In this document: one piece after another, positions 1-64,000 of the stretch
Numbering within the stretch: position 1 is the stretch's first letter
How the letters are laid out: each line of letters opens with the position of its first letter
Source: Micromonospora sp. M71_S20
GTDB lineage: Bacteria; Actinomycetota; Actinomycetes; Mycobacteriales; Micromonosporaceae
Length of the DNA stretch: 64,000 nucleotides
Assembly (NCBI RefSeq): GCF_003664255.1
Contig: NZ_RCCV01000003.1
Location: 186,001-250,000 of the forward strand
Reading direction: 5' to 3'
Notes under the pieces: model-generated
What the model was told of the DNA's origin: nothing
Seen by the model: the letters and a program-made list of their open reading frames with translations, nothing else
Database searches by the model: none
Translations under genes and position numbers: made by a program

Positions 1-1326
1 GCGCTGTGGGCCGCCACCACGCTGACCGGCGTCGGCTCGGCCGCGTACGCGTACGGCTTCTTCTTCACCGAGTTCTTCGCCGGGGTCGTCGCCCTCGTGG
101 CGTTGAGCCTCACCGTGATGATGGGGCTGCTCGCCACCGACCGGCTGGTGCTGCTGATCCGGCACCGGGTGCTGCTCCAGTCCGCGCACCGGGCCACCGG
201 CATCCTCGGCGTCGCCGGGCTGGTCTTCCACGTGCTCACGAAGATCGCCACCGGCCGGGCGGGGAGCACCGACGCGGTGGTCCCCTTCGTCGGTGGGCGA
301 GGCCTCTACGTCGGCCTCGGCACGGTGGCCGCCCTGCTGATGGTGAGCGTGCTCTGGACCGGTGTCGTCCGGGCCCGCTTCGCCGGGGTCGGTCCGAAGT
401 GGCTCTGGCGCACGCTGCACTCGGCCGCGTACCTCTCCTGGCCGTTCGCCATCGTGCACGGGCTCAACGCCGGGCGGCCCGCGAAGCCCTGGGTGATGCT
501 CAGTTACCTCGCCTGCGTCCTGCTGGTCGTGCTGGCGCTGCTGGTCCGCCTCTCCGTGAGCCTCGGCCGGCGCCGCCGGGAGCAGCACCAGGCCGCCGCG
601 ATGAACCAGGCCCTGGCCGGGCGGCCGGCCGAGGACGCCCCGCGCCGGTCGCTGTTGCGGGGCCTGACCCGACGCGCCGACCGGGCGGCGAAGCCGGAGG
701 GGCGCGGGGGGACCTGGGCGGCCACCACGGTAGCCGGCACCGCGCTCACCGGCACCTGGTCCGCCCCCGCCGCGCGGCGTCACGACCCGGGGCGGTTCAC
801 CGTGCCGGCCGTGCCCGAGCCCGGCACGCTCCGCGACCCGGCACGCCCCCGCCGTCGCGAGGAGACCCCCGCGCCGGCCTCCCGGCGTCGCGAGGAGGTC
901 GCCCCGGTCGGACGGCGCCGCGAGGAGGCCCCCGTGCCGGCCGGTCGCCGGTACGCCGAGGAACCCTGGGACAGCCCTCGCCGCTGGCAGCCCGGCGACC
1001 TGGTCTCGGCGGACCCGGTCTCGGTCGGGCCGGTCTCCGATGACCCGGTCTCCTCCGCCGCGTTCTCCGCGGCGCCGCGCAGCGGCGGCGGCCGGCACAG
1101 CGTCGAGGACGACCGGGACCTCGAACCGGACTACTGGCGGCCCCCGGTCCGGTACGTCCCCGAGGAGGTACCGCTGCCGGCCGACGACACCCCGACCCTG
1201 GTCGACCTCGCGTCCCGGCGGGCACGCCGGGCCGCCGGCGAGAGCCGGTCGGCCCGCCGCCGCCGGGTCAACGCCGACGCCGTCGACGGGGCGTACTGGG
1301 CCGGGCTGCGGGGTGAGGCGAAGTGA
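1..1326 (+). CDS. Membrane haem/ferric-reductase-like protein (5' end missing)
   Basis: The reading frame is already open at base 1, so the true start lies outside; 441 residues are visible. The first ~185 residues hold about four to five hydrophobic segments separated by short loops with conserved His (e.g. QSAHR, FHVLTK, LHSAAYLSWP, IVHG), the pattern of a ferric-reductase-like/cytochrome b transmembrane domain that would ligate haem in the membrane. The rest (~190-441) is Arg/Glu/Pro-rich and probably disordered, with a short tandem motif RRREE-x-PAPA repeated around 280-310. It overlaps the next gene by GTGA, so the two are translationally coupled; the neighbour is a flavin/Fe-S protein, which suggests electrons pass from a soluble donor to this membrane haem protein. 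The family call is from topology and His pattern only. Confidence 0.7.
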   Translation, partial: ALWAATTLTGVGSAAYAYGFFFTEFFAGVVALVALSLTVMMGLLATDRLVLLIRHRVLLQSAHRATGILGVAGLVFHVLTKIATGRAGSTDAVVPFVGGRGLYVGLGTVAALLMVSVLWTGVVRARFAGVGPKWLWRTLHSAAYLSWPFAIVHGLNAGRPAKPWVMLSYLACVLLVVLALLVRLSVSLGRRRREQHQAAAMNQALAGRPAEDAPRRSLLRGLTRRADRAAKPEGRGGTWAATTVAGTALTGTWSAPAARRHDPGRFTVPAVPEPGTLRDPARPRRREETPAPASRRREEVAPVGRRREEAPVPAGRRYAEEPWDSPRRWQPGDLVSADPVSVGPVSDDPVSSAAFSAAPRSGGGRHSVEDDRDLEPDYWRPPVRYVPEEVPLPADDTPTLVDLASRRARRAAGESRSARRRRVNADAVDGAYWAGLRGEAK

Positions 1327-2789
1327 CGCGGACGACCGTGCCCCCGGTGGCCTGCGTCGGCGAGCCCCGGCTCACCGCCGGCTTCGCCGAGTACGGCCGG
1401 CTCGACCTGCTGGCCCACGAGGAGGTGCACGGGCCGGTCGGGCCGATGGAACCGGCCACCCTGCTCCGGCTCGCCGAGGGCGTCCAACTCAAGGGCAAGG
1501 GCGGTGCGGGCTTCCCGTTCGCCAAGAAGCTCCGCGCGGTGCTGGAGTCCTGCGAGCGGCGGGACCTCCCGGCGGTGGTGGTGGTCAACGCCACCGAGGG
1601 GGAGCCGGCGAGCTGGAAGGACAAGGTGCTGCTCACCCGGGCCCCGCACCTGGTCCTCGACGGCGCCGCGCTGGCCGCGTACGCGCTGGACGCCGACGAG
1701 ATCGTCGTCGGGGTTGCCGACGACGGGGTGGGCCGCGACTCCCTGACCGACGCGCTGGAGGAACGCCGGATGCCGGTGCCGACCAGCATCGTCACCGTGC
1801 CGCACCGGTTCATCTCCGGCGAGGGCGGAGCCCTGGTCAACGGCATCAACGGCCTGCCGCACATCCCGCCGGGCACCAAGCGGCGCTCCAGCGACTCCGG
1901 CGTCGGCGGCCTGCCCACCCTGCTCTCCAACGCCGAGACGTACGCCCAGCTCGCGGTCGCCTCCCGGCTCGGCCCGTACGAGTACGCGGCGCTCGGCACC
2001 GACGACGAGCCGGGCACCGTGCTGCTCACCGTCACCGGCGCGGCCAGACGCCCGGCGGTGGTGGAATGCGCGGCCGGCACTCCGCTGCGGGAGATCCTCG
2101 ACCTGTGCGAGGCGCCGGACGGGCCGGGCATCCTGACGGGCGGATACCACGGCAGGTGGATCACCCGGGAGTCCGCCGACCGGGCGGAGATCTCCCGCAG
2201 AGGGCTGGCCGCCGTGGGCGGCACCCTCGGCGCGGGCATCCTCGTCCCGCTCGGCACGGACACCTGCCCGCTCGGCGAGGCCGCCCAGGTGGTGCGCTAC
2301 CTGGCCGGCGAGTCGGCGGGGCAGTGCGGTCCGTGCCGGATGGGCCTGCCCGACCTGGCCCGCGCCGTCGACCTGGCGGTCTCCGGCAGCGCCCCGGTGG
2401 AGGTGGTCCGCGCCGCCGCCGGCGACGTGAAGGGCCGCGGGGCGTGCGGCCACCCCGACGGTACGGCCCGGTTCGCGCTCTCCGCGATGGAGGTGTTCGC
2501 CGATGACCTGCGGCTGCACACCACCGGCGAGGGCTGTGGCCGGCGGGTCCGGGCGGTGATGGGCCTGCCGGGCGCCCCCGACCCGAATCCGCAGCGGCTC
2601 ACGCTGGACTGGTCCCGCTGCGACGGGCACGGGCTGTGCGCGCACGTGGTGCCGGACTTCATCCGGCTCGACGGGAACGGCTACCCCGCCTTCCCGCCCA
2701 CCCCCGTGCCGACCTGGCTGCGCGAGGGCGCGCGCAAGGCGGTCAAGGTCTGCCCCGAACTCGCGCTGCGCCTCACCCCCGCCCCCTGA
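1323..2789 (+). CDS. NuoF-like flavin/Fe-S protein with C-terminal ferredoxin
   Basis: 488 residues, GTG start overlapping the upstream stop. The N-terminal part is NuoF-like: glycine-rich KGKGGAGFPFAKKL near 57-70 and NATEGEPASWKDK near 90-103 match the FMN/NADH-binding core of complex I subunit 51 kDa; an SLBB-like region follows. The cluster motif near 330 reads ESAGQCGPCRMG, where the canonical form has a Cys in place of the Ala, so only two of the three clustered Cys remain, with the usual distant Cys in GACGHPDG. The last ~65 residues look like a small ferredoxin (CDGHGLCAHVVPDF ... VCPELAL). Likely a dehydrogenase or electron-transfer subunit partnering the membrane protein before it, not a complex I subunit, since no other nuo gene is nearby. 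Substrate unknown. Confidence 0.8.
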   Translation: MTRTTVPPVACVGEPRLTAGFAEYGRLDLLAHEEVHGPVGPMEPATLLRLAEGVQLKGKGGAGFPFAKKLRAVLESCERRDLPAVVVVNATEGEPASWKDKVLLTRAPHLVLDGAALAAYALDADEIVVGVADDGVGRDSLTDALEERRMPVPTSIVTVPHRFISGEGGALVNGINGLPHIPPGTKRRSSDSGVGGLPTLLSNAETYAQLAVASRLGPYEYAALGTDDEPGTVLLTVTGAARRPAVVECAAGTPLREILDLCEAPDGPGILTGGYHGRWITRESADRAEISRRGLAAVGGTLGAGILVPLGTDTCPLGEAAQVVRYLAGESAGQCGPCRMGLPDLARAVDLAVSGSAPVEVVRAAAGDVKGRGACGHPDGTARFALSAMEVFADDLRLHTTGEGCGRRVRAVMGLPGAPDPNPQRLTLDWSRCDGHGLCAHVVPDFIRLDGNGYPAFPPTPVPTWLREGARKAVKVCPELALRLTPAP

Positions 2790-2805
2790 GGAGGCGGGGG
2801 TGAGG
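2771..2805. terminator. Convergent hairpin terminator
   Basis: A perfect 13-bp stem (2771-2783 with 2793-2805, 9-nt loop) lies between two convergent genes and overlaps the last codons and stop of the NuoF-like gene. It can serve both strands. No U-tract, as usual in this GC range. Confidence 0.7.
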
Positions 2806-2813
2806 CCGGCGGG

Positions 2814-4097
2814 TCAGCGGGGGGTCAGGCGGTCGGTGCCCAGGCGGGCCTGGAGGACCTCGGGAACCAGCACCGAGCCGTCGGGCTGCTGGAACTGCTC
2901 CAGGATGGCCGGGAAGAGCCGGCTGGTGGCCAGCGCCGACCCGTTGAGGGTGTGCACGAAGCGGGTCTGCTTGCCGCCCGGCTCGCGGTAGCGGATGGCC
3001 GCCCGGCGCGCCTGGTAGTCGCCGGCCCAGGAGACCGACGACACCTCCTTGTACTTGCCGGTGCTCGGCATCCACACCTCGATGTCGAGGGTCTTCTTCA
3101 TCGACGCGCTGGCGTCGCCCGCCGACAGCAGGGTGCGCTGGTAGTGCAGGCCCAGCTTCTCCACCAGGCTCTCCGCGTGCAGGAGCATCTCCTCCAGCGC
3201 GGCGTCGGCCTGCTCGGGCAGGCAGAACTGGAAGATCTCCACCTTGTTGAACTGGTGGCCCCGGACGGTGCCCCGCTCGTCCGAGTGTGACCCGGCCGCC
3301 TCGCGGCGGTAGCAGGGGGTGTACGCGAACGCCTTCAGCGGCAGCTTCGCTGTCTCCAGGATCTCGTCCTGGTAGGCCCCGAGGATCGCCGTCTCCGAGG
3401 TGGGCAGCAGGAACTGGCCGCGCGGGGCGGACTCCCGGTCCAGGTGGTAGACGTCGTCGTAGAACTTCGGGAACTGCCCGGCGGCGAACCCGGCGGTGTC
3501 CAGCAGCAGGTGCGGCGGGAGCAGGAACTCGTAACCGGCGCCGATGTGCTCGTCGACGAAGAAGTTGAGCAGCGCCCACTCCAGCCGGGCGCCCATGCCC
3601 GTGTACATCCAGAAGCCGGAGCCGCCGAGCTTGACCCCGCGCTCGTGGTCGACCAGGCCCAGCATCCGGCTCAGCTCGACGTGGTCGCGGACCTTATCGA
3701 TGGCCGGCGGCTCGCCGAAGGCCCGGACGACCCGGTTGGCCTCCTTGCCGCCCGGCAGCACGTCGTCGGCGGGCAGGTTGGGCAGCTCGCTCATCACGGT
3801 GCGCAGCCGCGCCTGTACCTCGTCCAGCTCGGACTCCAGCTCGGCGAGCTGCTTGCGCCCCGCCTCCGGCGCGGAGACCTCCGGCTCGGTGCCGGCGCGC
3901 TTCGCCGCCGCGTAGGCGCGGGCCTCGGCCTTGCGGCGCTGCCGCTCGCCGTCGATGCCACTGATCAGGGCGCGGCGTTCCTGGTCGAGCCGCTGGATCT
4001 CGTCCAGGGCGCGGTTGACCTCGGCGGGATCCAGTCGCTTCGCCAGCGCGGTCGCCACCGCCTCGCGATCCTTCCGGATCAACTCCATGTCGAGCAT
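2814..4097 (-). CDS. serS: Seryl-tRNA synthetase
   Basis: 427 residues, the usual length for bacterial SerRS. It charges tRNA-Ser (and the tRNA used for selenocysteine where present). The N-terminal ~110 residues are the long antiparallel coiled-coil arm (Glu/Arg/Leu-rich, ALDEIQRLDQERRALI). The class II catalytic core follows, with TSETAILGAYQDEIL, the motif 2 region CYRREAAGSHSDERGTVRGHQF and the motif 3 region NGSALATSRLFPAILEQ. ATG at 4097 is used; an in-frame ATG nine bases downstream is an alternative. Monocistronic, facing the NuoF-like gene across a shared terminator. Confidence 0.97.
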   Translation of the reverse strand: MLDMELIRKDREAVATALAKRLDPAEVNRALDEIQRLDQERRALISGIDGERQRRKAEARAYAAAKRAGTEPEVSAPEAGRKQLAELESELDEVQARLRTVMSELPNLPADDVLPGGKEANRVVRAFGEPPAIDKVRDHVELSRMLGLVDHERGVKLGGSGFWMYTGMGARLEWALLNFFVDEHIGAGYEFLLPPHLLLDTAGFAAGQFPKFYDDVYHLDRESAPRGQFLLPTSETAILGAYQDEILETAKLPLKAFAYTPCYRREAAGSHSDERGTVRGHQFNKVEIFQFCLPEQADAALEEMLLHAESLVEKLGLHYQRTLLSAGDASASMKKTLDIEVWMPSTGKYKEVSSVSWAGDYQARRAAIRYREPGGKQTRFVHTLNGSALATSRLFPAILEQFQQPDGSVLVPEVLQARLGTDRLTPR

Positions 4098-4231
4098 GCT
4101 GCTCCGTACGCTCCGTCCGGACGTCGGGTGGACCCACCGATGCTACCGTCGCGGCCCGTCACGCCCCGGCCCGGTCTCGGCGACCCCGCGCGGCCGGCGT
4201 CGCGCCCCCGCAGCGCCGGCCGGCGCGGCGG

Positions 4232-5320
4232 TCAGAGCCGGATGGGCATCAGGACGGAGAACGCGTCGACGTCGTCCGGCCGGCGCACGGCCAGCGGGGT
4301 GATCGGCCCGTCCAGCTCCAGCAGCAACTGGCCCCGGCCGGCCGCGTCGAGGGCCTCGAGCAGGTAGCCGCCGTTCACCCCGACGCGGAACGCGTCGGCC
4401 TCCCCGGTCAGCTCGTCCGCCCCGAGCAGCCGCACCCCGCCCCGGCCGTCCGGGCCGAGCACGGTCACCGCGAGCGGGGCGCCGTCGTGCCGCCGGATGA
4501 CGACGGGGGCGTCGGCGCTGGTCAGGGCCGCCCGCAGGGCGTCGGCGTCGACCGTCAGCCGGTGCGCCGGCCCGTCGTCGGGCGTCGGGCGGAGCAGCCG
4601 GCGGTGGTCCGGGAAGTCGTACGGCAGGGCGGCGGCGTCGACCGTGCGGCCGGCGACGCAGACGGAGATCGTGCCGGCGTCGACCGTCAGCCGGGCCTCG
4701 GGGGTGCTCCCCGCGCCCGTGTCGAGCAGGGCCCGCACCTCGTCGACGAAGGCGACCGGGGCGAGCACCCGCACCGCCGGCCCGTCGACCCGGGCGTCCG
4801 CCCGCGCGACGGCGAGCCGGTGCCGGTCGGTCGCCACCAGCCGTACGCCGTCGGCGTCGGACTCGAACAGCACGCCGGCCAGCACCGGCAGGTCGGGATC
4901 GGCGCCGACGGCGAAGCGGACCGCGTCCACGGCGGCGGCCAGGTCGACGCGGGACAGGACGAGACGGGTGGTCGTGGCGGGCTCGCCGGGATCGATAAGC
5001 GTGCGGATCCGGGAGAGCTCCCGGCGGGCGTCGGCGAGACCGTCCTCCAACCGGCGCAGGTGCGCGTCGAGCAGGCGGTGGACCTGCGCCGGCTCGGCGC
5101 GCAGCGCGGCGGCGATCTCGGCGACCGGCATGCCGACCCGGCGCAGCCCGGCCACCAGCCGGGCGGGCGCCACCTGGTCGCCCGTGTACCAGCGGTAGCC
5201 GGTCACTGGGTCGACCAGGGCCGGGGCCAGCACCCCGGCCGAGTCGTAGAACCGCAGGGCGCTCACGGTCAACCCGCTGGCCCGGGCCAGCTCGCCGATG
5301 CTGCGCAGGTCGCTCTCCAC
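4232..5320 (-). CDS. MerR-type regulator fused to DNA sliding-clamp (DnaN-like) domains
   Basis: 362 residues from a GTG start. Residues 6-75 are a MerR winged helix (RSIGELARASGLTVSALRFY, then GYRWY and LRRVGMPVAEI), followed by the usual dimerisation coiled coil to ~110. Residues ~118-362 resemble domains 2 and 3 of the DNA polymerase III beta clamp: LPVLAGVLFESDADGVRLVATDRHRLAV (144-171, clamp form: RPVLTGVLLE..LVATDGHRLA), then DFPDHRRLLRPTPDD (235-249), VNGGYLLEAL and the C-terminal LMPIRL, which closely matches the DnaN terminus MPVRL. Clamp domain 1 is absent. MerR output domains normally bind small ligands or metals, so the clamp fold may be the sensor or may bring the regulator to replication/repair partners. 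Autoregulation is suggested by a MerR-type promoter directly upstream. Domain call strong; function unknown. Confidence 0.85.
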   Translation of the reverse strand: MESDLRSIGELARASGLTVSALRFYDSAGVLAPALVDPVTGYRWYTGDQVAPARLVAGLRRVGMPVAEIAAALRAEPAQVHRLLDAHLRRLEDGLADARRELSRIRTLIDPGEPATTTRLVLSRVDLAAAVDAVRFAVGADPDLPVLAGVLFESDADGVRLVATDRHRLAVARADARVDGPAVRVLAPVAFVDEVRALLDTGAGSTPEARLTVDAGTISVCVAGRTVDAAALPYDFPDHRRLLRPTPDDGPAHRLTVDADALRAALTSADAPVVIRRHDGAPLAVTVLGPDGRGGVRLLGADELTGEADAFRVGVNGGYLLEALDAAGRGQLLLELDGPITPLAVRRPDDVDAFSVLMPIRL

Positions 5321-5327
5321 GGCGCCG

Positions 5328-5358
5328 ATCCTGTCGTCTCAACCTGGTCGAGGGTCAA
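5328..5358 (-). promoter_or_regulatory. MerR-type promoter of the MerR-clamp gene
   Basis: On the minus strand: -35 TTGACC (5358-5353), a 19-bp spacer (5352-5334) holding the dyad CTCGACCaGGTTGAG, and -10 CAGGAT (5333-5328). A 19-bp spacer with an operator inside is the hallmark of promoters that MerR proteins activate by untwisting. The -10 ends 7 nt before the GTG, so the transcript is probably leaderless. Confidence 0.65.
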
Positions 5359-5390
5359 CCCGCCCGCTGGTGGGCGACGCGGACGTGAGG

Positions 5391-6572
5391 TCAGCGCGGC
5401 GCGTCCAGCACCCGGAACGTCATCCCCGCCCGCACCAGCCGGTCCAGCAGCGCGTCGCCCATCGCGGTCACCGGCGTGACCTGACCGGCGGTGGCCGGCA
5501 GGTCGTCGCCGGCCAGGCAGAGCGCCGACTCGGCGAGCATCTTCGCCGTCTCGTCGTAGCCGGGGTCGCCGCCGGCCACCTCGGTCAGCACCCGCCGCCC
5601 GCCGCCCGTGCCGACGAACCGGACCCGGAACCAGGACTTCGCCCGCTGCTGCGACGTCGGCCCCTGCCCGGAGGCGAGCCGGCCGAGCAGCCAGCGCCGG
5701 GTCGGCGGCAGCTTCACCAGGGCCACCAGCCCGCCCAGCCCGACCCCGCCGGCCAGCACCGTGGGCAGCCGCTTCACGGCCGCGAAGTGCCGGTAGCGGA
5801 AGTCCGGCCCGTACTCCGGGCGGGCGGCGGCCGAGCGGCGGACCACCTGCGGGTCGATGGTCGGCAGCGGCACGATCCACATGCCCAACTCCTTCGCGCG
5901 GGCGACCCGGCCGGGCACCGCGCGGACCCGCCGTCCGGTCGGTCGCGGCTCGACCTGCCGCCGCTCGCGGGCCGCCCGGGACGCCTGCGCCGTGCGGGAG
6001 AAGGCGGTGAGCGCCGAGTGGTACGTGCCGGCGGAGAACCGCCCGCCCGCCCGGACGAACCCGTCGACGGCGACCGGCACGTCGTCCGGGAGGTGCTTGA
6101 GCGTGAACCAGACGCCCAGGTCGTGGGGGATCGAGTCGAACCCGCAGGCGTGCACGAGCCGCGCCCCGGTGCGCTCCGCCTCGGCGTGGTGGCGCACGTA
6201 CATCAGGTCGACGAACTCGGGCTCGCCGGTGATGTCGAGGTAGTCGGTGCCGGCGCGGGCGCAGGCGGCGACCAGCGGCTCCCCGTGGTGCACGTACGGG
6301 CCGACGGTGGTGGCCACCACCCGGGCGCTCTCGGCGACCGCCCGCAGCGACTCCGCGTCGGTGACGTCGGCGGTGAGCAGGGGCAGCGCGGCCAGCGCCG
6401 GGTCGATGGCGGCCAGTCGGTCCCGGACGGCGGCCAGCTTGCCGGGGTTGCGCCCCGCGAGCGCCCACCGCAGCCCGGGCGGGGCGTTGCGGGCCAGGTA
6501 CTCGGCAGTCAGCCCTCCGGTGAAGCCGGTGGCCCCGAAGAGGACGACGTCGTATGTCCGCTGCTCACGCAT
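5391..6572 (-). CDS. Saccharopine dehydrogenase-like NAD(P)-binding oxidoreductase
   Basis: 393 residues from ATG 6572; the frame is open further upstream, but the Rossmann motif VVLFGATGFTGGLTAEYLA begins only nine residues after this Met. It belongs to the saccharopine dehydrogenase-like / trans-acting enoyl reductase family, as shown by the TGEPEFVDLM and HACGFDSIPHDLGVW motifs, which recur in the actinobacterial members acting on lipids or polyketides (for example the mycobacterial trans-acting enoyl reductases). A hydrophobic stretch near 280-300 (VLAGGVGLGGLVALV) may associate with the membrane. No polyketide synthase is nearby, so the substrate is unknown. Stand-alone gene between the two MerR fusion genes. 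Confidence 0.85.
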   Translation of the reverse strand: MREQRTYDVVLFGATGFTGGLTAEYLARNAPPGLRWALAGRNPGKLAAVRDRLAAIDPALAALPLLTADVTDAESLRAVAESARVVATTVGPYVHHGEPLVAACARAGTDYLDITGEPEFVDLMYVRHHAEAERTGARLVHACGFDSIPHDLGVWFTLKHLPDDVPVAVDGFVRAGGRFSAGTYHSALTAFSRTAQASRAARERRQVEPRPTGRRVRAVPGRVARAKELGMWIVPLPTIDPQVVRRSAAARPEYGPDFRYRHFAAVKRLPTVLAGGVGLGGLVALVKLPPTRRWLLGRLASGQGPTSQQRAKSWFRVRFVGTGGGRRVLTEVAGGDPGYDETAKMLAESALCLAGDDLPATAGQVTPVTAMGDALLDRLVRAGMTFRVLDAPR

Positions 6573-6693
6573 CCACCGAGTCTGCCACCCGGCGCGGCGG
6601 CGAGGCGGCCGTGCCGGGCGGCCGGTCACCCTCGGCGATGTCCAGCGGGACGCACGGCGGCCAACACCTGGAAACCCCCGCTGGGAGGCGGTG

Positions 6694-6724
6694 TTGACCT
6701 TGACCCTTGGGTAAGGCCCACCCT
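6694..6724 (+). promoter_or_regulatory. MerR-type promoter of the MerR-PP2C gene
   Basis: -35 TTGACC (6694-6699), 19-bp spacer (6700-6718) covered by a near-palindrome CCTTgACCCttGGGTaAGG (6698-6716), and a weak -10 CACCCT (6719-6724). The geometry equals that of the MerR-clamp gene. A short leader with GAGGAGGA precedes the GTG start at 6768. Confidence 0.55.
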
Positions 6725-6767
6725 GGTGCGTGCCGGTCGCTGTGATCGGCACGAGGAGGATGTCGAC

Positions 6768-7835
6768 GTGGGGCTGCTGACCATCGGGGCGTTCGCCCGG
6801 GCGGCGAGACTGACACCGAAGGCGTTGCGCCTGTATGACCAGGTCGGGATCCTGCCGCCGGCCGCGGTCGATCCCGAGTCCGGATACCGGCTCTACGACC
6901 CGGGGCAGCTGCCGCTGGCCCGGCTGGTCGCCCAGCTACGTCGCCTTGGCATGCCACTGGCGAAGATCCGCACCGTGTGTGGCTTGGAGCCCGCGGCGGC
7001 GGCTGAGGCGATCACCGCGTACTGGCAGGAGGTCACCGCCGATACCGCGGCTCGCGCGCGGCTCGCCACCTTCCTCGTGGATCACCTGTCAGGAGGGGGC
7101 ACCACCATGGTTCAAGCGAATCCCGCCCTTGTCGTCCGCTACGCCGCCGGGTGTGACACCGGGGCCGTGCGCGACAGCAACGAGGACGCCGCGTACGCCA
7201 GCGAGCGGTTGCTGGCCGTCGCCGACGGCATGCGAGGGCCTGGCGGCGCCGCAGCCAGCACGGCCGCCATCGACGCTCTCAAAGCGTTGGAACTCGCCGA
7301 CGTGCCGGCCGCCGACCTGCTGACGATGCTGGCCGGTGCGGTCGACGACGCCGACCGCACCGTGCGCGCGCTGGCGACCGACGACCACCAGCCGGTCACG
7401 ACGCTGACCGCGCTGCTGCGCAGCGGCTCCCAGTTGGCCCTGGTGCACATCGGCGACACCCGGGCATACCTGCTGCGCGGCGGCGAACTGTTTCTGCTCA
7501 CCCAGGACCACACCTGGGTGCAGACCCAGGTGGATCAAGGCAAGCTCGACCGGGACCAGGCTGCCGCGCATCCCGAGCGCGCTCTGCTGGTGCGTGCCCT
7601 CGGCGGCGGCCAGCAGGTCGAGGCCGATCTCGCGCTACGCACCGCCCTGCCCGGTGACCGGTATCTGCTGTGCTCCGACGGGCTGTCTGCCGTCGTCGAC
7701 CGGGCCACCCTGCAGTCGGCACTCAGCGCCGCCACCGATCCCGCGCTCACCGTGCAGAGACTGATCGATCTGGCGCAGGCCGAAGGGGCGCCGGACAATA
7801 TCGCCTGCGTCATCGCCGACATCGCTGCGGTGTAG
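6768..7835 (+). CDS. MerR-type DNA-binding domain fused to PP2C protein phosphatase
   Basis: 355 residues from GTG 6768, chosen because GAGGAGGA lies 7 nt upstream and the MerR domain starts at once. Residues 4-72 are a MerR winged helix (LTIGAFARAARLTPKALRLY, GYRLY, LRRLGMPLAKI). A short linker leads to a PP2C Ser/Thr phosphatase (~122-355) with all metal-binding signatures: VRDSNEDA (134-141), ADGM (152-155), HIGDTRAYLL (228-236), CSDGL (302-306) and APDNIACV (341-348). The DGxGG motif reads DGMRGPGG, a small departure. Metal ligands D140, D153, D304 and D343 are present, so activity is plausible. Bacterial PP2Cs usually oppose Ser/Thr kinases; none is nearby. The fusion suggests a transcription factor whose output responds to, or performs, dephosphorylation. 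Confidence 0.88.
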   Translation: MGLLTIGAFARAARLTPKALRLYDQVGILPPAAVDPESGYRLYDPGQLPLARLVAQLRRLGMPLAKIRTVCGLEPAAAAEAITAYWQEVTADTAARARLATFLVDHLSGGGTTMVQANPALVVRYAAGCDTGAVRDSNEDAAYASERLLAVADGMRGPGGAAASTAAIDALKALELADVPAADLLTMLAGAVDDADRTVRALATDDHQPVTTLTALLRSGSQLALVHIGDTRAYLLRGGELFLLTQDHTWVQTQVDQGKLDRDQAAAHPERALLVRALGGGQQVEADLALRTALPGDRYLLCSDGLSAVVDRATLQSALSAATDPALTVQRLIDLAQAEGAPDNIACVIADIAAV

Positions 7836-7944
7836 ACCCCACAGTCCTGGATGCTCCCTGCGCCGTCGCGGTCCGGCGCAGGGAGTGCCAGGCCGCTACC
7901 CGGAATCGCAGTCGTAGTCGTCCTTGACGCCGCAGCGTTCCGCC

Positions 7945-9123
7945 TCAGCCGCCGGCGGTCGGAAGCTCGGGGCTGAGCACGGCGCGGACGCAACCGTCGG
8001 CACGGTCCCGGAACAGCGCGTACCCCTCCGCGCCCCGCTCCAGCGGCAGCCGGTGGGTGGCCAGGTGCTCGGTACGCAGCTCGTCGCGGGCCATCCGCTC
8101 CAGCAGCATCGGGATGTAGCGCTGCCCGTGCTGCCGCGCACCCCGCACCGTCAGTCCCTTGTTGGTGACCGCCCCGAGCGGGAAGGTGTCGACGAAGCCC
8201 GTGAACTCGCCGAGCAGGAAGACCGAGCCGCCCTTGCGGCAGGCGTGCACGGCCTCCCGGACGGCGGCCGGTCGCTCGGCGCCGCCGGTGAACCGCTCGG
8301 CCAGCGACCGGGGGCCGTGCCCGTTCCAGGCCGCCCCGACCGCCTCGACGCACACGTCCGGGCCCCGCCCGCCGGTGCGCTCGCGCAGCTCGGCGGTGAC
8401 GTCGGCGAGCCGGTGGTCGATCGTCTCCGCGCCGGCGTGCCGTTCGGCCATCCGCAGCCGCTCGTCCTCGGCGTCGACGACGATGACCCGCTCCGCGCCG
8501 AGCAGCCACGCCGCCCGGGCCGCGAGTTGCCCGACCGCGCCCGCGCCCCAGACCGCCACCACGTCGCCGGGGCGCACCTGGCCGAGGTCCGCGCCCATCC
8601 AGCCGGCCGGCGCGGCGTCGGAGGCGAACAGCGCGCGGTCGTCGCTGACGGGCTCCGGCACGGTGAACGCGCCGACGTCCGCGTACGGCACCCGGACGTA
8701 CTCGGCGTGGCTGCCGGCGAAGCCGCCCAGCGCCCGGGGCTGGCCGAACGCGCCGCCGGTGGGGTGGCCCCAGGCCGCCTCGGTGACGGCGGGGTCGGCG
8801 CTGCCGTTGTCGCAGCAGGAGGGCAGGTCGCGCCGGCAGTACCAGCAGCTGCCGCAGGCCACCGACGAGCAGACCACCACCCGGTCGCCGACCCGGTGCC
8901 GGCGTACCTCCGGCCCGACCTCGACCACCTCGCCGAGGAACTCGTGCCCGAGCACGTCGCCGACGGCGAGGAACGGCACCCGCCCGGCCAGCAGCGGCAG
9001 GTCCCCGCCGCAGGTGGCGCTCTGCCGGACCCGGACGACGACGTCGTGGCCGTTGCGCAGCTCCGGGTCGGGCACCTGCCGTACCGCCAGCTCGCCCGCG
9101 CCCACCCAGCACAGCGCCCTCAT
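7945..9123 (-). CDS. Zinc-dependent alcohol dehydrogenase (formaldehyde dehydrogenase-like)
   Basis: 392 residues. A medium-chain dehydrogenase: the GroES-like domain has GHEFLGEVVEVG (59-70) with catalytic zinc ligands and a structural-zinc Cys cluster VACGSCWYCRRDLPSCC; the nucleotide fold is VWGAGAVGQLAARAAWLLGA with VVDAEDERL after beta-2, favouring NAD(H). The overall pattern resembles glutathione-independent formaldehyde dehydrogenase-type enzymes. Its ATG overlaps the stop of the upstream SRPBCC gene (ATGA at 9120-9123), so the two are translationally coupled. Real substrate unknown. Confidence 0.9.
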   Translation of the reverse strand: MRALCWVGAGELAVRQVPDPELRNGHDVVVRVRQSATCGGDLPLLAGRVPFLAVGDVLGHEFLGEVVEVGPEVRRHRVGDRVVVCSSVACGSCWYCRRDLPSCCDNGSADPAVTEAAWGHPTGGAFGQPRALGGFAGSHAEYVRVPYADVGAFTVPEPVSDDRALFASDAAPAGWMGADLGQVRPGDVVAVWGAGAVGQLAARAAWLLGAERVIVVDAEDERLRMAERHAGAETIDHRLADVTAELRERTGGRGPDVCVEAVGAAWNGHGPRSLAERFTGGAERPAAVREAVHACRKGGSVFLLGEFTGFVDTFPLGAVTNKGLTVRGARQHGQRYIPMLLERMARDELRTEHLATHRLPLERGAEGYALFRDRADGCVRAVLSPELPTAGG

Positions 9124-9566
9124 CGCGGCGGCCCCGCCGGACGGTCGGCCGGCCGGCGGTCAGCGCGGAGCACCTCGCCGGTCTCGGCGAGCTGCTTGAC
9201 CTCCCGCAGCGCCCGGCGGACCAGCAGGCCGGGGTCGTCGCCGACCAGGTGGGCGGCGAGCCCCGCCGGGGCCGCCGCGCCGGGCACCGGCCGGGCCGCC
9301 AGCTCCGTGCCCCGGCAGCCGGGGGCCGGCCGCAGCTCGACCTGCACCGCGCCGCCGAGCCGGCGCAGGGGCTCCGGCCAGCGGCCGCCGGGCAGCACCT
9401 CGCCGGGCGCGCGGTCGACGGTCACCACCTGCCAGCCCGCGGGGCGCGGGTCGGCACCGGCCGCGCGGGGCCAGGCCGTCCCGCGCCGCCGTACGGCCAG
9501 CGCCCGGCCCGCCGCCACGACGGCGAGCGCCGCCCCCGTCGCGCCCGCCAGCCCTCTCCGCTTCAC
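9120..9566 (-). CDS. Small SRPBCC-like protein with N-terminal membrane anchor
   Basis: 148 residues from a GTG at 9566. The frame runs far upstream through the antisense of the LuxR gene, but that part is a shadow; the GTG begins a sensible protein with a hydrophobic segment (GATGAALAVVAAGRALAV) followed by WQVVTVDRAPGEVLPGG, VQVELRPAPGCRGTELAARP and ALREVKQLAETGEVLRAD. The latter motifs fit small polyketide-cyclase/SRPBCC-type proteins that often precede an alcohol dehydrogenase in actinobacteria. Coupled by ATGA to the dehydrogenase. Biochemical role unknown. Confidence 0.65.
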   Translation of the reverse strand: MKRRGLAGATGAALAVVAAGRALAVRRRGTAWPRAAGADPRPAGWQVVTVDRAPGEVLPGGRWPEPLRRLGGAVQVELRPAPGCRGTELAARPVPGAAAPAGLAAHLVGDDPGLLVRRALREVKQLAETGEVLRADRRPADRPAGPPR

Positions 9567-9758
9567 CTCGGCCCCGCCTCCCGTTCCCCGTTCACGCCGG
9601 ACGCGCACCGGCGCGCGCGGCCGGTCGCCCGCGTACGACCAGGGTCGTCCGGGGCGGGGTGAAGCCGGATCCCCCCGAAGGGGTGAACGGGCCCGCGCCG
9701 GGTAACCGCCGCCCGCGGGACCTGGGGGAGTGGACGCATCGGTGGAGGGCGGGGCCGG

Positions 9759-12700
9759 ATGCCGGAGGACGTACGGGACACGGGAGTCGTCGCGGTCGCG
9801 CCCGGGCGGGCCGGCGCGCCGCTGCTGGCGTCGCGGCTGTGCCCCGCCCCGCCGCCGGAGCCGCTGGTGCTGCGGCCCCGGCTGCTGCGGGCGCTGGACG
9901 AGGGGACCGCCGGGCCGGTCACCCTGGTCCGCGCCCCGGCGGGGTGGGGAAAGACGACACTGCTCGCCTCCTGGTACCGGGCCGCCGGCCAGGCCGGCGC
10001 GCACCGGGGCCGGGTGGGGGAGGGGCCGGTGACCGCCGCCGCCGGAGGGCCCCGGGACGACGGGCCGGCCGGTGCCGCGCCGGGCGACTTCGGCGCGGCG
10101 GCGGGCGTACCGGCGGAACCTGACCGGCCCCGGGCGGCCTGGGTCTCCGTGGAGGCCGGCGACGACGGGGACCGGCTCTGGTCCTACCTCGCGGCGGCGC
10201 TGCGCGCGGCCACGGACCCCGGCGACGACGTGGCGTCCCCGCCCGTGCCCGACCGGCCGCCCCGCCCCGACCAGTTGGAGGTGCTGGCCGCGGCCCTCGC
10301 CGCCCGGGAACGGCCGGTGCTGCTGGTCCTGGACGACCTGCACCGGATCGCCGACCCGGAGGCGCTGGCCGGACTGGAGTTCCTGCTCCGCCACGCCGAG
10401 CAGCGGCTGCGGCTGGTGGTCGGCGCCCGCGCCGGCATGCCGCTGGCCGTGCACCGGCTGCGGCTGGCCGGCGAGCTGACCGAGGTCGGCCCCGACGAAC
10501 TGGCCTTCAGCGGCGACGAGGTCGCCGACCTGCTGACCGCGCACGGGGTGGCGCTGCCGGCGGCCGGGGTGCGCCGGCTGCGGGAACGCACCGGCGGCTG
10601 GCCGGCGGCGCTCCGCTTCGCCGCGCTGGCGCTGCGCGGGCAGCCGGACCCGGCCCGCTGGGCCGAGCAGTTCGGCGGCGACCAGCCGGACGTGGCCGGC
10701 TACCTGCGCGAGGAGGTGCTCGCCGGGCTCGACCCGGACGCGCGGGACCTGCTGCGCCGCTCCGCCGTCGCCGACGCGGTCTGCGCCGGCCTCGCCGACG
10801 CGCTGACCGGCCGGGGCGACGCCGAGCAGACGCTGGCCGGCCTGGCCGGTGACGGCGGGCTGCTGCGCCGCGACGACAGCCGCCCGCCCTGGTACCGGTG
10901 CCCCCCGCTCCTGGCCGACCTGCTGCACGCCGAGCTGGGCCGGCTGCCCGCCGACGAACTGCGCGACCTGCACCTGCGCGCGGCCGGCTGGTACGCCGAC
11001 AACGGGCGGCCCGCCGAGGGGCTGCGGCACGCGCTCGCCGGCGGCGACCACGACCGGGCCGCCGCGCTCTTCGTGGCCCGCTGGCCGGAACTGGTCCCGT
11101 ACGACCGGGAGACGCCCGCCGGCCGTCCGCCCGCGCCCCCGCCGCCGGAGGCGGTGCGCCGCGATCCGGAGCTCGGCCTGGCCTGCGCGGCCGAGCGGGC
11201 CGGCGCCGGCGACGCCACCGCCGCCGCCGGGCACCTGCGCGGCGCCGTCGAGGCCGCCCGGACCCTGCCGGCGCCGCGCCGGGACCGGTTCCGGCGCCTG
11301 GTCACCGCGCTGGAACTCACCCTGGCCCGGCTGGCCGACGACCCCGAAGCGGTACGCGCCGCCGCGGCCCGGCTGCTCGCCACCCGCCCCGCGCCGTCCC
11401 CGGCGTCGCCCGATCCGTCCGCGTCCCCGGCCCCGTCGCCCGGACCGTCCGGGTCCCCGGTGCCGGCCGGAGCGACCCCGTCGCCGGGGTCGGCCGCAGC
11501 GCCCGCGTCGGCGGCGACCGGTGGGCCAGCGGGGCACCCGGTGGCGTCGGGGAGCGCCGCCGACGGGCTGCTCGCCGCGCCGATGCCCGCCGAGCCGCGC
11601 GGCGCCGTCGCCGAGGACGCCGACGTGCGGGCGGTGGCCGGCACCGCGCTGGGCCTGGTCGACCTGGCGGACGGGGACCTGCCCGCCGCCGGCCTCGCCT
11701 TCGCCCGGTCGCTGTCGGCGGCCCGGGAGGCCGGGCGAGCGCGTACGGAGCTGGTCTGCGCCAGCCGGGCGGCCCTGCTGCACGCCGTCCGGGGCGAGCT
11801 GCGGGCCGCCGAGACCCTCGCCCGGGACGCCCTCGCCATGCCGCCCTGCCACGGCTGGTCCTGCCGCGAGGACTGCGCCCACGCGTACCTGGCGCTGGCC
11901 CTGGTCGCGCTGCACAGGGACCAGCCCGAGGAGGCGGAGGCGAATTTGACGCTGGCCACACCCGCCACCGGCGAGCCCGTGGTGGGGGCGGTGGCGGCGT
12001 TGTGCCGGGCGTACCTGCTGCGGGACGCCGGCGACCTGCCCGAGGGCCACCGGGTGCTGGCCGAGGCGCGGGAGCGGCTGACCGAGCGCCCCCGGGCCGG
12101 CGAGCTGACGCACTGGCTGCTGGCCGCCGAGTCGGACGTACGCGGGGCACGGGGCGACCTGGGCGCCGCCCGGGACCTGCTCACGCGGGCACCCGACGCG
12201 ACCGCCCCGCCGCTGGCCGTCGCGCTCGCCCGGGTGGAGTTGCGGGCCGGCGACCCGCGCGCCGCCGGGTACGCGCTGCCGGACTGGGAGTCGCCGGAGG
12301 CAACCGGCTGGCCGCTGCCCGTACGCCTGGACGCCGCCGTGCTCGACGCGGTGCTGGCCGGGCGCGCGGGCGACGACCGGCGGGCCGGCCGACTGCTGGA
12401 GCGCGCCCTCGACCTGGCCGGGCCGGAGGGGTTCCGGCGGGCGTTCACGCGCGCCGAGCCCGGGGTCCGCGACCTGCTCGCCGCGCACCTGGACGCCGGT
12501 ACGGCGCACTGGCCGATGGTCAGCGAGCTGGTCCGGGGCGCCGACGCGCCGGCCGAGCGGGCCCCGGCGGAGCGGGGCACGGGGGCGCTGGACGAGCCGC
12601 TGACCGAGCGGGAGCTGACGATCCTGCGCTACCTGCAGAGCATCCTGTCCAACGTGGAGATCGCGGCCGAGCTTTCCCTGTCGGTCAACACGGTCAAGAC

Positions 12701-12785
12701 CCACGTGCGCAACATCTACCGCAAGCTCGACGCCACCCGCCGCCGCGAGGCCGTCCGCCGAGCCCGCTCCCTCCACCTGATCTAA
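9759..12785 (+). CDS. LAL-type (MalT-like) LuxR family transcriptional regulator
   Basis: 1008 residues. N-terminal ATPase: Walker A APAGWGKTTLLASWY near 60-75 and Walker B RPVLLVLDDLHRI near 185-197, a STAND/MalT-type NTPase with the GWPAALRFAALAL segment. A long helical TPR-like middle follows. The C-terminus is a LuxR helix-turn-helix (LTERELTILRYLQSILSNVE, SVNTVKTHVRNIYRKL). Two low-complexity inserts stand out: a Gly/Ala/Pro stretch right after the Walker A strand (~75-125) and a Pro/Ser-rich block (~545-600). LAL regulators switch on catabolic or antibiotic genes after inducer binding and ATP hydrolysis; the target here is unknown. The stop codon abuts a CCCA repeat tract. Confidence 0.92.
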   Translation: MPEDVRDTGVVAVAPGRAGAPLLASRLCPAPPPEPLVLRPRLLRALDEGTAGPVTLVRAPAGWGKTTLLASWYRAAGQAGAHRGRVGEGPVTAAAGGPRDDGPAGAAPGDFGAAAGVPAEPDRPRAAWVSVEAGDDGDRLWSYLAAALRAATDPGDDVASPPVPDRPPRPDQLEVLAAALAARERPVLLVLDDLHRIADPEALAGLEFLLRHAEQRLRLVVGARAGMPLAVHRLRLAGELTEVGPDELAFSGDEVADLLTAHGVALPAAGVRRLRERTGGWPAALRFAALALRGQPDPARWAEQFGGDQPDVAGYLREEVLAGLDPDARDLLRRSAVADAVCAGLADALTGRGDAEQTLAGLAGDGGLLRRDDSRPPWYRCPPLLADLLHAELGRLPADELRDLHLRAAGWYADNGRPAEGLRHALAGGDHDRAAALFVARWPELVPYDRETPAGRPPAPPPPEAVRRDPELGLACAAERAGAGDATAAAGHLRGAVEAARTLPAPRRDRFRRLVTALELTLARLADDPEAVRAAAARLLATRPAPSPASPDPSASPAPSPGPSGSPVPAGATPSPGSAAAPASAATGGPAGHPVASGSAADGLLAAPMPAEPRGAVAEDADVRAVAGTALGLVDLADGDLPAAGLAFARSLSAAREAGRARTELVCASRAALLHAVRGELRAAETLARDALAMPPCHGWSCREDCAHAYLALALVALHRDQPEEAEANLTLATPATGEPVVGAVAALCRAYLLRDAGDLPEGHRVLAEARERLTERPRAGELTHWLLAAESDVRGARGDLGAARDLLTRAPDATAPPLAVALARVELRAGDPRAAGYALPDWESPEATGWPLPVRLDAAVLDAVLAGRAGDDRRAGRLLERALDLAGPEGFRRAFTRAEPGVRDLLAAHLDAGTAHWPMVSELVRGADAPAERAPAERGTGALDEPLTERELTILRYLQSILSNVEIAAELSLSVNTVKTHVRNIYRKLDATRRREAVRRARSLHLI

Positions 12786-12845
12786 CCCACCCACCCACCC
12801 ACCCACCCACCCACCCACCCACCCACCCACCCACCCACCCACCCA
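12786..12845. repeat. (CCCA)15 tetranucleotide microsatellite, G-quadruplex-capable
   Basis: Fifteen uninterrupted copies of CCCA begin at the base after the TAA stop of the LuxR gene and end in five C. The minus strand reads (TGGG)15, far more than the four G-triplets needed for an intramolecular G-quadruplex. It sits between convergent genes and so could stall transcription from either side. Copy number is likely unstable by slippage. Confidence 0.95.
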
Positions 12846-12855
12846 CCCCCTCTTC

Positions 12856-12916
12856 GGTGATCATGAGGTTTGCGTCTCGGGAGTGCGCTTTCCAGTACGC
12901 AAACCTCATGATCACC
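12856..12916. repeat. GATCATG palindromic element 1
   Basis: Perfect 20-bp inverted repeat (12856-12875 and 12897-12916; arms begin GGTGATCATGAGG) around a 21-nt loop, between convergent genes. A second element of similar design lies at 42149-42219. The loop, read on the minus strand, has GGAAAGCGCACTCC, close to CGAAAGCAGCACCG in the other element. It may terminate transcription for both genes or be a dispersed REP-like palindrome. Confidence 0.85.
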
Positions 12917-13017
12917 GGCCCGGAGGCGGCCCGGAGCCTGCCCGGAGGCGGCCCGGAGCCGGTCCGGAGGCGGGTCCCGGAGGCGGGCCGGTGGGCCGGG
13001 GATGGGCGGGGTGGGTG

Positions 13018-13563
13018 TCAGGGGGTGGCGGCGTCGACGGCCGCCAGGAGGTCCGCGACGTCGTAGTCCCCGTCGTGGCGGGTGCCGTTGACGAACAGGG
13101 TCGGGGTGGCGTGGACGCCGCTGCGGATGCCGCCCACGAAGTCCCGCCGTACCCGGTCGCCGTGCGCCTGCCGCTCCACCTCGGCGGCGACCTCGTCGGC
13201 GGGCAGGCCGAGCTGCTCCATGCCGAGCGACAAATGCACGGGGTCGAGCTGGTCCTGGTGCTCGTAGAGCCAGTCGTGCATCGCCCAGAACTGCCCGCGC
13301 CGGCCGGCCGCCTCGGTCGCCTCGGCGGCCTGCTCCGCGTACGGGTGCATGTTGGTGATCGGGAAGTGCCGGTACACCAGCCGCACCGTGTCGGCCCGCT
13401 GCCGCAGCAGCTCCCGCAGGTTCGCGTACGCGGCTCCGCAGAACCGGCACTGGAAGTCGGCGTACTCGACGACGGTCACCGGCGCGTCGACCGGCCCGCG
13501 GATGTGGTCGTGCCCGGTCACCGGGGTCCGCAGGCGGGCGGTGACCTGGAGTGGAGTGGTCAT
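13018..13563 (-). CDS. DsbA-family thioredoxin-fold protein
   Basis: 181 residues. A thioredoxin-like domain with insertion, typical of DsbA/FrnE-like oxidoreductases: VTVVEYADFQCRFC gives the CxxC pair at C39 and C42, and the cis-Pro loop is HATPTLFVNG near 150-159. There is no signal peptide, so it is probably cytoplasmic; such actinobacterial proteins are thought to act as thiol oxidoreductases under stress. It opens with ATG at 13563 and lies 86 bp from the BON gene on the same strand, possibly co-transcribed with it. Confidence 0.9.
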   Translation of the reverse strand: MTTPLQVTARLRTPVTGHDHIRGPVDAPVTVVEYADFQCRFCGAAYANLRELLRQRADTVRLVYRHFPITNMHPYAEQAAEATEAAGRRGQFWAMHDWLYEHQDQLDPVHLSLGMEQLGLPADEVAAEVERQAHGDRVRRDFVGGIRSGVHATPTLFVNGTRHDGDYDVADLLAAVDAATP

Positions 13564-13649
13564 CGGGTGGTCCCCTCAGTCATGCCTCCCAGCCTTCGCC
13601 GCGACGGGGTGAGGGTGGCTCACCCCGCCCGGGTGGTCCGGCGCCCGGC

Positions 13650-14336
13650 TCAGCCCAGCACCGGGGCGACCGCGATGTGGTTCTGCACCTCGCGGATGCC
13701 CGGCGCGCACCAGACGGTCCGTTCCACCTCGGCCCGCTCCGGCATCGAGTGGACCAGCCCGCCGAGCACCACGGTGTCGCCGTGCACCCGGACGGTGATC
13801 CGTTCCGCCTCGGTGGCCCCGTTGCGGGCCAGCGCGTCGACGATCCGCACCGCCAGGGCGTGCCCGTCCGGCCGGACGTCCGGGCGCACGGTGATGCCGT
13901 TGCTGACTCCGCGTACGCCGGTCAACCGGGCCACGGCGCGTTCGGCGGCGCGGCGCTGGTACTCCCAGTCCACCTCGCCGTGCAGCGTGACCCAGCCGTG
14001 CGAGACGGTCACGTCGAGCTGCTCCAGCGGGACGAACGCGTCCCACTCGAGCGCGTGCCCGGCCGCGGCGGCGATGTCCGGGTCGGCGCGTTCCGCACCG
14101 GTACCGAGGCGTACCGCCAGGTCGTTGGCGACCGCCCGGACGCGCGCCACCCGGTGCGCCGCCCGCTCGGCGGCCCACTTCTTGGCATAGCTGTCCACCC
14201 GGCCGGTCAGCGTGACCACGCCCTCGGCGACCGTCACGCCGATCTCGTGCGGCCGTACCCGGGGTTCCCAGGTCAGCTCGTCGAGGACGGCCGACTGGAT
14301 GTCCTGGTCGGTGCGGCTGATCGTCTCGATGGCCAT
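13650..14336 (-). CDS. Triple BON-domain protein
   Basis: 228 residues with three BON repeats of about 70 residues: ~10-75 (IQSAVLDELTWEPRV ... VTLTGRVDSYAKKWAAERAA), ~85-150 (VTVSHGWVTLHGEVDWEYQRRAAERA) and ~160-228 (ITVRVHGDTVVLGGLVHSMPERAEVER). BON domains bind phospholipid or sugar surfaces and occur in stress proteins such as OsmY. No signal peptide is visible, so it is probably cytoplasmic or envelope-associated. A good GAGGAG precedes the ATG. Same strand as the DsbA-like gene; both may be part of a stress response, which is inference. Confidence 0.9.
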   Translation of the reverse strand: MAIETISRTDQDIQSAVLDELTWEPRVRPHEIGVTVAEGVVTLTGRVDSYAKKWAAERAAHRVARVRAVANDLAVRLGTGAERADPDIAAAAGHALEWDAFVPLEQLDVTVSHGWVTLHGEVDWEYQRRAAERAVARLTGVRGVSNGITVRPDVRPDGHALAVRIVDALARNGATEAERITVRVHGDTVVLGGLVHSMPERAEVERTVWCAPGIREVQNHIAVAPVLG

Positions 14337-14437
14337 CTGTCACTCCTCACGGATAGCTGTCCGGTGCGCACGGGCCCGCCGGGACCGATCCTGGCGCCGG
14401 CCGGGATGATGGCCCCTCACCCGATGCGGGTGGTTCC

Positions 14438-14476
14438 TGGGAGCGCTTCCAGCGGGTCGGTGGAATCGGCTAGGGT
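14438..14476 (+). promoter_or_regulatory. CebR-like operator and promoter of the xyloglucanase gene
   Basis: TGGGAGCGCTTCCA (14438-14451) differs by one base from the palindrome TGGGAGCGCTCCCA bound by CebR, the LacI-family cellulose-utilisation repressor of streptomycetes. It overlaps a possible -35 (TTCCAG, 14447-14452); a good -10 TAGGGT lies at 14471-14476 after 18 bp. A repressor bound here would block polymerase until cello-oligosaccharides release it. No LacI-family gene lies in this window. Confidence 0.7.
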
Positions 14477-14615
14477 AAGCCCGTTCCTCGGGTGCGGGAG
14501 CCGTCGCGCCGATGACCGGAGCCAGGGCAACTCCGGCGCGATTCCGCACGTCCCCGTTGCCGGGCGTGGCCGTCACCACGTCCGCTCCCGGCGTCTCCCC
14601 CGGAAGGAACCGCAG

Positions 14616-17348
14616 ATGCGGAGAAGTTACGTCGGCGCGGTCGTGTCCGCGCTCGTCGTCGCCGCGGCCGTCGTGGCGGCACCGTTCACCGCCGCCGGCG
14701 CGCCCACCGCCGCCGCAGCCGCCGCCGAGCCGTACACCTGGAAGAACGTCCGGATCGACGGCGGCGGCTTCGTCCCCGGCATCGTCTTCAACCCCACCGA
14801 GAAGAACCTGATCTACGCCCGCACGGACATCGGCGGCATGTACCGGTGGGAGCAGGCCCGGCAGTTCTGGACGCCGCTGCTGGACTGGGTCGGCGCCGAC
14901 AAGTGGGGCTGGAACGGCGTGGTCAGCGTCGCCACGGACCCGGTGCAGACAAACCGCGTCTACGCGGCCGTCGGGATGTACACCAACGACTGGGACCCGA
15001 ACAACGGCGCCATCCTCCGCTCGGCCGACAAGGGCGCCACCTGGCAGGTCACCGAGCTGCCGTTCAAGAACGGCGGGAACATGCCCGGCCGGGGCATGGG
15101 CGAGCGCCTCGCCGTCGACCCCAACAAGAACAGCATCCTGTACTACGGCGCCGAGGGCGGCAACGGCCTGTGGCGCAGCACCGACTTCGGGGCGACCTGG
15201 GCCAAGGTGGCCAACTTCCCCAACGTCGGCAACTACCGGGCCGACCCGAGCGACCCGAACGGCTACAACGGCCAGAACCAGGGCCTGACCTGGGTCAGCT
15301 TCGACAAGAGCACCGGTACGGCCGGCACCGCCACGCAGACCGTCTACGTCGGCGTGGCCGACAAGGAGAACCCGGTCTACCGCAGCACGAACGGCGGCGC
15401 GAGCTGGGAGCGGATCGCCGGGCAGCCGACCGGCTACCTCGCGCACAAGGGCGTCGTCGACCCGGTGGGCGGCTTCCTCTACATCGCCACCAGCGACACC
15501 GGCGGCCCGTACGACGGCGGCAAGGGCGACGTCTGGAAGTTCGACCGCGCCACCGGCGCGTGGACGCGGATCAGCCCGATCCCGTCCACCAGCACCGACG
15601 CGTACTTCGGCTACAGCGGCCTCACCATCGACCGGCAGAAGCCGAACACCCTGATGGTGGCCACTCAGATCTCGTGGTGGCCGGACGCGATCTTCTGGCG
15701 CAGCACCGACGGGGGCGCCACCTGGACCCGGATCTGGGAGTTCACCAGCTACCCGAACAGGTCCAAGCGCTACACCATGGACGTCAGCTCGGTGCCGTGG
15801 CTGACCTTCGGCAGCAACCCCGCCCCGCCGGAGGAGACCCCGAAGCTGGGCTGGATGAACGAGTCGGTCGAGATCGACCCGCACGACAGCAACCGCTTCA
15901 TGTACGGCACCGGCGCGACCATCTACGGCAGCACCGACCTCACCAAGTGGGACGCCGGCAGCCAGTTCACCATCAAGCCCATGGTCAAGGGCCTGGAGGA
16001 GACCGCGGTGCTCGACCTGGTCAGCCCGCCCTCCGGGGCGCCGCTGGTCAGCGCGCTCGGCGACATCGGCGGCTTCCGGCACACCGACCTGGACGCCGTG
16101 CCGCCGATGATGTTCACCCAGCCGAACTTCACCAGCACCACCAGCCTGGACTACGCCGAGACGAAGCCGGCCGTGATGGTGCGGGCCGGCAACTTCGCCG
16201 ACGCGGACCGCCCCAACGATAGCCACGTCGCGTTCTCCACCGACGGCGGGGCGAACTGGTTCCAGGGCACCGAGCCGTCCGGCGTCAACAGCGGCGGCAC
16301 GGTCGCCGCGTCGGCCGACGGCAGCCGGTTCGTCTGGGCGCCGGGCGACGCCGGCCAGCGGGTGGTGCACTCGGTCGGGTTCGGCACCTCGTGGGCCGCG
16401 TCGACGGGCGTCCCGGCCAACGCGACCATCGAGTCCGACCGCGTCAATCCCCATAAGTTCTACGCCTTCGCCGGCGGCAAGCTCTACGTCAGCACCGACG
16501 GCGGGGTCAGTTTCACCGCCTCGGCCGCCGCCGGCCTGCCCACCACCGGCAACGTCAAGTTCAAGGCGCTGCCCGGCAAGGAGGGCGAGCTGTGGCTGGC
16601 CGGCGAGGGCGGGCTGTGGCGCTCGACCGACTCCGGGGCCACCTTCGCCAAGCTGGCGGCGGTGAGCACCGCCGGCAACGTCGGCTTCGGCAAGGCCGCG
16701 CCCGGCCGGACGTACCCGGCGCTGTACCTGTTCGGCACCGTCGACGGCCGACCCGGCGTGCACCGCTCGGACGACACCGGCGCGACCTGGGTGCGGATCA
16801 ACGACGACCAGCACCAGTACGGCAACGCGGGGGAGGCCCTGACCGGCGACCCCCGGGTCTACGGCCGGGTCTACCTCGGCACCAACGGCCGCGGCATCCT
16901 GGTGGCGGACCGGCTCGGCGGCACGCCCGACCCGACGCCGACCACCTCCACCCCGCCCCCGACGACCCCGCCGCCGACCACCCCGCCCCCGACCACCCCG
17001 CCGCCGCCGACCACGCCGCCCCCGACGACCCCGCCGCCCACCAGCGGGTGCACGGCGACGTACCGGGTGACCGGCTCCTGGCAGGGCGGCTTCCAGGGCG
17101 AGCTGGTGGTCCGCAACGCCGGCAGCGCGGCGATCGCCGGCTGGACGGTGGGCTGGACCTTCCCGGACGGTCAGAAGATCACCCAGCTCTGGGGCGGCAC
17201 CCACACCCAGACCGGGGCGACCGTCTCCGTCCGTGACGCCGGCTGGAACGGCGCCCTCGGTGCGGGCGCCACCGCCACCGCCGGCTTCCTGGGCAGTACG
17301 ACCGGGGCGAACACCCCGCCGGCCACCGTCACCTGTACCGCCCGCTGA
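14616..17348 (+). CDS. Secreted GH74 xyloglucanase with CBM2
   Basis: 910 residues from ATG 14616 (GGAAGGA 7 nt upstream). Signal peptide 1-~39. GH74 double seven-blade beta-propeller, ~40-765, with repeated Asp-box-like blades (RSTDFGATWAKV, RSTNGGASWERI, RSTDGGATWTRI, RSTDSGATFAKL). The catalytic Asp pair is conserved: D71 in ARTDIGGMYRW and D483 in ALGDIGGFRHTD. A Pro/Thr linker (~768-808, PTTPPPTTPP repeats) leads to a family 2 carbohydrate-binding module (~809-910) with two terminal Cys (SGCTATYRV ... VTCTAR). It should cleave xyloglucan outside the cell while anchored on cellulose. A CebR-like operator upstream indicates induction by cellulose breakdown products. Confidence 0.96.
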   Translation: MRRSYVGAVVSALVVAAAVVAAPFTAAGAPTAAAAAAEPYTWKNVRIDGGGFVPGIVFNPTEKNLIYARTDIGGMYRWEQARQFWTPLLDWVGADKWGWNGVVSVATDPVQTNRVYAAVGMYTNDWDPNNGAILRSADKGATWQVTELPFKNGGNMPGRGMGERLAVDPNKNSILYYGAEGGNGLWRSTDFGATWAKVANFPNVGNYRADPSDPNGYNGQNQGLTWVSFDKSTGTAGTATQTVYVGVADKENPVYRSTNGGASWERIAGQPTGYLAHKGVVDPVGGFLYIATSDTGGPYDGGKGDVWKFDRATGAWTRISPIPSTSTDAYFGYSGLTIDRQKPNTLMVATQISWWPDAIFWRSTDGGATWTRIWEFTSYPNRSKRYTMDVSSVPWLTFGSNPAPPEETPKLGWMNESVEIDPHDSNRFMYGTGATIYGSTDLTKWDAGSQFTIKPMVKGLEETAVLDLVSPPSGAPLVSALGDIGGFRHTDLDAVPPMMFTQPNFTSTTSLDYAETKPAVMVRAGNFADADRPNDSHVAFSTDGGANWFQGTEPSGVNSGGTVAASADGSRFVWAPGDAGQRVVHSVGFGTSWAASTGVPANATIESDRVNPHKFYAFAGGKLYVSTDGGVSFTASAAAGLPTTGNVKFKALPGKEGELWLAGEGGLWRSTDSGATFAKLAAVSTAGNVGFGKAAPGRTYPALYLFGTVDGRPGVHRSDDTGATWVRINDDQHQYGNAGEALTGDPRVYGRVYLGTNGRGILVADRLGGTPDPTPTTSTPPPTTPPPTTPPPTTPPPPTTPPPTTPPPTSGCTATYRVTGSWQGGFQGELVVRNAGSAAIAGWTVGWTFPDGQKITQLWGGTHTQTGATVSVRDAGWNGALGAGATATAGFLGSTTGANTPPATVTCTAR

Positions 17349-17536
17349 CCGTCCCCTCCGCCGACCGCGCACCCCGTCCCCACCAGGGGCGTGACGTGCG
17401 CGGTCGTGCGGAGCGGCCGGTGGCCCCGGGCCGGTCCGTGATTGAGAGGGAGCGGCCTACCCGGCACGCACCGAGAGGGCCGGTGTCCCGGCGGGCCATA
17501 GGCTCGGGGGACCGCCCGTCGAAGGAGGGGTCCTCC

Positions 17537-18175
17537 GTGAGTCCGATCAGGACGACCTATCTCGCCGCCGCGCGCTCGGCGGTGGAGCTGCTCGCCGCCC
17601 CCGCCGTCGCGGCCCGCTGGGACGAACCGAGCGCCCTGCCCGCGTTCGGCGTGGGGGGCCTGGCCGGCCACCTCGCCAGCCAGGTGCTCGGCGTCCCCGC
17701 CGTGCTGGCCGCACCCGTCCCCGCCGGCGACCCCGTGGGGCTGCTCGACCACTACGTGCGCGGCACCTGGCTCGGCGCCCCGGTCGACGCCACGGTGAAC
17801 GTCGCCATCCGCCGCGCCGGTGACGGACTCGCCGCCGACGGCCCGGCCGCTCTGGTCGACCGGTGTGCCGACACGCTGCGCGAACTGGCGGACGTGCTGG
17901 CGGCCGAGCCATCCGGGCGGGTGGTGCACGTGGTCCGTGGCCCGTGGTCGCTCACCCTGGACGACTACCTGGTCACCCGGCTGATGGAACTCGTCGTGCA
18001 CGCGGACGACCTCGCGGTCAGCGTCGGGGTGCCCACCCCGGAGTTGCCGACCGAGGTGGTCGACCCGGTGCTGACGCTGCTGGCCCGCCTCGCCGTGCAC
18101 CGGCACGGGCAGCCGGCGGTGCTGCGCGCCCTGAGCCGGGCGGAGCGGGCTCCGGCGAGCGTCGCCGCCCTCTGA
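17537..18175 (+). CDS. Maleylpyruvate isomerase/DinB-like family protein
   Basis: 212 residues from GTG 17537; AAGGAGG sits nine bases upstream, so the longer open frame is not used. The fold is the four-helix maleylpyruvate isomerase N-terminal/DinB type: FGVGGLAGHLASQVLGV, then TRLMELVVHADDLAVSVG, where His residues (e.g. GHL, VHADDL) are at the usual metal positions. In actinobacteria such proteins may use mycothiol as cofactor, but no specific substrate can be inferred. Likely cytoplasmic and monocistronic. Confidence 0.8.
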   Translation: MSPIRTTYLAAARSAVELLAAPAVAARWDEPSALPAFGVGGLAGHLASQVLGVPAVLAAPVPAGDPVGLLDHYVRGTWLGAPVDATVNVAIRRAGDGLAADGPAALVDRCADTLRELADVLAAEPSGRVVHVVRGPWSLTLDDYLVTRLMELVVHADDLAVSVGVPTPELPTEVVDPVLTLLARLAVHRHGQPAVLRALSRAERAPASVAAL

Positions 18176-18228
18176 ACGGGCGCGGGACGACGGGGCCGCC
18201 CGCCGCGGGACGTCGCCCGGAACAGGCG

Positions 18229-18264
18229 CGGGCCCCGGCCGACCTCGCGGTCTTCCGGGGCCCG
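18229..18264. terminator. Convergent hairpin terminator
   Basis: A perfect 10-bp stem (CGGGCCCCGG at 18229-18238 with its complement at 18255-18264) around a 16-nt loop that can itself pair. It lies between two convergent genes. Confidence 0.6.
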
Positions 18265-18290
18265 TTCGTCGCGAGCGCGTGCCGAGCCGG

Positions 18291-18698
18291 TCAGCCGTCG
18301 AGGCCGACGGGGGAGTTGGGCCGGTCGACGTCGACGAACTCGATGTCGTCCATCGCCCGGTCGCCCCGGCTGCCGGCGGCCCGCGCGGCGGTGCCGGCGG
18401 CCCAGCCGATCGCCGCGCCGACCAGCGTGGCGCCGATCAGCAGCGTCCAGGGCAGCGCGGGCCGGCGGCCGGCCAGCGCGTCGAAGGCCTGGGTGGCCCG
18501 GCGGCGGGCCTCGTCCGCCGCGGAGCCCACCAGGTCGCCGGCCTCGTCGGCGAGACCGGAGCCGCCCCGGCGGGCCGAACGGGCAGTGTCCCGGACGCTG
18601 TCGCTGGCGGAGCTGACCGCCGAGACCAGGTGCTGCCACGCCTGGTCCGTGATCCGCTCGGGCTTGCTGCGGCGGTCCAGCAGGTTGCTTCCGAACAT
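18291..18698 (-). CDS. Small membrane protein, unknown function
   Basis: 135 residues from ATG 18698, preceded by GAGGAGG; the longer frame upstream has no such signal. The N-terminal half is amphipathic helix (AWQHLVSAVSSASDSVRDTA, DLVGSAADEARRRATQAFDAL) and one membrane segment follows near 90-112 (PWTLLIGATLVGAAIGWAAG). The C-terminus ends MDDIEFVDVDRPNSPVG. The layout resembles small YtxH/DUF3618-like stress or envelope proteins, but I do not recognise the family for certain. Next to a tiny lipoprotein on the same strand. Confidence 0.7.
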   Translation of the reverse strand: MFGSNLLDRRSKPERITDQAWQHLVSAVSSASDSVRDTARSARRGGSGLADEAGDLVGSAADEARRRATQAFDALAGRRPALPWTLLIGATLVGAAIGWAAGTAARAAGSRGDRAMDDIEFVDVDRPNSPVGLDG

Positions 18699-18839
18699 GG
18701 TGGGTACCTCCTCGGGTGCCGAAGCCGGCGGCCACTTCGGACCTCGGCGTCGCACCGGCGTGTGACGGTTCGCTCTTTTCCGCCTGTGCCCGGTGGGGCC
18801 GTTCCGCAAACCCCCGTACGGGCGGCCCGCGGCCCGGCC

Positions 18840-18989
18840 TCAGCGGACGGCGACCGCCGCGGGCACGCCCCGCGCGAAGTCGTCGTCACCGTCGTCGTCG
18901 TCATCGCCTCCGCCGCCGCCGAAGCCGCAGGCCAGTACGAGGGCCAACAGCGCGCTGACGCCGGCCAGCGCGGCAAGTCTCCTGAACAT
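18840..18989 (-). CDS. Tiny acidic lipoprotein-like peptide
   Basis: 49 residues from ATG 18989, with GGGAGGAC five bases upstream. The N-terminus is a lipoprotein-type signal (MFRRLAALAGVSALLALVLAC), so after cleavage at the Cys only ~29 residues remain: GFGGGGG, an acidic run DDDDDGDDD and a short tail. No family recognised. The acidic run could bind metal ions at the cell surface. Codon use fits the genome and the start signal is good, but the size leaves some doubt. Confidence 0.55.
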   Translation of the reverse strand: MFRRLAALAGVSALLALVLACGFGGGGGDDDDDGDDDFARGVPAAVAVR

Positions 18990-19321
18990 CGATCGTCCTC
19001 CCGGTCGCAGTCGTGTCTCCGAGCCGATGCTAGGCAGAACGGGCAAGGCCCGGGGCCGAAGCGGAAGAGGCCACGCCCGGGGGCCGGCTGTTGGGCGTGG
19101 CCGGAGGGAGCCGGCTACCCTGGGGCGGCGCGACGCGTCAGCGAGCAGCTGATCGTCGGGTAGACAAAACGTCAATAGTCCGGATAAGGGCGACTTGCTG
19201 TGCCCTGATCCGCGAATTGCTCATCCCGAGGGGTGGCGACCGAGGCCGTCAGAGGAATACTCTCGGTCGCGGCCCGCGTACTGATGAGGCGCCCGTCGGA
19301 CGGGCGAGTGGAGGTGCTCGC
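18990..19321. other. Intergenic region with two hairpins before the STAS gene
   Basis: About 330 bp between divergent starts. It holds two perfect inverted repeats: 19069-19078 with 19093-19102 (10 bp, GGCCACGCCC arm) and 19236-19244 with 19262-19270 (9 bp, GCGACCGAG arm, 17-nt loop). A TACCCT box lies near 19115. AT-rich patches occur around 19165-19225 (e.g. AGACAAAACGTCAATAG). No coding frame with a start signal was found. The hairpins may mark a small RNA or a structured leader. Confidence 0.45.
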
Positions 19322-19684
19322 GTGAGCCTGTCGATCGTGAAGTCGGTCCTGCCCGGTGGTGTCATCGAGATCGCCCCGCGGGGTGAGATCGACGTCGACA
19401 CCGCGTACGAGGTGCGCGAGGCGATCGCCGAGGTCCTGACCAAGGGGCGCCCCGGCCGGATCGAGCTGAACATGCGGCTCGTCACCTTCATCGACTCGGT
19501 CGGCATCAGCGCGATGGTCGCCGGCTTCCAGACCGCCGAGGTGAGCGGCGTCAAGCTCGTCGTCACCGAGCCGAGCCGCTTCGTGCACCGGCAGCTCTGG
19601 GTGACCGGCCTGCTCGGCCTCTTCGGCGCCCCCGAGCCCTACTACGCCGGCGCGCCCACCCCCGAGGTCCTCCCCGGAGCCTGA
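19322..19684 (+). CDS. STAS-domain anti-sigma factor antagonist
   Basis: 120 residues from GTG 19322 with GGAGGT upstream. Single STAS domain: VIEIAPRGEIDVDTAYEVRE, then RLVTFIDSVGISAMVAGF, where S59 in the FIDSVG motif is at the place of the phospho-acceptor Ser of SpoIIAA/RsbV. Such proteins bind an anti-sigma kinase when unphosphorylated and so free a sigma factor. No partner kinase or sigma factor is adjacent, so this is an orphan member. It has a long upstream region with two hairpins. Confidence 0.88.
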   Translation: MSLSIVKSVLPGGVIEIAPRGEIDVDTAYEVREAIAEVLTKGRPGRIELNMRLVTFIDSVGISAMVAGFQTAEVSGVKLVVTEPSRFVHRQLWVTGLLGLFGAPEPYYAGAPTPEVLPGA

Positions 19685-19703
19685 CCCGCCGACGGCGCTC
19701 CGC

Positions 19704-20528
19704 TCAGGCGTCGCCGAGGCCCGACAGGTCGACGTCCGCCACCTCGGTGACCGCGCGGATCGCCGTCACCGAGGCGTACCCCTCGGCCAGCAGGGCCAGG
19801 TCGGTGCCGGGCTGCACGGCCTGCCCCGGCTCCTCCAGCGACGTGCGGACGAAGCCGTGCCCGGCGTCCGCCACCGTCATCTGCACCTGGCCGAAGGTGG
19901 CGAGCGTGCCCCGGCGCACCCCGCGCAGCCGGTTGTGCGGCAGGTCCGGCGCGTTCACGTTGAGCACGCTCTCCACCGGCCCGGCGGTGAGCCGGGGCAG
20001 CAGGTCCAGGGCGACCCGGGCGGCCGTCGCCCAGTGCCGCTCGGCGTCGCGTACCCGGGCGGCGGCGGCCACCGCGGCGCCCCCGCTGGCGGCCGTGGCC
20101 TCCCCGGCCGAGAGCACGTCGAGCGAGACGGCCATCGCCCGGCAGCCGTTCGCGGCGGCGGTGAAGGCCGCACCCACGGTGCCCGAGTGCAGCACCGCAC
20201 GTCCCGCGTTCGCGCCCCGGTTGATGCCGGACAGCACCACCGCCGGCGGGGGGCCGAAGGCGCCGTGCACGGCGATCAGCGCGATGAAGCCGGGGGAGCC
20301 GCCGACCGCGAACGCCGGCACCCCCGGCGCCTCCGGCAGCGGGTGCTCGTGGACCACCACGTGCCCGTCGCGCTCCACGGCGGTCATCGCGGCGCTGGTG
20401 CCGCTCGCCTCCTCCAGCGGCGCGGCGACGACCACGTCCAGGCCCCGGTCCGCCGCCGCCCGCGCGAGCGCCTGGATGCCGGGCGCGGCGATCCCGTCGT
20501 CGTTGGTGACCAGTACCCGCAGCGTCAT
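19704..20528 (-). CDS. surE: 5'/3'-nucleotidase SurE
   Basis: 274 residues. SurE hydrolyses nucleoside 5'- and 3'-monophosphates and short polyphosphates. The N-terminal metal-binding motif VTNDDGIAAPGIQALARA (DD pair), and SGINRGANAGRAVLHSGTVGAAFTA with its Asn/Ser metal ligands, are diagnostic. Length is normal, with a small Gly/Ala insertion around 150-160. The ATG overlaps the stop of the upstream PfkB gene (ATGA at 20525-20528), so the two form a coupled operon. Confidence 0.95.
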   Translation of the reverse strand: MTLRVLVTNDDGIAAPGIQALARAAADRGLDVVVAAPLEEASGTSAAMTAVERDGHVVVHEHPLPEAPGVPAFAVGGSPGFIALIAVHGAFGPPPAVVLSGINRGANAGRAVLHSGTVGAAFTAAANGCRAMAVSLDVLSAGEATAASGGAAVAAAARVRDAERHWATAARVALDLLPRLTAGPVESVLNVNAPDLPHNRLRGVRRGTLATFGQVQMTVADAGHGFVRTSLEEPGQAVQPGTDLALLAEGYASVTAIRAVTEVADVDLSGLGDA

Positions 20529-21502
20529 CGCCCGGCCGCCCGGTCGGCCAGTTCGTCGGGGCTGGTCCGCTCCTGCGGCCGGCTGCCGGCCGGCACGAGG
20601 CGCACCCGGTCGACCAGGCCGGTGATCGAGTCGAGCCGGCCGGTGCCGAGGCCGTGCCGGGTCACGTTCAGCGCGCCGGCCGCCGCGCCGGTACGGATCG
20701 CGGTGCGCACGTCACCGCCGCGCGCCACCACGGCCGCCACCCCGGCGGTCATCGAGTCGCCCGCCCCGCGCGGGTCGGCCGCCTCCAGTCGGGGCATCTC
20801 GACCTCGAAGACCTCGCCGTCGACCAGGGCGAGGGCGGGCTTGTCGGCCCGGCTCACCACCACGTTCTCGGCGCCGCCGGCATGCAGGTCGTACAGGGCA
20901 CGGGTGAGCTGCTCCTCGTCCTCGCCGTCGGCGCGGCCGTCGGCGATCAGCTCCTCGTGGCTGACCTTGAGGAAGAAGACGCCGCTGTCCAGCACGGCGT
21001 CGAGGTGCTCGCCGCAGAGGTCGACCACCACCCGGCTGCCGTTGGCCCCGAGGTCGGCGGCGAACCGCCGGTAGAGGTCGGCCGGGACCAGCGACGGCTC
21101 GTTCGGCCCGCTCAGCACGCTGACCGTGGCGCGCAGGCCCTCGCCGAGCGCCAGGTTGTAGAGCTCGTCCAGCTCGTGCCGGCTGAGCGGCTGGCCGGGC
21201 ACGTCCACGATCTCCTGCCGGGAGCCCTCGCGCCGGTCGTGCACGTAGCCGCCGCTGCCGGAGTCGCGGACCACCACCTTGAGGTTCACCCCCTCGCTGA
21301 CCAGCAGCGGCTCCAGCACCTGGCCGATCTCGCCGCCGAGGGCGGTGCAGAGCACCACGTCGACCCCGAGCGACATCACCATCCGGGCCTGCCAGACGCC
21401 CTGCCCGCCGGGGTGCAGGTGCAGCTCCGGCTCCTCGCTGGGCTGGTCGACGGTCACCGTCAGTCGGGGCGTGGGCGCGAAGACCATCACGTGCCCGCTC
21501 AT
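20525..21502 (-). CDS. PfkB-family carbohydrate kinase (1-phosphofructokinase-like)
   Basis: 325 residues from ATG 21502. Ribokinase/PfkB fold: N-terminal substrate motif LHLHPGGQGVWQARMVMSLG, central VVVDLCGEHL and KVSHEEL, and the PfkB signature 2 EAADPRGAGDSMTAGV with the catalytic Asp. Residues resemble the 1-phosphofructokinase/tagatose kinase branch more than ribokinase. It is translationally coupled to surE. The sugar phosphate used cannot be told from sequence. No clear Shine-Dalgarno precedes the ATG. Confidence 0.9.
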   Translation of the reverse strand: MSGHVMVFAPTPRLTVTVDQPSEEPELHLHPGGQGVWQARMVMSLGVDVVLCTALGGEIGQVLEPLLVSEGVNLKVVVRDSGSGGYVHDRREGSRQEIVDVPGQPLSRHELDELYNLALGEGLRATVSVLSGPNEPSLVPADLYRRFAADLGANGSRVVVDLCGEHLDAVLDSGVFFLKVSHEELIADGRADGEDEEQLTRALYDLHAGGAENVVVSRADKPALALVDGEVFEVEMPRLEAADPRGAGDSMTAGVAAVVARGGDVRTAIRTGAAAGALNVTRHGLGTGRLDSITGLVDRVRLVPAGSRPQERTSPDELADRAAGR

Positions 21503-21679
21503 CCGTCGTACCCGTTCATGCGCCCGCCCTCCGCCGACCGACACGTGCAGTGACCATTCATCAGCTGACCGTAGTGGGATCGGCGGCCGGACGTCCGGAC
21601 TCCGGGCGGGATCGGCGCGGCGTTGCCAGCGCGCCCGGCATGCGCGACGATCGGGCGACCACCGACGCTGGGAGACGGC

Positions 21680-22147
21680 GTGCTCAGGCGAAGTTCCTTC
21701 AGCTACACCGTCCAGGCGCGCTGCTCCCTCGCGGAGGCCGCGGCACTGCTCGCCGACCCCGCCCGGCAGGAGGACCTGCACCCGCTGATCGTCCGGGTCC
21801 GTCGGGTGCCACCCCGTCCCGGCGCGCGCGCCAGCTACGCCATCACCGATCGGCTGGCCGCCGGGCCGGTGCGCCTGCCGATCACCTACCGCGCTGACGT
21901 CCTCGTCGACGATCCGGACGAGATCGTCACGGTGGCCCGCCAGTGGCCCGCCACCACGGTGCGCAACCACACCCGGCTGCGGGCGGAGCCCGACGGCGTG
22001 GTCCGCATCGAGGTCGAGATCACCCTCGCCGCGCCCGCGCCGCTCTTCGGCTACGCGTTCCGCCAGGCCCGCGCCGCCCATCTCGGGCTGGCCGCGCGCC
22101 TCGCCGCGGCCCTCGACACGAACCCGCCCGGGCCGCCGGCCGGCTGA
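21680..22147 (+). CDS. SRPBCC-fold protein
   Basis: 155 residues from GTG 21680. A START/polyketide-cyclase-like domain: FSYTVQARCSLAEAAALLADPARQEDLHPLIVRVR at the N-terminus, RVPPRPGARASYAITDRL and RIEVEITLAAPAPLFGYAF with the usual long C-terminal helix. Such proteins bind hydrophobic ligands in an internal pocket; the ligand is unknown. Divergent from the PfkB gene and convergent with the secreted protein downstream. Confidence 0.75.
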   Translation: MLRRSSFSYTVQARCSLAEAAALLADPARQEDLHPLIVRVRRVPPRPGARASYAITDRLAAGPVRLPITYRADVLVDDPDEIVTVARQWPATTVRNHTRLRAEPDGVVRIEVEITLAAPAPLFGYAFRQARAAHLGLAARLAAALDTNPPGPPAG

Positions 22148-22190
22148 CCGCGAAGCAGCCAGGCCCGGCCGGAGGCGACGGCGCCGTCGT

Positions 22191-22226
22191 GCCCCGGCGA
22201 CCCCGCGCCGGGCGGGTCGCCGGGGC
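22191..22226. terminator. Convergent hairpin terminator
   Basis: Perfect 13-bp stem (GCCCCGGCGACCC at 22191-22203 with 22214-22226) and a 10-nt loop between two convergent genes. Confidence 0.75.
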
Positions 22227-22233
22227 GCGGGCG

Positions 22234-23328
22234 TCAGTAGACCGACAGGTGCACGTGGTTGGTGTGGTCGCTGGACGGGTCGCCGTTGGCCCCGCTGTAC
22301 GACTTCCACCCGCTGCTCGGCAGCCAGATCTGCCGGTACCAGATCACGTAGAGCACGGCGAGCCGGTCGGCGTTGCGCACGAAGTACGCCGACAGGTTGT
22401 TGCCGTACGTCCGGTCGCCGCCCGTGGCGTCGCCGCCGAAGCCGCCCTTCTGGGCCGCGAAGTCGCAGGCCCGGCCCTTCGGATGCTCGCCCGAGCCGCC
22501 GGGGCGGTAACAGGAGACGTAGCGGGTGAAGCCCGCCGCCTTGGCCTGGTTGAGCGCGTGCAGGGTGCGCGGGGTGATGCAGCCGTTGGCGGGGGTGGGG
22601 TCGTTGACGCTGCACGACTCGCGCGGCCAGGAGCCGTCGGAGTTGCGTGGCGCCGCCTTCGCCGTCTTGCTCGACGTGCCGCCCGGCGAGGAGCCGCCGC
22701 CCGCGGACTGCTGCCGCTGTTGCTGCTGCTCGCGGTTGGCGACCGTCAGCGCCCGTTCGGCCTGCTCCTTGCGCTTGGCCATCACGCTGACCTGCTTGCG
22801 CTGCTCCCGGATCTCGCCGTCCAGGGCCAGCTTGGTGCGGGTGGCCTCGTCCCGGGTCGCCTGGAGCTCGCGCAGGGCCCGGTCCTCCTTGGCGGCCACC
22901 GCGTCGAGGGCCGCGGCGCGGTCCATGAAGCCGTCCGGGGAGCTGCTGTTCAGCAGGGCGGACGCCACGCTGAGCCGGCCGGTGCGGTAGGCGGCCCCGG
23001 CGATCTCGCCGACCTTGGCGGTGCGCGCGGTCAGCTCGACCTCGGTGGTCTTGAGCTGCGCGGCGAGCTGCTGCTGCCGCTTGGCCGACGTGTCCAGGGC
23101 GCGCTTGGCGTCGAGGTAGCCCTTGCTGGCGGCCTCCAACTGGGCCCGCAGGGCGGGCGTGCCGCCCTCCTCGTCCTGGCCGGGAGCCGCGGCGAGCAGG
23201 CCGGCGCGGGTGGCGGCCGCCGCCGGGGCGGCGGTGACCGGGGCCACCGCGGCGCCGAGGGCGATCATCGTGGCGATCAGGGCCGCCGTGCGGGCGGCAC
23301 GTCGTCGTACGGGTGCCATCACTGGCAT
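22234..23328 (-). CDS. Secreted coiled-coil protein with M15-like/ARB_07466-type C-terminal domain
   Basis: 364 residues using ATG 23328, which lies 8 nt after GGAAGG; an ATG two codons earlier is too close to that site. Signal peptide 1-~38. Residues ~55-210 form long coiled coils (LDTSAKRQQQLAAQLKTTEV, ending in a Gln-rich EQQQQRQQ), as in NlpC/P60-type wall proteins. The C-terminal ~130 residues hold CITPRTLHALNQAK, YRPGGSGEHPKGRACDFA and SSDHTNHVHLSVY, the His/Asp pattern of D-Ala-D-Ala carboxypeptidase-like (M15-like) domains. Probably a peptidoglycan-binding or wall-modifying protein. A c-di-AMP riboswitch controls it. Confidence 0.85.
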   Translation of the reverse strand: MPVMAPVRRRAARTAALIATMIALGAAVAPVTAAPAAAATRAGLLAAAPGQDEEGGTPALRAQLEAASKGYLDAKRALDTSAKRQQQLAAQLKTTEVELTARTAKVGEIAGAAYRTGRLSVASALLNSSSPDGFMDRAAALDAVAAKEDRALRELQATRDEATRTKLALDGEIREQRKQVSVMAKRKEQAERALTVANREQQQQRQQSAGGGSSPGGTSSKTAKAAPRNSDGSWPRESCSVNDPTPANGCITPRTLHALNQAKAAGFTRYVSCYRPGGSGEHPKGRACDFAAQKGGFGGDATGGDRTYGNNLSAYFVRNADRLAVLYVIWYRQIWLPSSGWKSYSGANGDPSSDHTNHVHLSVY

Positions 23329-23336
23329 ACACATGT

Positions 23337-23440
23337 CCTTCCGTCAGCCGCCGACCGGGTTAGCTGACGGGTTCGGGACGGAAGATCCCTACCGCTGACG
23401 CGGATGCACCCCACGAACTTGGTTCCCCGGTTCGCCCCGT
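23337..23440 (-). promoter_or_regulatory. ydaO/yuaA-type c-di-AMP riboswitch
   Basis: On the minus strand the leader has the conserved blocks of the actinobacterial ydaO motif in order: CGGGGAACCAAGTTCGTGGGG, GTAGGGATCTTCCGTCCCG and GAACCCGTCAGCTAACC. The 3' block can also pair with the segment next to the ribosome site: an 8-bp stem joins 23370-23363 to 23348-23341 and runs into GGAAGG (23342-23337). Ligand binding would thus change access to the start. In actinobacteria this riboswitch class usually precedes cell-wall hydrolase genes, as here. Confidence 0.85.
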
Positions 23441-23617
23441 CGGGCGATTAGGCGGCGGCCACCGCCGGCACCGGTGGGTGCCGCCTGGCGGAGGCCGAAG
23501 CCGAGCCTACCGGTGCCGGTGTGACTGGTGCACCGCAGGTGACGGACGGTGTGCGTCCACTAACAGTCAAATCCGGCATAAAGCCACAATACCCTCCCAG
23601 ATTTAAGGTTGTCCTCA

Positions 23618-24535
23618 TTACCACTCGACCGCCCCACAGGCCCCGGGCGACGCTCCCGGCTCGATCTGCAACGTCGCGTGCTCGATCTGGAAGTCGTCGT
23701 GCAGCGCGGCCCGGGCGGCGCCCAGCACCGCGCCGACCTCCGCGCCGGGGGCCATGGTCAGGTGCGCCGAGGCCACCTCCATCCCGGAGGTCAGCGTCCA
23801 GACGTGCAGGTCGTGCACCTCGGCGACGCCGGGCACGGCGGCCAGTCGGTCGTGCACCGCGGTGACCTGGAGGTGCTCCGGCGCGGCCTGCACCAGGATG
23901 CGCAGCGCGGCCCGCCCGAGCCGCCAGGTGCGCGGCAGGATGAACACGCCGATTCCGACCGCCACCAGTGGGTCCGCCCACCACCAGCCGGTGGTGACGA
24001 TCAGTAGCGCCGCCCCGATCACCCCGAGTGACCCCAGCAGGTCGCCGAGCACCTCCAGGTACGCGCCGTGGACGTTGATGCTCTCCTTCGCCCCGGAGCG
24101 CAGCAGCGCGAAGGCGCCGACGTTGGCGAGCAGGCCGAGCACGGCGACCACGAGCATCGGGCCGGCCAGCACCTCGGGCGGGTCGCCGAAGCGGCGCACC
24201 GCCTCGATCACGACGTAGACCGCGACCCCGGAGAGCAGCGCGGCGTTGGCCAGCGCGGCCAGCACCTCCAGCCGGTAGAGGCCGAAGGTGCGCTGCGGGT
24301 CGGCGCCCGCCCGCCGGGTGGCGGCGATCGCCGCGAGCGCCATGCCGATGCCGAGCACGTCGGTGAACATGTGCCCGGCGTCGCTCAGCAGGGCCAGTGA
24401 GCCGGTGCGGAAGGCCGCCACCGCCTCCACCACCATCAGGCCGGCGAGCAGCCCGAACGCCGCCCAGAGCCGGCCCCGGTGGCGGTGGGCGGCGTTCGCC
24501 ACCGACCCGTGATGGTGGTCATGACCTGCGCCCAC
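23618..24535 (-). CDS. Cation diffusion facilitator (zinc-type) efflux protein
   Basis: 305 residues from GTG 24535, chosen because AGGGAGG lies 8 nt upstream; a TTG 39 bases earlier is the only other option. Six membrane segments; the transport-site motif is LLSDAGHMFTDVLG (HxxxD) with VHGAYLEVLGDLLGS in helix V (HxxxD). The N-terminus carries a His run (GHDHHHG), and a cytoplasmic ferredoxin-like domain (VHDLHVWTLTSGM, HATLQIEP) closes the protein, as in CzcD/ZitB. Exports Zn2+ and related ions against H+. A possible metal-sensor operator lies just upstream. Confidence 0.95.
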   Translation of the reverse strand: MGAGHDHHHGSVANAAHRHRGRLWAAFGLLAGLMVVEAVAAFRTGSLALLSDAGHMFTDVLGIGMALAAIAATRRAGADPQRTFGLYRLEVLAALANAALLSGVAVYVVIEAVRRFGDPPEVLAGPMLVVAVLGLLANVGAFALLRSGAKESINVHGAYLEVLGDLLGSLGVIGAALLIVTTGWWWADPLVAVGIGVFILPRTWRLGRAALRILVQAAPEHLQVTAVHDRLAAVPGVAEVHDLHVWTLTSGMEVASAHLTMAPGAEVGAVLGAARAALHDDFQIEHATLQIEPGASPGACGAVEW

Positions 24536-24578
24536 GCGCTCATCCTCCCTCTGGGGGTCCGGATTCGCGTTCAATTTA

Positions 24579-24600
24579 TGCTGACATCGCTATGTATGCA
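24579..24600. promoter_or_regulatory. Possible ArsR/SmtB-type operator before the CDF gene
   Basis: Imperfect inverted repeat TGCTGACAT-cgct-ATGTATGCA (7 of 9 pairs) in an AT-rich island, 44 bp before the efflux start. Zinc-sensing ArsR-family repressors bind such dyads. No arsR gene is in the window, so a sensor would act from elsewhere. Confidence 0.4.
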
Positions 24601-24612
24601 AGTAACGGATCC

Positions 24613-26730
24613 TCAGCCGATCGGGTCGACGGTGGTCAGCCGCTGGGTGGCCCGGGACAGCGCCACGTAGAGCGTCCGCACCCCTGACCCCGGGTCGGCC
24701 CGGATCTCGCTCGGGGCGACGAGGACGACCCCGTCGTACTCCATGCCCTTGGCCTCCAGGCTGGTCACCACCTGTAGGCGCGGCGCGCCGAGCCCGCCCA
24801 GCCAGCCGGCCACCTCGTCGCGGCGGGGCACCGGCGTGATCACGCCGACCGTGCCCTCGACCTCGGCGAGCAGCGCGCCGGCCGCCGCCACCACCGCGGC
24901 CTCCAGCTCCGCCGGCGGCACCGCCAGCTCGACCGGTTCGACGCCCGTGGAGCGCACCGCCCTGGGCAGCGGGAGGTCCGGGTGCAGCCGACGGATCTCG
25001 GCCGCCGCCACCGCGAAGATCTCCGCCGAGTTGCGGTAGTTCGTGGTGAGGGTGAAGTGGTGCCGCTTGCGCCGGCCCAACGCCTGGTCCCGGGCGCGGG
25101 TCAGCTCCTCCGGATCCCCCGTCCACGCCGTCTGCGCCGGGTCGCCCACCACCGTCCACGAGGCCAGCCGACCCCGTCGGCCGATCATGCGCCACTGCAT
25201 CGGCGAGACGTCCTGCGACTCGTCGACCACCACGTGCGCGTACTCCCGGTAGTCGTCGGGGCGTTCCCGGGCCGCGTCGCGGGCGGCGCGCTGCCGGTCG
25301 GCGAAGGTGCTCAGCTCGCGGACCCCGCCGGCCAGCTGGAACGGGTCCCGCTTCGCCCGGGCCGGCCGCATCGGCTTGCCGAGCAACGCGTCCAACTCGT
25401 CGAGCAGCGCGATGTCGGCGATCGTCAGCCCGGCGGCGTCGAGGCTCCGGTACGCGTCGGTCAGCAGCCGGATCTCGGCGCGGGAGAGGATCCCCCCGGC
25501 GTAGCGGTGCAGCCGGTCCGGGCGGGACAACCAGCCCAGCACGTGCCGGGGGTGCAGCCGGGGCCACCACGCCTTGAGGAACTCCCGGAACTCCGGCCGC
25601 TCGGCGATCTCGTCCTCGAACGCGCGCTGCTCGGGCAGCCGGCCGACGCCCAACCTGCGGGCCTGCGCCCAGAGCGCGGCGAAGACCCCGTCGAAGCCGG
25701 CCCGGCGCACCTCGTTGCGCCGGGCGCCCCGCGGCATCGCCCGGTCGCGGATGCCGTCCAGCTCACGGCGCTCCAGCCGGAGCAGCGCGCCCCGGTAGAG
25801 CAGGCGCAGCTCGGTCGGGCCGTCCGGCACCGCGTCCCGGGCCGCCCGCTCCAGCACCCGCCGCATCCGCAGCGAGCCCTTCACCGCCGCCACCGCCGGC
25901 GGATCGGTGCGGGTGGCGGTCATGCCCGCGAAGAGCGTGCCCAGCGAGTGCAGGGTGGCGGTGTCCTCGCCGAGCGAGGGCAGCACCGAGGCGATGTACT
26001 CGACGAAGACCGAGGACGGGCCCACCACCAGGATGCCGCCCCCGGCGAACCGGCTGCGGTCGGAATAGAGCAGGTACGCGGCCCGGTGCAGGGCGACGGC
26101 CGTCTTCCCGGTGCCCGGACCGCCGGACACGATCGTCACGCCCGAGCCGGGGGAGCGGATCGCCTCGTCCTGCTCCCGCTGGATGGTGGCGACGATGTCC
26201 CGCATCCCCCGGCCGGTGGCCTTCGACAGCGTGGCCAGCAGCGCGCCGTCGCCGACCACCGCCATGTCGGCGGGCGCGGCGACCGGATCGAGCAGGTCGT
26301 CCTCGATCCGGGTGACCCGCTCGGCGGAGGACTGGATCGTGCGTCTCCGCACCACGCCCAGCGGCTGCGCGGGGGTGGCCTGGTAGAAGGCGGCGGCGGC
26401 CGGGGCCCGCCAGTCGACCACCAGGGTGGACGCGTCGTCGTCCCGGATGCCGAGCCGCCCGACGTGCAGCACCTGCCGGTCGAGCAGGTCCAGCCGACCG
26501 AAGACCAGGCCCTCGTGCTCGGCGTCCAGCATGTGCCGCCGCCGCGCGGCGTGGAACACCATCGCGTCCCGTTCGACCAGCGCCCCGAAGTTGCCCACCC
26601 GGGCGAGCCGGTAGCCCTCCTTCTCGGCGCTGACCGCCGACCGGCGCAGCTCGGCCAGTCGGGCGTACACCCGGTCGAGATGCCGCTGCTCGACGGCGAT
26701 CTCCTGTTCCAGGGTGGTCTGGTCGCTCAC
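24613..26730 (-). CDS. helR: HelD/HelR-type RNA polymerase-recycling ATPase
   Basis: 705 residues. A superfamily 1 helicase-like ATPase: N-terminal coiled-coil arm (EQEIAVEQRHLDRVYARLAE), Walker A VSGGPGTGKTAVALHRAAYLL near 205-225, VVDESQDVSPMQWRMIGRR (motif II), TLTTNYRNSAEI (motif IV region), and C-terminal GVVLVAPSEI...LYVALSRATQRLTTV. Length and arm fit actinobacterial HelD/HelR, which pries stalled RNA polymerase from DNA and in streptomycetes gives tolerance to rifamycins. A TACCCT -10 (26804-26799) followed by CTTGCGGTTGGCC sits upstream. It is followed by the CDF gene on the same strand. Confidence 0.9.
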   Translation of the reverse strand: MSDQTTLEQEIAVEQRHLDRVYARLAELRRSAVSAEKEGYRLARVGNFGALVERDAMVFHAARRRHMLDAEHEGLVFGRLDLLDRQVLHVGRLGIRDDDASTLVVDWRAPAAAAFYQATPAQPLGVVRRRTIQSSAERVTRIEDDLLDPVAAPADMAVVGDGALLATLSKATGRGMRDIVATIQREQDEAIRSPGSGVTIVSGGPGTGKTAVALHRAAYLLYSDRSRFAGGGILVVGPSSVFVEYIASVLPSLGEDTATLHSLGTLFAGMTATRTDPPAVAAVKGSLRMRRVLERAARDAVPDGPTELRLLYRGALLRLERRELDGIRDRAMPRGARRNEVRRAGFDGVFAALWAQARRLGVGRLPEQRAFEDEIAERPEFREFLKAWWPRLHPRHVLGWLSRPDRLHRYAGGILSRAEIRLLTDAYRSLDAAGLTIADIALLDELDALLGKPMRPARAKRDPFQLAGGVRELSTFADRQRAARDAARERPDDYREYAHVVVDESQDVSPMQWRMIGRRGRLASWTVVGDPAQTAWTGDPEELTRARDQALGRRKRHHFTLTTNYRNSAEIFAVAAAEIRRLHPDLPLPRAVRSTGVEPVELAVPPAELEAAVVAAAGALLAEVEGTVGVITPVPRRDEVAGWLGGLGAPRLQVVTSLEAKGMEYDGVVLVAPSEIRADPGSGVRTLYVALSRATQRLTTVDPIG

Positions 26731-26895
26731 CGCTCGCTCCTCCTGACGTCGGCGGCGGGCGGCGCGAACCGCGCGGACCGCGCCAGGCCAACCGCAAGAG
26801 GGTACGGCCCGCGCGCAACCAGCGGCGCGACCGGTGTGGGAAAGGAACCCGCGTCACGCCCGCGGGGGCCGCGTCGCGCTCCCCGGCGGCCCGGC

Positions 26896-27831
26896 TCAGT
26901 CCGCCCGGGCGACGGCGGTGGCGCCGGCCCCGGGGGCGGCGAGCACGCGCCCGAGCACGCCGCCGAGCGCCGCGTTGACCTCGTCGGGGCGTTCCATCAT
27001 CAGCATGTGCCCGGCACCCGGGCAGACGGTCAGCTCGGTCGCCGGCAGCGCGCCGGCGATCGACTCGGCGCAGGGCGGCGGGGTGAGCCGGTCCCGGTCG
27101 CCGACCAGGGCGGCGGCCGGCAGGTGGGCCAGCTCGGCGAGGGTGTCCAGCCGGTGCTGCGCCCCGATGGAGGCGCGGAACCCGCCGATCGAGCGGAGGG
27201 TGGCCCGGGCCACCGCCGAGGTGACCAGCCGGATGTCGTGCGGGTCGCAGCGGTCGCCGAAGAGCATCCAGCGGATGCTGGGACGCAGCGCGCGCAGCAG
27301 CGCCCGGGGCGGTCGCCAGGCCCCGCACCGGGCCAGCACGCCGGCCCCGGTGGTCTCGGCGAGCCGGATCAGCCGGGCGATCCGGGGCGAGAGGCCGTAG
27401 GCGGTGTGCGTGTGGCCCTCGGCGGTGGTGGAGACGAAGACCAGCCCGGCCGTCCGGGCGGCGAAGTGCTCGGGGTGGCGGTGCGCGTACTCCATGATCG
27501 TCATGCCGCCCATCGAGTGGCCGACCAGCACGACACGACCGGTCGGGGCCACCTCGTCCAGCACCGCGACCAGGTCGTCGCCGAGCTGGGCCACGGTGGC
27601 GGTGGGCAGCGCCATGCAGCTCGACCGGCCGTGGCCGCGCGCGTCGTAGGTCACCACCCGTACCGCGTCGCCGAAGCGTCGCCGCAGGTCGGCGAGCTGC
27701 CGGTGCCAGGCGCGCCCGTCGAGCGTCCAGCCGTGCAGCAGCACGACCGTGACCTCGGCGTCGGCCGGTCCGGTCGCCTCGACGTGCAGGCGTACGTCGT
27801 CGGCAAGACGTACCTCGACGTGCTCCGGCAT
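26896..27831 (-). CDS. Alpha/beta-hydrolase
   Basis: 311 residues from ATG 27831, with GGGGAGGTGAC directly before it. Alpha/beta-hydrolase fold: oxyanion region VVLLHGWTLDGRAWHRQ, nucleophile elbow VLVGHSMGGMTIMEYA (Ser near 102), acid in ALVGDRDRLTPP and catalytic His in CPGAGHMLMMERP near the end. The lid is helical with two Cys/Arg-rich parts. Substrate unknown; such enzymes cleave esters, lactones or epoxides. Monocistronic. Confidence 0.92.
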   Translation of the reverse strand: MPEHVEVRLADDVRLHVEATGPADAEVTVVLLHGWTLDGRAWHRQLADLRRRFGDAVRVVTYDARGHGRSSCMALPTATVAQLGDDLVAVLDEVAPTGRVVLVGHSMGGMTIMEYAHRHPEHFAARTAGLVFVSTTAEGHTHTAYGLSPRIARLIRLAETTGAGVLARCGAWRPPRALLRALRPSIRWMLFGDRCDPHDIRLVTSAVARATLRSIGGFRASIGAQHRLDTLAELAHLPAAALVGDRDRLTPPPCAESIAGALPATELTVCPGAGHMLMMERPDEVNAALGGVLGRVLAAPGAGATAVARAD

Positions 27832-27979
27832 CGTCACCTCCCCAGGGCCGCACGGAACCGCAACACCGGGGATACCCGGTGGTAACACCGGCTACCCGTC
27901 ATGAGACCACGACAACCGTGTCGGTGAGAAGATTCGCAACCGGCTCCGGGCCTCCGGCGGGCCCGCCAAGCTGGGGGGC

Positions 27980-28570
27980 ATGGGGTCGCCCCGGGCCGCG
28001 CTGGCCGAGCTGCTCGCCGGCAACCGCCGCTTCGTCAGCGGCCAGCCGGTGCACGGCCACGACGTCACCGCCGCCGCCGCGGCGGCCTCGGGCGACCAGC
28101 AGCCGTACGCGGTGCTGCTCGGCTGCATCGACTCGCGGGTGCCGCTGGAGGCGATCTTCGACCAGACCTTCGGCTCGATCTGCGTGATCCGCACCGGTGG
28201 GCACGTGCTCGACCGGGCGGTGCTCGGCTCCATCGAGTACGTGGTCGGTGAGCTGGGCGTGCCGCTGGTGATGGTGCTCGGGCACGAGCGGTGCGGCGCG
28301 GTGGCCTCCGCCGTGGACGCGTTGCGCGCCGGGCGGTCACCGGGCGGCGCGCTGGCCCACCTCGTCGACCAGATCGCCCCGGCGGTGCGCGAGGTGGGCG
28401 TCGACGACCCCCGGGTGCGTCCGATGGCGGTCCGGCGGCACGTGCTCCGTACGGTCGCCGCCCTGCGCGCCGACGACCGGCTCGCCGCCCCGGCCGCCGC
28501 CGGCCGGCTGACGGTGGTCGGCGCCCTCTACGACCTGGCGACCGGCGAGGTGGCCCTGCTGGAGACGTAG
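27980..28570 (+). CDS. Beta-class carbonic anhydrase
   Basis: 196 residues. It interconverts CO2 and bicarbonate. Zinc ligands are all present: C49 and D51-R53 in [12 protein letters not shown], and H102 and C105 in [24 protein letters not shown] is the usual active-site strand. ATG follows a G-run (GGGGGGC). It starts 148 bp from the divergent hydrolase. The bicarbonate product can feed acyl-CoA carboxylases such as the one in the fab locus downstream, which is inference. Confidence 0.95.
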
Positions 28571-28601
28571 GAAGACCCTCGCCCGGGTCCGCGGACGTGG
28601 A

Positions 28602-28632
28602 ACCGCCCGCCGGGATGATCCCGACGGGCGGT
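28602..28632. terminator. Convergent hairpin terminator
   Basis: A 14-bp stem with one mismatch (28602-28615 with 28619-28632, arm ACCGCCCGCCGGGA) and a 3-nt loop between convergent genes. Confidence 0.7.
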
Positions 28633-28655
28633 CGCGGTGTCGCGTGGGGGAGGGC

Positions 28656-28985
28656 TCAGCCCTCGAAGACGCCGGCCTCGACGAGGCGCTTCTCGGTGGC
28701 GTCCCAGCCGTCACCCGGGTGGGTCGTGTTGAGGTTGTTGATCTCGGCGCGGATCTTCGCGGCGTGGCCGGCGGCGGCCAGCACCCGGATCTCCTCGACG
28801 AAGGCCTCGGAGTCGGTGCGCAGGTGCGCGGTCTTGCCGTTGGTCAGGTTCCGCACGTAGGCGTGCTTGCCGCCGTTGAGCGGGATGAGGTACTTGAACT
28901 CGCCCAGCACGCTGAGGGCGCCACCCTGGCCAGCCTGGCCGGCCCGGACTGACGCGCGCGCGGTCTTAGAGGTGTTGCTCGCCAC
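28656..28985 (-). CDS. Conserved hypothetical protein
   Basis: 109 residues from GTG 28985 with AAGGAG seven bases upstream. After a short basic Ala/Ser-rich lead ([20 protein letters not shown]) comes a compact domain: [40 protein letters not shown], then [21 protein letters not shown] do not recognise the fold by name. The even mix of charged and aromatic residues argues that it is a real folded protein. Preceded by a 300-bp region without genes, so it likely has its own promoter. Confidence 0.75.
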
Positions 28986-29292
28986 GGAGGTACTCCTTGC
29001 AAGACGTACGGGAGGACGGAACGTCCGGGGGCTGTGCGGACGACACCCTGGTGGGTGGGCCCGCGGAAGATGTGCGCGGCACAGGCCGCCGATGGAACTG
29101 TACACGACCGCGATCCCTGGCTGGTCATCGCGTCGTCAGGGGTCAACGGGGGCACCCGTCCGACTATTCCGACCCGCGAATTTTCCGATTCCCTGGCGCA
29201 CCATCCGTCACACCAGTCATCATGTGTTCCAGCAACCACTCGGGTGGTCGAGGTCGTAGGGGAAGACGCACCTCGCTCTCCGGGAGGTCACC
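28986..29292. other. Gene-free region between divergent genes
   Basis: About 307 bp between the conserved hypothetical and the DUF3145 gene. It contains an AT-richer patch at 29160-29230 (e.g. GCGAATTTTCCGATTCCC), likely promoter space for one or both genes. A short dyad GGACGgaaCGTCC lies near 29014. No convincing coding frame, tRNA or long hairpin was seen. Confidence 0.4.
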
Positions 29293-29784
29293 GTGCCAAC
29301 GCGTGGCGTCGTATACGTCCACTCGACCCCGCTCGCCGTGTGCTCACACGTCGAGTGGGCGATCGCGCGCGTCCTCGCCGCGCCGGTCAACCTGCAGTGG
29401 ACGGCTCAGCCCGTCGACCCCGGCGCACGCCGGGCCGAGTGCGGGTGGACCGGTCGTCCGGGGACGGGCGCCGAGCTGGCTGCTGCCCTCCGGCAGTGGC
29501 CCATGATCCGTTTCGAGGTCACCGAGGAGCCGAGCCCCGGCGCCGACGGCGAGCGCTTCATGTACGTGCCCGGGCGGGGCCTGTTCCGGGCGAGCGTCGG
29601 GGCGGCCGGCGACATCCAGCTCGGCGAGGACCGCCTGCGCAGCATCATGGCGGGCGCGCGGGCGCCCGAGGCCCTCGCGCACGCCCTCGACAAGGCGCTC
29701 GGCACGGCGTGGGACGCCGAACTGGAGCCCTACCGGTACGCCGGCGACGGCGCGCCGGTGACCCTGCTCACCCGCGTCGGCTGA
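29293..29784 (+). CDS. DUF3145 domain protein
   Basis: 163 residues from GTG 29293 with GGGAGG upstream. It matches the actinobacterial DUF3145 family, which nearly always begins TRGVVYVHSTPLAVCSHVEWA and contains WTAQPVDPGARRAECGWTG and FRASVGAAGDIQLGEDRLRS. The family is widely conserved in actinobacteria and has no known function. It is likely cytoplasmic. The GH3 gene follows 77 bp downstream on the same strand. Confidence 0.92.
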   Translation: MPTRGVVYVHSTPLAVCSHVEWAIARVLAAPVNLQWTAQPVDPGARRAECGWTGRPGTGAELAAALRQWPMIRFEVTEEPSPGADGERFMYVPGRGLFRASVGAAGDIQLGEDRLRSIMAGARAPEALAHALDKALGTAWDAELEPYRYAGDGAPVTLLTRVG

Positions 29785-29861
29785 CGCCGGGGCCCGGACC
29801 GGGACCGACTCCTCCTGCCGGGTGAAGGTCAAGTTGCCCCGATAAGGGGTGAACTGGTGGG

Positions 29862-31598
29862 ATGGGCCGCGTGTCGACTATCCCGCGACGTGCCGGCGTC
29901 GCGCTCGCCGCCCTGACCGCACTGCTCGTCTCCGGGTGCTCCGGGCCGGCGGACCGCCGTCCCGACCCGGCGCCGACGAGCGCCGCCGCCCCGACGGCGG
30001 CCCCGACACCCGCCGCGAGCGTCCCCGGCGCCGATCCCGCCGCCCGCGCCGCCGCCCTCGTGGCCTCGCTGGCCGACGAGGACCTCGTCGGCCAGGTGCT
30101 GATGCCGTACGCCTACGGCGACGCGGCCACCCGGGTCTCGTCCGGCTCGGCGGCCGGCAACCAGGCGCTGGCCGGGGTGGACACCCCCGCCCAGATGGTC
30201 GAGAAGTACCGGCTCGGCGGGCTGATCCTGGTCGGCTTCAGCGCCGACGACCCCACCAAGGGCAACCAGGAGACGACAAACGTCGACAACCCGAAGCAGG
30301 TCCGCGCGCTGACCGACGGCCTGCGCGCGACCGCCGGCCGGCTGCCCGCCGGGCCGGCGCCCTTCCTGATCGGCACCGACCAGGAGCACGGCGTGGTCAC
30401 CCGGATCACCGACGGCGTGACCCTGCTGCCCAGCGCCCTCGCCGCCGGCGCCGCCGGACGACCGGAGCTGACCGAGGCCGCCTGGCGGGCGGCCGGCACC
30501 GAACTCGCCGCGATGGGGATCAACCTCGACTTCGCCCCCGTCGCCGACGTGCTCGCCACCCGCAGCACCGTGATCGGCTCCCGGTCGTACGGGGCGGACC
30601 CGAAGGTGACGGCGGGGCAGGTCGCGGGCGCGGTCCGGGGCCTGCAGGCCGCGGGCGTCGCGGCCACCGTCAAGCACTTCCCGGGGCACGGGCACAGCGC
30701 CGCCGACTCCCACGAGGGACTGCCGGTGCTCGACCAGCCCCGCCGGACGCTGGAGACCGGGGCGTGGCCGCCCTTCTCCGCCGCCATCGACGCGGGCACG
30801 ATGGCCGTGATGTCCGCCCACCTCGACGCGCGGTCGGTGGACCCGGGCACCGCGGCGACGTTCTCGCACAAGCTGCTCACCGACGTGCTCCGTGGCCAGC
30901 TCGGTTTCAAGGGCGTGGTGATCACCGACGGGATGAACATGCCGCCGGCCAAGCGCTGGTCGCCGGGCGAGGCCGCGGTGCGCGCGCTGAAGGCGGGCAA
31001 CGACCTGATCCTGATGCCGCCGAACGTCCGTCAGGCGTACGACGGGCTGCTCGCCGCGCTCCGCGACGGCTCGCTGCCCCGCGCCCGCCTCGTCGAGGCC
31101 GCGACCCGGGTGCTCACGATGAAGTTCAAGCTGGCCGACCGGCCCACTCCCGAGCTGTCCACGCTGGCCGGCCCGGCGCACCGCAAGGCGGCGGAGGACC
31201 TGGCCGCGGCGGCGGTGACGGTGCTGCGGGGCGCCTGCGGCGGCGTACGGGGCCCGGTGACCGTGACCGCCTCCGGCGGGCGGGAGCACACGCGGGCGGC
31301 GCTGACCGAGGCGCTCAAGGCGGCCGGGGTCAAGGTGGTGGCCGGCGGCGGCACGGTGGTGCACCTCGTCGGGTACGGCGACGGCGCCGGCGACCTGCGC
31401 GCCGACGCCGCCGTCACGGTCGCCATGGACACCCCGTACGTGCTGGCGAAGGCCAAGTCGCCCACGCTGCTGGCGACCTACTCCTCCAGCCGGGCGTCGA
31501 TGACCGCCCTCGCCGGGGTGCTGGCCGGCAAGACCCGCCCGGGCGGCCGGTCCCCGGTGCCGGTGACCGGCCTGCCCGCCACGACCTGCGGCGCCTGA
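29862..31598 (+). CDS. GH3 family glycosidase lipoprotein (beta-N-acetylhexosaminidase type)
   Basis: 578 residues from ATG 29862; a GTG three codons on is also possible. Lipoprotein signal: ALAALTALLVSGCSGP, anchoring the enzyme outside the membrane via Cys near 26. GH3 N-domain: GTDQEHGVVTRI, INLDFAPVADV, the diagnostic KHFPGHG, and the nucleophile region VVITDGMNM with the Asp. Single-domain GH3 enzymes with KHFPGHG are usually NagZ-type N-acetylglucosaminidases acting on peptidoglycan. A further C-terminal segment (~430-578) resembles the GH3 C domain, possibly degenerate. Substrate likely wall-derived; not proven. Confidence 0.88.
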   Translation: MGRVSTIPRRAGVALAALTALLVSGCSGPADRRPDPAPTSAAAPTAAPTPAASVPGADPAARAAALVASLADEDLVGQVLMPYAYGDAATRVSSGSAAGNQALAGVDTPAQMVEKYRLGGLILVGFSADDPTKGNQETTNVDNPKQVRALTDGLRATAGRLPAGPAPFLIGTDQEHGVVTRITDGVTLLPSALAAGAAGRPELTEAAWRAAGTELAAMGINLDFAPVADVLATRSTVIGSRSYGADPKVTAGQVAGAVRGLQAAGVAATVKHFPGHGHSAADSHEGLPVLDQPRRTLETGAWPPFSAAIDAGTMAVMSAHLDARSVDPGTAATFSHKLLTDVLRGQLGFKGVVITDGMNMPPAKRWSPGEAAVRALKAGNDLILMPPNVRQAYDGLLAALRDGSLPRARLVEAATRVLTMKFKLADRPTPELSTLAGPAHRKAAEDLAAAAVTVLRGACGGVRGPVTVTASGGREHTRAALTEALKAAGVKVVAGGGTVVHLVGYGDGAGDLRADAAVTVAMDTPYVLAKAKSPTLLATYSSSRASMTALAGVLAGKTRPGGRSPVPVTGLPATTCGA

Positions 31599-31604
31599 GC
31601 CGCG

Positions 31605-32255
31605 TCAGTCGCGGTTGATCCGGGCCGACTGCTTCACCAGCTGGTACGCCGGCAGCAGCTCCGCCGGCTCCGGCGTGTCGAGGCTCAGCACGATCGGACC
31701 GTAGAGGGACGAGATCGCGATGGCCCGGTCGTGGACCGGGCCACCGTCCTCCTTGGGGTAGCTCGCCTCGACGGCGTCGACGGTGCCGGCCTTCACCCGC
31801 CGGTACTCCGCGTCCGCGGCCTCCGGCGAGTACGCGTCGAGGAAGTGCTTCAGGTGCTCCTGGGCGCCGCCGGCGACCCCGTCGACCCGCCACACCCGCA
31901 GGAACCCGATGTCGGCGGTCGGCCGGGCGTCGATCTCGCACAGCATGAGGGCCTTGTCGAGACGGGGCTCGCCGAACTTCGCCGAGCCCCGCACCGCCTC
32001 GACCTTCCACCCGGCGGGCACCGAGAACGTGACCGGCAGCTCGCAGGGCGTGCCCTTGCCGCCCACCGTGGTGCCGGCGGGAGCCGCCACCACCTCGTCG
32101 TGCCAGGGCGGGCCGGGGGTCACCGGCGAGCCGGTGGGGCCCGGCGAGGCCGACGGCGGGCCGGCGCCCGACGGCGACTCCTTCCCCTCGGCACAGCCGG
32201 CGGTCAGCGCGGCGGTCAGCGCCGCGAGCACGGCGACGCGGGTACGACGTTGCAT
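31605..32255 (-). CDS. Putative lipoprotein, unknown function
   Basis: 216 residues. ATG 32255 is preferred since GGGGA lies nine bases before it; an ATG three codons earlier touches that site. Signal VAVLAALTAALTAGC ends in a lipobox Cys. After a Pro/Gly/Ser linker the mature part is a mixed domain with VPAGWKVEAV, DKALMLCEIDARP and two Cys (TPCELPV, LMLCEID) that could pair. No family recognised. Convergent with the GH3 gene, only six bases apart. Confidence 0.75.
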   Translation of the reverse strand: MQRRTRVAVLAALTAALTAGCAEGKESPSGAGPPSASPGPTGSPVTPGPPWHDEVVAAPAGTTVGGKGTPCELPVTFSVPAGWKVEAVRGSAKFGEPRLDKALMLCEIDARPTADIGFLRVWRVDGVAGGAQEHLKHFLDAYSPEAADAEYRRVKAGTVDAVEASYPKEDGGPVHDRAIAISSLYGPIVLSLDTPEPAELLPAYQLVKQSARINRD

Positions 32256-32329
32256 GATGTCCATTCCCCGTTGACGACGAGAGCCGGCTCATCAAAGCGG
32301 CGCGGACCGGCGCCGTCAACCCGGTTGAT

Positions 32330-33229
32330 CTAGGGTGCCGCGCGCAGGGCGGCCACCAGCCACTCCACGGCGGGCACCGCGGGCGGGAACGGGGGCCGCC
32401 GGTTGAGCACCCCGATCAGCTGCCAGTACCGCTCCACCTGCCGGTCGGTGAAGGCCGCGATGCCGTCGGCGAGCGCGAGCCGTTCGGCGCGGGACAGTCC
32501 CGGGTCCACCATCTCGTCGAGCACCGCCCGCGCCCGTCCGGAATCCGGGGCGATCCCGGCGGCGAGCGCGGCGCGCGCCGGCTCGACGGAGGGCATCGCC
32601 GGCGGCGGGGACGTCGCCGCCGCCCCGGCCACCGCCATCGCCCGTACCCGCAGCCGGAAGGCGGGGTCGGCGACCAGTTCGGCCAGCTCGATCCAGGCGT
32701 CCACCTCCTCGTCGGTGGGCTCGTCGGGCAGGTCGGTGGGGAGCGTCCGCATCGCCCGGGCCAGCCCGTCGCCGCCGGGGCCGGGCTCCACGCCGCCGAA
32801 GACCTCGGCGACGAACTCGTCGATGATCCGCTGCCGCTCCTGGGCGGAGAGGCGGGCCAGGTCGTTCATCAGTCTCAACTCCTCGGTCGTGCTGCCACGT
32901 CGGGCGACCGACCGCAGCACCGCCCGGCGCAGCCGCAGCGTGCGGATCTCCGCGTCCAGGGCGCGGCTGTGCGCCTGTGCCACCTCCCGGACGCTCATCC
33001 GCCGCTGGAGGATCCGGCGCACGTCGTCCAGGCCGATCCCCAGCTCCCGCAGGCTCCGGACCAGGTCCAGCCGGGCCACGGCCGCGGCGTCGTAGAGGCG
33101 GTAACCGCCAGTGGAGCGCGCGGTGGGCGGGAGCAGGTCGAGGTCGGACCAGAAGCGGATCGTCCGGACGGACAGGCCGGTCCGGCGGGCGAGTTGCCCG
33201 ATGGTGAACAGGTCGGTGCGGTCGTCCAC
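32330..33229 (-). CDS. MerR family transcriptional regulator
   Basis: 299 residues from GTG 33229, with AGGAGG nine bases upstream. Residues ~6-75 form the MerR winged helix (FTIGQLARRTGLSVRTIRFW, GGYRLYD, LRELGIGLDDVRRIL), then a coiled coil, then a ~190-residue helical domain (RIIDEFVAEVFGG, EEVDAWIELAEL, AFTDRQVERYWQLIGVL). That tail is longer than in most MerR proteins and is not TipAS or a known metal site; it is a ligand-domain candidate of unknown kind. A MerR-type promoter lies directly upstream and a small conserved gene starts divergently at 33318. Confidence 0.85.
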   Translation of the reverse strand: MDDRTDLFTIGQLARRTGLSVRTIRFWSDLDLLPPTARSTGGYRLYDAAAVARLDLVRSLRELGIGLDDVRRILQRRMSVREVAQAHSRALDAEIRTLRLRRAVLRSVARRGSTTEELRLMNDLARLSAQERQRIIDEFVAEVFGGVEPGPGGDGLARAMRTLPTDLPDEPTDEEVDAWIELAELVADPAFRLRVRAMAVAGAAATSPPPAMPSVEPARAALAAGIAPDSGRARAVLDEMVDPGLSRAERLALADGIAAFTDRQVERYWQLIGVLNRRPPFPPAVPAVEWLVAALRAAP

Positions 33230-33236
33230 GTCGAGA

Positions 33237-33267
33237 AGCCTCCTGCCTCCAGCCGCTGGAGAGTCAA
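33237..33267 (-). promoter_or_regulatory. MerR-type promoter of the third MerR gene
   Basis: -35 TTGACT (33267-33262), 19-bp spacer containing the perfect dyad CTCCAGCgGCTGGAG (33261-33247), and a weak -10 GAGGCT (33242-33237) ending 7 nt before GTG 33229. The -10 overlaps AGGAGG, so initiation may be leaderless or start slightly upstream. Confidence 0.55.
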
Positions 33268-33317
33268 GCGGGAAAACCGGGTCGCGTCCGGTCGCGCCGC
33301 CTGGCACCCTCGCGCAC

Positions 33318-33536
33318 ATGGCAACGGCTGAGGGTTTCGCGTACGTCGAACGGTCCGACGGCACGGTGGTGATCACCCACCACGGCCGGGCGGCGGGCAC
33401 CCTGCGCGGCGGCCGGGCGGCGGAGTTCCTCGCCGAGGTCGACGGCGACCCGCAGCTCGTGATGGCCCGCTGGACCGGCAACTACCGCCGGGGCAACGAG
33501 CGGACCGCCCGCCAGCACCCCCGCAACCGGGGCTGA
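33318..33536 (+). CDS. Small conserved actinobacterial protein
   Basis: 72 residues: MATAEGFAYVERSDGTVVIT, HHGRAAGTLRGGRAAEFLAE, then MARWTGNYRRGNERTARQH. I recall close relatives of this small protein in streptomycetes, where no function is known. The C-terminus is basic, which would suit nucleic-acid binding. Divergent from the MerR gene by 88 bp, so the MerR regulator may control it. Confidence 0.7.
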   Translation: MATAEGFAYVERSDGTVVITHHGRAAGTLRGGRAAEFLAEVDGDPQLVMARWTGNYRRGNERTARQHPRNRG

Positions 33537-33544
33537 GCGACGCG

Positions 33545-33600
33545 GAAGGGCCTGAGCGCGAGCCCTTCGGCGGCACGTCGACCGGCCGCGGCGCGGCCGG
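33545..33600. terminator. Two hairpins between convergent genes
   Basis: A 7-bp stem (33545-33551 with 33562-33568) and a perfect 8-bp stem CCGGCCGC (33582-33589 with 33593-33600, 3-nt loop) lie between the small protein and the carboxylase gene. Confidence 0.55.
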
Positions 33601-33636
33601 CTGCCACGCGGTGGCCGCACCGATGCCGTGGTCGGT

Positions 33637-35076
33637 CTAGAGGGGGATGTTGCCGTGGGCGCCTCGTGCGGCGGGGGCGGCGGCGAGGGCCTCGGCGATG
33701 CGGCGGCGGGTCTCGGCCGGGGTGATGACGTCGTCGACGACGCCGATCTCGAGCGCCCGGTTGACGCCGCCGGCGATGCGGGTCTGCTCCTCGACGAGTT
33801 GCGCGCGCAGCGCCTCGCGCTCCTCGGCGGGGACGGCGGCGAGCTTCTTGCGGTGCAGGATGTTGACGGCGGCGCCGGCGCCCATCACCGCGACCTCGGC
33901 GTTGGGCCAGGCGAACACGGCGGTGGCGCCCAGGGAGCGGGAGTTCATCGCGATGTACGCCCCGCCGTAGGCCTTGCGGGTGACCAGGGTGACCCGGGGC
34001 ACGACGGCCTCGGCGAAGGCGTGCAGGAGCTTCGCGCCCCGGCGCACGACGCCGTCCCACTCCTGGCCCAGGCCGGGCAGGTAGCCGGGGACGTCGACCA
34101 GGACGATCAGCGGCACGCCGAGGGAGTCGCACATGCGCACGAACCGGGCGGCCTTCTCGGCGCTGGAGGCGTCCAGGCAGCCGCCCAGGCGCAGCGGGTT
34201 GTTCGCGATGACCCCGACGGTACGCCCGGCGAAGCGCCCCAGGGTGGTCACGACGTTCGGCGCCCACTTGGCGTGCAGCTCCACCCCGGGGGCGTCCAGC
34301 AGCGCCTTCACCACCGGCTTGACGTCGTAGGCCCGGTTCGTCTCGACCGGCATCTTCGCCGTGAGGTCGTGTGCCCCCTCGTCCTGGGCGGCCACGTCGT
34401 CGGGCGACAGCCGCCCCTGCCGGCCGAGCAGCGCGGCGAGCTTGCGCGTCTCGACCAGCGCCGTCTCGTCGTCGGCGCAGGTCACGTGGACCACCCCGGA
34501 GCGGCGGCCGTGCGGCTCGGGCCCACCGAGGCGGGCCATGTCGACCTGCTCACCGGTGACGCTGCGTACCACCTCCGGGCCGGTCACGAAGATCCGGCCC
34601 GCGCCGCTCATCACCACGATGTCGGTCAGCGCCGGCCCGTACGCGGCGCCACCGGCCGCCGGGCCCAGCACCGTGGAGATCTGCGGCACCCGCCCCGAGG
34701 CGCGCACCATCGCCGCGAACACCTGACCCACCGCGTCCAGGGCGACCACGCCCTCGGCCAACCGCGCGCCACCCGAGTGCCACAACCCGATCACCGGCAC
34801 CCGCTCCCGCACCGCGGTGTCGATCGCGTCCACGACGTGCCGGCACCCCTCGGTGCCCATCGCCCCGCCCATCCGCGTCGCGTCCGTGGCGTACGCGACG
34901 ACCGGCGAACCGTCGATCTCACCCCGCGCCCACAGCACACCCGAGGTGTCGCGTGGCACCGACAACCGCAACGAGCCCGCGTCGAACAACGCCCGGAGCC
35001 GAACCTCCGGATCCCGGTGGTCCGCGACGGACGACGCGTCCACGCCAACGGCGGTGGTGGTCACGTGAGCCTCCAT
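33637..35076 (-). CDS. Acyl-CoA carboxylase beta (carboxyltransferase) subunit
   Basis: 479 residues from ATG 35076; a GTG at 35064, nearer to GGAGG, is an alternative. Carboxyltransferase of the AccD/PccB type: N-half with VIGLWHSGGARLAEGV and ISTVLGPAAGGAAYGPAL (crotonase fold), C-half with DVPGYLPGLGQEWDGVVRRGAKLL and TRKAYGGAYIAMNSRSLGA. It transfers carboxyl from biotin-carrier protein to acetyl- or propionyl-CoA. It follows fabF in the fab operon, the place taken by accD6 in mycobacteria, which suggests malonyl-CoA supply for FAS II. The alpha subunit is not in the window. Confidence 0.93.
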   Translation of the reverse strand: MEAHVTTTAVGVDASSVADHRDPEVRLRALFDAGSLRLSVPRDTSGVLWARGEIDGSPVVAYATDATRMGGAMGTEGCRHVVDAIDTAVRERVPVIGLWHSGGARLAEGVVALDAVGQVFAAMVRASGRVPQISTVLGPAAGGAAYGPALTDIVVMSGAGRIFVTGPEVVRSVTGEQVDMARLGGPEPHGRRSGVVHVTCADDETALVETRKLAALLGRQGRLSPDDVAAQDEGAHDLTAKMPVETNRAYDVKPVVKALLDAPGVELHAKWAPNVVTTLGRFAGRTVGVIANNPLRLGGCLDASSAEKAARFVRMCDSLGVPLIVLVDVPGYLPGLGQEWDGVVRRGAKLLHAFAEAVVPRVTLVTRKAYGGAYIAMNSRSLGATAVFAWPNAEVAVMGAGAAVNILHRKKLAAVPAEEREALRAQLVEEQTRIAGGVNRALEIGVVDDVITPAETRRRIAEALAAAPAARGAHGNIPL

Positions 35077-35086
35077 GGCTGTGGTC

Positions 35087-36313
35087 TCAGGCCCGCGTGA
35101 AGACGAGAGCCACGTTGTGACCGCCGAAGCCGAACGAGTTGTTCAGCGCGGCGGGGATGTCCATGTGGCGCGCCTCGTTGGCGGCCACGTCCAGGCTGAG
35201 CCCGTCGTCGGGGTCGTCCAGGTTGATCGTCGGCGGTACGACACCGTCGCGGATCGCCAGGATGGTGGCGATCGACTCCAGCGCGCCCGCCGCGCCCAGC
35301 AGGTGACCGGACATCGACTTGGTCGAGGTCAGCACCGGGTGGTCACCCAGCGCCGCGCGCAGCGCGGTGATCTCCGCGACGTCACCGACCGGGGTCGACG
35401 TGGCGTGCGCGTTGACGTGCACGATGTCCGCCTTGGCGACGCCCGCGTCCGCGATCGCCTTCGCGATCGCCCGGATCGCGCCCTCGCCCTCCGGATGCGG
35501 CTGGACGATGTCGTAGCCGTCGGAGGTGAGGCCGGCGCCGGCCAGCCGGGCGTAGACCCGGGCGCCCCGGGCGGCGGCGTGCTCCGCCCGCTCCAGCACC
35601 AGGATGCCCGCGCCCTCCCCGAGCACGAAGCCGTCGCGGCCCTTGTCCCATGGCCGGGAGGCCCGCTCCGGCTCGTCGTTGCGGGTCGACATCGCCCGCA
35701 TCGAGCTGAACCCGGCGATCGGCAGCTGGTGGATGACCGCCTCGGTGCCGCCGGCCACCACCACGTCGGCCCGGCCGGCACGGATCATGTCCATGCCGAG
35801 CGCGATCGCCTCGGCGCCGGTCGCGCAGGCGCTGGCGACCGAGTGCACCCCCGCCTTCGCGCCCAACTCCAGCCCCACCCAGGCGGCGGGGCCGTTCGGC
35901 ATCAGCATCGGGATGGTGTGCGGGGAGACCCGCCGCGGGCCGGACGCCTCCAGGATGTCGTCCTGGGCGAGCAGCGTCAGCGCGCCGCCGATGCCCGAGC
36001 CGACGCTGACGCCCAGCCGCTCCGGGTCCAGCCCGGAGTCGGCCAGGCCGGAGTCCGCCCAGGCCTGCTGCGCCGCGATGATCGCGATCGCCTCGGAACG
36101 GTCGAGCCGGCGCAGCTTGACCCGGTCGATCAGGCCGGTCGGCTCGACCGCGAGCCGGGCGGCGATGCGGACGGGCAGTTGCTCGGCCCACTCCTGGGTG
36201 AGCGGACCCACCCCGGAGCGGCCGGCGAGCATGGCGTCCCAGGTCGACGCGACGTCCCCGCCCAGCGGGGTGGTCGCGCCGAGCCCGGTGACGACGACGT
36301 CGGTGTGAGCCAT
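35087..36313 (-). CDS. fabF: 3-oxoacyl-ACP synthase II
   Basis: 408 residues. Elongating condensing enzyme of type II fatty-acid synthesis. The Cys nucleophile lies in SVASACATGAEAIALG; the two His are in HVNAHATSTPVGD and SMSGHLLGAAGALE, making the Cys-His-His triad of decarboxylating synthases. The N-terminus VVVTGLGATTPLGGDV is typical. It is third gene from the end in the fab cluster, 2 bp after acpP, and is followed by the carboxylase subunit 10 bp on, so these genes are one transcript. Confidence 0.97.
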   Translation of the reverse strand: MAHTDVVVTGLGATTPLGGDVASTWDAMLAGRSGVGPLTQEWAEQLPVRIAARLAVEPTGLIDRVKLRRLDRSEAIAIIAAQQAWADSGLADSGLDPERLGVSVGSGIGGALTLLAQDDILEASGPRRVSPHTIPMLMPNGPAAWVGLELGAKAGVHSVASACATGAEAIALGMDMIRAGRADVVVAGGTEAVIHQLPIAGFSSMRAMSTRNDEPERASRPWDKGRDGFVLGEGAGILVLERAEHAAARGARVYARLAGAGLTSDGYDIVQPHPEGEGAIRAIAKAIADAGVAKADIVHVNAHATSTPVGDVAEITALRAALGDHPVLTSTKSMSGHLLGAAGALESIATILAIRDGVVPPTINLDDPDDGLSLDVAANEARHMDIPAALNNSFGFGGHNVALVFTRA

Positions 36314-36315
36314 GA

Positions 36316-36555
36316 TCAGGACTGCGCCTCGATGTAGCTGACGGCGTCCCCGACGGTCTTCAGGTTCTGCACCTCGTTGTCCGGGATCTTGACGCCGAAC
36401 TTCTCCTCGGCCGCCACCACGACCTCCACCATGGAGAGCGAGTCGACGTCCAGGTCGTCGGTGAAGGACTTCCCCTCGGCCACGTCGTCCGGGTTCACCC
36501 CGGCAACCTCTTCGAGGATCTCGGCGAGGCCGGCGGTGATCTCGTCACGGGTCAT
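36316..36555 (-). CDS. acpP: Acyl carrier protein
   Basis: 79 residues, acidic, normal ACP length. The 4'-phosphopantetheine site is S39 in DDLDVDSLSMVEVV. It carries the growing acyl chain to FabH, FabF and the other FAS II enzymes. Located between fabH and fabF as in streptomycetes; stop 2 bp before fabF. Confidence 0.97.
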   Translation of the reverse strand: MTRDEITAGLAEILEEVAGVNPDDVAEGKSFTDDLDVDSLSMVEVVVAAEEKFGVKIPDNEVQNLKTVGDAVSYIEAQS

Positions 36556-36639
36556 TGCGGTTGGTTCCTCTCATCGTGGATCATTCGACGGCCGACGACG
36601 CCGGCCGTCACTCCCCGGCGCAGCGGCCGGAGGGGCTTC

Positions 36640-37584
36640 TCAGGGGCAGCGGACGACCTGACCGGCGTAGGTCAGGCCGCCGCCGAAGCCGAAGAGCAGC
36701 ACCGGGGCGCCGGACGGCACCTCCCGCCGCTCGACCAGCTTGGACAGGGCCAGCGGCACGCTCGCCGCCGACGTGTTGCCGGACTCGACGATGTCCTTGG
36801 CGACGATCGCGTTGGGGATGCCGAGCCGCTTGACGATGCCGTCGATGATGCGGGCGTTGGCCTGGTGCGGCACGAAGGCCGCCAGCTCCGACGGGTCCAC
36901 CCCGGCGCGCTCGCACGCCTGCCGGGCCAGCGGCGCCAGCTCCGTGGTGGCCCAGCGGAAGACCGACTGGCCCTCCTGCTGGATGGACGGGCGCCAGCCC
37001 TCGATGCGTACCGCGTCGCCGCGCTCCGGCACCGAGCCCCAGACCACCGGGCCGACGCCGTCGGGCTCGCCCTCGCCGACTGCCGACACCACGGCGGCGC
37101 CGGCGCCGTCGGCGAAGATGATGCAGGTGGAGCGGTCCGTCCAGTCGACGATGTCGGACAGCTTCTCCGCGCCGATGACCAGGGCGTTGCGCGAGGCGCC
37201 GGCCCGGATGGCGTGGTCCACGGTGCCCAGCGCGTACGCGAAGCCGGAGCAGGCCGTGTTGAGGTCGAACGCCCCCGGCGCGGTGATGCCGAGCTTGGCG
37301 GCGACCCGGCAGGCCACGTTCGGGCTGCGGTCGGCGGAGCTGCACGTCGCCACCACGACCAGGTCGATGTCGGCGGCGGTGAGCCCGGAGTTGGCCAGCG
37401 CCTTGCCGGCGGCGGCGGCGGCCATGTCGGCGACCGTCTCGCCGTCGGCGATCCGCCGGGTGACGATGCCGACCCGGTCCCGGATCCACTCGTCGCTGGT
37501 CTCGACCAGCTGGGCGATGTCGTCGTTGGTGACCACGCGGGAGGGCTGGTAGTGCCCCAGCGCGACGATCCGGCTGCCGGTCAT
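36640..37584 (-). CDS. fabH: 3-oxoacyl-ACP synthase III
   Basis: 314 residues from ATG 37584, which overlaps the fabD stop (ATGA). It starts fatty-acid synthesis by condensing an acyl-CoA with malonyl-ACP. Catalytic triad: Cys in FDLNTACSGFAYALG (~111), His in FVPHQANARIIDGI and Asn in VESGNTSAAS. The short open frame upstream belongs to the antisense/other frame of fabD. In actinobacteria the primer choice of this enzyme sets branched-chain content. Confidence 0.96.
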   Translation of the reverse strand: MTGSRIVALGHYQPSRVVTNDDIAQLVETSDEWIRDRVGIVTRRIADGETVADMAAAAAGKALANSGLTAADIDLVVVATCSSADRSPNVACRVAAKLGITAPGAFDLNTACSGFAYALGTVDHAIRAGASRNALVIGAEKLSDIVDWTDRSTCIIFADGAGAAVVSAVGEGEPDGVGPVVWGSVPERGDAVRIEGWRPSIQQEGQSVFRWATTELAPLARQACERAGVDPSELAAFVPHQANARIIDGIVKRLGIPNAIVAKDIVESGNTSAASVPLALSKLVERREVPSGAPVLLFGFGGGLTYAGQVVRCP

Positions 37585-38750
37585 GCGTGTCCTCCGATGC
37601 GGACGAGCGGTTGGCCCGGCGCGACCGGGTCGTCGTGGTGGGCGAGCCACTCGGTGAGCACGCCGCTGCCGTGCGCGGTCACCTCGACCGGGCCCTGCCG
37701 GGTGGTCACGTGGCCGACGACCTGGCCGGCGCGGAGCGTGTCGCCCTCGGCGAGCTCCCGCGCCGGCTCGAAGGTACCGGCCGACGGGGCCACCACCACG
37801 CGGAACTGCATGGTCGGCTCGTGGCCCGGCGCCATCCCGTGCCGGGCGATCAGGTCCCGGGCGGCGGGCAGGTCGTCCGGGGTGTTGAGGGTGACCACCT
37901 CGGGGGCGCCGGCCCCCTTCAGCTCCCGCTTCACCAGGCCCGCGAGGGTGCCGGCCGGGGGCAGCTCGACCACGCCGGTCACCCCGAGGTCGGCCAGGGT
38001 ACGCATGCAGAGGTCCCAGCGCACCGGCGCGGTGACCTGGCGGACCAGGCGCTGCACCATGTCGCGCCCGTGGTTGACCGCGGCCCCGTCGAGGTTCGAC
38101 AGCAGGATCCGGGCCGGGTCGGTCGGGGTGATCCCGGCGGCCACGGCGGCCAGCGCCGTCTCGGCGGGGGCCATGTACGGCGTGTGGAAGGCGCCGGCCA
38201 CCTTCAGGCGGATCACCCGGGCCTTCGCGGGCGGCTCGGCGGCGAGCTTCTCCAGCCCCTCGACGGCGCCGGCGGCGACGAACTGGCCGGCGCCGTTGCG
38301 GTTGGCCGGGTGCAGCCCGTGCGCGACGATCGAGGCGAGCACCTCGTCGGGGTCCCCGCCCAGCACGGCGGCCATCCCGGTCGGCTCCAGGGCGCAGGCG
38401 GCGGCCATCTCCCGGCCGCGTACGCCCGCCAGGGTGATCGCCGCCTCCGCCGGGAGCACCCTGGCGAGCGCCGCCGCGCCCAGCTCGCCGACGCTGTGGC
38501 CGGCGGTGAGCGTGACGTCGTACATCGGCAGGTGCTCGGCGGCCAGCAGCGCGGCGGCGACCAGCAGCGGCTGGGTCCGCGCGGTGTCCCTGATCTCGTC
38601 CGCGTCGGCGGCGGTGCCGAGGTGCAGCAGGTCGACCCCGGCCAGCGCCGACCACCAGCGCAGACGTGCCTCGGCGCCGGTGAGGTCCAGCCAGGGAGTC
38701 AGGAAGCCGGGTTTCTGGGAACCCTGGCCGGGTGAGAGTACGGCGAGCAC
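37581..38750 (-). CDS. fabD: Malonyl-CoA:ACP transacylase with degenerate biotinyl-like C-terminal domain
   Basis: 389 residues from GTG 38750, about 75 longer than usual FabD. Residues 1-~305 are the transacylase: LSPGQGSQKPGFL, nucleophile S86 in TAGHSVGELGA, and His in KVAGAFHTPYM. Residues 314-389 look like a biotinyl/lipoyl carrier domain: VVAPSAGTFEPA, EGDTLRAGQVVGHV, VEVTAHGSGVLTEWL and VAPGQPLVRIGG match the BCCP pattern, but where BCCP has AMKL the sequence reads TRQG, so the modifiable Lys is gone. First gene of the fab operon, 78 bp after fasR. Confidence 0.92.
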   Translation of the reverse strand: MLAVLSPGQGSQKPGFLTPWLDLTGAEARLRWWSALAGVDLLHLGTAADADEIRDTARTQPLLVAAALLAAEHLPMYDVTLTAGHSVGELGAAALARVLPAEAAITLAGVRGREMAAACALEPTGMAAVLGGDPDEVLASIVAHGLHPANRNGAGQFVAAGAVEGLEKLAAEPPAKARVIRLKVAGAFHTPYMAPAETALAAVAAGITPTDPARILLSNLDGAAVNHGRDMVQRLVRQVTAPVRWDLCMRTLADLGVTGVVELPPAGTLAGLVKRELKGAGAPEVVTLNTPDDLPAARDLIARHGMAPGHEPTMQFRVVVAPSAGTFEPARELAEGDTLRAGQVVGHVTTRQGPVEVTAHGSGVLTEWLAHHDDPVAPGQPLVRIGGHA

Positions 38751-38809
38751 GTCTATGACTCTCCCGGATACGCGCGGGTAGCGCTGTGCCGCCTTCGACC
38801 AAACCGCAC

Positions 38810-38831
38810 TAGAACCTTTGGAGGGTTCCTA
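38810..38831 (-). promoter_or_regulatory. Candidate FasR operator between fasR and fabD
   Basis: Dyad TAGAACC-tttggag-GGTTCCTA (plus-strand reading; perfect GAACC/GGTTC core with 7-bp spacer), in the 78 bp separating fasR from fabD. FasR of Streptomyces coelicolor binds upstream of fabD and activates fabDHPF. The site assignment is by position and symmetry only; I cannot recall the exact published box. Confidence 0.45.
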
Positions 38832-40085
38832 CAAAAATCGGCGGCGATCATCACCTGTGTGTGGCGTTTTGTTGACACTCGTGGTCATTGTCTGGGTTGG
38901 TACCACCGGGACCACCGGGTCGAGCCGGCCGACGGTGAGGGCCACCTGGAGCGCGAACGCGTCCCGCGCCGCGAGCGGCGAGAAGCCGGTGACGTCGGAG
39001 ATCCGCCGCAGCCGGTAGCGCACCGTGTTCGGGTGCACGAACAGGGACCGCGCGGCGCTCTCCAGCGTGCCGCCGGCCGCGAAGAAGGCGTCGAGGGTCT
39101 CCAGCAGTTCCCCGCCGGCCCGCACCAGCGCGGCGTAGACGTCGTGCCGCAGCCGTCGGCGCGCCTCCGCGTCCCCGGCCAGCGCCCGCTCCGGCAGCAG
39201 GTCGTCCGCCGGCACCGGCCGGGGCGCGGTCGGCCAGGCCGGTGCGGCCCGGAAGCCGGCCAGCGCGGCGCGCGCCGATTCGGTCGCCTCGTCCAGGCTC
39301 GGTACGGCCGGACCGACCACCACCGGCCCGTCCCCGAAGGCGCCGAGCAGCTTTCCGGTGGCCGCGACCGGGTCGGCGGCGCCGCCGAGCACGATGACCA
39401 GCCGATCGCCGTGCACCCCGCCGATCACCTCCGTGCCGATACGCCGGGCCTGCCGGTGGACGGTGTGCAGCACGGCGGAGACCTCCCCGCCGGGGGAGCG
39501 GCCGACCGCCACCGCCACCGGCGGGGCGTCCGCCCAGCCGAGCGCCGCCGCCCGGCTCGCCAGCACGTCCGGCGAGTCGCCCCGCAGCAGCGCGTCCACC
39601 AGCAGCGCCTGCAACCGGGCGTCCCACGAACCGCGCGACTCGGCGGCCCGGGCGTACACCCGGGCGGCGGCGAAGGCGATCTCCCGGGAGAAGCGCAGCA
39701 CCGCCTCGCGCAACTGCTGTTCCTCGCCCTTCGCCGCCAGGTGCGAGACCTGCTCCTCGACGACGTCGATCATCACCTTCACCAGCGCGACGGTCTGCTG
39801 GAGGCTGATCGAGCGGGCGAGCGCCTGCGGCGCGGTGGCGAAGACCTCGTCCGAGACCTCCTGGGTGCTGTCCGCACTGCCGCCGCCGTCACGCAGCCAC
39901 TGCACCAGCGACCGGGCCCCGGCCTGGGCCACCAGCATCACCCAGGAGCGGTGGTCGGGCGGCAGGTCGCGGAACCAGGGCAGCGCCTCGTCCATCCGGG
40001 CCACGCTGGCGCTGGCCAGCGCCCCCGCCGCCCGCTCGATCCGGCGCAGCGTGGCCGACAGTTCCGTCCCGCCCGGCTCGCTCAC
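38829..40085 (-). CDS. fasR: FasR-type (PucR/CdaR-like) activator of fatty-acid synthesis
   Basis: 418 residues. The N-terminal two thirds is helical with a GAF-like/regulatory part (ALGWADAPPVAVAVGRSPGG, GVHGDRLVIVLGG). The C-terminal helix-turn-helix of the PucR type is clear: LLETLDAFFAAGGTLESAAR then LFVHPNTVRYRLRRISDVTG. Gene order regulator-fabD-fabH-acpP-fabF equals that of fasR in streptomycetes, where it activates the operon. An inverted repeat lies in the gap before fabD. It ends in a basic tail (GDDRRRFL). Confidence 0.85.
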   Translation of the reverse strand: MSEPGGTELSATLRRIERAAGALASASVARMDEALPWFRDLPPDHRSWVMLVAQAGARSLVQWLRDGGGSADSTQEVSDEVFATAPQALARSISLQQTVALVKVMIDVVEEQVSHLAAKGEEQQLREAVLRFSREIAFAAARVYARAAESRGSWDARLQALLVDALLRGDSPDVLASRAAALGWADAPPVAVAVGRSPGGEVSAVLHTVHRQARRIGTEVIGGVHGDRLVIVLGGAADPVAATGKLLGAFGDGPVVVGPAVPSLDEATESARAALAGFRAAPAWPTAPRPVPADDLLPERALAGDAEARRRLRHDVYAALVRAGGELLETLDAFFAAGGTLESAARSLFVHPNTVRYRLRRISDVTGFSPLAARDAFALQVALTVGRLDPVVPVVPTQTMTTSVNKTPHTGDDRRRFL

Positions 40086-40221
40086 CGCCCCAGCCTGACA
40101 CGCCCCGACCTGCGGCTCCGCGCCGGGCGGCCCGCCCGCCGTGCCCCGGGCGGTCCACCCGCCGTGACCCCCGGGCGGCCCGCCCGTCAGGACGAAGGCC
40201 GTGCCCCGGGCGGCGGTGCGG

Positions 40222-40890
40222 TCAGGCCGGCGGCGGGGCGGGCAGTCCCAGCTCCTGGGCCAGGATGGCGGCCTGCACCCGGCTGCGCAGGTCCAGCTTT
40301 GCGAGGATCCGACTGACGTGGGTCTTGGTGGTGCTCTCGGCCATCGCCAACCGGTCGGCGACCTGCTGGTTGGACAGGCCGAGCCCGAGACAGGCCAGCA
40401 CGTCGCGCTCCCTGGGCGTCAGCGCGTCCACCGCCCCGGGGGCCGCGGCGGAGGTGGCCGGGGCGGTCGCCGCGAACGCGGTGATCAGGCGGCGGGTGAC
40501 CGCCGGGGCGATGAACCCCTCGCCCCGGGCGACCGTCCGTACCGCCGCCACCAGCCCCTCCGCGTCGATGTCCTTGAGGACGAAGCCCGCCGCGCCGGCC
40601 CGCAGCGCCCCGAAGACGTACTCGTCGACGTCGAAGGTGGTGAGCACGAGCACGTCGGCGAGCCGGTCGGCGGTGATCTCCCGGGTGGCCGAGATGCCGT
40701 CCAGCCGGGGCATCCGCACGTCCAGCACCGCGACGTCCGGGCGCAGCTCCCGGCACAGCCGGACCGCCTCGGCGCCGTCCTCGGCCTCGCCCACCACCTC
40801 GACGCCGGCCGCCCCGGCCAGGATCAGCGCCAGCCCGGCCCGCACCGCCGGCTGGTCGTCGGCGAGCAGCACCCGGATCACCTCGGCCAT
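40222..40890 (-). CDS. NarL/FixJ-type response regulator
   Basis: 222 residues. Receiver domain 1-~120: acidic pocket ADDQ, phospho-acceptor Asp in DVAVLDVRMPRLDG (~55), switch Thr in LTTFD and Lys in FVLKDID. C-terminal LuxR-type helix-turn-helix: LTPRERDVLACLGLGLSNQQ, then ADRLAMAESTTKTHVSRIL. It lies 16 bp after the histidine kinase on the same strand, so the two form a two-component system. The signal and targets are unknown. Confidence 0.95.
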   Translation of the reverse strand: MAEVIRVLLADDQPAVRAGLALILAGAAGVEVVGEAEDGAEAVRLCRELRPDVAVLDVRMPRLDGISATREITADRLADVLVLTTFDVDEYVFGALRAGAAGFVLKDIDAEGLVAAVRTVARGEGFIAPAVTRRLITAFAATAPATSAAAPGAVDALTPRERDVLACLGLGLSNQQVADRLAMAESTTKTHVSRILAKLDLRSRVQAAILAQELGLPAPPPA

Positions 40891-40906
40891 GTCGCGCCCC
40901 GTCCCC

Positions 40907-42133
40907 TCACGGCGCCACCTCCGTCGGCAGCTCCACCCGTACCCGCCAGCGGCCCCCCGCCGGACCGGCGGCGAACCGGCCGTTGAGCAGCACCGCCCGC
41001 TCCCGCATCCCGATCAGGCCGGCGCCCGCGCCGGTCAGGGTGCCACGGCCGGCGCCGACCGGGTTCTCCACGCCCACCACCACCCCCGCCGGCTCGTACG
41101 CGACCAGCAGGTCGGCCTCGCCGGCGCCGTGCTTGAGCGCGTTGGTCAGCGACTCCTGCACGATCCGGTACGCGGCCAGGTCCACCCCGACCGGCAGCGC
41201 GCGGGGCTCGCCGCGCCGGGTCGCCCGTACGGTCAGCCCGGCGGCGCGGACCCGGTCCACGAGAGCGTCCACCTCGCTGAGCCGCGCCCGGGTCGTCTCG
41301 TCGGTCGCGTCGGCGGCCGTCCCGCCCTCCGCCGGTTCCCGCAGCAGGCCGATCATCTGCCGCATCTCGCCCAGCCCCTGCACGCTGCTCTCCCGGATCA
41401 CGCGCAGCGCCGACTCGACCTGCGACCGGTCGAGTCCGGGGACGGAGAGTGCGGCCGTGGCGTGGATGGCCACCGCGCTGAGGTGGTTGGCGATCACGTC
41501 GTGCAGCTCCCGGGCCATCCGGGCCCGCTCCGCACCGACCGCCTGCCGGCGGTCCAGCTCCACCAGCCGGGCGGTCTGCTCGGCCCGGGCCCGCTCGGCG
41601 ACCGCCTGGTCCCGGTACTGCCGCACGCTGATCCCGGTGAGCACCGGCAGCACCCCGGCCAGCACCACGGGCGCCCCGAAGCCCACGCCCCGCCAGTCGC
41701 CCCTGAGCAGCATCCCCACCGCCGTGCCGAGGACGCTCAACCCGACCATGACCTGGAGCAGCCGGCGCCAGGTCCGGGCCGAGCCGAACACGCACGCGTC
41801 GTAGAGCACCTGGGTGTAGACGAGGACGGTGGCCAGCGAGCCGCCCATCGCGAGGTCGGCCAGCACCGCCACCGTGCCGAGCGCCAGGCTGGCCCGGGTG
41901 GCGACCCGGCGCAGGCCCACGGCCACGCAGACCACCGCCAGCGGCAGCAGGAACAGCGGTTCCGGCAGGCCCGGGTGCCAGGACAGTTGGGGCTGCGTGC
42001 CGAGGCCGTACATGACCGCCCCGCCGACCAGGGACGCGCACGCGAGCAGAAGATCGCGCCCACCCGTCCCGGCCCCCACCCACTTCCCCACCCGACTCCC
42101 CGCTCCCACCCCCCGATCCCACCACACCCCCAC
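40907..42133 (-). CDS. Sensor histidine kinase (NarL-system type)
   Basis: 408 residues from GTG 42133; other starts downstream are possible as the first 25 residues are Gly-rich. Five or six membrane segments in the first ~150 residues with little outside the membrane. HisKA_3 dimerisation domain with the phospho-His in MARELHDVIANHLSAVAIHA, then HATPase_c with VQESLTNALKHGAG (N box) and GAGAGLIGMRERAVLLNG (G box). Pairs with the response regulator 16 bp downstream. Few extracellular residues suggest it senses membrane state or lipophilic compounds. Confidence 0.93.
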   Translation of the reverse strand: MGVWWDRGVGAGSRVGKWVGAGTGGRDLLLACASLVGGAVMYGLGTQPQLSWHPGLPEPLFLLPLAVVCVAVGLRRVATRASLALGTVAVLADLAMGGSLATVLVYTQVLYDACVFGSARTWRRLLQVMVGLSVLGTAVGMLLRGDWRGVGFGAPVVLAGVLPVLTGISVRQYRDQAVAERARAEQTARLVELDRRQAVGAERARMARELHDVIANHLSAVAIHATAALSVPGLDRSQVESALRVIRESSVQGLGEMRQMIGLLREPAEGGTAADATDETTRARLSEVDALVDRVRAAGLTVRATRRGEPRALPVGVDLAAYRIVQESLTNALKHGAGEADLLVAYEPAGVVVGVENPVGAGRGTLTGAGAGLIGMRERAVLLNGRFAAGPAGGRWRVRVELPTEVAP

Positions 42134-42148
42134 CCCGCCCGTTCCCGC

Positions 42149-42219
42149 CGATCATGCAGTCGTGGTGGGGGACGAAAGCAGCACCGGCGTACGAAATTCG
42201 CACCACAACTCCATGATCG
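42149..42219. repeat. GATCATG palindromic element 2
   Basis: Inverted repeat with arms GATCATGCAGTCGTGGTG (42150-42167) and its complement with two mismatches (42201-42218), 33-nt loop. It shares the GATCATG tips and a loop motif GAAAGCaGCAC with the palindrome at 12856-12916. It lies just upstream of the histidine kinase gene and is flanked by C-rich then G-rich DNA. Confidence 0.8.
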
Positions 42220-42344
42220 CGACGGGAGGGGGGTGTGCGGGGTGGGGGAGTCGGGTGGCTGCGGGGGGCGTCGGTGCCGGCCAGTACGGTGACAGGGCCC
42301 GTCGGAGCGACCCCGGCGGGCGGGGCGAGCGTGAGGAGACTCCG

Positions 42345-42683
42345 ATGGCGCACGGGGAGGCCGAGCACGGCTGCGCCCAGGGCGAGCCCTGCCGGCCGGG
42401 CCACCACGAGCAGCCGGCGGCAGCCAAGCACCGCCGACTGCCCGGCGGGTTCCCGGCCCACTCGCCGGAGCACCCGGCCCGCGCGCCCGAGCGCCCCGAG
42501 GACGACGTCACGGTGCCCCGGCAGCGCGTCGCCGAGCCGGCTGCGACCGGCGAGGCCGAGCCGGCGGAAGTCCCGGGCTGCCGCAGCGACCTGCCCGGCT
42601 GGGCCGGCGCGCACCGGCACGGCCCGGTCCGCCCCCGGCAGCGCGTCACCCGCCGCGAGCGGCCGCCACGCCGCTGGTGCTGA
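42345..42683 (+). CDS. Possible small His/Cys- and Arg-rich protein
   Basis: 112 residues from ATG 42345 with GAGGAG seven bases upstream. The start has a His/Cys cluster (MAHGEAEHGCAQGEPCRPGH) and the end RRERPPRRWC. The middle is Pro/Glu/Arg-rich without clear fold. No family recognised and other frames are open here too, so this is a weak call supported mainly by the ribosome site and by filling an otherwise empty gap. Confidence 0.35.
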   Translation: MAHGEAEHGCAQGEPCRPGHHEQPAAAKHRRLPGGFPAHSPEHPARAPERPEDDVTVPRQRVAEPAATGEAEPAEVPGCRSDLPGWAGAHRHGPVRPRQRVTRRERPPRRWC

Positions 42684-42719
42684 CCACGGCGACGCCGCCC
42701 GGCCGCTAGCGTGGTCGGG

Positions 42720-43646
42720 GTGAAGGCGATCGCGATCGACACGTACGGCCCGGCCGACCTGCTGACCGTCCGGGACCTGCCCGACCCGCCGGTCGGCCCG
42801 GACACGGTGCTCGTACGGGTCCGGGCGGCCGGGGTGAACCCGGTCGACTGGAAGGTGCGCGAGGGGTACCTGGCCGGTGCGATTCCGGGCCACTTCCCGC
42901 TCGTACCGGGTTGGGACGCGGCCGGGGTGATCGAGGCGGTCGGGCCGGCGGTGACCGGGTTCGCCGTCGGCGACGAGGTCGTCGGCTACGTCCGACGCGA
43001 CCACGTCCAGTACGGCACGTACGCCGAACTCGTCCCGGCGCCCGAGCGGACGCTGGCGGCCAAGCCGGTACGGGCGTCCTGGGCCGAGGCGGGCGGCCTG
43101 CCCCTGGCGGGTCTCACGGCGTACCAGGCGCTCCAGTCGGCCCGCACCGGCGCCGGCGACACGGTGCTGGTGCACGGGGCGTCCGGCGGGGTGGGCCACC
43201 TGGCGGTGCAGATCGCCCGCGCGCTCGGCGCCGACCGCGTGATCGGCACGGCCGGCGCGGCCAACCACGACTTCGTCCGGTCGCTGGGCGCCGAGCCGGT
43301 CGCGTACGGCGACGGGCTGGCCGACCGGGTCCGCGCGGTCGCGCCCGACGGGGTGGACGTGGTGCTCGACCTGTTCGGCGGCGACGCGCTCGACGTGTCG
43401 GCCGAGTTGATCACCCGTCCCGCGCGGCTGATCTCGACGGCCGACCCGGAGCACGTCACCCGGCTGGGCGGCAGCTATCTGTTCGTGAAGCCGTCGACCG
43501 TGGACCTGGGCATGCTCGCCGGGCTGGTGGACGCCGGCCGGCTGACCGTCCACGTGGAACGGACGTTCCCGCTGGCGCAGGCGGCGGACGCGCAGCGCCT
43601 GGTGGAGGCGGGGCACGTCCGCGGCAAGGTGGTCCTGGAGGTCTGA
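42720..43646 (+). CDS. Quinone oxidoreductase-like NADP-dependent dehydrogenase
   Basis: 308 residues from GTG 42720; a GTG nine bases earlier is also possible, but VKAIAIDTYGPADLLTVRDL is the usual first stretch of the family. Zinc-independent MDR member: GroES-like VNPVDWKVREG and PGWDAAGVIEAVG, then the nucleotide-binding DTVLVHGASGGVGHLAVQIA and a short second half. It reduces quinones or enones with NADPH; the physiological substrate is unknown. Monocistronic, closed by a long hairpin. Confidence 0.92.
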   Translation: MKAIAIDTYGPADLLTVRDLPDPPVGPDTVLVRVRAAGVNPVDWKVREGYLAGAIPGHFPLVPGWDAAGVIEAVGPAVTGFAVGDEVVGYVRRDHVQYGTYAELVPAPERTLAAKPVRASWAEAGGLPLAGLTAYQALQSARTGAGDTVLVHGASGGVGHLAVQIARALGADRVIGTAGAANHDFVRSLGAEPVAYGDGLADRVRAVAPDGVDVVLDLFGGDALDVSAELITRPARLISTADPEHVTRLGGSYLFVKPSTVDLGMLAGLVDAGRLTVHVERTFPLAQAADAQRLVEAGHVRGKVVLEV

Positions 43647-43694
43647 CCCGGCCGGAGGCCGTGCGCGTCGGCCGGGGACGTCGGCCCGCGCCCG

Positions 43695-43748
43695 GCCCGT
43701 GCCGGCCCGGCTCGCGCCGACCCGGCCCCGGGCGGGGCCGGCACGGGC
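43695..43748. terminator. Long hairpin between convergent genes
   Basis: Perfect 14-bp stem (GCCCGTGCCGGCCC at 43695-43708 with 43735-43748), 26-nt loop that is itself GC-rich, between the oxidoreductase and the membrane protein. Confidence 0.7.
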
Positions 43749-43784
43749 GGAGCGGCGTCGGGTGACGGTCGGGCTGGCGCGGGG

Positions 43785-44435
43785 TCAGCGGGTGCGGCGG
43801 CGGACCAGCAGCGCGATCCCGGCGAGCCCCGACGTGATGACCAGCACCACCGCGACGTTGAGCAGCAGCAGCCGCTGCAACTCGCCGAGCGCCTCGTCGA
43901 TGTCCTTCGCCGGGTTGAGGGCGTCCTCCGGGATGACCCGCTCGCCGCCGCCGACGCCCCCGCTGACGGTGTCGAACTGCCGCTCCAGCGGCACGCCCGC
44001 CGTGCGGAGGGTCTCCGACATGCTGAGCCGGCCCAGGAACCAGCCCGCGACGGTCTTGCGGGCGTCCGGCTGCTTGGCCGGGCGGTAGACGCGCGGCCCG
44101 CCGACCGCCTTGGGGTAGAGGTCGTACGTCTGCTTCGGTACGTCACCGGCGAACACCACGACCGTGTACTTCGGACCGAGGTCGGCCGTCTTCGGGCCCT
44201 TGGGCTGCCCCGTGCGGCCGAGGAAGTTGACCTGGTCGATGATCGCCACCACGTGCGCCGGTTGGGCCTCGGCGCGCAGCCGCAGCGGCTCCGCCAACCC
44301 CTGCCCGGTGATCTCCACTCCGGCCGGTGGGGGCTTCGGTGCCGCCGTCGCCGTCCCGGCCGGACCGAGCGACAGGACCGCCGCCGCGAGCCCGCCCGCC
44401 AACACCGCGACCAACCGCCGCATCGTTCGGACCAT
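43785..44435 (-). CDS. Exported membrane-anchored protein, unknown function
   Basis: 216 residues from ATG 44435, with GAGGAGG five bases upstream. Signal peptide (VAVLAGGLAAAVLSLGPAGTATA), an extracytoplasmic domain of about 145 residues with QPAHVVAIIDQVNFLGRTG, VVVFAGDVPKQTYDLYP and TVAGWFLGRLSMSETLRTAG, then one C-terminal membrane segment (LLLLNVAVVLVITSGLAGIA) and a basic tail. So it is anchored with most of the protein outside. I do not recognise the family. Divergent from the CopC gene. Confidence 0.8.
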   Translation of the reverse strand: MVRTMRRLVAVLAGGLAAAVLSLGPAGTATAAPKPPPAGVEITGQGLAEPLRLRAEAQPAHVVAIIDQVNFLGRTGQPKGPKTADLGPKYTVVVFAGDVPKQTYDLYPKAVGGPRVYRPAKQPDARKTVAGWFLGRLSMSETLRTAGVPLERQFDTVSGGVGGGERVIPEDALNPAKDIDEALGELQRLLLLNVAVVLVITSGLAGIALLVRRRTR

Positions 44436-44657
44436 CGCCGCCTCCTCGCCCCGTTCGATGGCTGGCTTGCTGCAGGTCACGCGTTGGTTGGCTGACGGGG
44501 GTGACCGAACCCGTGCAGGGTGCCACCCTCAAGACTGCGCAGAACGTCGATCGGTTGCAGCTCGTGGAACAGTAATTGGAACTATCTGTGATCCCGGCCC
44601 GACCAATGAACGGTAGCCGTTGATCAGCGGGCGGATCGTACCTTTACGGAGGGGTTC

Positions 44658-45326
44658 ATGGGGGGCAGGTTCCCACGAGTGGCGCGCACCTGGCCAGTGG
44701 TGCTCGGCGTGGCGCTCGGTGTGTCGTTGTTGCTGCCAGCCGCGCCGGCGGCCGCCCACAACTCGCTGACCGGCAGCGATCCGCGCAACGGCGCCCGGGT
44801 GGCCGAGGCGCCGTCCCGGATCGAGCTGCGTTTCCTGGCGAAGGTGGATCCGAATACGACGAAGATCACAGTCACCGGTCCGGACAACGTGGCCGCGCTG
44901 GGCGGCGCGCCGACCTTCTCCGGCTCGCGGGTGAGCGTGCCGTTCAAGCCGGGCCGGGCGGGGCTCTACATCGTCGACTACCGGGTGGCGTCCAGCGACG
45001 GGCACCCGGTCTCCGGCGAGGTGCGGTTCACCCTGACCACCGGCACCCCCGCCGAGTCGCCGACCGGTGCGGGCACCGCAGGCCAGACCGCCCCGGCGTC
45101 GGCCGTACCGCCCTCGGCCGATGCCGCGCCGACCTCGCCCGGCGCCGCGCCGAGCTCGGCCGTGCCCGATCCGGCGGGCGCGGGCTCGCCGGGATCCGCG
45201 GTACCGGCGGCGAAGGAGAGCGACGACGCGGCCGGGCGCGGCTGGCTGTGGGCCCTCGGCGGCGTGCTTCTCCTCGCCGCCCTCGCGGCCGGCCTGCTGC
45301 TGCGCCGCCGCTCCGCCCGTCGCTGA
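44658..45326 (+). CDS. CopC-domain copper-binding protein
   Basis: 222 residues. Signal peptide ending AAPAAAHNSL so the mature protein starts with the copper-ligand His. The CopC fold covers ~34-130: GSDPRNGARVAEAPSRIELR and the conserved VASSDGHPVSGEVRFTL with the second His. A long Ala/Pro/Ser linker leads to a C-terminal membrane segment (WLWALGGVLLLAALAAGLLL) and RRRSARR. No CopD or YcnI gene follows, so this is a stand-alone copper-binding or copper-delivery protein. Confidence 0.92.
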   Translation: MGGRFPRVARTWPVVLGVALGVSLLLPAAPAAAHNSLTGSDPRNGARVAEAPSRIELRFLAKVDPNTTKITVTGPDNVAALGGAPTFSGSRVSVPFKPGRAGLYIVDYRVASSDGHPVSGEVRFTLTTGTPAESPTGAGTAGQTAPASAVPPSADAAPTSPGAAPSSAVPDPAGAGSPGSAVPAAKESDDAAGRGWLWALGGVLLLAALAAGLLLRRRSARR

Positions 45327-45365
45327 GCGGCGCCCGCCCCGACGCCGGACGGCTCGACGCATCGA

Positions 45366-45389
45366 CGCCCGGACCGGACGGTCCGGGCG
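45366..45389. terminator. Convergent hairpin terminator
   Basis: Perfect 10-bp stem CGCCCGGACC with loop GGAC between the CopC gene and gltX, which converge. Confidence 0.75.
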
Positions 45390-45433
45390 CCGAGGGGTAC
45401 GTCGCGCTGGCGCGGTGTGGCCCGCGCGGCGGC

Positions 45434-46843
45434 TCAGACCAGGCGGACCCGGGCGGCGCGCAGCCGGCTCAGGACGCGCTCGCGGCCGAGCACCTCCAGC
45501 GACTCGAACAGCGGCAGCCCGACGGTGCGGCCGGTGACCGCGACGCGCACCGGGGCCTGGGCCTTGCCGAGCTTGAGCCCGCGCTCGGCGCCGACCGCCT
45601 CCAGCGTCGACTTCAGCGTCTCCGCGTCCCACGACTCCAGCGCCTCGAACGCCGCCGTGGCGGCGTCCAGCAGCTCCGCCGAGCCCTCCTTCATCGCCTT
45701 GGCCCAGGCGGCCTCGTCGATCAGCGGCGCGTCGAGGAAGAGGAAGTCGACGTTCGGCACGATCTCGCTGAGCAGCGCGATCCGGGTCTGCGCCAGCGGG
45801 GCGACGGCCGCGAAGGCGTCCGCGTCGAACTCCTCCGGCTGCCACGGCGGCGGGGCGATGGTGCCGGTGCCCGTCAGCCACGGCCGGCAGGCCTCGACGA
45901 ACTCCTCGACCGAGAGCGCCCGGATGTACTCGCCGTTGAACGCCCGGAGCTTCTTCTCGTCGAAGAACGCCGGGGAGGGGTTGACCTCCTCCAGCCGGTA
46001 CTCCTCCTCGATCACCGGCCACGGGACGATCTCCCGGTCGCCCGACGGCGCCCAGCCGAGCAGCATCAGGTAGTTGCGCATCGCCTCGGCCAGGTAGCCC
46101 TCGTCCCGGAACGCCTCCAGGGCCACCTTGTCCCGGCGCTTGGAGAGCTTTTGCCGCTTCTCGTTGACCACCACCGGCACGTGCGCCCAGATCGGCGGCT
46201 TGACCCCGAGGGCGTCCCAGAGGAGCTGCTGCTTGGGGGTGTTGGGCAGGTGCTCCTCCGCCCGGATCACGTGGGTGATCCCCATGGTCATGTCGTCGAC
46301 CACGTTGGCGAGCAGGAAGACCGGCGAGCCGTCGCCCCGGGCGATGACGAAGTCCTCGATCAGCTTGTTCTCGAAGGTGGGCTCGCCGCGGATCAGGTCG
46401 ACCACCACGGTCTCGCCCTCGTCCGGCGTGCGGAAGCGCAGGGCGCGCCCCTCGCCGGCCGTCAGGCCCCGGTCGCGGCAGAAGCCGTCGTAGCCCTGGT
46501 ACTGCGAGCCGGTGCGGGCCTGCACGGTCTCGCGGGTGCAGTCGCAGTAGTACGCGCGGCCGGACTCGTGCAGCCGCGCGGCGGCGGCCCGGTGCTCGCC
46601 GGCGTACTGGGACTGGAAGTGGGGGCCCTCGTAGCTGCCGCGCTCGATGCCGATCCAGTCCAGCGCGGAGAGGATGCCCTCGGTCCACTCCGGCTTGTTG
46701 CGGGCCGCGTCGGTGTCCTCGATGCGGAGCACGAACACCCCGCCCTGCTGCTTGGCGTAGATCCAGTTCTGCAGCGCCGAGCGGGCGCCGCCGACGTGGA
46801 ACATACCGGTCGGGGAGGGGGCGAAGCGTACACGTACCGTCAC
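45434..46843 (-). CDS. gltX: Glutamyl-tRNA synthetase
   Basis: 469 residues from GTG 46843. Class I synthetase that charges tRNA-Glu (and tRNA-Gln where GatCAB is used). HIGH-type motif in [25 protein letters not shown]-type motif [11 protein letters not shown] near 245-255, and a C-terminal helical anticodon-binding part. Length and order are normal. Single gene, its start 48 bp from the MFS gene's stop. Confidence 0.97.
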
Positions 46844-46891
46844 GTCCCCAGCCTACGGCGGCCCGCGACCGGATTCCGCCAGGGGTGCGGC

Positions 46892-48169
46892 TCAGGGCAC
46901 CGAGCGGATCTTCAGCACCAGGACGCTGCCCAGCACGGTGACCGCCGCGGTGACCGCGTAGAGCACCGGATAGCCGCCGAGGTGCACCACGAGCGGGGCG
47001 GAGATCGCCGGCCCGAGCACCTGCGGGGCGGAGTTGGCGATGTTGATCACGCCCAGGTCCTTGGCCCGGTCGGCAGCGGCCGGCAGCACCTGGGTGATGA
47101 GCGCGGCGTCCACCGACAGGTAGACGCCGTAGCCGGCGCCGAGCAGCAGCGCGGCGACCACGGCCACCGGCCAGACCGGCGCGACGGCCAGCAGCAGCGC
47201 GGCGACCGCCATGATCCCGCCGGCGGTGATGACGAAGACCTTGCGCCGGCCGGAGCGGTCCGACAGCCGCCCGGCCACCACGGCGGTGGCCGCCAGGCCG
47301 GCCGTGTAGAGCAGGATCAGCACCAGCAGGCCGCCCTCGGGGTCGACGTGGCGCACCTCGTCGGTGAGGAAGTAGAGCAGGTAGAGCGTGCCGAGGGCGT
47401 TGCCGAGCTGCACCAGGAACCGGGTGATCCAGGCCCAGCCGAAGTCGGGGTGGCGGCGCGGCGAGATCCACATCGACGCGAGCAGGGCGCGCCACCGCAG
47501 CGCCGGGCGGTGCGCCCGGGGCAGCGGGTCGTCGGCGGTGAGCAGCGCGAACGGCAGGGCCAGCAGCAGCACCGCCGCCGCCATCGCCACGTAGCCGGCG
47601 GCGGTGCCGCTCACCACGGCGGTGACCAGCACCACCCCGAGCACCAGCCCCAGCGCCTGGGGGATGCCGACCCAGCCGGAGACGCCGCCCCGCTGGGCGA
47701 CCGGCACCCGGTCCGGCACGGCGGCGGTGAGGCTGGCCAGCATCGCGTTGAAGCAGACCTGCGCGGCTACCCAGCCGAGCGCGACCCCGGCGACGGTGCG
47801 TTGCTGCGCCAGCAGCACCAGGGCCGCCGCGCCGAGCAGCGCGCCGCCGGCGGTCCAGACGTGCCGCCGGCCGAACTCCCGCCCGGCCAGCCGCAGGCAG
47901 GTCCGGTCCGACAGCGCCCCGGCGAGGGGGTTGGCGAGCACCGCGGCGAGCGCGCCGAGGCCGGTGACCACGGCCAGCGCGGTCTCCTTGTCGGCCGGCG
48001 CGATCCGCCCCAGCTGCTGCGGCAGCAGCACCTGGATCGGCGTGAAGAACGCCATCCAGACCCCGAGGTTCGCCGCGAAGATCAGCGCGATCCAGCCCCG
48101 CCGCACCGGCACGGTCGGCTCGGCGAGCGCCGCCGGCAGCGACGCGGGCGTCGGATCGACGGTGGTCAC
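46892..48169 (-). CDS. MFS transporter, probably for a glycoside
   Basis: 425 residues, about 12 membrane segments. Typical MFS loops include DRTCLRLAGREFGRRH and RLSDRSGRRKVFV (motif A-like). The N-terminus is cytoplasmic (TTVDPTPASLPAALAEPTVP). It overlaps the stop of the GH1 gene (GTGA at 48166-48169), which strongly links transport and hydrolysis of the same sugar, such as cellobiose or another beta-glucoside. Similar GH1-MFS pairs are common in soil actinobacteria. Substrate not proven. Confidence 0.9.
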   Translation of the reverse strand: MTTVDPTPASLPAALAEPTVPVRRGWIALIFAANLGVWMAFFTPIQVLLPQQLGRIAPADKETALAVVTGLGALAAVLANPLAGALSDRTCLRLAGREFGRRHVWTAGGALLGAAALVLLAQQRTVAGVALGWVAAQVCFNAMLASLTAAVPDRVPVAQRGGVSGWVGIPQALGLVLGVVLVTAVVSGTAAGYVAMAAAVLLLALPFALLTADDPLPRAHRPALRWRALLASMWISPRRHPDFGWAWITRFLVQLGNALGTLYLLYFLTDEVRHVDPEGGLLVLILLYTAGLAATAVVAGRLSDRSGRRKVFVITAGGIMAVAALLLAVAPVWPVAVVAALLLGAGYGVYLSVDAALITQVLPAAADRAKDLGVINIANSAPQVLGPAISAPLVVHLGGYPVLYAVTAAVTVLGSVLVLKIRSVP

Positions 48170-49497
48170 GGCCGGGCGATCAGGTCACGGAACCAGGCGT
48201 ACGAGGACTTGGGCGTACGCGCCCGGGTGTCGAAGTCGACGTGCACGAGGCCGAAGCGCTTGGTGAAGCCCTCCGCCCACTCCCAGTTGTCCAGCAGCGA
48301 CCAGACGAAGTAGCCGGTCACGTCGACGCCCTCGGCCATCGCCGCGCGTACCGCGCGCAGGTGCCCGTCGAGGTAGGCGATGCGCTCCGGGTCGTGCACC
48401 CGGCCGTCGGCGTCGGGCGTGTCGTCGTACGCGCAGCCGCTCTCGGTGACCTGGATCGGCGGCAGGTCGTCGGCGTACGTGCGGTGCAGCCAGCCGAGCA
48501 GCTCGCGCAGCCCGTCGGGGGCGACCGGCCAGTCGAAGGCGGTGCGCGGGTATCCGTCGAGCGGCACGAACTCGAACGGCAGCGGCGAGCCCTCCTGCGG
48601 GGCGCGTACGCCGGTCGGGTTGTAGTAGTTGACGCCCAGCACGTCGATCGGCGCGGCGATCACGTCGAGGTCCCCGGCGCGCACCACGCCCGTGTCGAAG
48701 CCCAGCCCGTCGGGGTAGCCCCGGCCGAGCAGCGGGTCGGTGAAGAGGCGGTTGTGCAGCGCCTCGTACGCGGCGACGGCCGCCCGGTCGGCGTCGGTGT
48801 CCCCGGCCGGCCGCACGGGCGAGTAGTTGTTGGCGATGGCGATCGGGCTGGTGGTGCGTGCCCGCAGCGCGGCGACGGCGAGGCCGTGGGCGAGCAGTTG
48901 GTGGTGGGCCACCGGGAAGGCGTCGAAGAGCAGCGTCCGGCCGGGGGCGTGCTCGCCCGTGCCGTGGCCGAGGCTCATGTGGATGAACGGCTCGTTGAGG
49001 GTGATCCAGAGCTTCACCCGGTCGCCGAGGCGGGCGGCGGTCGCGTCGGCGTACTCGGCGAAGCGGTGGGCGGTGTCCCGGTTCAGCCAGCCGCCCGCGT
49101 CCTCGAGGGCCTGCGGCAGGTCCCAGTGGAAGAGCGTGGCGACCGGGTCGACGCCGTGGGCGAGCAGGTCGTCGACCAGCCGGTCGTAGAAGTCCAGGCC
49201 GCGCCCGTCGACCGGGCCGTCGCCGGTGGGCCGCACCCGGGGCCAGGCGATCGAGAAGCGGTACGCCGAGACGCCCAGCCCGGCCAGCAGCGCGACGTCC
49301 TCGGCGTGCCGGTGGTAGTGGTCGCAGGCCACGTCGCCGGTGCTGCCGTCGGCGATCCGCCCGGGGGTGTGGGCGAAGGTGTCCCAGATGGACGCTCCCC
49401 GCCCGTTCTGGTCGACGCCGCCCTCGATCTGGTAGGCGGAGGTGGACACTCCCCAGCGGAATCCGGCGGGGAACTCGGGCATCGCTGCGGTCGACAT
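48166..49497 (-). CDS. GH1 beta-glucosidase
   Basis: 443 residues. (beta/alpha)8 barrel of family GH1. Acid/base E169 in WITLNEPFIHMSLGHG and nucleophile E352 in IQVTESGCAYDD. FPAGFRWGVSTSAYQIEGG is the family N-terminus. No signal peptide, so it is intracellular and would split imported cellobiose or other beta-glucosides. GGGAGGGCGC precedes the ATG. Overlaps the MFS gene downstream. Unlike the xyloglucanase gene, no CebR-like box is seen in its upstream region. Confidence 0.96.
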   Translation of the reverse strand: MSTAAMPEFPAGFRWGVSTSAYQIEGGVDQNGRGASIWDTFAHTPGRIADGSTGDVACDHYHRHAEDVALLAGLGVSAYRFSIAWPRVRPTGDGPVDGRGLDFYDRLVDDLLAHGVDPVATLFHWDLPQALEDAGGWLNRDTAHRFAEYADATAARLGDRVKLWITLNEPFIHMSLGHGTGEHAPGRTLLFDAFPVAHHQLLAHGLAVAALRARTTSPIAIANNYSPVRPAGDTDADRAAVAAYEALHNRLFTDPLLGRGYPDGLGFDTGVVRAGDLDVIAAPIDVLGVNYYNPTGVRAPQEGSPLPFEFVPLDGYPRTAFDWPVAPDGLRELLGWLHRTYADDLPPIQVTESGCAYDDTPDADGRVHDPERIAYLDGHLRAVRAAMAEGVDVTGYFVWSLLDNWEWAEGFTKRFGLVHVDFDTRARTPKSSYAWFRDLIARP

Positions 49498-49683
49498 GCG
49501 CCCTCCCGGCGTACGTGAATCGTGTTCGCGACTCTAGAGCGCCGTCGATCGATGCGCCATAGGTCTTCCGGCGTCGCAGCGCAATGGATTTCGGCGTGTC
49601 TTTTCCAAACCCGTCCCAGTACGTCCGAATTTGCGCATAGAGTGCCGATATCGTGGGATGTCCTCACTGGAGGAAAGACGGAA

Positions 49684-50130
49684 ATGATCCTCGTGGAACG
49701 CAGTGCGCACGTGATGGCGCCAGTGGAAGCGGTCTGGGACGTCGTGCAGCGGGCCGAGCAGTTGCCGGCCTGGCTGGCGGGGGTCCGTGCGGCCGAGGTG
49801 CTCTCGGGAGAGGGCTTCGGACGACGACAACTCGTCCAGGCCGGACGTGGCGCCGCGCATGAGGCCGAGGTGATCGCCTATCAGGCGCCGACCCTGATCG
49901 GCTGGCGCGAACGCGCCAAGGGCGCCGGTGCCCGGGCGGAGGCGCGCACCGAGATCTACGTCCAGCTCACCGCGGACGAGGAGGAGGGCGGGACGATCGT
50001 GCGACTCATCGTCGTGCGCTGGCCGGCCGGTCCGGTCAAGGCCGCCCTGCTCCGCCTCGGCCTGCGCAGGGTCGGCGCCGACCTGGAGGACTCGCTCGCC
50101 CGGCTGACCGATCTGGCCGCCGTCGGCTGA
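49684..50130 (+). CDS. SRPBCC-fold protein
   Basis: 148 residues from ATG 49684 with AGGAAAG upstream. START-like fold: ERSAHVMAPVEAVWDVVQRA at the start, EVIAYQAPTLIGWRERAKG in the middle, then VRLIVVRWPAGPVKAALLRL and DLEDSLARLTDL in the C-terminal helix. These proteins bind lipids or other hydrophobic ligands, or act as coenzyme-binding or cyclase-type proteins; this one is unassigned. It ends at a strong convergent terminator. Confidence 0.8.
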   Translation: MILVERSAHVMAPVEAVWDVVQRAEQLPAWLAGVRAAEVLSGEGFGRRQLVQAGRGAAHEAEVIAYQAPTLIGWRERAKGAGARAEARTEIYVQLTADEEEGGTIVRLIVVRWPAGPVKAALLRLGLRRVGADLEDSLARLTDLAAVG

Positions 50131-50218
50131 GCCGGGCACGTCCTGGCGTCACCCGCGACGGCGGTGGCCCGGTGTCCCCGCCAGGGACTCCGGACCACCG
50201 CCGCCTCGCTCGTCGGAC

Positions 50219-50256
50219 GACGAAGGGCCCGGCGCGGGTGCGCCGGGCCCTTCGTC
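50219..50256. terminator. Strong convergent terminator
   Basis: Perfect 17-bp stem (50219-50235 with 50240-50256) and a GGGT tetraloop between the SRPBCC gene and aceE. The strongest hairpin seen in the window. Confidence 0.9.
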
Positions 50257-50265
50257 ACGTACGTC

Positions 50266-53010
50266 CTAGCTGTCGCCGCCGGTCTCGCCGACCGGGGCCG
50301 CGTTCACGTCCTCGATGGCGTACTTCTTGGCCGCCTCGGCCGGCACGCTCGCCGGCACCGTGCCGCGCAGGGCGAGCTGCCGCAGCGTCGCCACCACCAC
50401 CGACTCGGCGTCGACGTGGAAGTGCCGGCGCAGGGCGTGCCGGGTGTCGGACATGCCGAACCCGTCCGTGCCGAGCGAGGTGTAGTCGCCGGGCACCCAG
50501 CGGGCGATCAGGTCCGGCACCGCGCGCATCCAGTCGCTGACCGCGACCTTCGGGCCGTCGGCGTCGGCCAGCTTCTGCTGGATGTACGGCACCCGCTGCT
50601 CCGCGCCCGGGTTGAGGAGGTTGTGCTCCTCGCACTGCACCGCGTCCCGGCGCAGCTCCGTCCAGGAGGTCACCGACCAGACGTCGGCGGCCACGCCCCA
50701 GTCCTGGGCCAGCAGCTGCTGCGCCTTGAGCGCCCACTGCATGCCGGTGCCCGAGGCGAGCACGTTGGCCTTCGGCGCGTCGTCGCCCACCGACGGGGCG
50801 GGGGAGTAGCGGTAGATGCCCTTGAGCAGCCCCTCGACGTCCACCCCCTCCGGCTCCGCCGGCTGGAGGATCGGCTCGTTGTAGATCGTCAGGTAGTAGA
50901 AGACGTTCTCCTGCGCCTCGCCGTACATCCGGTGCAGGCCGTTCTCCACGATGTGCGCGATCTCGAACGCGAACGCCGGGTCGTACGCGACCACCGCCGG
51001 GTTGGTCGCGGCGATCAGGTGCGAGTGGCCGTCCTCGTGCTGGAGCCCCTCGCCGTTGAGCGTGGTCCGGCCGGCGGTGGCGCCGAGCAGGAAGCCCCGG
51101 GCCATCTGGTCGGCGGCGGCCCACAGCCCGTCGGCGGTGCGCTGGAACCCGAACATCGAGTAGAAGATGTACATCGGGATCATCGGCTCGTCGTGGGTGG
51201 CGTACGCCGAGCCCGCCGCCGTGAACGAGGCGACCGAGCCGGCCTCGTTGATCCCCTCGTGCAGGATCTGCCCGCCGATGGACTCCTTGTACGACAGGAA
51301 CAGCTCCCGGTCGACCGAGGTGTAGCGCTGGCCGTGCGGCGAGTAGATCTTCTGCGTCGGGAAGAGCGAGTCCATGCCGAAGGTGCGGGCCTCGTCCGGG
51401 ATGATCGGCACCCAGCGCTTGCCGAACTCCTTGTCCTTCATCACGTCCTTGAGCAGACGGACGAAGGCCATCGTGGTGGCCACCTTCTGCTTGCCCGAGC
51501 CGCGCTTGACGTCGGCGAAGCGCTCCGGGCCGGGGATGGCGAGCCGCTTCTGGCCGGAGCGCCGCGACGGCAGGTAGCCGCCGAGCTGCTGGCGCCGTTC
51601 CTTGAGGTAGGCGATCTCGTCGGACTTCTCGCCCGGCGTGTAGTACGGCGGCAGGTAGGGGTTGTCCTCCAGCGCCTTGTCCGGGATGTCCAGGTAGAGC
51701 CGGTCGCGGAAGGTCTTCAGGTCCTCCAGCGTCAGCTTCTTCATCTGGTGGGTGGCGTTGCGGCCCTCGAAGTGCGAGCCCAGCGTCCAGCCCTTGATCG
51801 TCTTGGCCAGGATGACGGTCGGCTGGCCGGTGTGCTCCATCGCCGCCTTGTAGGCCGCGTAGAGCTTGCGGTAGTCGTGCCCGCCCCGCTTGAGGTTCCA
51901 GATCTCGTCGTCGCTGAGGTCCTCGACCATCTTGCGGGTCCGCTGGTCGCGGCCGAAGAAGTGCTCCCGGACGTACGCCCCGGACTCCGCCTTGTAGGTC
52001 TGGTAGTCACCGTCGGGCGTGGTGTTCATCAGGTTGACCAGCGCGCCGTCGGTGTCCGCGGCGAGCAGCGGGTCCCACTCGCGGCCCCAGACCACCTTGA
52101 TGACGTTCCAGCCGGCGCCCCGGAAGAACGCCTCCAGCTCCTGCATGACCTTGCCGTTGCCGCGCACCGGCCCGTCGAGCCGCTGGAGGTTGCAGTTGAT
52201 CACGAAGGTGAGGTTGTCCAGCTCCTCGCGGGCGGCCACGCCGATCGCGCCGAGCGTCTCCGGCTCGTCCATCTCGCCGTCGCCCAGGTACGCCCACACG
52301 TGCTGGTCCGAGGTGTCCTTGATGCCCCGGTGGTGCAGGTAGCGGTTGAACCGCGCCTGGTAGATCGCGTTCAGCCCGCCCAGGCCCATCGAGACCGTGG
52401 GGAACTCCCAGAAGTCCGGCATGAGCCGGGGGTGCGGGTACGACGGCAGGCCGCCGCCCGGGTGCGACAGCTCCTGGCGGAACCCGTCGAGCTGGTGCTC
52501 GGTCAGCCGCCCCTCCAGGAACGCCCGCGCGTACATGCCGGGCGAGGCGTGGCCCTGGTAGAAGATGTGGTCGCCGCCGCCCGGGTGGTCCTTGCCCCGG
52601 AAGAAGTGGTTGAAGCCCACCTCGTAGAGCGAGGCCGAGCTGGCGAAGGTGGAAATGTGCCCGCCGACGCCGATCTCGGGGCGCTGCGCCCGGTGCACCA
52701 GCATGGCCGCGTTCCACCGGACGTACGCCCGGATCCGCCGTTCCACGTGCTCGTCGCCCGGGAACCACGGTTCGCGCTCCGGCGGGATGGTGTTGATGTA
52801 GTCGGTGGTGGTCAGCGACGGCACCCCGACCTGGCGCTCGCGGGCCCGCTCCAGCAGGCGCAGCATGACGTAGCGGGCGCGCTTTGTCCCGCGCTCGTCG
52901 ATGACACCGTCGAGCGACTCGACCCATTCGCTGGTCTCTTCAGGGTCGATGTCCGGAAGCTGGCTCGGCAGACCAGCGGTGATCACCGGGCGCTTGCGTT
53001 CCGTAGCCAC
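50266..53010 (-). CDS. aceE: Pyruvate dehydrogenase E1 component, homodimeric type
   Basis: 914 residues from GTG 53010. It decarboxylates pyruvate with thiamine diphosphate and passes acetyl groups to the E2 lipoyl arm. TPP motif [20 protein letters not shown] ... [15 protein letters not shown] (GDG-x26-NCN) near 245-280; the family start [19 protein letters not shown] and HEDGHSHL loop are present. In actinobacteria this single E1 works in a mixed PDH/ODH complex with a shared E2 (SucB-type). E2 and E3 are not in the window. Its position near ahpE/DUF3052 matches streptomycete gene order. Confidence 0.97.
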
Positions 53011-53208
53011 AGGCGTTCCCTCGGTTCTGTGTGGGATAGGTCTCTAGCGCCATCCTGCCCCCTGGTGGCACCCGCCGTCACGCCCACCGCCCGGAGACGC
53101 GACGCGCGACACAGGTACCCGCCGGTAACTTTGCGCAACCGGTGCTGCGTCCCGTCCCGGGCGGGCGGGGCAGCCCGCCCCTTGCCCGGCCTCCCTACCC
53201 TGCGCGGC

Positions 53209-53577
53209 ATGGACAGAGGGCTGGCCCGCGTCGGCGCGGTCATGGTGGTGGTCGGAGCGGCCGGGGTGATCGGCGGCGGGATCGCAATGCGCGAGGGACA
53301 CCGCGCCCTCCTCGCGATCGTCCTGGTCGGGGGTCTGCTGGCGGTGCTCGGCCTGGCGGTGCTGCGTGGCGCCCGGCGTGGCCCGCGTCGCCGCCGCCCG
53401 ACGGGCGGGCGGCACGCGGGGGTCGGCTTCACACCGGTCGGGCCCGCCGGGGACGCCGGGGTCGGCTACGACAGCCGCGACCACGGCTCCGACGCCGGCG
53501 CGGGCTCCGGCTGGTGGGGCGGTGGGGATTCCGGCGGCGGCTGGTCGGGTGGCGGGGACTCCGGCGGCGGTTACTGA
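53209..53577 (+). CDS. Small membrane protein with Gly-rich tail
   Basis: 122 residues from ATG 53209. Two membrane segments (VGAVMVVVGAAGVIGGGIAM and ALLAIVLVGGLLAVLGLAVL), a basic stretch GARRGPRRRRPTGGRHAG, and a Gly/Ser/Trp-rich C-terminus with repeats GGGDSGGGW-SGGGDSGGGY. A TACCCT -10 (53196-53201) ends 7 nt before ATG, so the transcript is likely leaderless. No family recognised; the repeat resembles low-complexity tails of small envelope proteins. Confidence 0.65.
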   Translation: MDRGLARVGAVMVVVGAAGVIGGGIAMREGHRALLAIVLVGGLLAVLGLAVLRGARRGPRRRRPTGGRHAGVGFTPVGPAGDAGVGYDSRDHGSDAGAGSGWWGGGDSGGGWSGGGDSGGGY

Positions 53578-53600
53578 CCTGCTGGGGCAGAATGCGTCGT

Positions 53601-54005
53601 ATGCGCAGTGAGGTGATCACCGTCCAGACCGGGGCCCGGCCGACCGTCCGGGACATCACGGCGGAGGCCGAGCGGTTCGTCTCCGGGCAGGGCGACGGTC
53701 TGCTGCACGTCTTCGTGCCGCACGCCACCGCCGGGCTGGCGATCATCGAGACCGGTTCGGGCTCCGACGACGACCTGCTCGCCGCGCTCGACGACCTGCT
53801 GCCCACCGACGACCGCTGGCGGCACCGGCACGGCTCGCCCGGCCACGGGCGCGACCACGTGCTGCCGGCGTTCGTCCCCCCGTACGCGACGCTGCCGGTC
53901 GTCGACGGCCAGCTGGCGCTGGGCACCTGGCAGTCGGTCTGCCTGGTCGACCCCAACGGCGACAACCCCACCCGGACCGTCCGCTTCTCGTTCCTCCCCG
54001 GCTGA
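53601..54005 (+). CDS. YjbQ family protein
   Basis: 134 residues from ATG 53601; an ATG three codons upstream is possible. The YjbQ (UPF0047) fold is shown by HVFVPHATAGLAIIETGSGS, the paired RHRHGSPGHGRDHVLPAFV His cluster and LALGTWQSVCLVDPNGDN. Members have weak thiamine-phosphate synthase activity and may bind metals, but the true role is unsettled. A CAGAAT -10-like box close to the ATG suggests leaderless transcription. Follows the Gly-rich membrane protein by 23 bp. Confidence 0.88.
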   Translation: MRSEVITVQTGARPTVRDITAEAERFVSGQGDGLLHVFVPHATAGLAIIETGSGSDDDLLAALDDLLPTDDRWRHRHGSPGHGRDHVLPAFVPPYATLPVVDGQLALGTWQSVCLVDPNGDNPTRTVRFSFLPG

Positions 54006-54027
54006 CCGCCCGTTCCCGGCCACCCGG

Positions 54028-54825
54028 TCAGACCGCGACGTCGCGCCGGGCGAAGGTGACCGCGCCGACGGCGCCCAGCGCCACGGTGGCACCGGCGAGC
54101 AGCAGCGCCCCGACCGGCTGCACGCCGTCGACCAGCGGCGAGCCGCCCAGGTACCAGTGGAACGGGGACAGCTCCCGCGCCCAGGTCAGCCCCTCCACCC
54201 GGGGCAGGACCGAGTTCGCCAGGTAGGCGAGCACGGCGACCGCGGCGCCGGTGCCGAGGGCCGCGGCCCGCCGCCCGGTCGCCGCGCCGACGGCGAAGGC
54301 GAGCGCGGCGAAGGCCAGCCCGAACAGGGCCAGGTGCAGGGTCATCGCCGCGAAGCCGCCGACGGTGATGCCGTCGAACCGCGCCGGGCCGCTCAGCGCG
54401 ACCATCGCCAGGCCGAGCAGGACGGTCACCACCACGATGCCGACCGCCACCGCCGCGAAGCGGAGCAGGACGAGCCGGGTCCGGCCGACCGGATGGGCGA
54501 GCACCAGGTCGAGCGTGCCGGCCTCCTCGTCGCCGGCCACCGCGCGGGCGCCCGCGGCGATGGCGAACACGGCGACCAGCAGCGGGACCAGCAGGCCGTA
54601 CACGGCGCTGCCGAGGTAGCCGGCGGCGCTGGTGAGGTCGCTGTAGTTGAACGCCTCCAGCAGCCCCTCCGGGTACGCCTCCAACGCCTTCGTCATCTCC
54701 GGCGTCTGCATCGTCGGCCAGAACGAGGCGTACATCGCCCCGACGGCGACGATCGCCACGGTCCAGCCGAGCAGTGAGCGGCGCGCGTCGTGCAGGGCCT
54801 TGGTGAACGGGTCACGCAGCAGCAC
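54028..54825 (-). CDS. ABC transporter permease
   Basis: 265 residues from GTG 54825 with GGAGG upstream, and overlapping the ATPase end by 14 bp. Six membrane segments. The GDEEAGTLDLVLAHPVGRTRLVLLR segment after the second helix is the coupling region of ABC2-type exporters (NodJ/DrrB-like group). With the ATPase it should export a drug, antibiotic or lipid; the substrate is unknown. Last gene of a three-gene operon headed by a GbsR-type regulator. Confidence 0.9.
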   Translation of the reverse strand: MLLRDPFTKALHDARRSLLGWTVAIVAVGAMYASFWPTMQTPEMTKALEAYPEGLLEAFNYSDLTSAAGYLGSAVYGLLVPLLVAVFAIAAGARAVAGDEEAGTLDLVLAHPVGRTRLVLLRFAAVAVGIVVVTVLLGLAMVALSGPARFDGITVGGFAAMTLHLALFGLAFAALAFAVGAATGRRAAALGTGAAVAVLAYLANSVLPRVEGLTWARELSPFHWYLGGSPLVDGVQPVGALLLAGATVALGAVGAVTFARRDVAV

Positions 54826-55723
54826 GGGCGGACTCCTCCCGGGAGTAGTAACCGAAGAACAGCTCCTCCAGGTCGGGCTCCTCGGAGAGCAGCCCGACCA
54901 CGGTGTGCCCGGCGACCGCCTTGACCAGCGCGTCGGCCCGCCCGTCGAGGCGGCAGCGCAGGGTCGTTCCCGTGACCGTCACCTCGCTCACGCCGGGCAG
55001 CGCGGCGAACTGCGCCGCGACGACCGGCTCGGCGAAGGTGACCTCCACCCGGCGTACGGCCCGCTCGCGCAGCTCCTCGACCCGCGCCACGGTGACCAGC
55101 CGGCCCTCGCGGATGATGCCCACCCGGTCGGCGGTCTGCTGCACCTCGCTCATGACGTGCGAGGACATGAACACCGTCCGGCCGTCGGCACGTGCCTCCC
55201 GCACCATCGACAGGAACTCCTGCTGGAGGAACGGGTCCAGCCCGCTGGTCGGCTCGTCGAGGATCAGCAGCTCCGGTTCGTGCATGAACGCCTGCACCAC
55301 GCCGACCTTCTGCCGGTTGCCCTTGCTGAGCCCCCTGATCCGCCGGCCGAGGTCCAGGTCGAGCCGGGCGGCCAGCTCGTCGATCCGGGCCCCGGGCACC
55401 CCGCCGCGCAGGTTGCCCAGGTAGGTGAGCAGCTCCCGGGCGCTCTGCCGGCCGTCCACGACGAAGTCGCCGGCCAGGTAGCCGATGCGGCGGCGCAGGG
55501 CGACCCCGTCGCGGCGGGGGTCCGCGCCGAGGACGCTGACCCGGCCGCTGGTCGGGCGGATCAGGTCGAGCAGCAGCCGGATCGTGGTGGACTTGCCGGC
55601 TCCGTTGGGGCCGAGGAACCCGTACACCTCGCCGCGCTCGACCCGCAGGTCCAGCCCGGTCAGGCCACGGTTGCGCCCGTAGGTCTTGACCAGCTTCCCG
55701 GTCTCGATGGCGGGGTCAGCCAT
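54812..55723 (-). CDS. ABC transporter ATP-binding protein
   Basis: 303 residues. Walker A GFLGPNGAGKSTTIRLLLDL, ABC signature LSKGNRQKVGVVQAFMHEPE (variant S-K-G-N), Walker B LLILDEPTSGLDP and H-loop SSHVMSEVQQ. The C-terminal ~80 residues are the extra domain typical of DrrA-like multidrug and lipid exporters. Starts 8 bp inside the regulator's end and overlaps the permease by 14 bp, so all three genes are one transcript. Confidence 0.95.
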   Translation of the reverse strand: MADPAIETGKLVKTYGRNRGLTGLDLRVERGEVYGFLGPNGAGKSTTIRLLLDLIRPTSGRVSVLGADPRRDGVALRRRIGYLAGDFVVDGRQSARELLTYLGNLRGGVPGARIDELAARLDLDLGRRIRGLSKGNRQKVGVVQAFMHEPELLILDEPTSGLDPFLQQEFLSMVREARADGRTVFMSSHVMSEVQQTADRVGIIREGRLVTVARVEELRERAVRRVEVTFAEPVVAAQFAALPGVSEVTVTGTTLRCRLDGRADALVKAVAGHTVVGLLSEEPDLEELFFGYYSREESARAAA

Positions 55724-56195
55724 CCCTGCCTCCCCTCTTCGCGTACTCGGACTCGAAGCGTTCGACGAGCTTCGGCACCTCGCGTTCGACGAACGCGTAG
55801 AAGTCGCGCATCACCCGCAGCCGTTCGCTGCCGGGCGCGTCCTCCCCGCCGACGACGGTCAGACCCTGCTCCATCAGCTGGCGGAACACCCGGAACTTGG
55901 CGGCGTCGGCGGCGATCCGGATGATCGCGTCCGGCCTGACCTCGTAGGCGTGCCCCCGATGGCCCGGCACCGGCACCCGCCGGGCCAGACCGCTGGTCTC
56001 GAGCATCCGCATGCCGGTGCTGACCGAACCCTTGGAGAGCCCGAGTCCCTCGGCGAGCTGGGCGCTGGTCTGCCACGGCGGGTCGCAGACGAGCAGCCAG
56101 CCGAGCAGCTTGCCGTACGCCGGTGGCAGGCCGAGCCCGCTCAGCACGACGGCGGCCTCCTCGGCGTAGTGGCGCTGGGCGGACACTTCCGTCAT
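55716..56195 (-). CDS. GbsR/MarR-type transcriptional regulator
   Basis: 159 residues. Winged helix of the GbsR (MarR-like) class: GLPPAYGKLLGWLLVCDPPW, then QLAEGLGLSKGSVSTGMRML (recognition helix) and SGLARRVPVPGHRGHAYEV (wing). The C-terminal helix is for dimerisation. It heads the operon of an exporter and probably represses it until a ligand arrives. An inverted repeat TGTTCA-n8-TGAACA lies 17 bp upstream of its start, a likely autoregulatory operator. Confidence 0.88.
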   Translation of the reverse strand: MTEVSAQRHYAEEAAVVLSGLGLPPAYGKLLGWLLVCDPPWQTSAQLAEGLGLSKGSVSTGMRMLETSGLARRVPVPGHRGHAYEVRPDAIIRIAADAAKFRVFRQLMEQGLTVVGGEDAPGSERLRVMRDFYAFVEREVPKLVERFESEYAKRGGRDG

Positions 56196-56212
56196 TGGCT
56201 CCCCGTTTCAAA

Positions 56213-56232
56213 TGTTCAATACGTTCTGAACA
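56213..56232. promoter_or_regulatory. Inverted repeat operator before the GbsR-ABC operon
   Basis: TGTTCA at 56213-56218 and TGAACA at 56227-56232 make a perfect 6-8-6 dyad in an AT-rich window, just upstream of the regulator start at 56195. This is the expected place for a MarR/GbsR operator overlapping the promoter. Confidence 0.55.
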
Positions 56233-56298
56233 GAAGATACGCGCGAGGGCGGCGCCGAGGCAAGGGGTGCAGGTGACCGCCGTCTCCGGCGGCGGCGG

Positions 56299-56880
56299 TC
56301 AGGCGGCGGCGAGCTGGTTGATGCGGATGCGGGTGGTCAGGGCGTCGAGCAGGCCGCGCAGCAGCGCCCGCGTGGTCTCGTCCGTGACGGTGCCGTCCGG
56401 GGCGATCTTCTCGTGCGCGTTGGTCACGATGATCTCCGGCTTGCTGAGCACCGTGGAGTCGGTCCACAGGAACAGCTGCCGGAGCTGGAGCTGGGCCCGT
56501 ACGGTGCCCATTCCGGTCGGCGCCGCGCCCATGATGGCCACCGGCTTGTGCGCCAGTGGCGACACCCAGGAGGTGACCGGGAAGCTCGGCCGGGACGCCC
56601 AGTCGAGCGCGTTCTTCAGCACCCCGGGCACCCCGTAGTTGTACTCCGGGGTGGCGATGAGCAGCGCGTCCGCCGCCGCCACCCGCCGGCGCAGGTCGAC
56701 CACGGGCGCCGGCGGCGTGGCCTCGACGTCCTCGTCGAAGGGCGGGATGGCGCCCAGTCCCTCGTACCGCTCGATGGTCAGCCGCTCCGGGGCGAGGCGC
56801 TGCGCGGCCCGGATCAGCGCGGTGTTGTACGACGCGTGGCGCAGGCTGCCGGAGATGGCGAGGACCGAGAAGTCGGACAT
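56299..56880 (-). CDS. NADPH-dependent FMN reductase
   Basis: 193 residues. Flavodoxin-like FMN_red family: LAISGSLRHASYNTALIRAA binds FMN phosphate, and LIATPEYNYGVPGVLKNALDW is the hallmark loop. Such enzymes reduce quinones, azo dyes or FMN with NADPH and form dimers. Divergent from the MarR gene with 93 bp between the starts, so the MarR protein probably controls it. Confidence 0.93.
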   Translation of the reverse strand: MSDFSVLAISGSLRHASYNTALIRAAQRLAPERLTIERYEGLGAIPPFDEDVEATPPAPVVDLRRRVAAADALLIATPEYNYGVPGVLKNALDWASRPSFPVTSWVSPLAHKPVAIMGAAPTGMGTVRAQLQLRQLFLWTDSTVLSKPEIIVTNAHEKIAPDGTVTDETTRALLRGLLDALTTRIRINQLAAA

Positions 56881-56931
56881 GGCGGGGTGCCTCCGTTCGG
56901 CGCTCGACGCGATTTGCGTGAGCAGCTAAAC

Positions 56932-56966
56932 AGTAGAGCTACTAAACTATTGACCGCAAGTAGGAT
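56932..56966 (+). promoter_or_regulatory. Candidate MarR operator and -10 in the divergent gap
   Basis: Dyad AGTAG-ag-CTACT (56932-56943) followed by AT-rich DNA, and a -10 TAGGAT at 56961-56966 that ends 7 nt before ATG 56974, implying a leaderless MarR transcript. The dyad lies between both divergent promoters. Confidence 0.5.
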
Positions 56967-56973
56967 GTGGGGC

Positions 56974-57456
56974 ATGGCGCAGCACACCGCCCCCTCCACC
57001 CCGCCGCATCCCGCCGACCGCGCGGCGCTGGCCGGCGACGTGGTGCGCCGGATCACGCACGTCGCCGCCGCGCTGCGCCACCACCAGGATCTGGAGATCG
57101 CCGAGCTGGGGCTGACCCCCGCGACCGCGCGGGCGCTGCACGAACTGGACCCCGACCGGCCGCTGCCGGCCCGCGACCTCGCCGAAGGGCTGGGCTGCGA
57201 CCGCTCCAACGTGACCGCCCTGGTCGACAAGCTGGAGCGGGCCGGGCTGGTCGAGCGGCATCCCGACCCCGCCGACCGGCGGCAGAAGACGCTGGTGGTG
57301 ACCGGGCCGGGGCGGCAGGTGCGGGCCCGGGTGCACCAGGTCATGACGGACTCCCGGCTGCTCGCCGGGCTCACCGTCGACGAGCTGGCGACCCTGCGCG
57401 AGCTGGTCTGGAAGGTCTCCGACGGAGGCTGCCCCGAGCGGTGCGACGACGACTGA
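56974..57456 (+). CDS. MarR family transcriptional regulator
   Basis: 160 residues from ATG 56974 (an ATG nine bases earlier lies within the -10). Winged helix: [20 protein letters not shown], then [20 protein letters not shown] (recognition helix), [20 protein letters not shown] (wing with the DRR motif) and a C-terminal dimer helix. The end is Cys-rich ([10 protein letters not shown]), which might sense oxidants, in line with a divergent flavin reductase. Confidence 0.9.
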
Positions 57457-57507
57457 ACCACACCGCGTCATTCGTGTCCGAGTGGGCGCACGGGCCGCTC
57501 GTCGGTA

Positions 57508-60006
57508 ATGCTGTCCGACGTGACCACCCCGCAAGATCTCGACGACCGGTTCCGGGAGACGCTGGCCGCGCTTGCCACCCCGCCGCAGCGGCGTGACCCC
57601 GCACGGCCGGTCACCGACGACACGACGCTGACCGGCGCGCGGGCGCTGGACCTCTTCGACGCGCAGGCCACCAGCCGCCAGCTCGACCTGGCCGGCCGGT
57701 GGCTGCACAGCTTCGGCGAGGGCTTCCACACGATCGGCTCCGCCGGCCACGAGGGCAACGCCGCGCTCGCCGCCGCGCTGCGCGCTACCGACCCGGCGCT
57801 GCTGCACTACCGCTCGGGTGCCTTCTACTGCGTCCGCGCCGACCAGGCCGCCCGCTCGACGCCGGGCGAGCGGGCCGGGGCCGAGCAGGAGGGGGTCGAC
57901 CAGCCGGCTGCGGTCGGCCGGCCCGTCGAGGCCGCGCCGGCCGACCCGGACGGGCCCGGCGACCCCTCCGCGCCCGACGCCCCCGACCCGGAGGAGCCGA
58001 CCGGCGGCTCCGGGTCCGTCGTGGACCGGCCGCTGCGCCCGGGGTACGCCGAGGCGGCCCGCGACGTGCTGCGGGGCATGGTCGCCTCCAGCCACGAGCC
58101 GATCGCCGGCGGGCGGCACAAGGTCTTCGGCCGAGCCGACCTGGCCGTCGTTCCGACCACCCCCACCATCGCCTCGCACCTGCCCCGCGCCGTCGGGATG
58201 GGACTGGCGGTGGAGCGGCTGCGCCGGCTGGAGACCTCCGGCCGGCGGGACGGGGTGCGGGTCGGCAGCGGTGGGGACGCCGCGCAGGCGTCCTGGCCGT
58301 CGGACGCCATCGTGGTCTGCTCGTTCGGCGACGCCTCGGTCAACCACGCCAGCGCCACCGCCGCGTTCAACACCGCCGGCTGGTACGACCACACCGGCCT
58401 GCGCATCCCGGTGCTCTTCGTCTGCGAGGACAACGGCCTCGGCCTCAGCGTCCGCTCCCCGAAGGGGTGGGTGGAGACCACGCTGCGGTCCAAGCCAGGT
58501 GTCCGCTACTTCGCCGCGGACGGCGACGACCTGGTGCGGGCGTACGAGGTGGCGGCCGAGGCGGCGGCCTGGGTGCGCCGGCACCGCCGCCCCGCCGTGC
58601 TCCACCTGTCGACCGTACGGCTGATGGGGCACGCCGGCGCGGACGCCGAGACCGCCTACCGCAGCGCCGAGGAGATCGCCGCCGACCTCGACCGCGATCC
58701 GCTGGCCGGTACCGCGCGGCTGCTGGTGGGGGCGGGGGTCGCCACCGGCGAGGAATTGCTGGCCCGCTACGACGAGATCGGCTGGCAGGTGCGCCGGATC
58801 GCCGAGGAGGTGCTGGACGAGCCGAAGCTGACCGCACCCGCGGAGGTGCTGGCCCCGCTGGCCCCGCGCCGGCCGGTCCGCCTCGCCCGGGCGGTGGCCG
58901 ACGCGGCGGCCCGCGCCGCAGGCCCCGGCGCCGCCGCCCGTACGGAGGCGTTCGGTGGCCGGCCGCCCGAGCTGACCGGTCCGCTGACGCTGGCGCAGAG
59001 CATCAACGCCGCGCTCGCCGACGGGATGCTCGACCATCCCCAGATGGCCGTGTTCGGCGAGGACGTCGGCGCCAAGGGCGGCGTCCACGGGGTGACCGAG
59101 GGGCTACGCGACCGCTTCGGCGCGGCCCGGGTCTTCGACACGCTGCTCGACGAGACCTCGATCCTCGGGCTGGGGCTCGGCGCCGGGCTGGCCGGGATGC
59201 TGCCCGTGCCCGAGATCCAGTCCCTGGCGTACCTGCACAACGCCGAGGACCAGGTGCGTGGCGAGGCCGCCACGATGCAGTTCCTCTCGCAGGGTGCCTT
59301 CCGTAACCCGATGGTGGTGCGGGTGGCCGGCCTGGCGTACCAGGAGGGCGGCGGGCACTTCCACAACGACAACTCGGTGGCCGTACTCCGGGACGTGCCG
59401 GGCCTGGTGATCGCGGTGCCGGCGCGGCCGGACGACGCCGCGCCCATGCTGCGTACCTGCCTGGCCAGCGCGGCGGTGGACGGCAGCGTCTGCGTCTTCC
59501 TGGAGCCGATCGCGCTCTACCACACCCGCGACCTGTACGCCGAGGGTGACGGTGAGTGGCTGGCCAACTATGCCGAGCCCGGCGCGTGGACCGGCGGTCA
59601 CGTGCCGATCGGAAGGGCCCGCGTCTACGGCGTCGGCTCCGCCGAGGACGTCACGATCATCACTTTCGGTAACGGGGTGCCGATGTCGCTGCGCGCGGCG
59701 GCGACCCTCGCCGACGAGGGGATCGGCACCCGGGTGGTGGACCTGCGCTGGCTGTCCCCGCTGCCGGTGGCCGACGTCATCCGGGAGTCGGCGGCGACCG
59801 GCAGGGTGCTGGTCGTGGACGAGACCCGCCGCTCCGGCGGGGTCGGCGAGGGGGTCATCGCGGCCCTGGTGGATGCCGGATATGTGGGGGCAGCGCGGCG
59901 AGTGGCCGGAGTTGACTCGTTTGTACCATTAGGTCCGGCGGCCCGTCAGGTTCTGGTCTCCGAGGAAGCAATTACCCAGGGTGCCCGCACGCTTCTGGCA
60001 CGGTAA
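57508..60006 (+). CDS. 2-oxoacid dehydrogenase E1, fused alpha and beta subunits
   Basis: 832 residues. N-half is E1alpha-like: [20 protein letters not shown], and TPP site [20 protein letters not shown] with [11 protein letters not shown]-half (~490-832) is E1beta-like: [56 protein letters not shown], and [20 protein letters not shown]. In most bacteria these are two genes, as in branched-chain 2-oxoacid dehydrogenase. A Pro/Asp/Glu-rich insert (~118-172) interrupts the alpha part. E2 and E3 genes are not nearby, so it must share those of another complex. Substrate likely a branched 2-oxoacid, unproven. Confidence 0.9.
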
Positions 60007-60067
60007 ATTCCGTTCCACCCGGTGCGCCACTTGCGCGGGGAGCCACAACTGTGTGGACTTTGCCTGA

Positions 60068-60086
60068 CGGCGCCGACGCGGCGCCG
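60068..60086. terminator. Short perfect hairpin after the fused E1 gene
   Basis: CGGCGCCG-acg-CGGCGCCG gives an 8-bp stem with a 3-nt loop between the E1 gene and the DUF3052 gene. It could terminate the E1 transcript or attenuate the next one. Confidence 0.5.
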
Positions 60087-60118
60087 CGGGCAGGGATGAG
60101 ATGAGGAGGCACGCGACA

Positions 60119-60556
60119 GTGAGCGCGACCGCTGGTCAGGCCGCCGACGGGGTACGCAGCCTGGCGGACCGGTTCGGGATCGAACCGGGGATGGTCGTCA
60201 TGGAGATGGGGTACGACGACGACGTCGACCAGGATCTCCGTGACGCCCTGACCGACCGCTGTGGAGAGCTGGTCGACGAGGACACCGACGAGGTGGTCGA
60301 CGCGGTGCTGGTCTGGTACCGCGACGGCGACGGTGACCTCTTCGAGCTTCTCGTCGACGCCCTCGGCCCGCTGGCCGACAACGGTGTCGTGTGGCTGCTC
60401 ACGCCCAAGGCGGGGCGCGAGGGGCACGTCGAGCCGAGCGAGGTCGCCGAGTCCGCGCCCACCGCCGGCCTCCAGCAGACCTCCACCGTCAACGCCGGCC
60501 GGGACTGGAGTGGAGCCCGCCTCGTCCTGCGCCGTGGCGCCAAGGGCAAGAAGTAA
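60119..60556 (+). CDS. DUF3052 domain protein
   Basis: 145 residues from GTG 60119, with AGGAGG ten bases upstream; an ATG at 60101 is the other option. Matches the actinobacterial DUF3052 family: LADRFGIEPGMVVMEMGYDD, DALTDRCGELVDEDTDEVVD, LVDALGPLADNGVVWLLTPK. Function unknown; the family is acidic and cytoplasmic. It is followed 83 bp on by ahpE, a pairing also known near aceE in streptomycetes. Confidence 0.9.
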   Translation: MSATAGQAADGVRSLADRFGIEPGMVVMEMGYDDDVDQDLRDALTDRCGELVDEDTDEVVDAVLVWYRDGDGDLFELLVDALGPLADNGVVWLLTPKAGREGHVEPSEVAESAPTAGLQQTSTVNAGRDWSGARLVLRRGAKGKK

Positions 60557-60639
60557 GCGGACGCCGGCGATCACCCGGCGGCGCCCGCTGCCGGGTGTGG
60601 CAGGCTGTTGCCCATCCGACCCCATCCTGAGGAGCTCGC

Positions 60640-61107
60640 ATGCCGATCGAGGTTGGCGCCGAGGCGCCGGACTTCGTGCTCAAGGACCAGAACAACCAGG
60701 AGGTCCGGCTCTCGGACTTCCGTGGCAAGCGCACCGTGCTGCTGGTCTTCTACCCGCTCGCCTTCACCGGGATCTGCCAGGGTGAGCTGTGCGAGGTGCG
60801 GGACAACCTCAACGACTACGTCAACGACGACGTCCAGGTGCTGACCGTCAGCGTCGACTCGGTCTACGCCCACAAGATCTGGGCCGACAAGGAGGGCTAC
60901 CAGTTCCCGCTGCTGGCCGACTTCTGGCCGCACGGCGCGGTGGCCCAGTCGTACGGCGTCTTCAACGACGTCGCCGGCATCGCCAATCGGGGCACCTTCG
61001 TGATCGACAAGGCGGGCGTGGTCCGCTTCGCCGAGATGAACATGCCGGGCGAGGCGCGCGACCAGCAGGGCTGGCGCAAGGCCCTCGCCGAGGCCGTCGC
61101 CGCCTGA
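60640..61107 (+). CDS. ahpE: Peroxiredoxin AhpE-type
   Basis: 155 residues. Thioredoxin-fold peroxidase that reduces H2O2, alkyl hydroperoxides or peroxynitrite. Peroxidatic C46 with T43 in VFYPLAFTGICQGELC (38-51), and a second Cys five residues later (C51) as in mycobacterial AhpE. The partner in actinobacteria is mycothiol/mycoredoxin. AGGAGCTCGC precedes the ATG. Lies between DUF3052 and tRNA-Val. Confidence 0.94.
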   Translation: MPIEVGAEAPDFVLKDQNNQEVRLSDFRGKRTVLLVFYPLAFTGICQGELCEVRDNLNDYVNDDVQVLTVSVDSVYAHKIWADKEGYQFPLLADFWPHGAVAQSYGVFNDVAGIANRGTFVIDKAGVVRFAEMNMPGEARDQQGWRKALAEAVAA

Positions 61108-61187
61108 CCAACCGGGCACGCCGTACGACCGGGCCGGTGGAGGGCAGGGTAAGCTTGCCACCCTCCGGCCCGCCGTACGGGCGTTCC

Positions 61188-61259
61188 GGGCGCGTAGCTC
61201 AGTGGGAGAGCACTCGCCTTACAAGCGAGGGGTCGCAGGTTCGAAACCTGCCGCGCCCA
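61188..61259 (+). tRNA. tRNA-Val (anticodon TAC)
   Basis: Full cloverleaf of 72 nt: acceptor GGGCGCG (61188-61194) pairs with CGCGCCC (61252-61258); D stem GCTC/GAGC; anticodon stem CTCGC/GCGAG with loop CTTACAA, anticodon TAC at 61220-61222; T stem GCAGG/CCTGC with loop TTCGAAA. Discriminator A at 61259; CCA is not encoded. A TAAGCT box upstream (61150-61155) may be the -10. The reverse strand is read through by the next gene. Confidence 0.97.
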
Positions 61260-62080
61260 CCTGTCACCACCAGAACCGACATCGGCCCGAAGACCATGGC
61301 GGCGGGGGTCGGGTCGACAGGAGCATCGGATGGCGGATCGCGCCGTCCGCCGCTCGGCACCGCCGCCGGCGGCCACTCGCGCGGCTCAGCGACCGCTGAT
61401 CGCCCATGACCGGTGGTGTCAGCGGTTGCGCGGGTGACCAGGCCGGATTCGTAGGCGAGGACCACGAGTTGGGCTCGGTCCCGGGCGTGGAGCTTGATCA
61501 TGGCCCGATTGATGTGGGTCTTCGCGGTCATCGGGCTGATGACCATGCGTTCGGCGATCTGGTCGTTGGACAGGCCCTGAGCGACCAGGGCGACGGCCTC
61601 GCGTTCGCGGGCGGTCACGCCCGCCAGTCCCCTGTCGAGACCGGCGGGGAGCGGCTGGGTGACGTACCGGTCGATCAGCCTGCGGGTGATCGACGGTGCG
61701 AGCAGCGCGTCGCCGCGCGCGGCGACGCGTACGGCGTGCAGGAAGTCCTCCGGCACGATGTCCTTGACGAGGAATCCGGCTGCGCCGGCGCGCAGCGCGT
61801 TGAAGACGTACTCGTCCATGCCGTAGTTGGTCAGGATGACGACGTGCATCCCGGCCAGGGCCGGGTCCGCGGCGATACGCCTGGTCGCCTCGATGCCGTC
61901 GACGACCGGCATCTGGATGTCGATGAGAGCGATGTCAGGCAGGTGTTCCTTGGCCAGGGCGAGGCCCTGTTCCCCATCGGCGGCCTCGGCCACCACCTGG
62001 ATGTCGTCCTCGAGGTCGAGGAGTGCGCGGAAGCCGCTGCGGATGAGCGGCTGGTCGTCCACCAGCAGGACACGGATCAT
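61199..62080 (-). CDS. NarL-type response regulator with runaway C-terminus
   Basis: 293 residues as an open frame. Receiver 1-~120 with DDQ, Asp in DIALIDIQMPVVDG and Lys in FLVKDI; LuxR helix-turn-helix ~150-210 (VTAREREAVALVAQGLSNDQ, ISPMTAKTHINRAM). A normal member would end near 220, after LVVLAYESGLVTR. Here 75 more residues run on into the antisense of tRNA-Val, giving FRTCDPSLVR near the end, a sequence known as a tRNA-antisense artefact. A one-base frameshift after YESGLV would give a stop within a few codons. Coupled to the kinase by ATGA. Confidence 0.85.
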   Translation of the reverse strand: MIRVLLVDDQPLIRSGFRALLDLEDDIQVVAEAADGEQGLALAKEHLPDIALIDIQMPVVDGIEATRRIAADPALAGMHVVILTNYGMDEYVFNALRAGAAGFLVKDIVPEDFLHAVRVAARGDALLAPSITRRLIDRYVTQPLPAGLDRGLAGVTAREREAVALVAQGLSNDQIAERMVISPMTAKTHINRAMIKLHARDRAQLVVLAYESGLVTRATADTTGHGRSAVAEPREWPPAAVPSGGRRDPPSDAPVDPTPAAMVFGPMSVLVVTGGRGRFRTCDPSLVRRVLSH

Positions 62081-63201
62081 GAGGTCCGGTCCACGGGGAG
62101 TTCAGCCTGGACGGTGAACCCGCCCTTGCCGCGTGGCTCCGCTCGCAGGCTGCCGCCGAGGGCGCTGACCCGTTCGCGCATCCCGAGCAGCCCGACGCCG
62201 GACACCGGGGCGGTGCCCGGCGTGGCCTTGCCGTCGTCGTCGATCCGTATGGCGAGGGTGTCCGGACGGTAGTCGATCCGTACCGACGCGGTGGCGGCGT
62301 TGGCGTGGCGGACGATGTTGGTGAGCGATTCCTGAACGATCCGGTAGCCGGTCCGGTCCACCGCGGCCGGCACGTCGTGTCGTTGTCCTCCGATAGTCAG
62401 TGTCGTGTGCAGGCCGGTGGTGCGGGCCCCTTCCACCGGTTCGAGGACGTCGTCGAGCCCTCGCGGCGGGGCCGTGTCGTCGCCGCGCAGCGCCTCCAGC
62501 GTCGCGCGCAGCTCCCGGGTGGCCTCACGTCCGGCCTGCTGGATCGCCAGCAGGGCCTCCGGCACGTGTTCGCCGCGCTTGCGGGCCACGTGGACGGCGA
62601 CCTCGGCCTGCACCTTGATGATCGAGATCTGGTGGGTGAGCGAATCGTGCAGCTCCCGCGCGATGTGCAGCCGTCCCTCGTCGGCGCGGCGCCGCGCGGT
62701 CTCCTCCCGGGTGCGCTCGGCTTCCTCTGCCCGCCGTTCTGCCTGCCGCAACGCTTCACCCGCAGCCCCGGCCGCGATCAGCCAGGCCAACTCGAGGGCG
62801 CCTCGGGCCTGCGCGAACGCCTCGCCCGTGTCGTGCAGGCCGGAGGCCAGGGCCGCGAGGGGGAGAGCGGCCAGCATGATCACGCTTGCCGCCACCGTGA
62901 TGCGCCGGTGCCCCGCCCGTACGGCGGTGTACACCGCGAACAGGTACGCGACGGCGGGTACGTCGAAGCCAGCTGCCTGGTGGCCCACCGCACACAGTCC
63001 GGTGACGGCCAGGGTGGCAACTGGCGCCTGACGGCGCGCCGCCAGCGCCAGACCGCCGCCGGTCAGTAGCGCGTAGCCGAGCAGATCGAGGTTCGTGGCG
63101 GAGTTCCCCGACAGCCCGGTGACCAGCAGCGCCGCTGCCACACCGACGGCGATCGCCCAGTCTCCGACGCCAGCCCGGATCTCGGACCGCCCTGTGCTCA
63201 T
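62077..63201 (-). CDS. Sensor histidine kinase (NarL-system type)
   Basis: 374 residues. Several membrane segments in the first ~135 residues (VGVAAALLVTGLSGNSATNL, YLFAVYTAV, ITVAASVIMLAALPLAALAS). Phospho-His in IARELHDSLTHQISIIKVQA, HATPase_c with VQESLTNIVRHANAATASV and VSGVGLLGMRERVSALGGSL. It resembles the kinase at 40907-42133 in build but differs in sequence. Its stop overlaps the regulator ATG (62077-62080), so both are co-translated. Confidence 0.93.
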   Translation of the reverse strand: MSTGRSEIRAGVGDWAIAVGVAAALLVTGLSGNSATNLDLLGYALLTGGGLALAARRQAPVATLAVTGLCAVGHQAAGFDVPAVAYLFAVYTAVRAGHRRITVAASVIMLAALPLAALASGLHDTGEAFAQARGALELAWLIAAGAAGEALRQAERRAEEAERTREETARRRADEGRLHIARELHDSLTHQISIIKVQAEVAVHVARKRGEHVPEALLAIQQAGREATRELRATLEALRGDDTAPPRGLDDVLEPVEGARTTGLHTTLTIGGQRHDVPAAVDRTGYRIVQESLTNIVRHANAATASVRIDYRPDTLAIRIDDDGKATPGTAPVSGVGLLGMRERVSALGGSLRAEPRGKGGFTVQAELPVDRTS

Positions 63202-63429
63202 GCGCGCACCTTAATCGGATGCCGTTGCAGGCGAATCCTGCTCGCGAACGAGCGCTCGCGTACCGCGCCCGCAGTACCTTCCCGGCGCCTGCGGCGTCCG
63301 TGGCAGCCGGATGCCCCAGCGACGGCGGCGTGAAGTGCATCCGGCTGCGGGACGACCCGCGGTACGCGCGGCGACATGATCGGGCGACACCGGATCCCGG
63401 AACGGGACGCAGGAAAAGAGGAGAGCGAC

Positions 63430-63882
63430 ATGAGGTCATCAGGAGCCCTGTCGTCAGTCCGACGTGTGCTTGCCGTGGTCGGGGCGGCCCTGCTCGGGGT
63501 GTTCGCGTCTGCCGTACCGGCGGCCGCGGACGGCTCGGCCCAGCCGGTCGCCGCCGGCGTCACCGCCATGAGCTCAGGGCGGCTCGGGGCCACCGTGGCG
63601 GTCGTGCTGGGGCTGTCGGGTGTGGTCGTCGGTGGGCTGGCTCTGGCTCGCCCCGCCGGTCGTTTCGGTACCGGCTCCGGGCGACTCGGCGTCATCGTGG
63701 CCGTGGCGGCGGGGCTGCTCGGCATGGCCCTCGGTGGGCTGGTCGTGGCCACCTCCGACGGTGCCGTCGGCACCGGCAACGGGCTGGGCGGGGCCATCGT
63801 GGCGCTGGTGGTGGGGCTGATCGCCGTGACCCTCGGTGGGCTGGCCCTGGCAAGCTCCCGCCGCCTGCGCCGCACCGGCTGA
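63430..63882 (+). CDS. DUF6223-like small membrane protein
   Basis: 150 residues from ATG 63430 with AGAGGAGAGC upstream. Signal peptide (VRRVLAVVGAALLGVFASAV), then three membrane segments: LGATVAVVLGLSGVVVGGLA, LGVIVAVAAGLLGMALGGLV and GGAIVALVVGLIAVTLGGLA. The segments are an internal repeat with pattern GRLG-x-IVAVxxGLxGxxLGGLxxA. I recall this layout as DUF6223. Function unknown. It is divergent from the second two-component system. Confidence 0.8.
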   Translation: MRSSGALSSVRRVLAVVGAALLGVFASAVPAAADGSAQPVAAGVTAMSSGRLGATVAVVLGLSGVVVGGLALARPAGRFGTGSGRLGVIVAVAAGLLGMALGGLVVATSDGAVGTGNGLGGAIVALVVGLIAVTLGGLALASSRRLRRTG

Positions 63883-63886
63883 CCGG

Positions 63887-64000
63887 TCACGGTGACGCGG
63901 TGGCCGGCCCCGAGCCTCGGACGGTGGCTGAGGCGAGCGCTTCCGCCTCGCCGATCACGGCTCCCAGCGTCGAGGCCGGGGAGCCGCAGGCCAAGGGCGT
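63887..64000 (-). CDS. Possible 3' end of a minus-strand gene (partial)
   Basis: On the minus strand the frame from base 64000 is open for 37 codons and stops at 63889-63887, ending GAVIGEAEALASATVRGSGP. Another frame is also open, so this is a weak call. The stop lies 4 bp past the convergent DUF6223 gene, where a gene end would be expected. Confidence 0.3.
   Translation of the reverse strand, partial: TPLACGSPASTLGAVIGEAEALASATVRGSGPATASP

Follow-up and report, generated by a model that had tools for sequence, protein, structure and literature searches.

A MerR-family regulator of Micromonospora with sliding-clamp domains in its effector half and predicted operators at its own gene, at exporter genes and in the dnaA–dnaN interval

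The 64,000-nt window that we analysed belongs in its entirety to Micromonospora sp. M71_S20 (NZ_RCCV01000003.1, positions 186,001-250,000) and carries a reverse-strand gene that encodes a MerR DNA-binding domain followed by domains 2 and 3 of the DnaN (beta) sliding clamp (Table 1). The N-terminus of the protein scored 47.7 bits against the Pfam MerR_1 profile (cut-off 21.6 bits), and the PDB sequence matches of this half were EcmrR and an entry named 'Multidrug-efflux transporter 1 regulator', which we take to be BmrR. An AlphaFold prediction of the monomer places a 33-residue helix after the DNA-binding domain, and by analogy with the MerR family this helix may serve in dimerisation. Residues 1-114 are accounted for by the MerR domain and the helix, the rest aligns with clamp domains 2 and 3 only, and clamp domain 1 is absent. 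The score against the DnaN equivalog profile TIGR00663 was 70.8 bits, below the cut-off of 137.65 bits, and an ordinary dnaN is also present in the genome that carries the fusion. The initial annotation had proposed a MerR domain joined to clamp domains 2 and 3, and the Pfam and TIGR profiles, the PDB sequence matches, the AlphaFold model and the alignment confirm it; both the fusion and the clamp fold of the effector half are evident from the sequence or the model. A sequencing artefact, or a clamp part that exists as a separate gene in relatives, is ruled out by the occurrence of the same fusion in dozens of assemblies.

Table 1. Features of the fusion locus (positions are those of the 64,000-nt window).
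Feature	Position	Strand	Remarks
MerR–clamp fusion gene	4232..5320	-	362 aa, GTG start
MerR winged-helix DNA-binding domain, residues 7-75	5096..5302	-	Pfam MerR_1 E 1.7e-12
Long helix, residues 77-109, at the position of the MerR dimerisation coil	4994..5092	-	AlphaFold secondary structure
Clamp domain 2, residues 117-243, approximate limits	4592..4972	-	
Pocket loop T-D-R-H-R-L, residues 164-169 (beta 172-177)	4814..4831	-	
Clamp domain 3, residues 253-362, approximate limits	4235..4564	-	lacks E. coli beta residues 271-273
Pocket C-terminus M-P-I-R, residues 358-361 (beta 362-365)	4238..4249	-	
MerR-type promoter: TTGACC 5358-5353, 19-bp spacer, CAGGAT 5333-5328	5328..5358	-	inferred from sequence
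Operator dyad CTCGACC-A-GGTTGAG	5338..5352	.	
serS, next gene downstream	2814..4097	-	Pfam Seryl_tRNA_N, tRNA-synt_2b
Saccharopine-dehydrogenase-like oxidoreductase gene, upstream on the same strand	5391..6572	-	

Matches over both halves of the protein were found in all 19 Micromonospora genomes sampled, including one in which the match lies in two pieces (G006) and one in which the fusion is just 38% identical (G015) and was placed afterwards in a second subfamily, B. The family sample gave a match at E ≤ 1e-30 in 113 of 200 genomes, that of G090 covering the MerR part only, and in the class sample at least 29 of 394 genomes had a match to both halves among the matches listed, with two exceptions in form (G242 without the first 33 positions, and G431 split). 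No fusion was found outside the class in a phylum sample of 198 genomes, where four outside matches correspond to the clamp part alone and look like ordinary DnaN; our scan of genome contigs from all phyla detects close relatives of the fusion only. A phage or viral origin was also considered and rejected, as the viral contigs yielded no relative (31 pattern matches, 0 confirmed). In seven of 40 matching plasmid records a copy spans 80% or more of the query sequence, and thus the fusion can sit on plasmids; all seven are from Streptomyces, Embleya or Kitasatospora, and in the three whose annotation was inspected the product is called 'MerR family transcriptional regulator'.

The fusions fall into two subfamilies, of which the window protein belongs to A. 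An initial split by score gave 102 A and 22 B rows; the tree then moved three rows (L026, L177 and L179) to B and identity moved one (L148) to A, for a final split of 100 A and 24 B. These 124 rows are related and not independent of one another, and one of them (L148) is a fragment. The tree was built from clamp domains 2 and 3, leaving out the MerR halves, for 58 rows (22 A, 18 B and 18 DnaN), and in it a single branch sets A (100/99), B (100/98) and DnaN (91/98) each apart from the remaining rows, the DnaN support of 91 falling under the mark of 95 set for the tree tool. This topology fits a single old fusion event without demonstrating one.

Neighbouring genes were called with our own gene finder, which was checked on the window. 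serS lies downstream of the fusion in 19/19 Micromonospora loci and the oxidoreductase gene upstream in 18/19, both as neighbours of the fusion only, and none of the neighbours (serS, the oxidoreductase and an alcohol dehydrogenase) is biosynthetic. A LysE-type translocator gene adjoins 22 of the 27 Actinoplanes and Asanoa fusions, Pfam LysE having been checked for one of these proteins. Subfamily A has no operon partner that is kept across lineages, and nothing was common to more than four of the 21 other loci. The window also contains a second MerR fusion close by, at 6726-7835 on the forward strand, whose partner domain is a phosphatase of the PP2C type (Pfam PP2C_2, 4.7e-7).

Subfamily B differs in having a TPR-like gene as the next gene on the same strand in 18/23 loci, or 19/24 with L179 included, at a median gap of 18.5 nt. 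A homologue of this gene carries the A operator described below in Micromonospora and two other genera, and in one genome (G386, L161:6452-8053, reverse strand) a single open frame of 533 residues runs through the MerR domain, domains 2 and 3 of the clamp and the TPR-like protein. The same TPR-like partner is therefore tied to the regulator in three ways: by operon in B, by operator in A and by fusion in G386. The TPR profile matches of the partner protein are weak.

The effector half was compared with the clamp itself in an alignment of 124 distinct fusion rows, 28 DnaN rows from actinobacteria and E. coli beta. All 124 fusions lack the segment equivalent to E. coli beta residues 271-273, which includes the ring-contact residues I272 and L273, and all 28 DnaN rows align over it; passages of PMC3022782 describe the I272A/L273A change as making E. 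coli beta monomeric. The ring-closing dimer interface at these two residues is thus missing from the fusions. The initial annotation had also suggested that the regulator might join the replicative clamp or form a dimer ring, and such a ring with the real clamp is disfavoured by the absence of domain 1 together with the deletion of this domain-3 interface segment.

The clamp-binding-motif pocket has fared differently from the ring contact. Taking the 18 pocket positions compared from the residue list in PMC11139829, we found a mean conservation of 0.83 in the pocket and 0.62 elsewhere for the 100 A rows (p 3.5e-5), and of 0.73 and 0.59 for the 24 B rows (p 0.013); these counts, redone with the final 100 A/24 B rows, left unchanged the result obtained with the first split by score (0.82/0.61 for A and 0.70/0.58 for B). 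DnaN itself follows the same trend (0.87 in the pocket and 0.70 in the rest), and pocket conservation in the fusions may therefore be partly structural. The majority residue is that of DnaN at 12/18 pocket positions and 46/226 other positions in A, and at 10/18 and 49/226, respectively, in B. At beta positions 172, 174 and 176 the residues T, R and R are found in 99, 98 and 99 of the 100 A rows and in 24, 24 and 23 of the 24 B rows, the equivalents of M362 and P363 occur in 124/124 fusion rows, and those of T172, R176, P242, M362 and P363 each reach at least 94% in A and in B. Subsite II (N320, Y323, R365) is represented per 100 A rows by N in 94, F or Y in 100 and R in 91, so that A keeps subsites I and II; B keeps the core of subsite I and has diverged in subsite II, and B may accordingly bind something else. 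The residues of the window protein are those expected of a clamp-binding-motif pocket. The alignment thus documents a clamp pocket of above-average conservation, in which the general partner site, also the antibiotic site, appears to be retained. Griselimycin and mycoplanecin A occupy this same clamp pocket, according to sections of PMC10817943 and PMC5694481.

The predicted promoter of the fusion gene has the layout of MerR-regulated promoters, a dyad within a long (19-20 bp) spacer: the operator dyad lies inside the 19-bp spacer between the -35 and -10 hexamers. The GTG start codon at position 5320 is 7 nt from the -10-like hexamer CAGGAT, and the message is probably leaderless. A pattern of the form TTGACC–CTCGACCnGGTCGAG–nnnn–CAGGAT is found directly 5′ of the A fusions, and a TTGACCTTCAAGTTGGTTGAAG-like version followed by a -10-like hexamer is found 5′ of the B fusions. 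Allowing at most two mismatches to the A or B pattern, such a promoter was present at 87/90 loci (66/66 A loci and 21/24 B loci, L179 being placed in B as in the tree), compared with 0/1800 mononucleotide-shuffled upstream regions, and on this pattern the fusion is predicted to be autoregulated. One near-perfect promoter of the fusion type was also seen in a genome in which the fusion gene itself was not seen (G335, of a genus, g81, taken as Streptomyces; L366, site 1501, reverse strand), and it is perhaps the remnant of a lost fusion gene.

The A operator occurs four times in the genome of M71_S20 with at most one mismatch: upstream of the fusion, of an MFS transporter gene (17 nt from the ATG of the transporter) and of a TPR-like gene, and in the dnaA–dnaN interval. 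When two mismatches were allowed there were 14 sites, a count no higher than the 16 obtained for the control, and we therefore took the ten two-mismatch sites as chance occurrences. An operator-like site of this two-mismatch grade, which is at chance level genome-wide, precedes a separate MerR-family gene (299 aa) within the window (33247-33267, reverse strand). Across 41 Micromonospora genomes there were 114 A-operator sites compared with 14 for the reversed control pattern. We assigned 110 of these, 92 by reading the downstream genes and 18 by coordinates (15 self and 3 dnaN); two sites that had been classed apart at first were counted as dnaN by position, an assignment that was confirmed for L291, and for L329 via locus L412 of its genome. 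Six gene classes account for 103 of the 110 assigned sites, and seven sites fit none, four of them lying inside genes. Counted by genome (n=41), the operator was found at the fusion in 39, at MFS-1 in 21, in the dnaN interval in 18, at the TPR-like gene in 14, at MFS-3 in 7 and at a YunG-type gene in 4.

The proteins behind these class names were sampled with Pfam. The one protein run from each of the MFS-1 and MFS-3 groups matches MFS_1; the four YunG sites were put together from the site and the reading frame, Pfam was applied to L263 and to L370 of the Asanoa type, and one protein of the YunG group matches PF24585. Operators at the MFS-1 and MFS-3 genes point to putative control of exporters by the fusion, and the set as a whole constitutes a predicted regulon. 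In two Asanoa-type genomes (g30) an operator precedes a small gene that is followed by a gene for a DAO-family FAD oxidoreductase (Pfam on L370); at L370:1539-2843 (forward strand) the order is operator, leaderless YunG gene and this oxidoreductase, possibly a D-amino-acid oxidase. A wider regulon in Streptomyces was considered and set aside, the self-site being the sole close match in Streptomyces with fusion A: a search of ten genomes with a 24-mer and three mismatches allowed gave 22 matches, seven of which are self-sites with 0-1 mismatch, while the other 15 carry 2-3 mismatches, against 8 for the control.

The site in the dnaA–dnaN interval was searched for separately with a matrix made from 24 self-promoters alone, and it was found upstream of dnaN in 15/18 Micromonospora with fusion A at matrix scores of 26.7-48.0; among the exceptions, G008 has a weak site without a -35 hexamer, and no site stands at this place in G012 or G013. 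It was not found in either of the two Micromonospora that lack fusion A, namely G015, a carrier of a B fusion, and G207, where no fusion was found. Within about 1.1 kb, it was found in 0/13 other Micromonosporaceae with fusion A and in 0/5 Streptomyces (three with and two without fusion A), and the link to dnaN is therefore a trait of Micromonospora. Similarity among the loci is higher in the operator columns (0.81) than in the preceding 60 nt (0.64), but not higher than in the oriC sequence past the operator (0.77 over the next 60 nt and 0.87 beyond). In the genome of M71_S20 the site has the dnaA terminator on one side and the DnaA boxes on the other, and it lies 657-683 nt upstream of dnaN in 23 of the 26 loci measured. 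Because of this position at the dnaA edge of oriC and this distance from dnaN, it may act on oriC instead of dnaN, and from its placement it could act on dnaN, oriC or both. A real small leaderless gene behind the promoter was considered and rejected, since the frames vary in length and cross the DnaA boxes. Genome G008 also encodes a second full-length DnaN (L245:1608-2741, reverse strand) amid small unnamed genes resembling a mobile element, and no operator was found at this gene. Passages of PMC5694481, and also of PMC10421592, describe mycobacterial griselimycin resistance through amplification of the dnaN–ori region, so a higher dose of dnaN is a known defence.

In this arrangement, operators at the fusion, the real clamp gene and exporter genes suggest sensing of molecules that attack the clamp. 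A MerR-family dimer bound at its operator activates transcription by twisting an over-long spacer once the effector domain is occupied, and known drug-sensing members of the family control an exporter as well as themselves. We consider it reasonably probable that the fusion is an autoregulated MerR activator in which a domesticated clamp pocket serves as a target mimic, sensing clamp-directed compounds and raising efflux and clamp. Its effector would be a domesticated copy of clamp domains 2 and 3 that has kept the partner and antibiotic pocket and lost the ring-forming parts. We infer both the ligand and the activation: a clamp-pocket compound, such as a griselimycin- or mycoplanecin-type peptide (the mycoplanecin producer is presumably an Actinoplanes) or a kindred metabolite, would also be caught by the decoy pocket, its binding would switch the DNA-bound MerR dimer to the activating form, and the activated dimer would fire the 19-bp-spacer promoters. 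The output would be more regulator and more exporter, and in Micromonospora also more of the real clamp, amounting to a net defence by efflux and target overproduction. The fuller version, in which the decoy traps antibiotics directed at the clamp, exporter and new clamp are made from a promoter at the dnaA edge of oriC, and occupation of the pocket is thereby coupled to the supply of clamp and perhaps to initiation, we hold tentatively and with slightly more doubt than belief. The interpretation given in the initial annotation stands in part. Its suggestion that the clamp fold may have turned into a sensor of a ligand or protein is supported by the better conserved pocket between domains 2 and 3, by the loss of the ring contact throughout and by a predicted regulon with MFS genes and, in Micromonospora, the dnaN interval; the idea of a ring or of joining the clamp is disfavoured. 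Points against the sensor are that dnaN sites occur in one genus only, that the self-site is the only close match in Streptomyces, that subsite II has diverged in B and that the pocket conservation may be partly structural.

The main rival is competition with the clamp, which the initial annotation had also raised, for clamp-binding peptides. The retained pocket is the general partner site, and the decoy could be filled by proteins with a clamp-binding motif (polymerases, repair proteins), so that an excess of partners over free clamps would occupy the regulator and turn dnaN on with no antibiotic involved. The frequency of the dnaN-region site among Micromonospora with fusion A agrees with such an endogenous gauge of clamp supply, but exporters, whose sites are no rarer than those of dnaN, are hard to account for under it; the restriction of the dnaN site to Micromonospora and the divergence of subsite II in B also tell against it, and we regard it as unlikely. 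The exporter, YunG and TPR targets, the LysE-type gene adjoining Actinoplanes and Asanoa fusions and the lack of a dnaN site found outside Micromonospora would suit a general MerR drug or metabolite regulator in which the clamp fold is a scaffold, the ligand is unrelated to the clamp and dnaN is no real target, its nearby site acting on oriC or lying idle. Such a regulator would leave the upkeep of clamp-pocket residues in both subfamilies unexplained and would make a coincidence of the clamp-gene interval being among at most four sites in many genomes, and we think it rather improbable. The position between the dnaA terminator and the DnaA boxes, and the lack of the site in both Micromonospora without fusion A, speak for control of replication initiation, with a regulator at the dnaA-side edge of oriC that sends transcription across oriC or impedes DnaA and thereby tunes initiation to clamp status; this would not explain the MFS, TPR and YunG sites, and with the site confined to Micromonospora we give it very little credence. 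We retain the sensor of clamp-directed compounds as the preferred reading.

The fusion resembles several known systems and differs from each of them. BmrR, TipA and EcmrR are MerR multidrug regulators with which it shares an N-terminal MerR domain, a predicted autoregulated long-spacer promoter and an exporter among the predicted targets; it differs from them in that the effector is a piece of sliding clamp and not a drug-binding domain, and in the site in the dnaN region. It has in common with DnaN (TIGR00663) the fold of domains 2 and 3 and the clamp-binding-motif pocket, but domain 1 and the ring-contact segment are gone, a MerR domain is attached and the score is below the dnaN cut-off. 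BlaR1 and MecR1 are likewise sensors derived from an antibiotic's own target, although they signal by a membrane protease and belong to unrelated protein families. The self-resistance clamps GriR and MypR offer a parallel as second clamp-pocket proteins in actinomycetes; passages of PMC10817943 describe MypR as an additional DnaN whose gene accompanies the biosynthetic cluster, and griR likewise, whereas the fusion is a transcription regulator, is not a full-length second DnaN and has non-biosynthetic neighbours. MerR regulators and clamps are each known, but no MerR–clamp protein appeared among the titles and abstract openings listed in a search of the open-access literature, and a clamp-derived effector with an exporter and dnaN regulon was likewise not found in the literature searched.

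If the preferred reading is true, a part of the replication machine has been turned into a transcription sensor, with a kept pocket and a lost ring as its signature, and there would be a direct link from occupancy of the clamp pocket to dnaN expression. Given the predicted operator and targets, a single purified protein and a single reporter would be enough to test the idea. The fusion would then be a ready-made detector of antibiotics that bind the clamp, which attract interest at present (griselimycins, mycoplanecins), and the species that carry it would be reporters for clamp-binding natural products that are largely unexplored.
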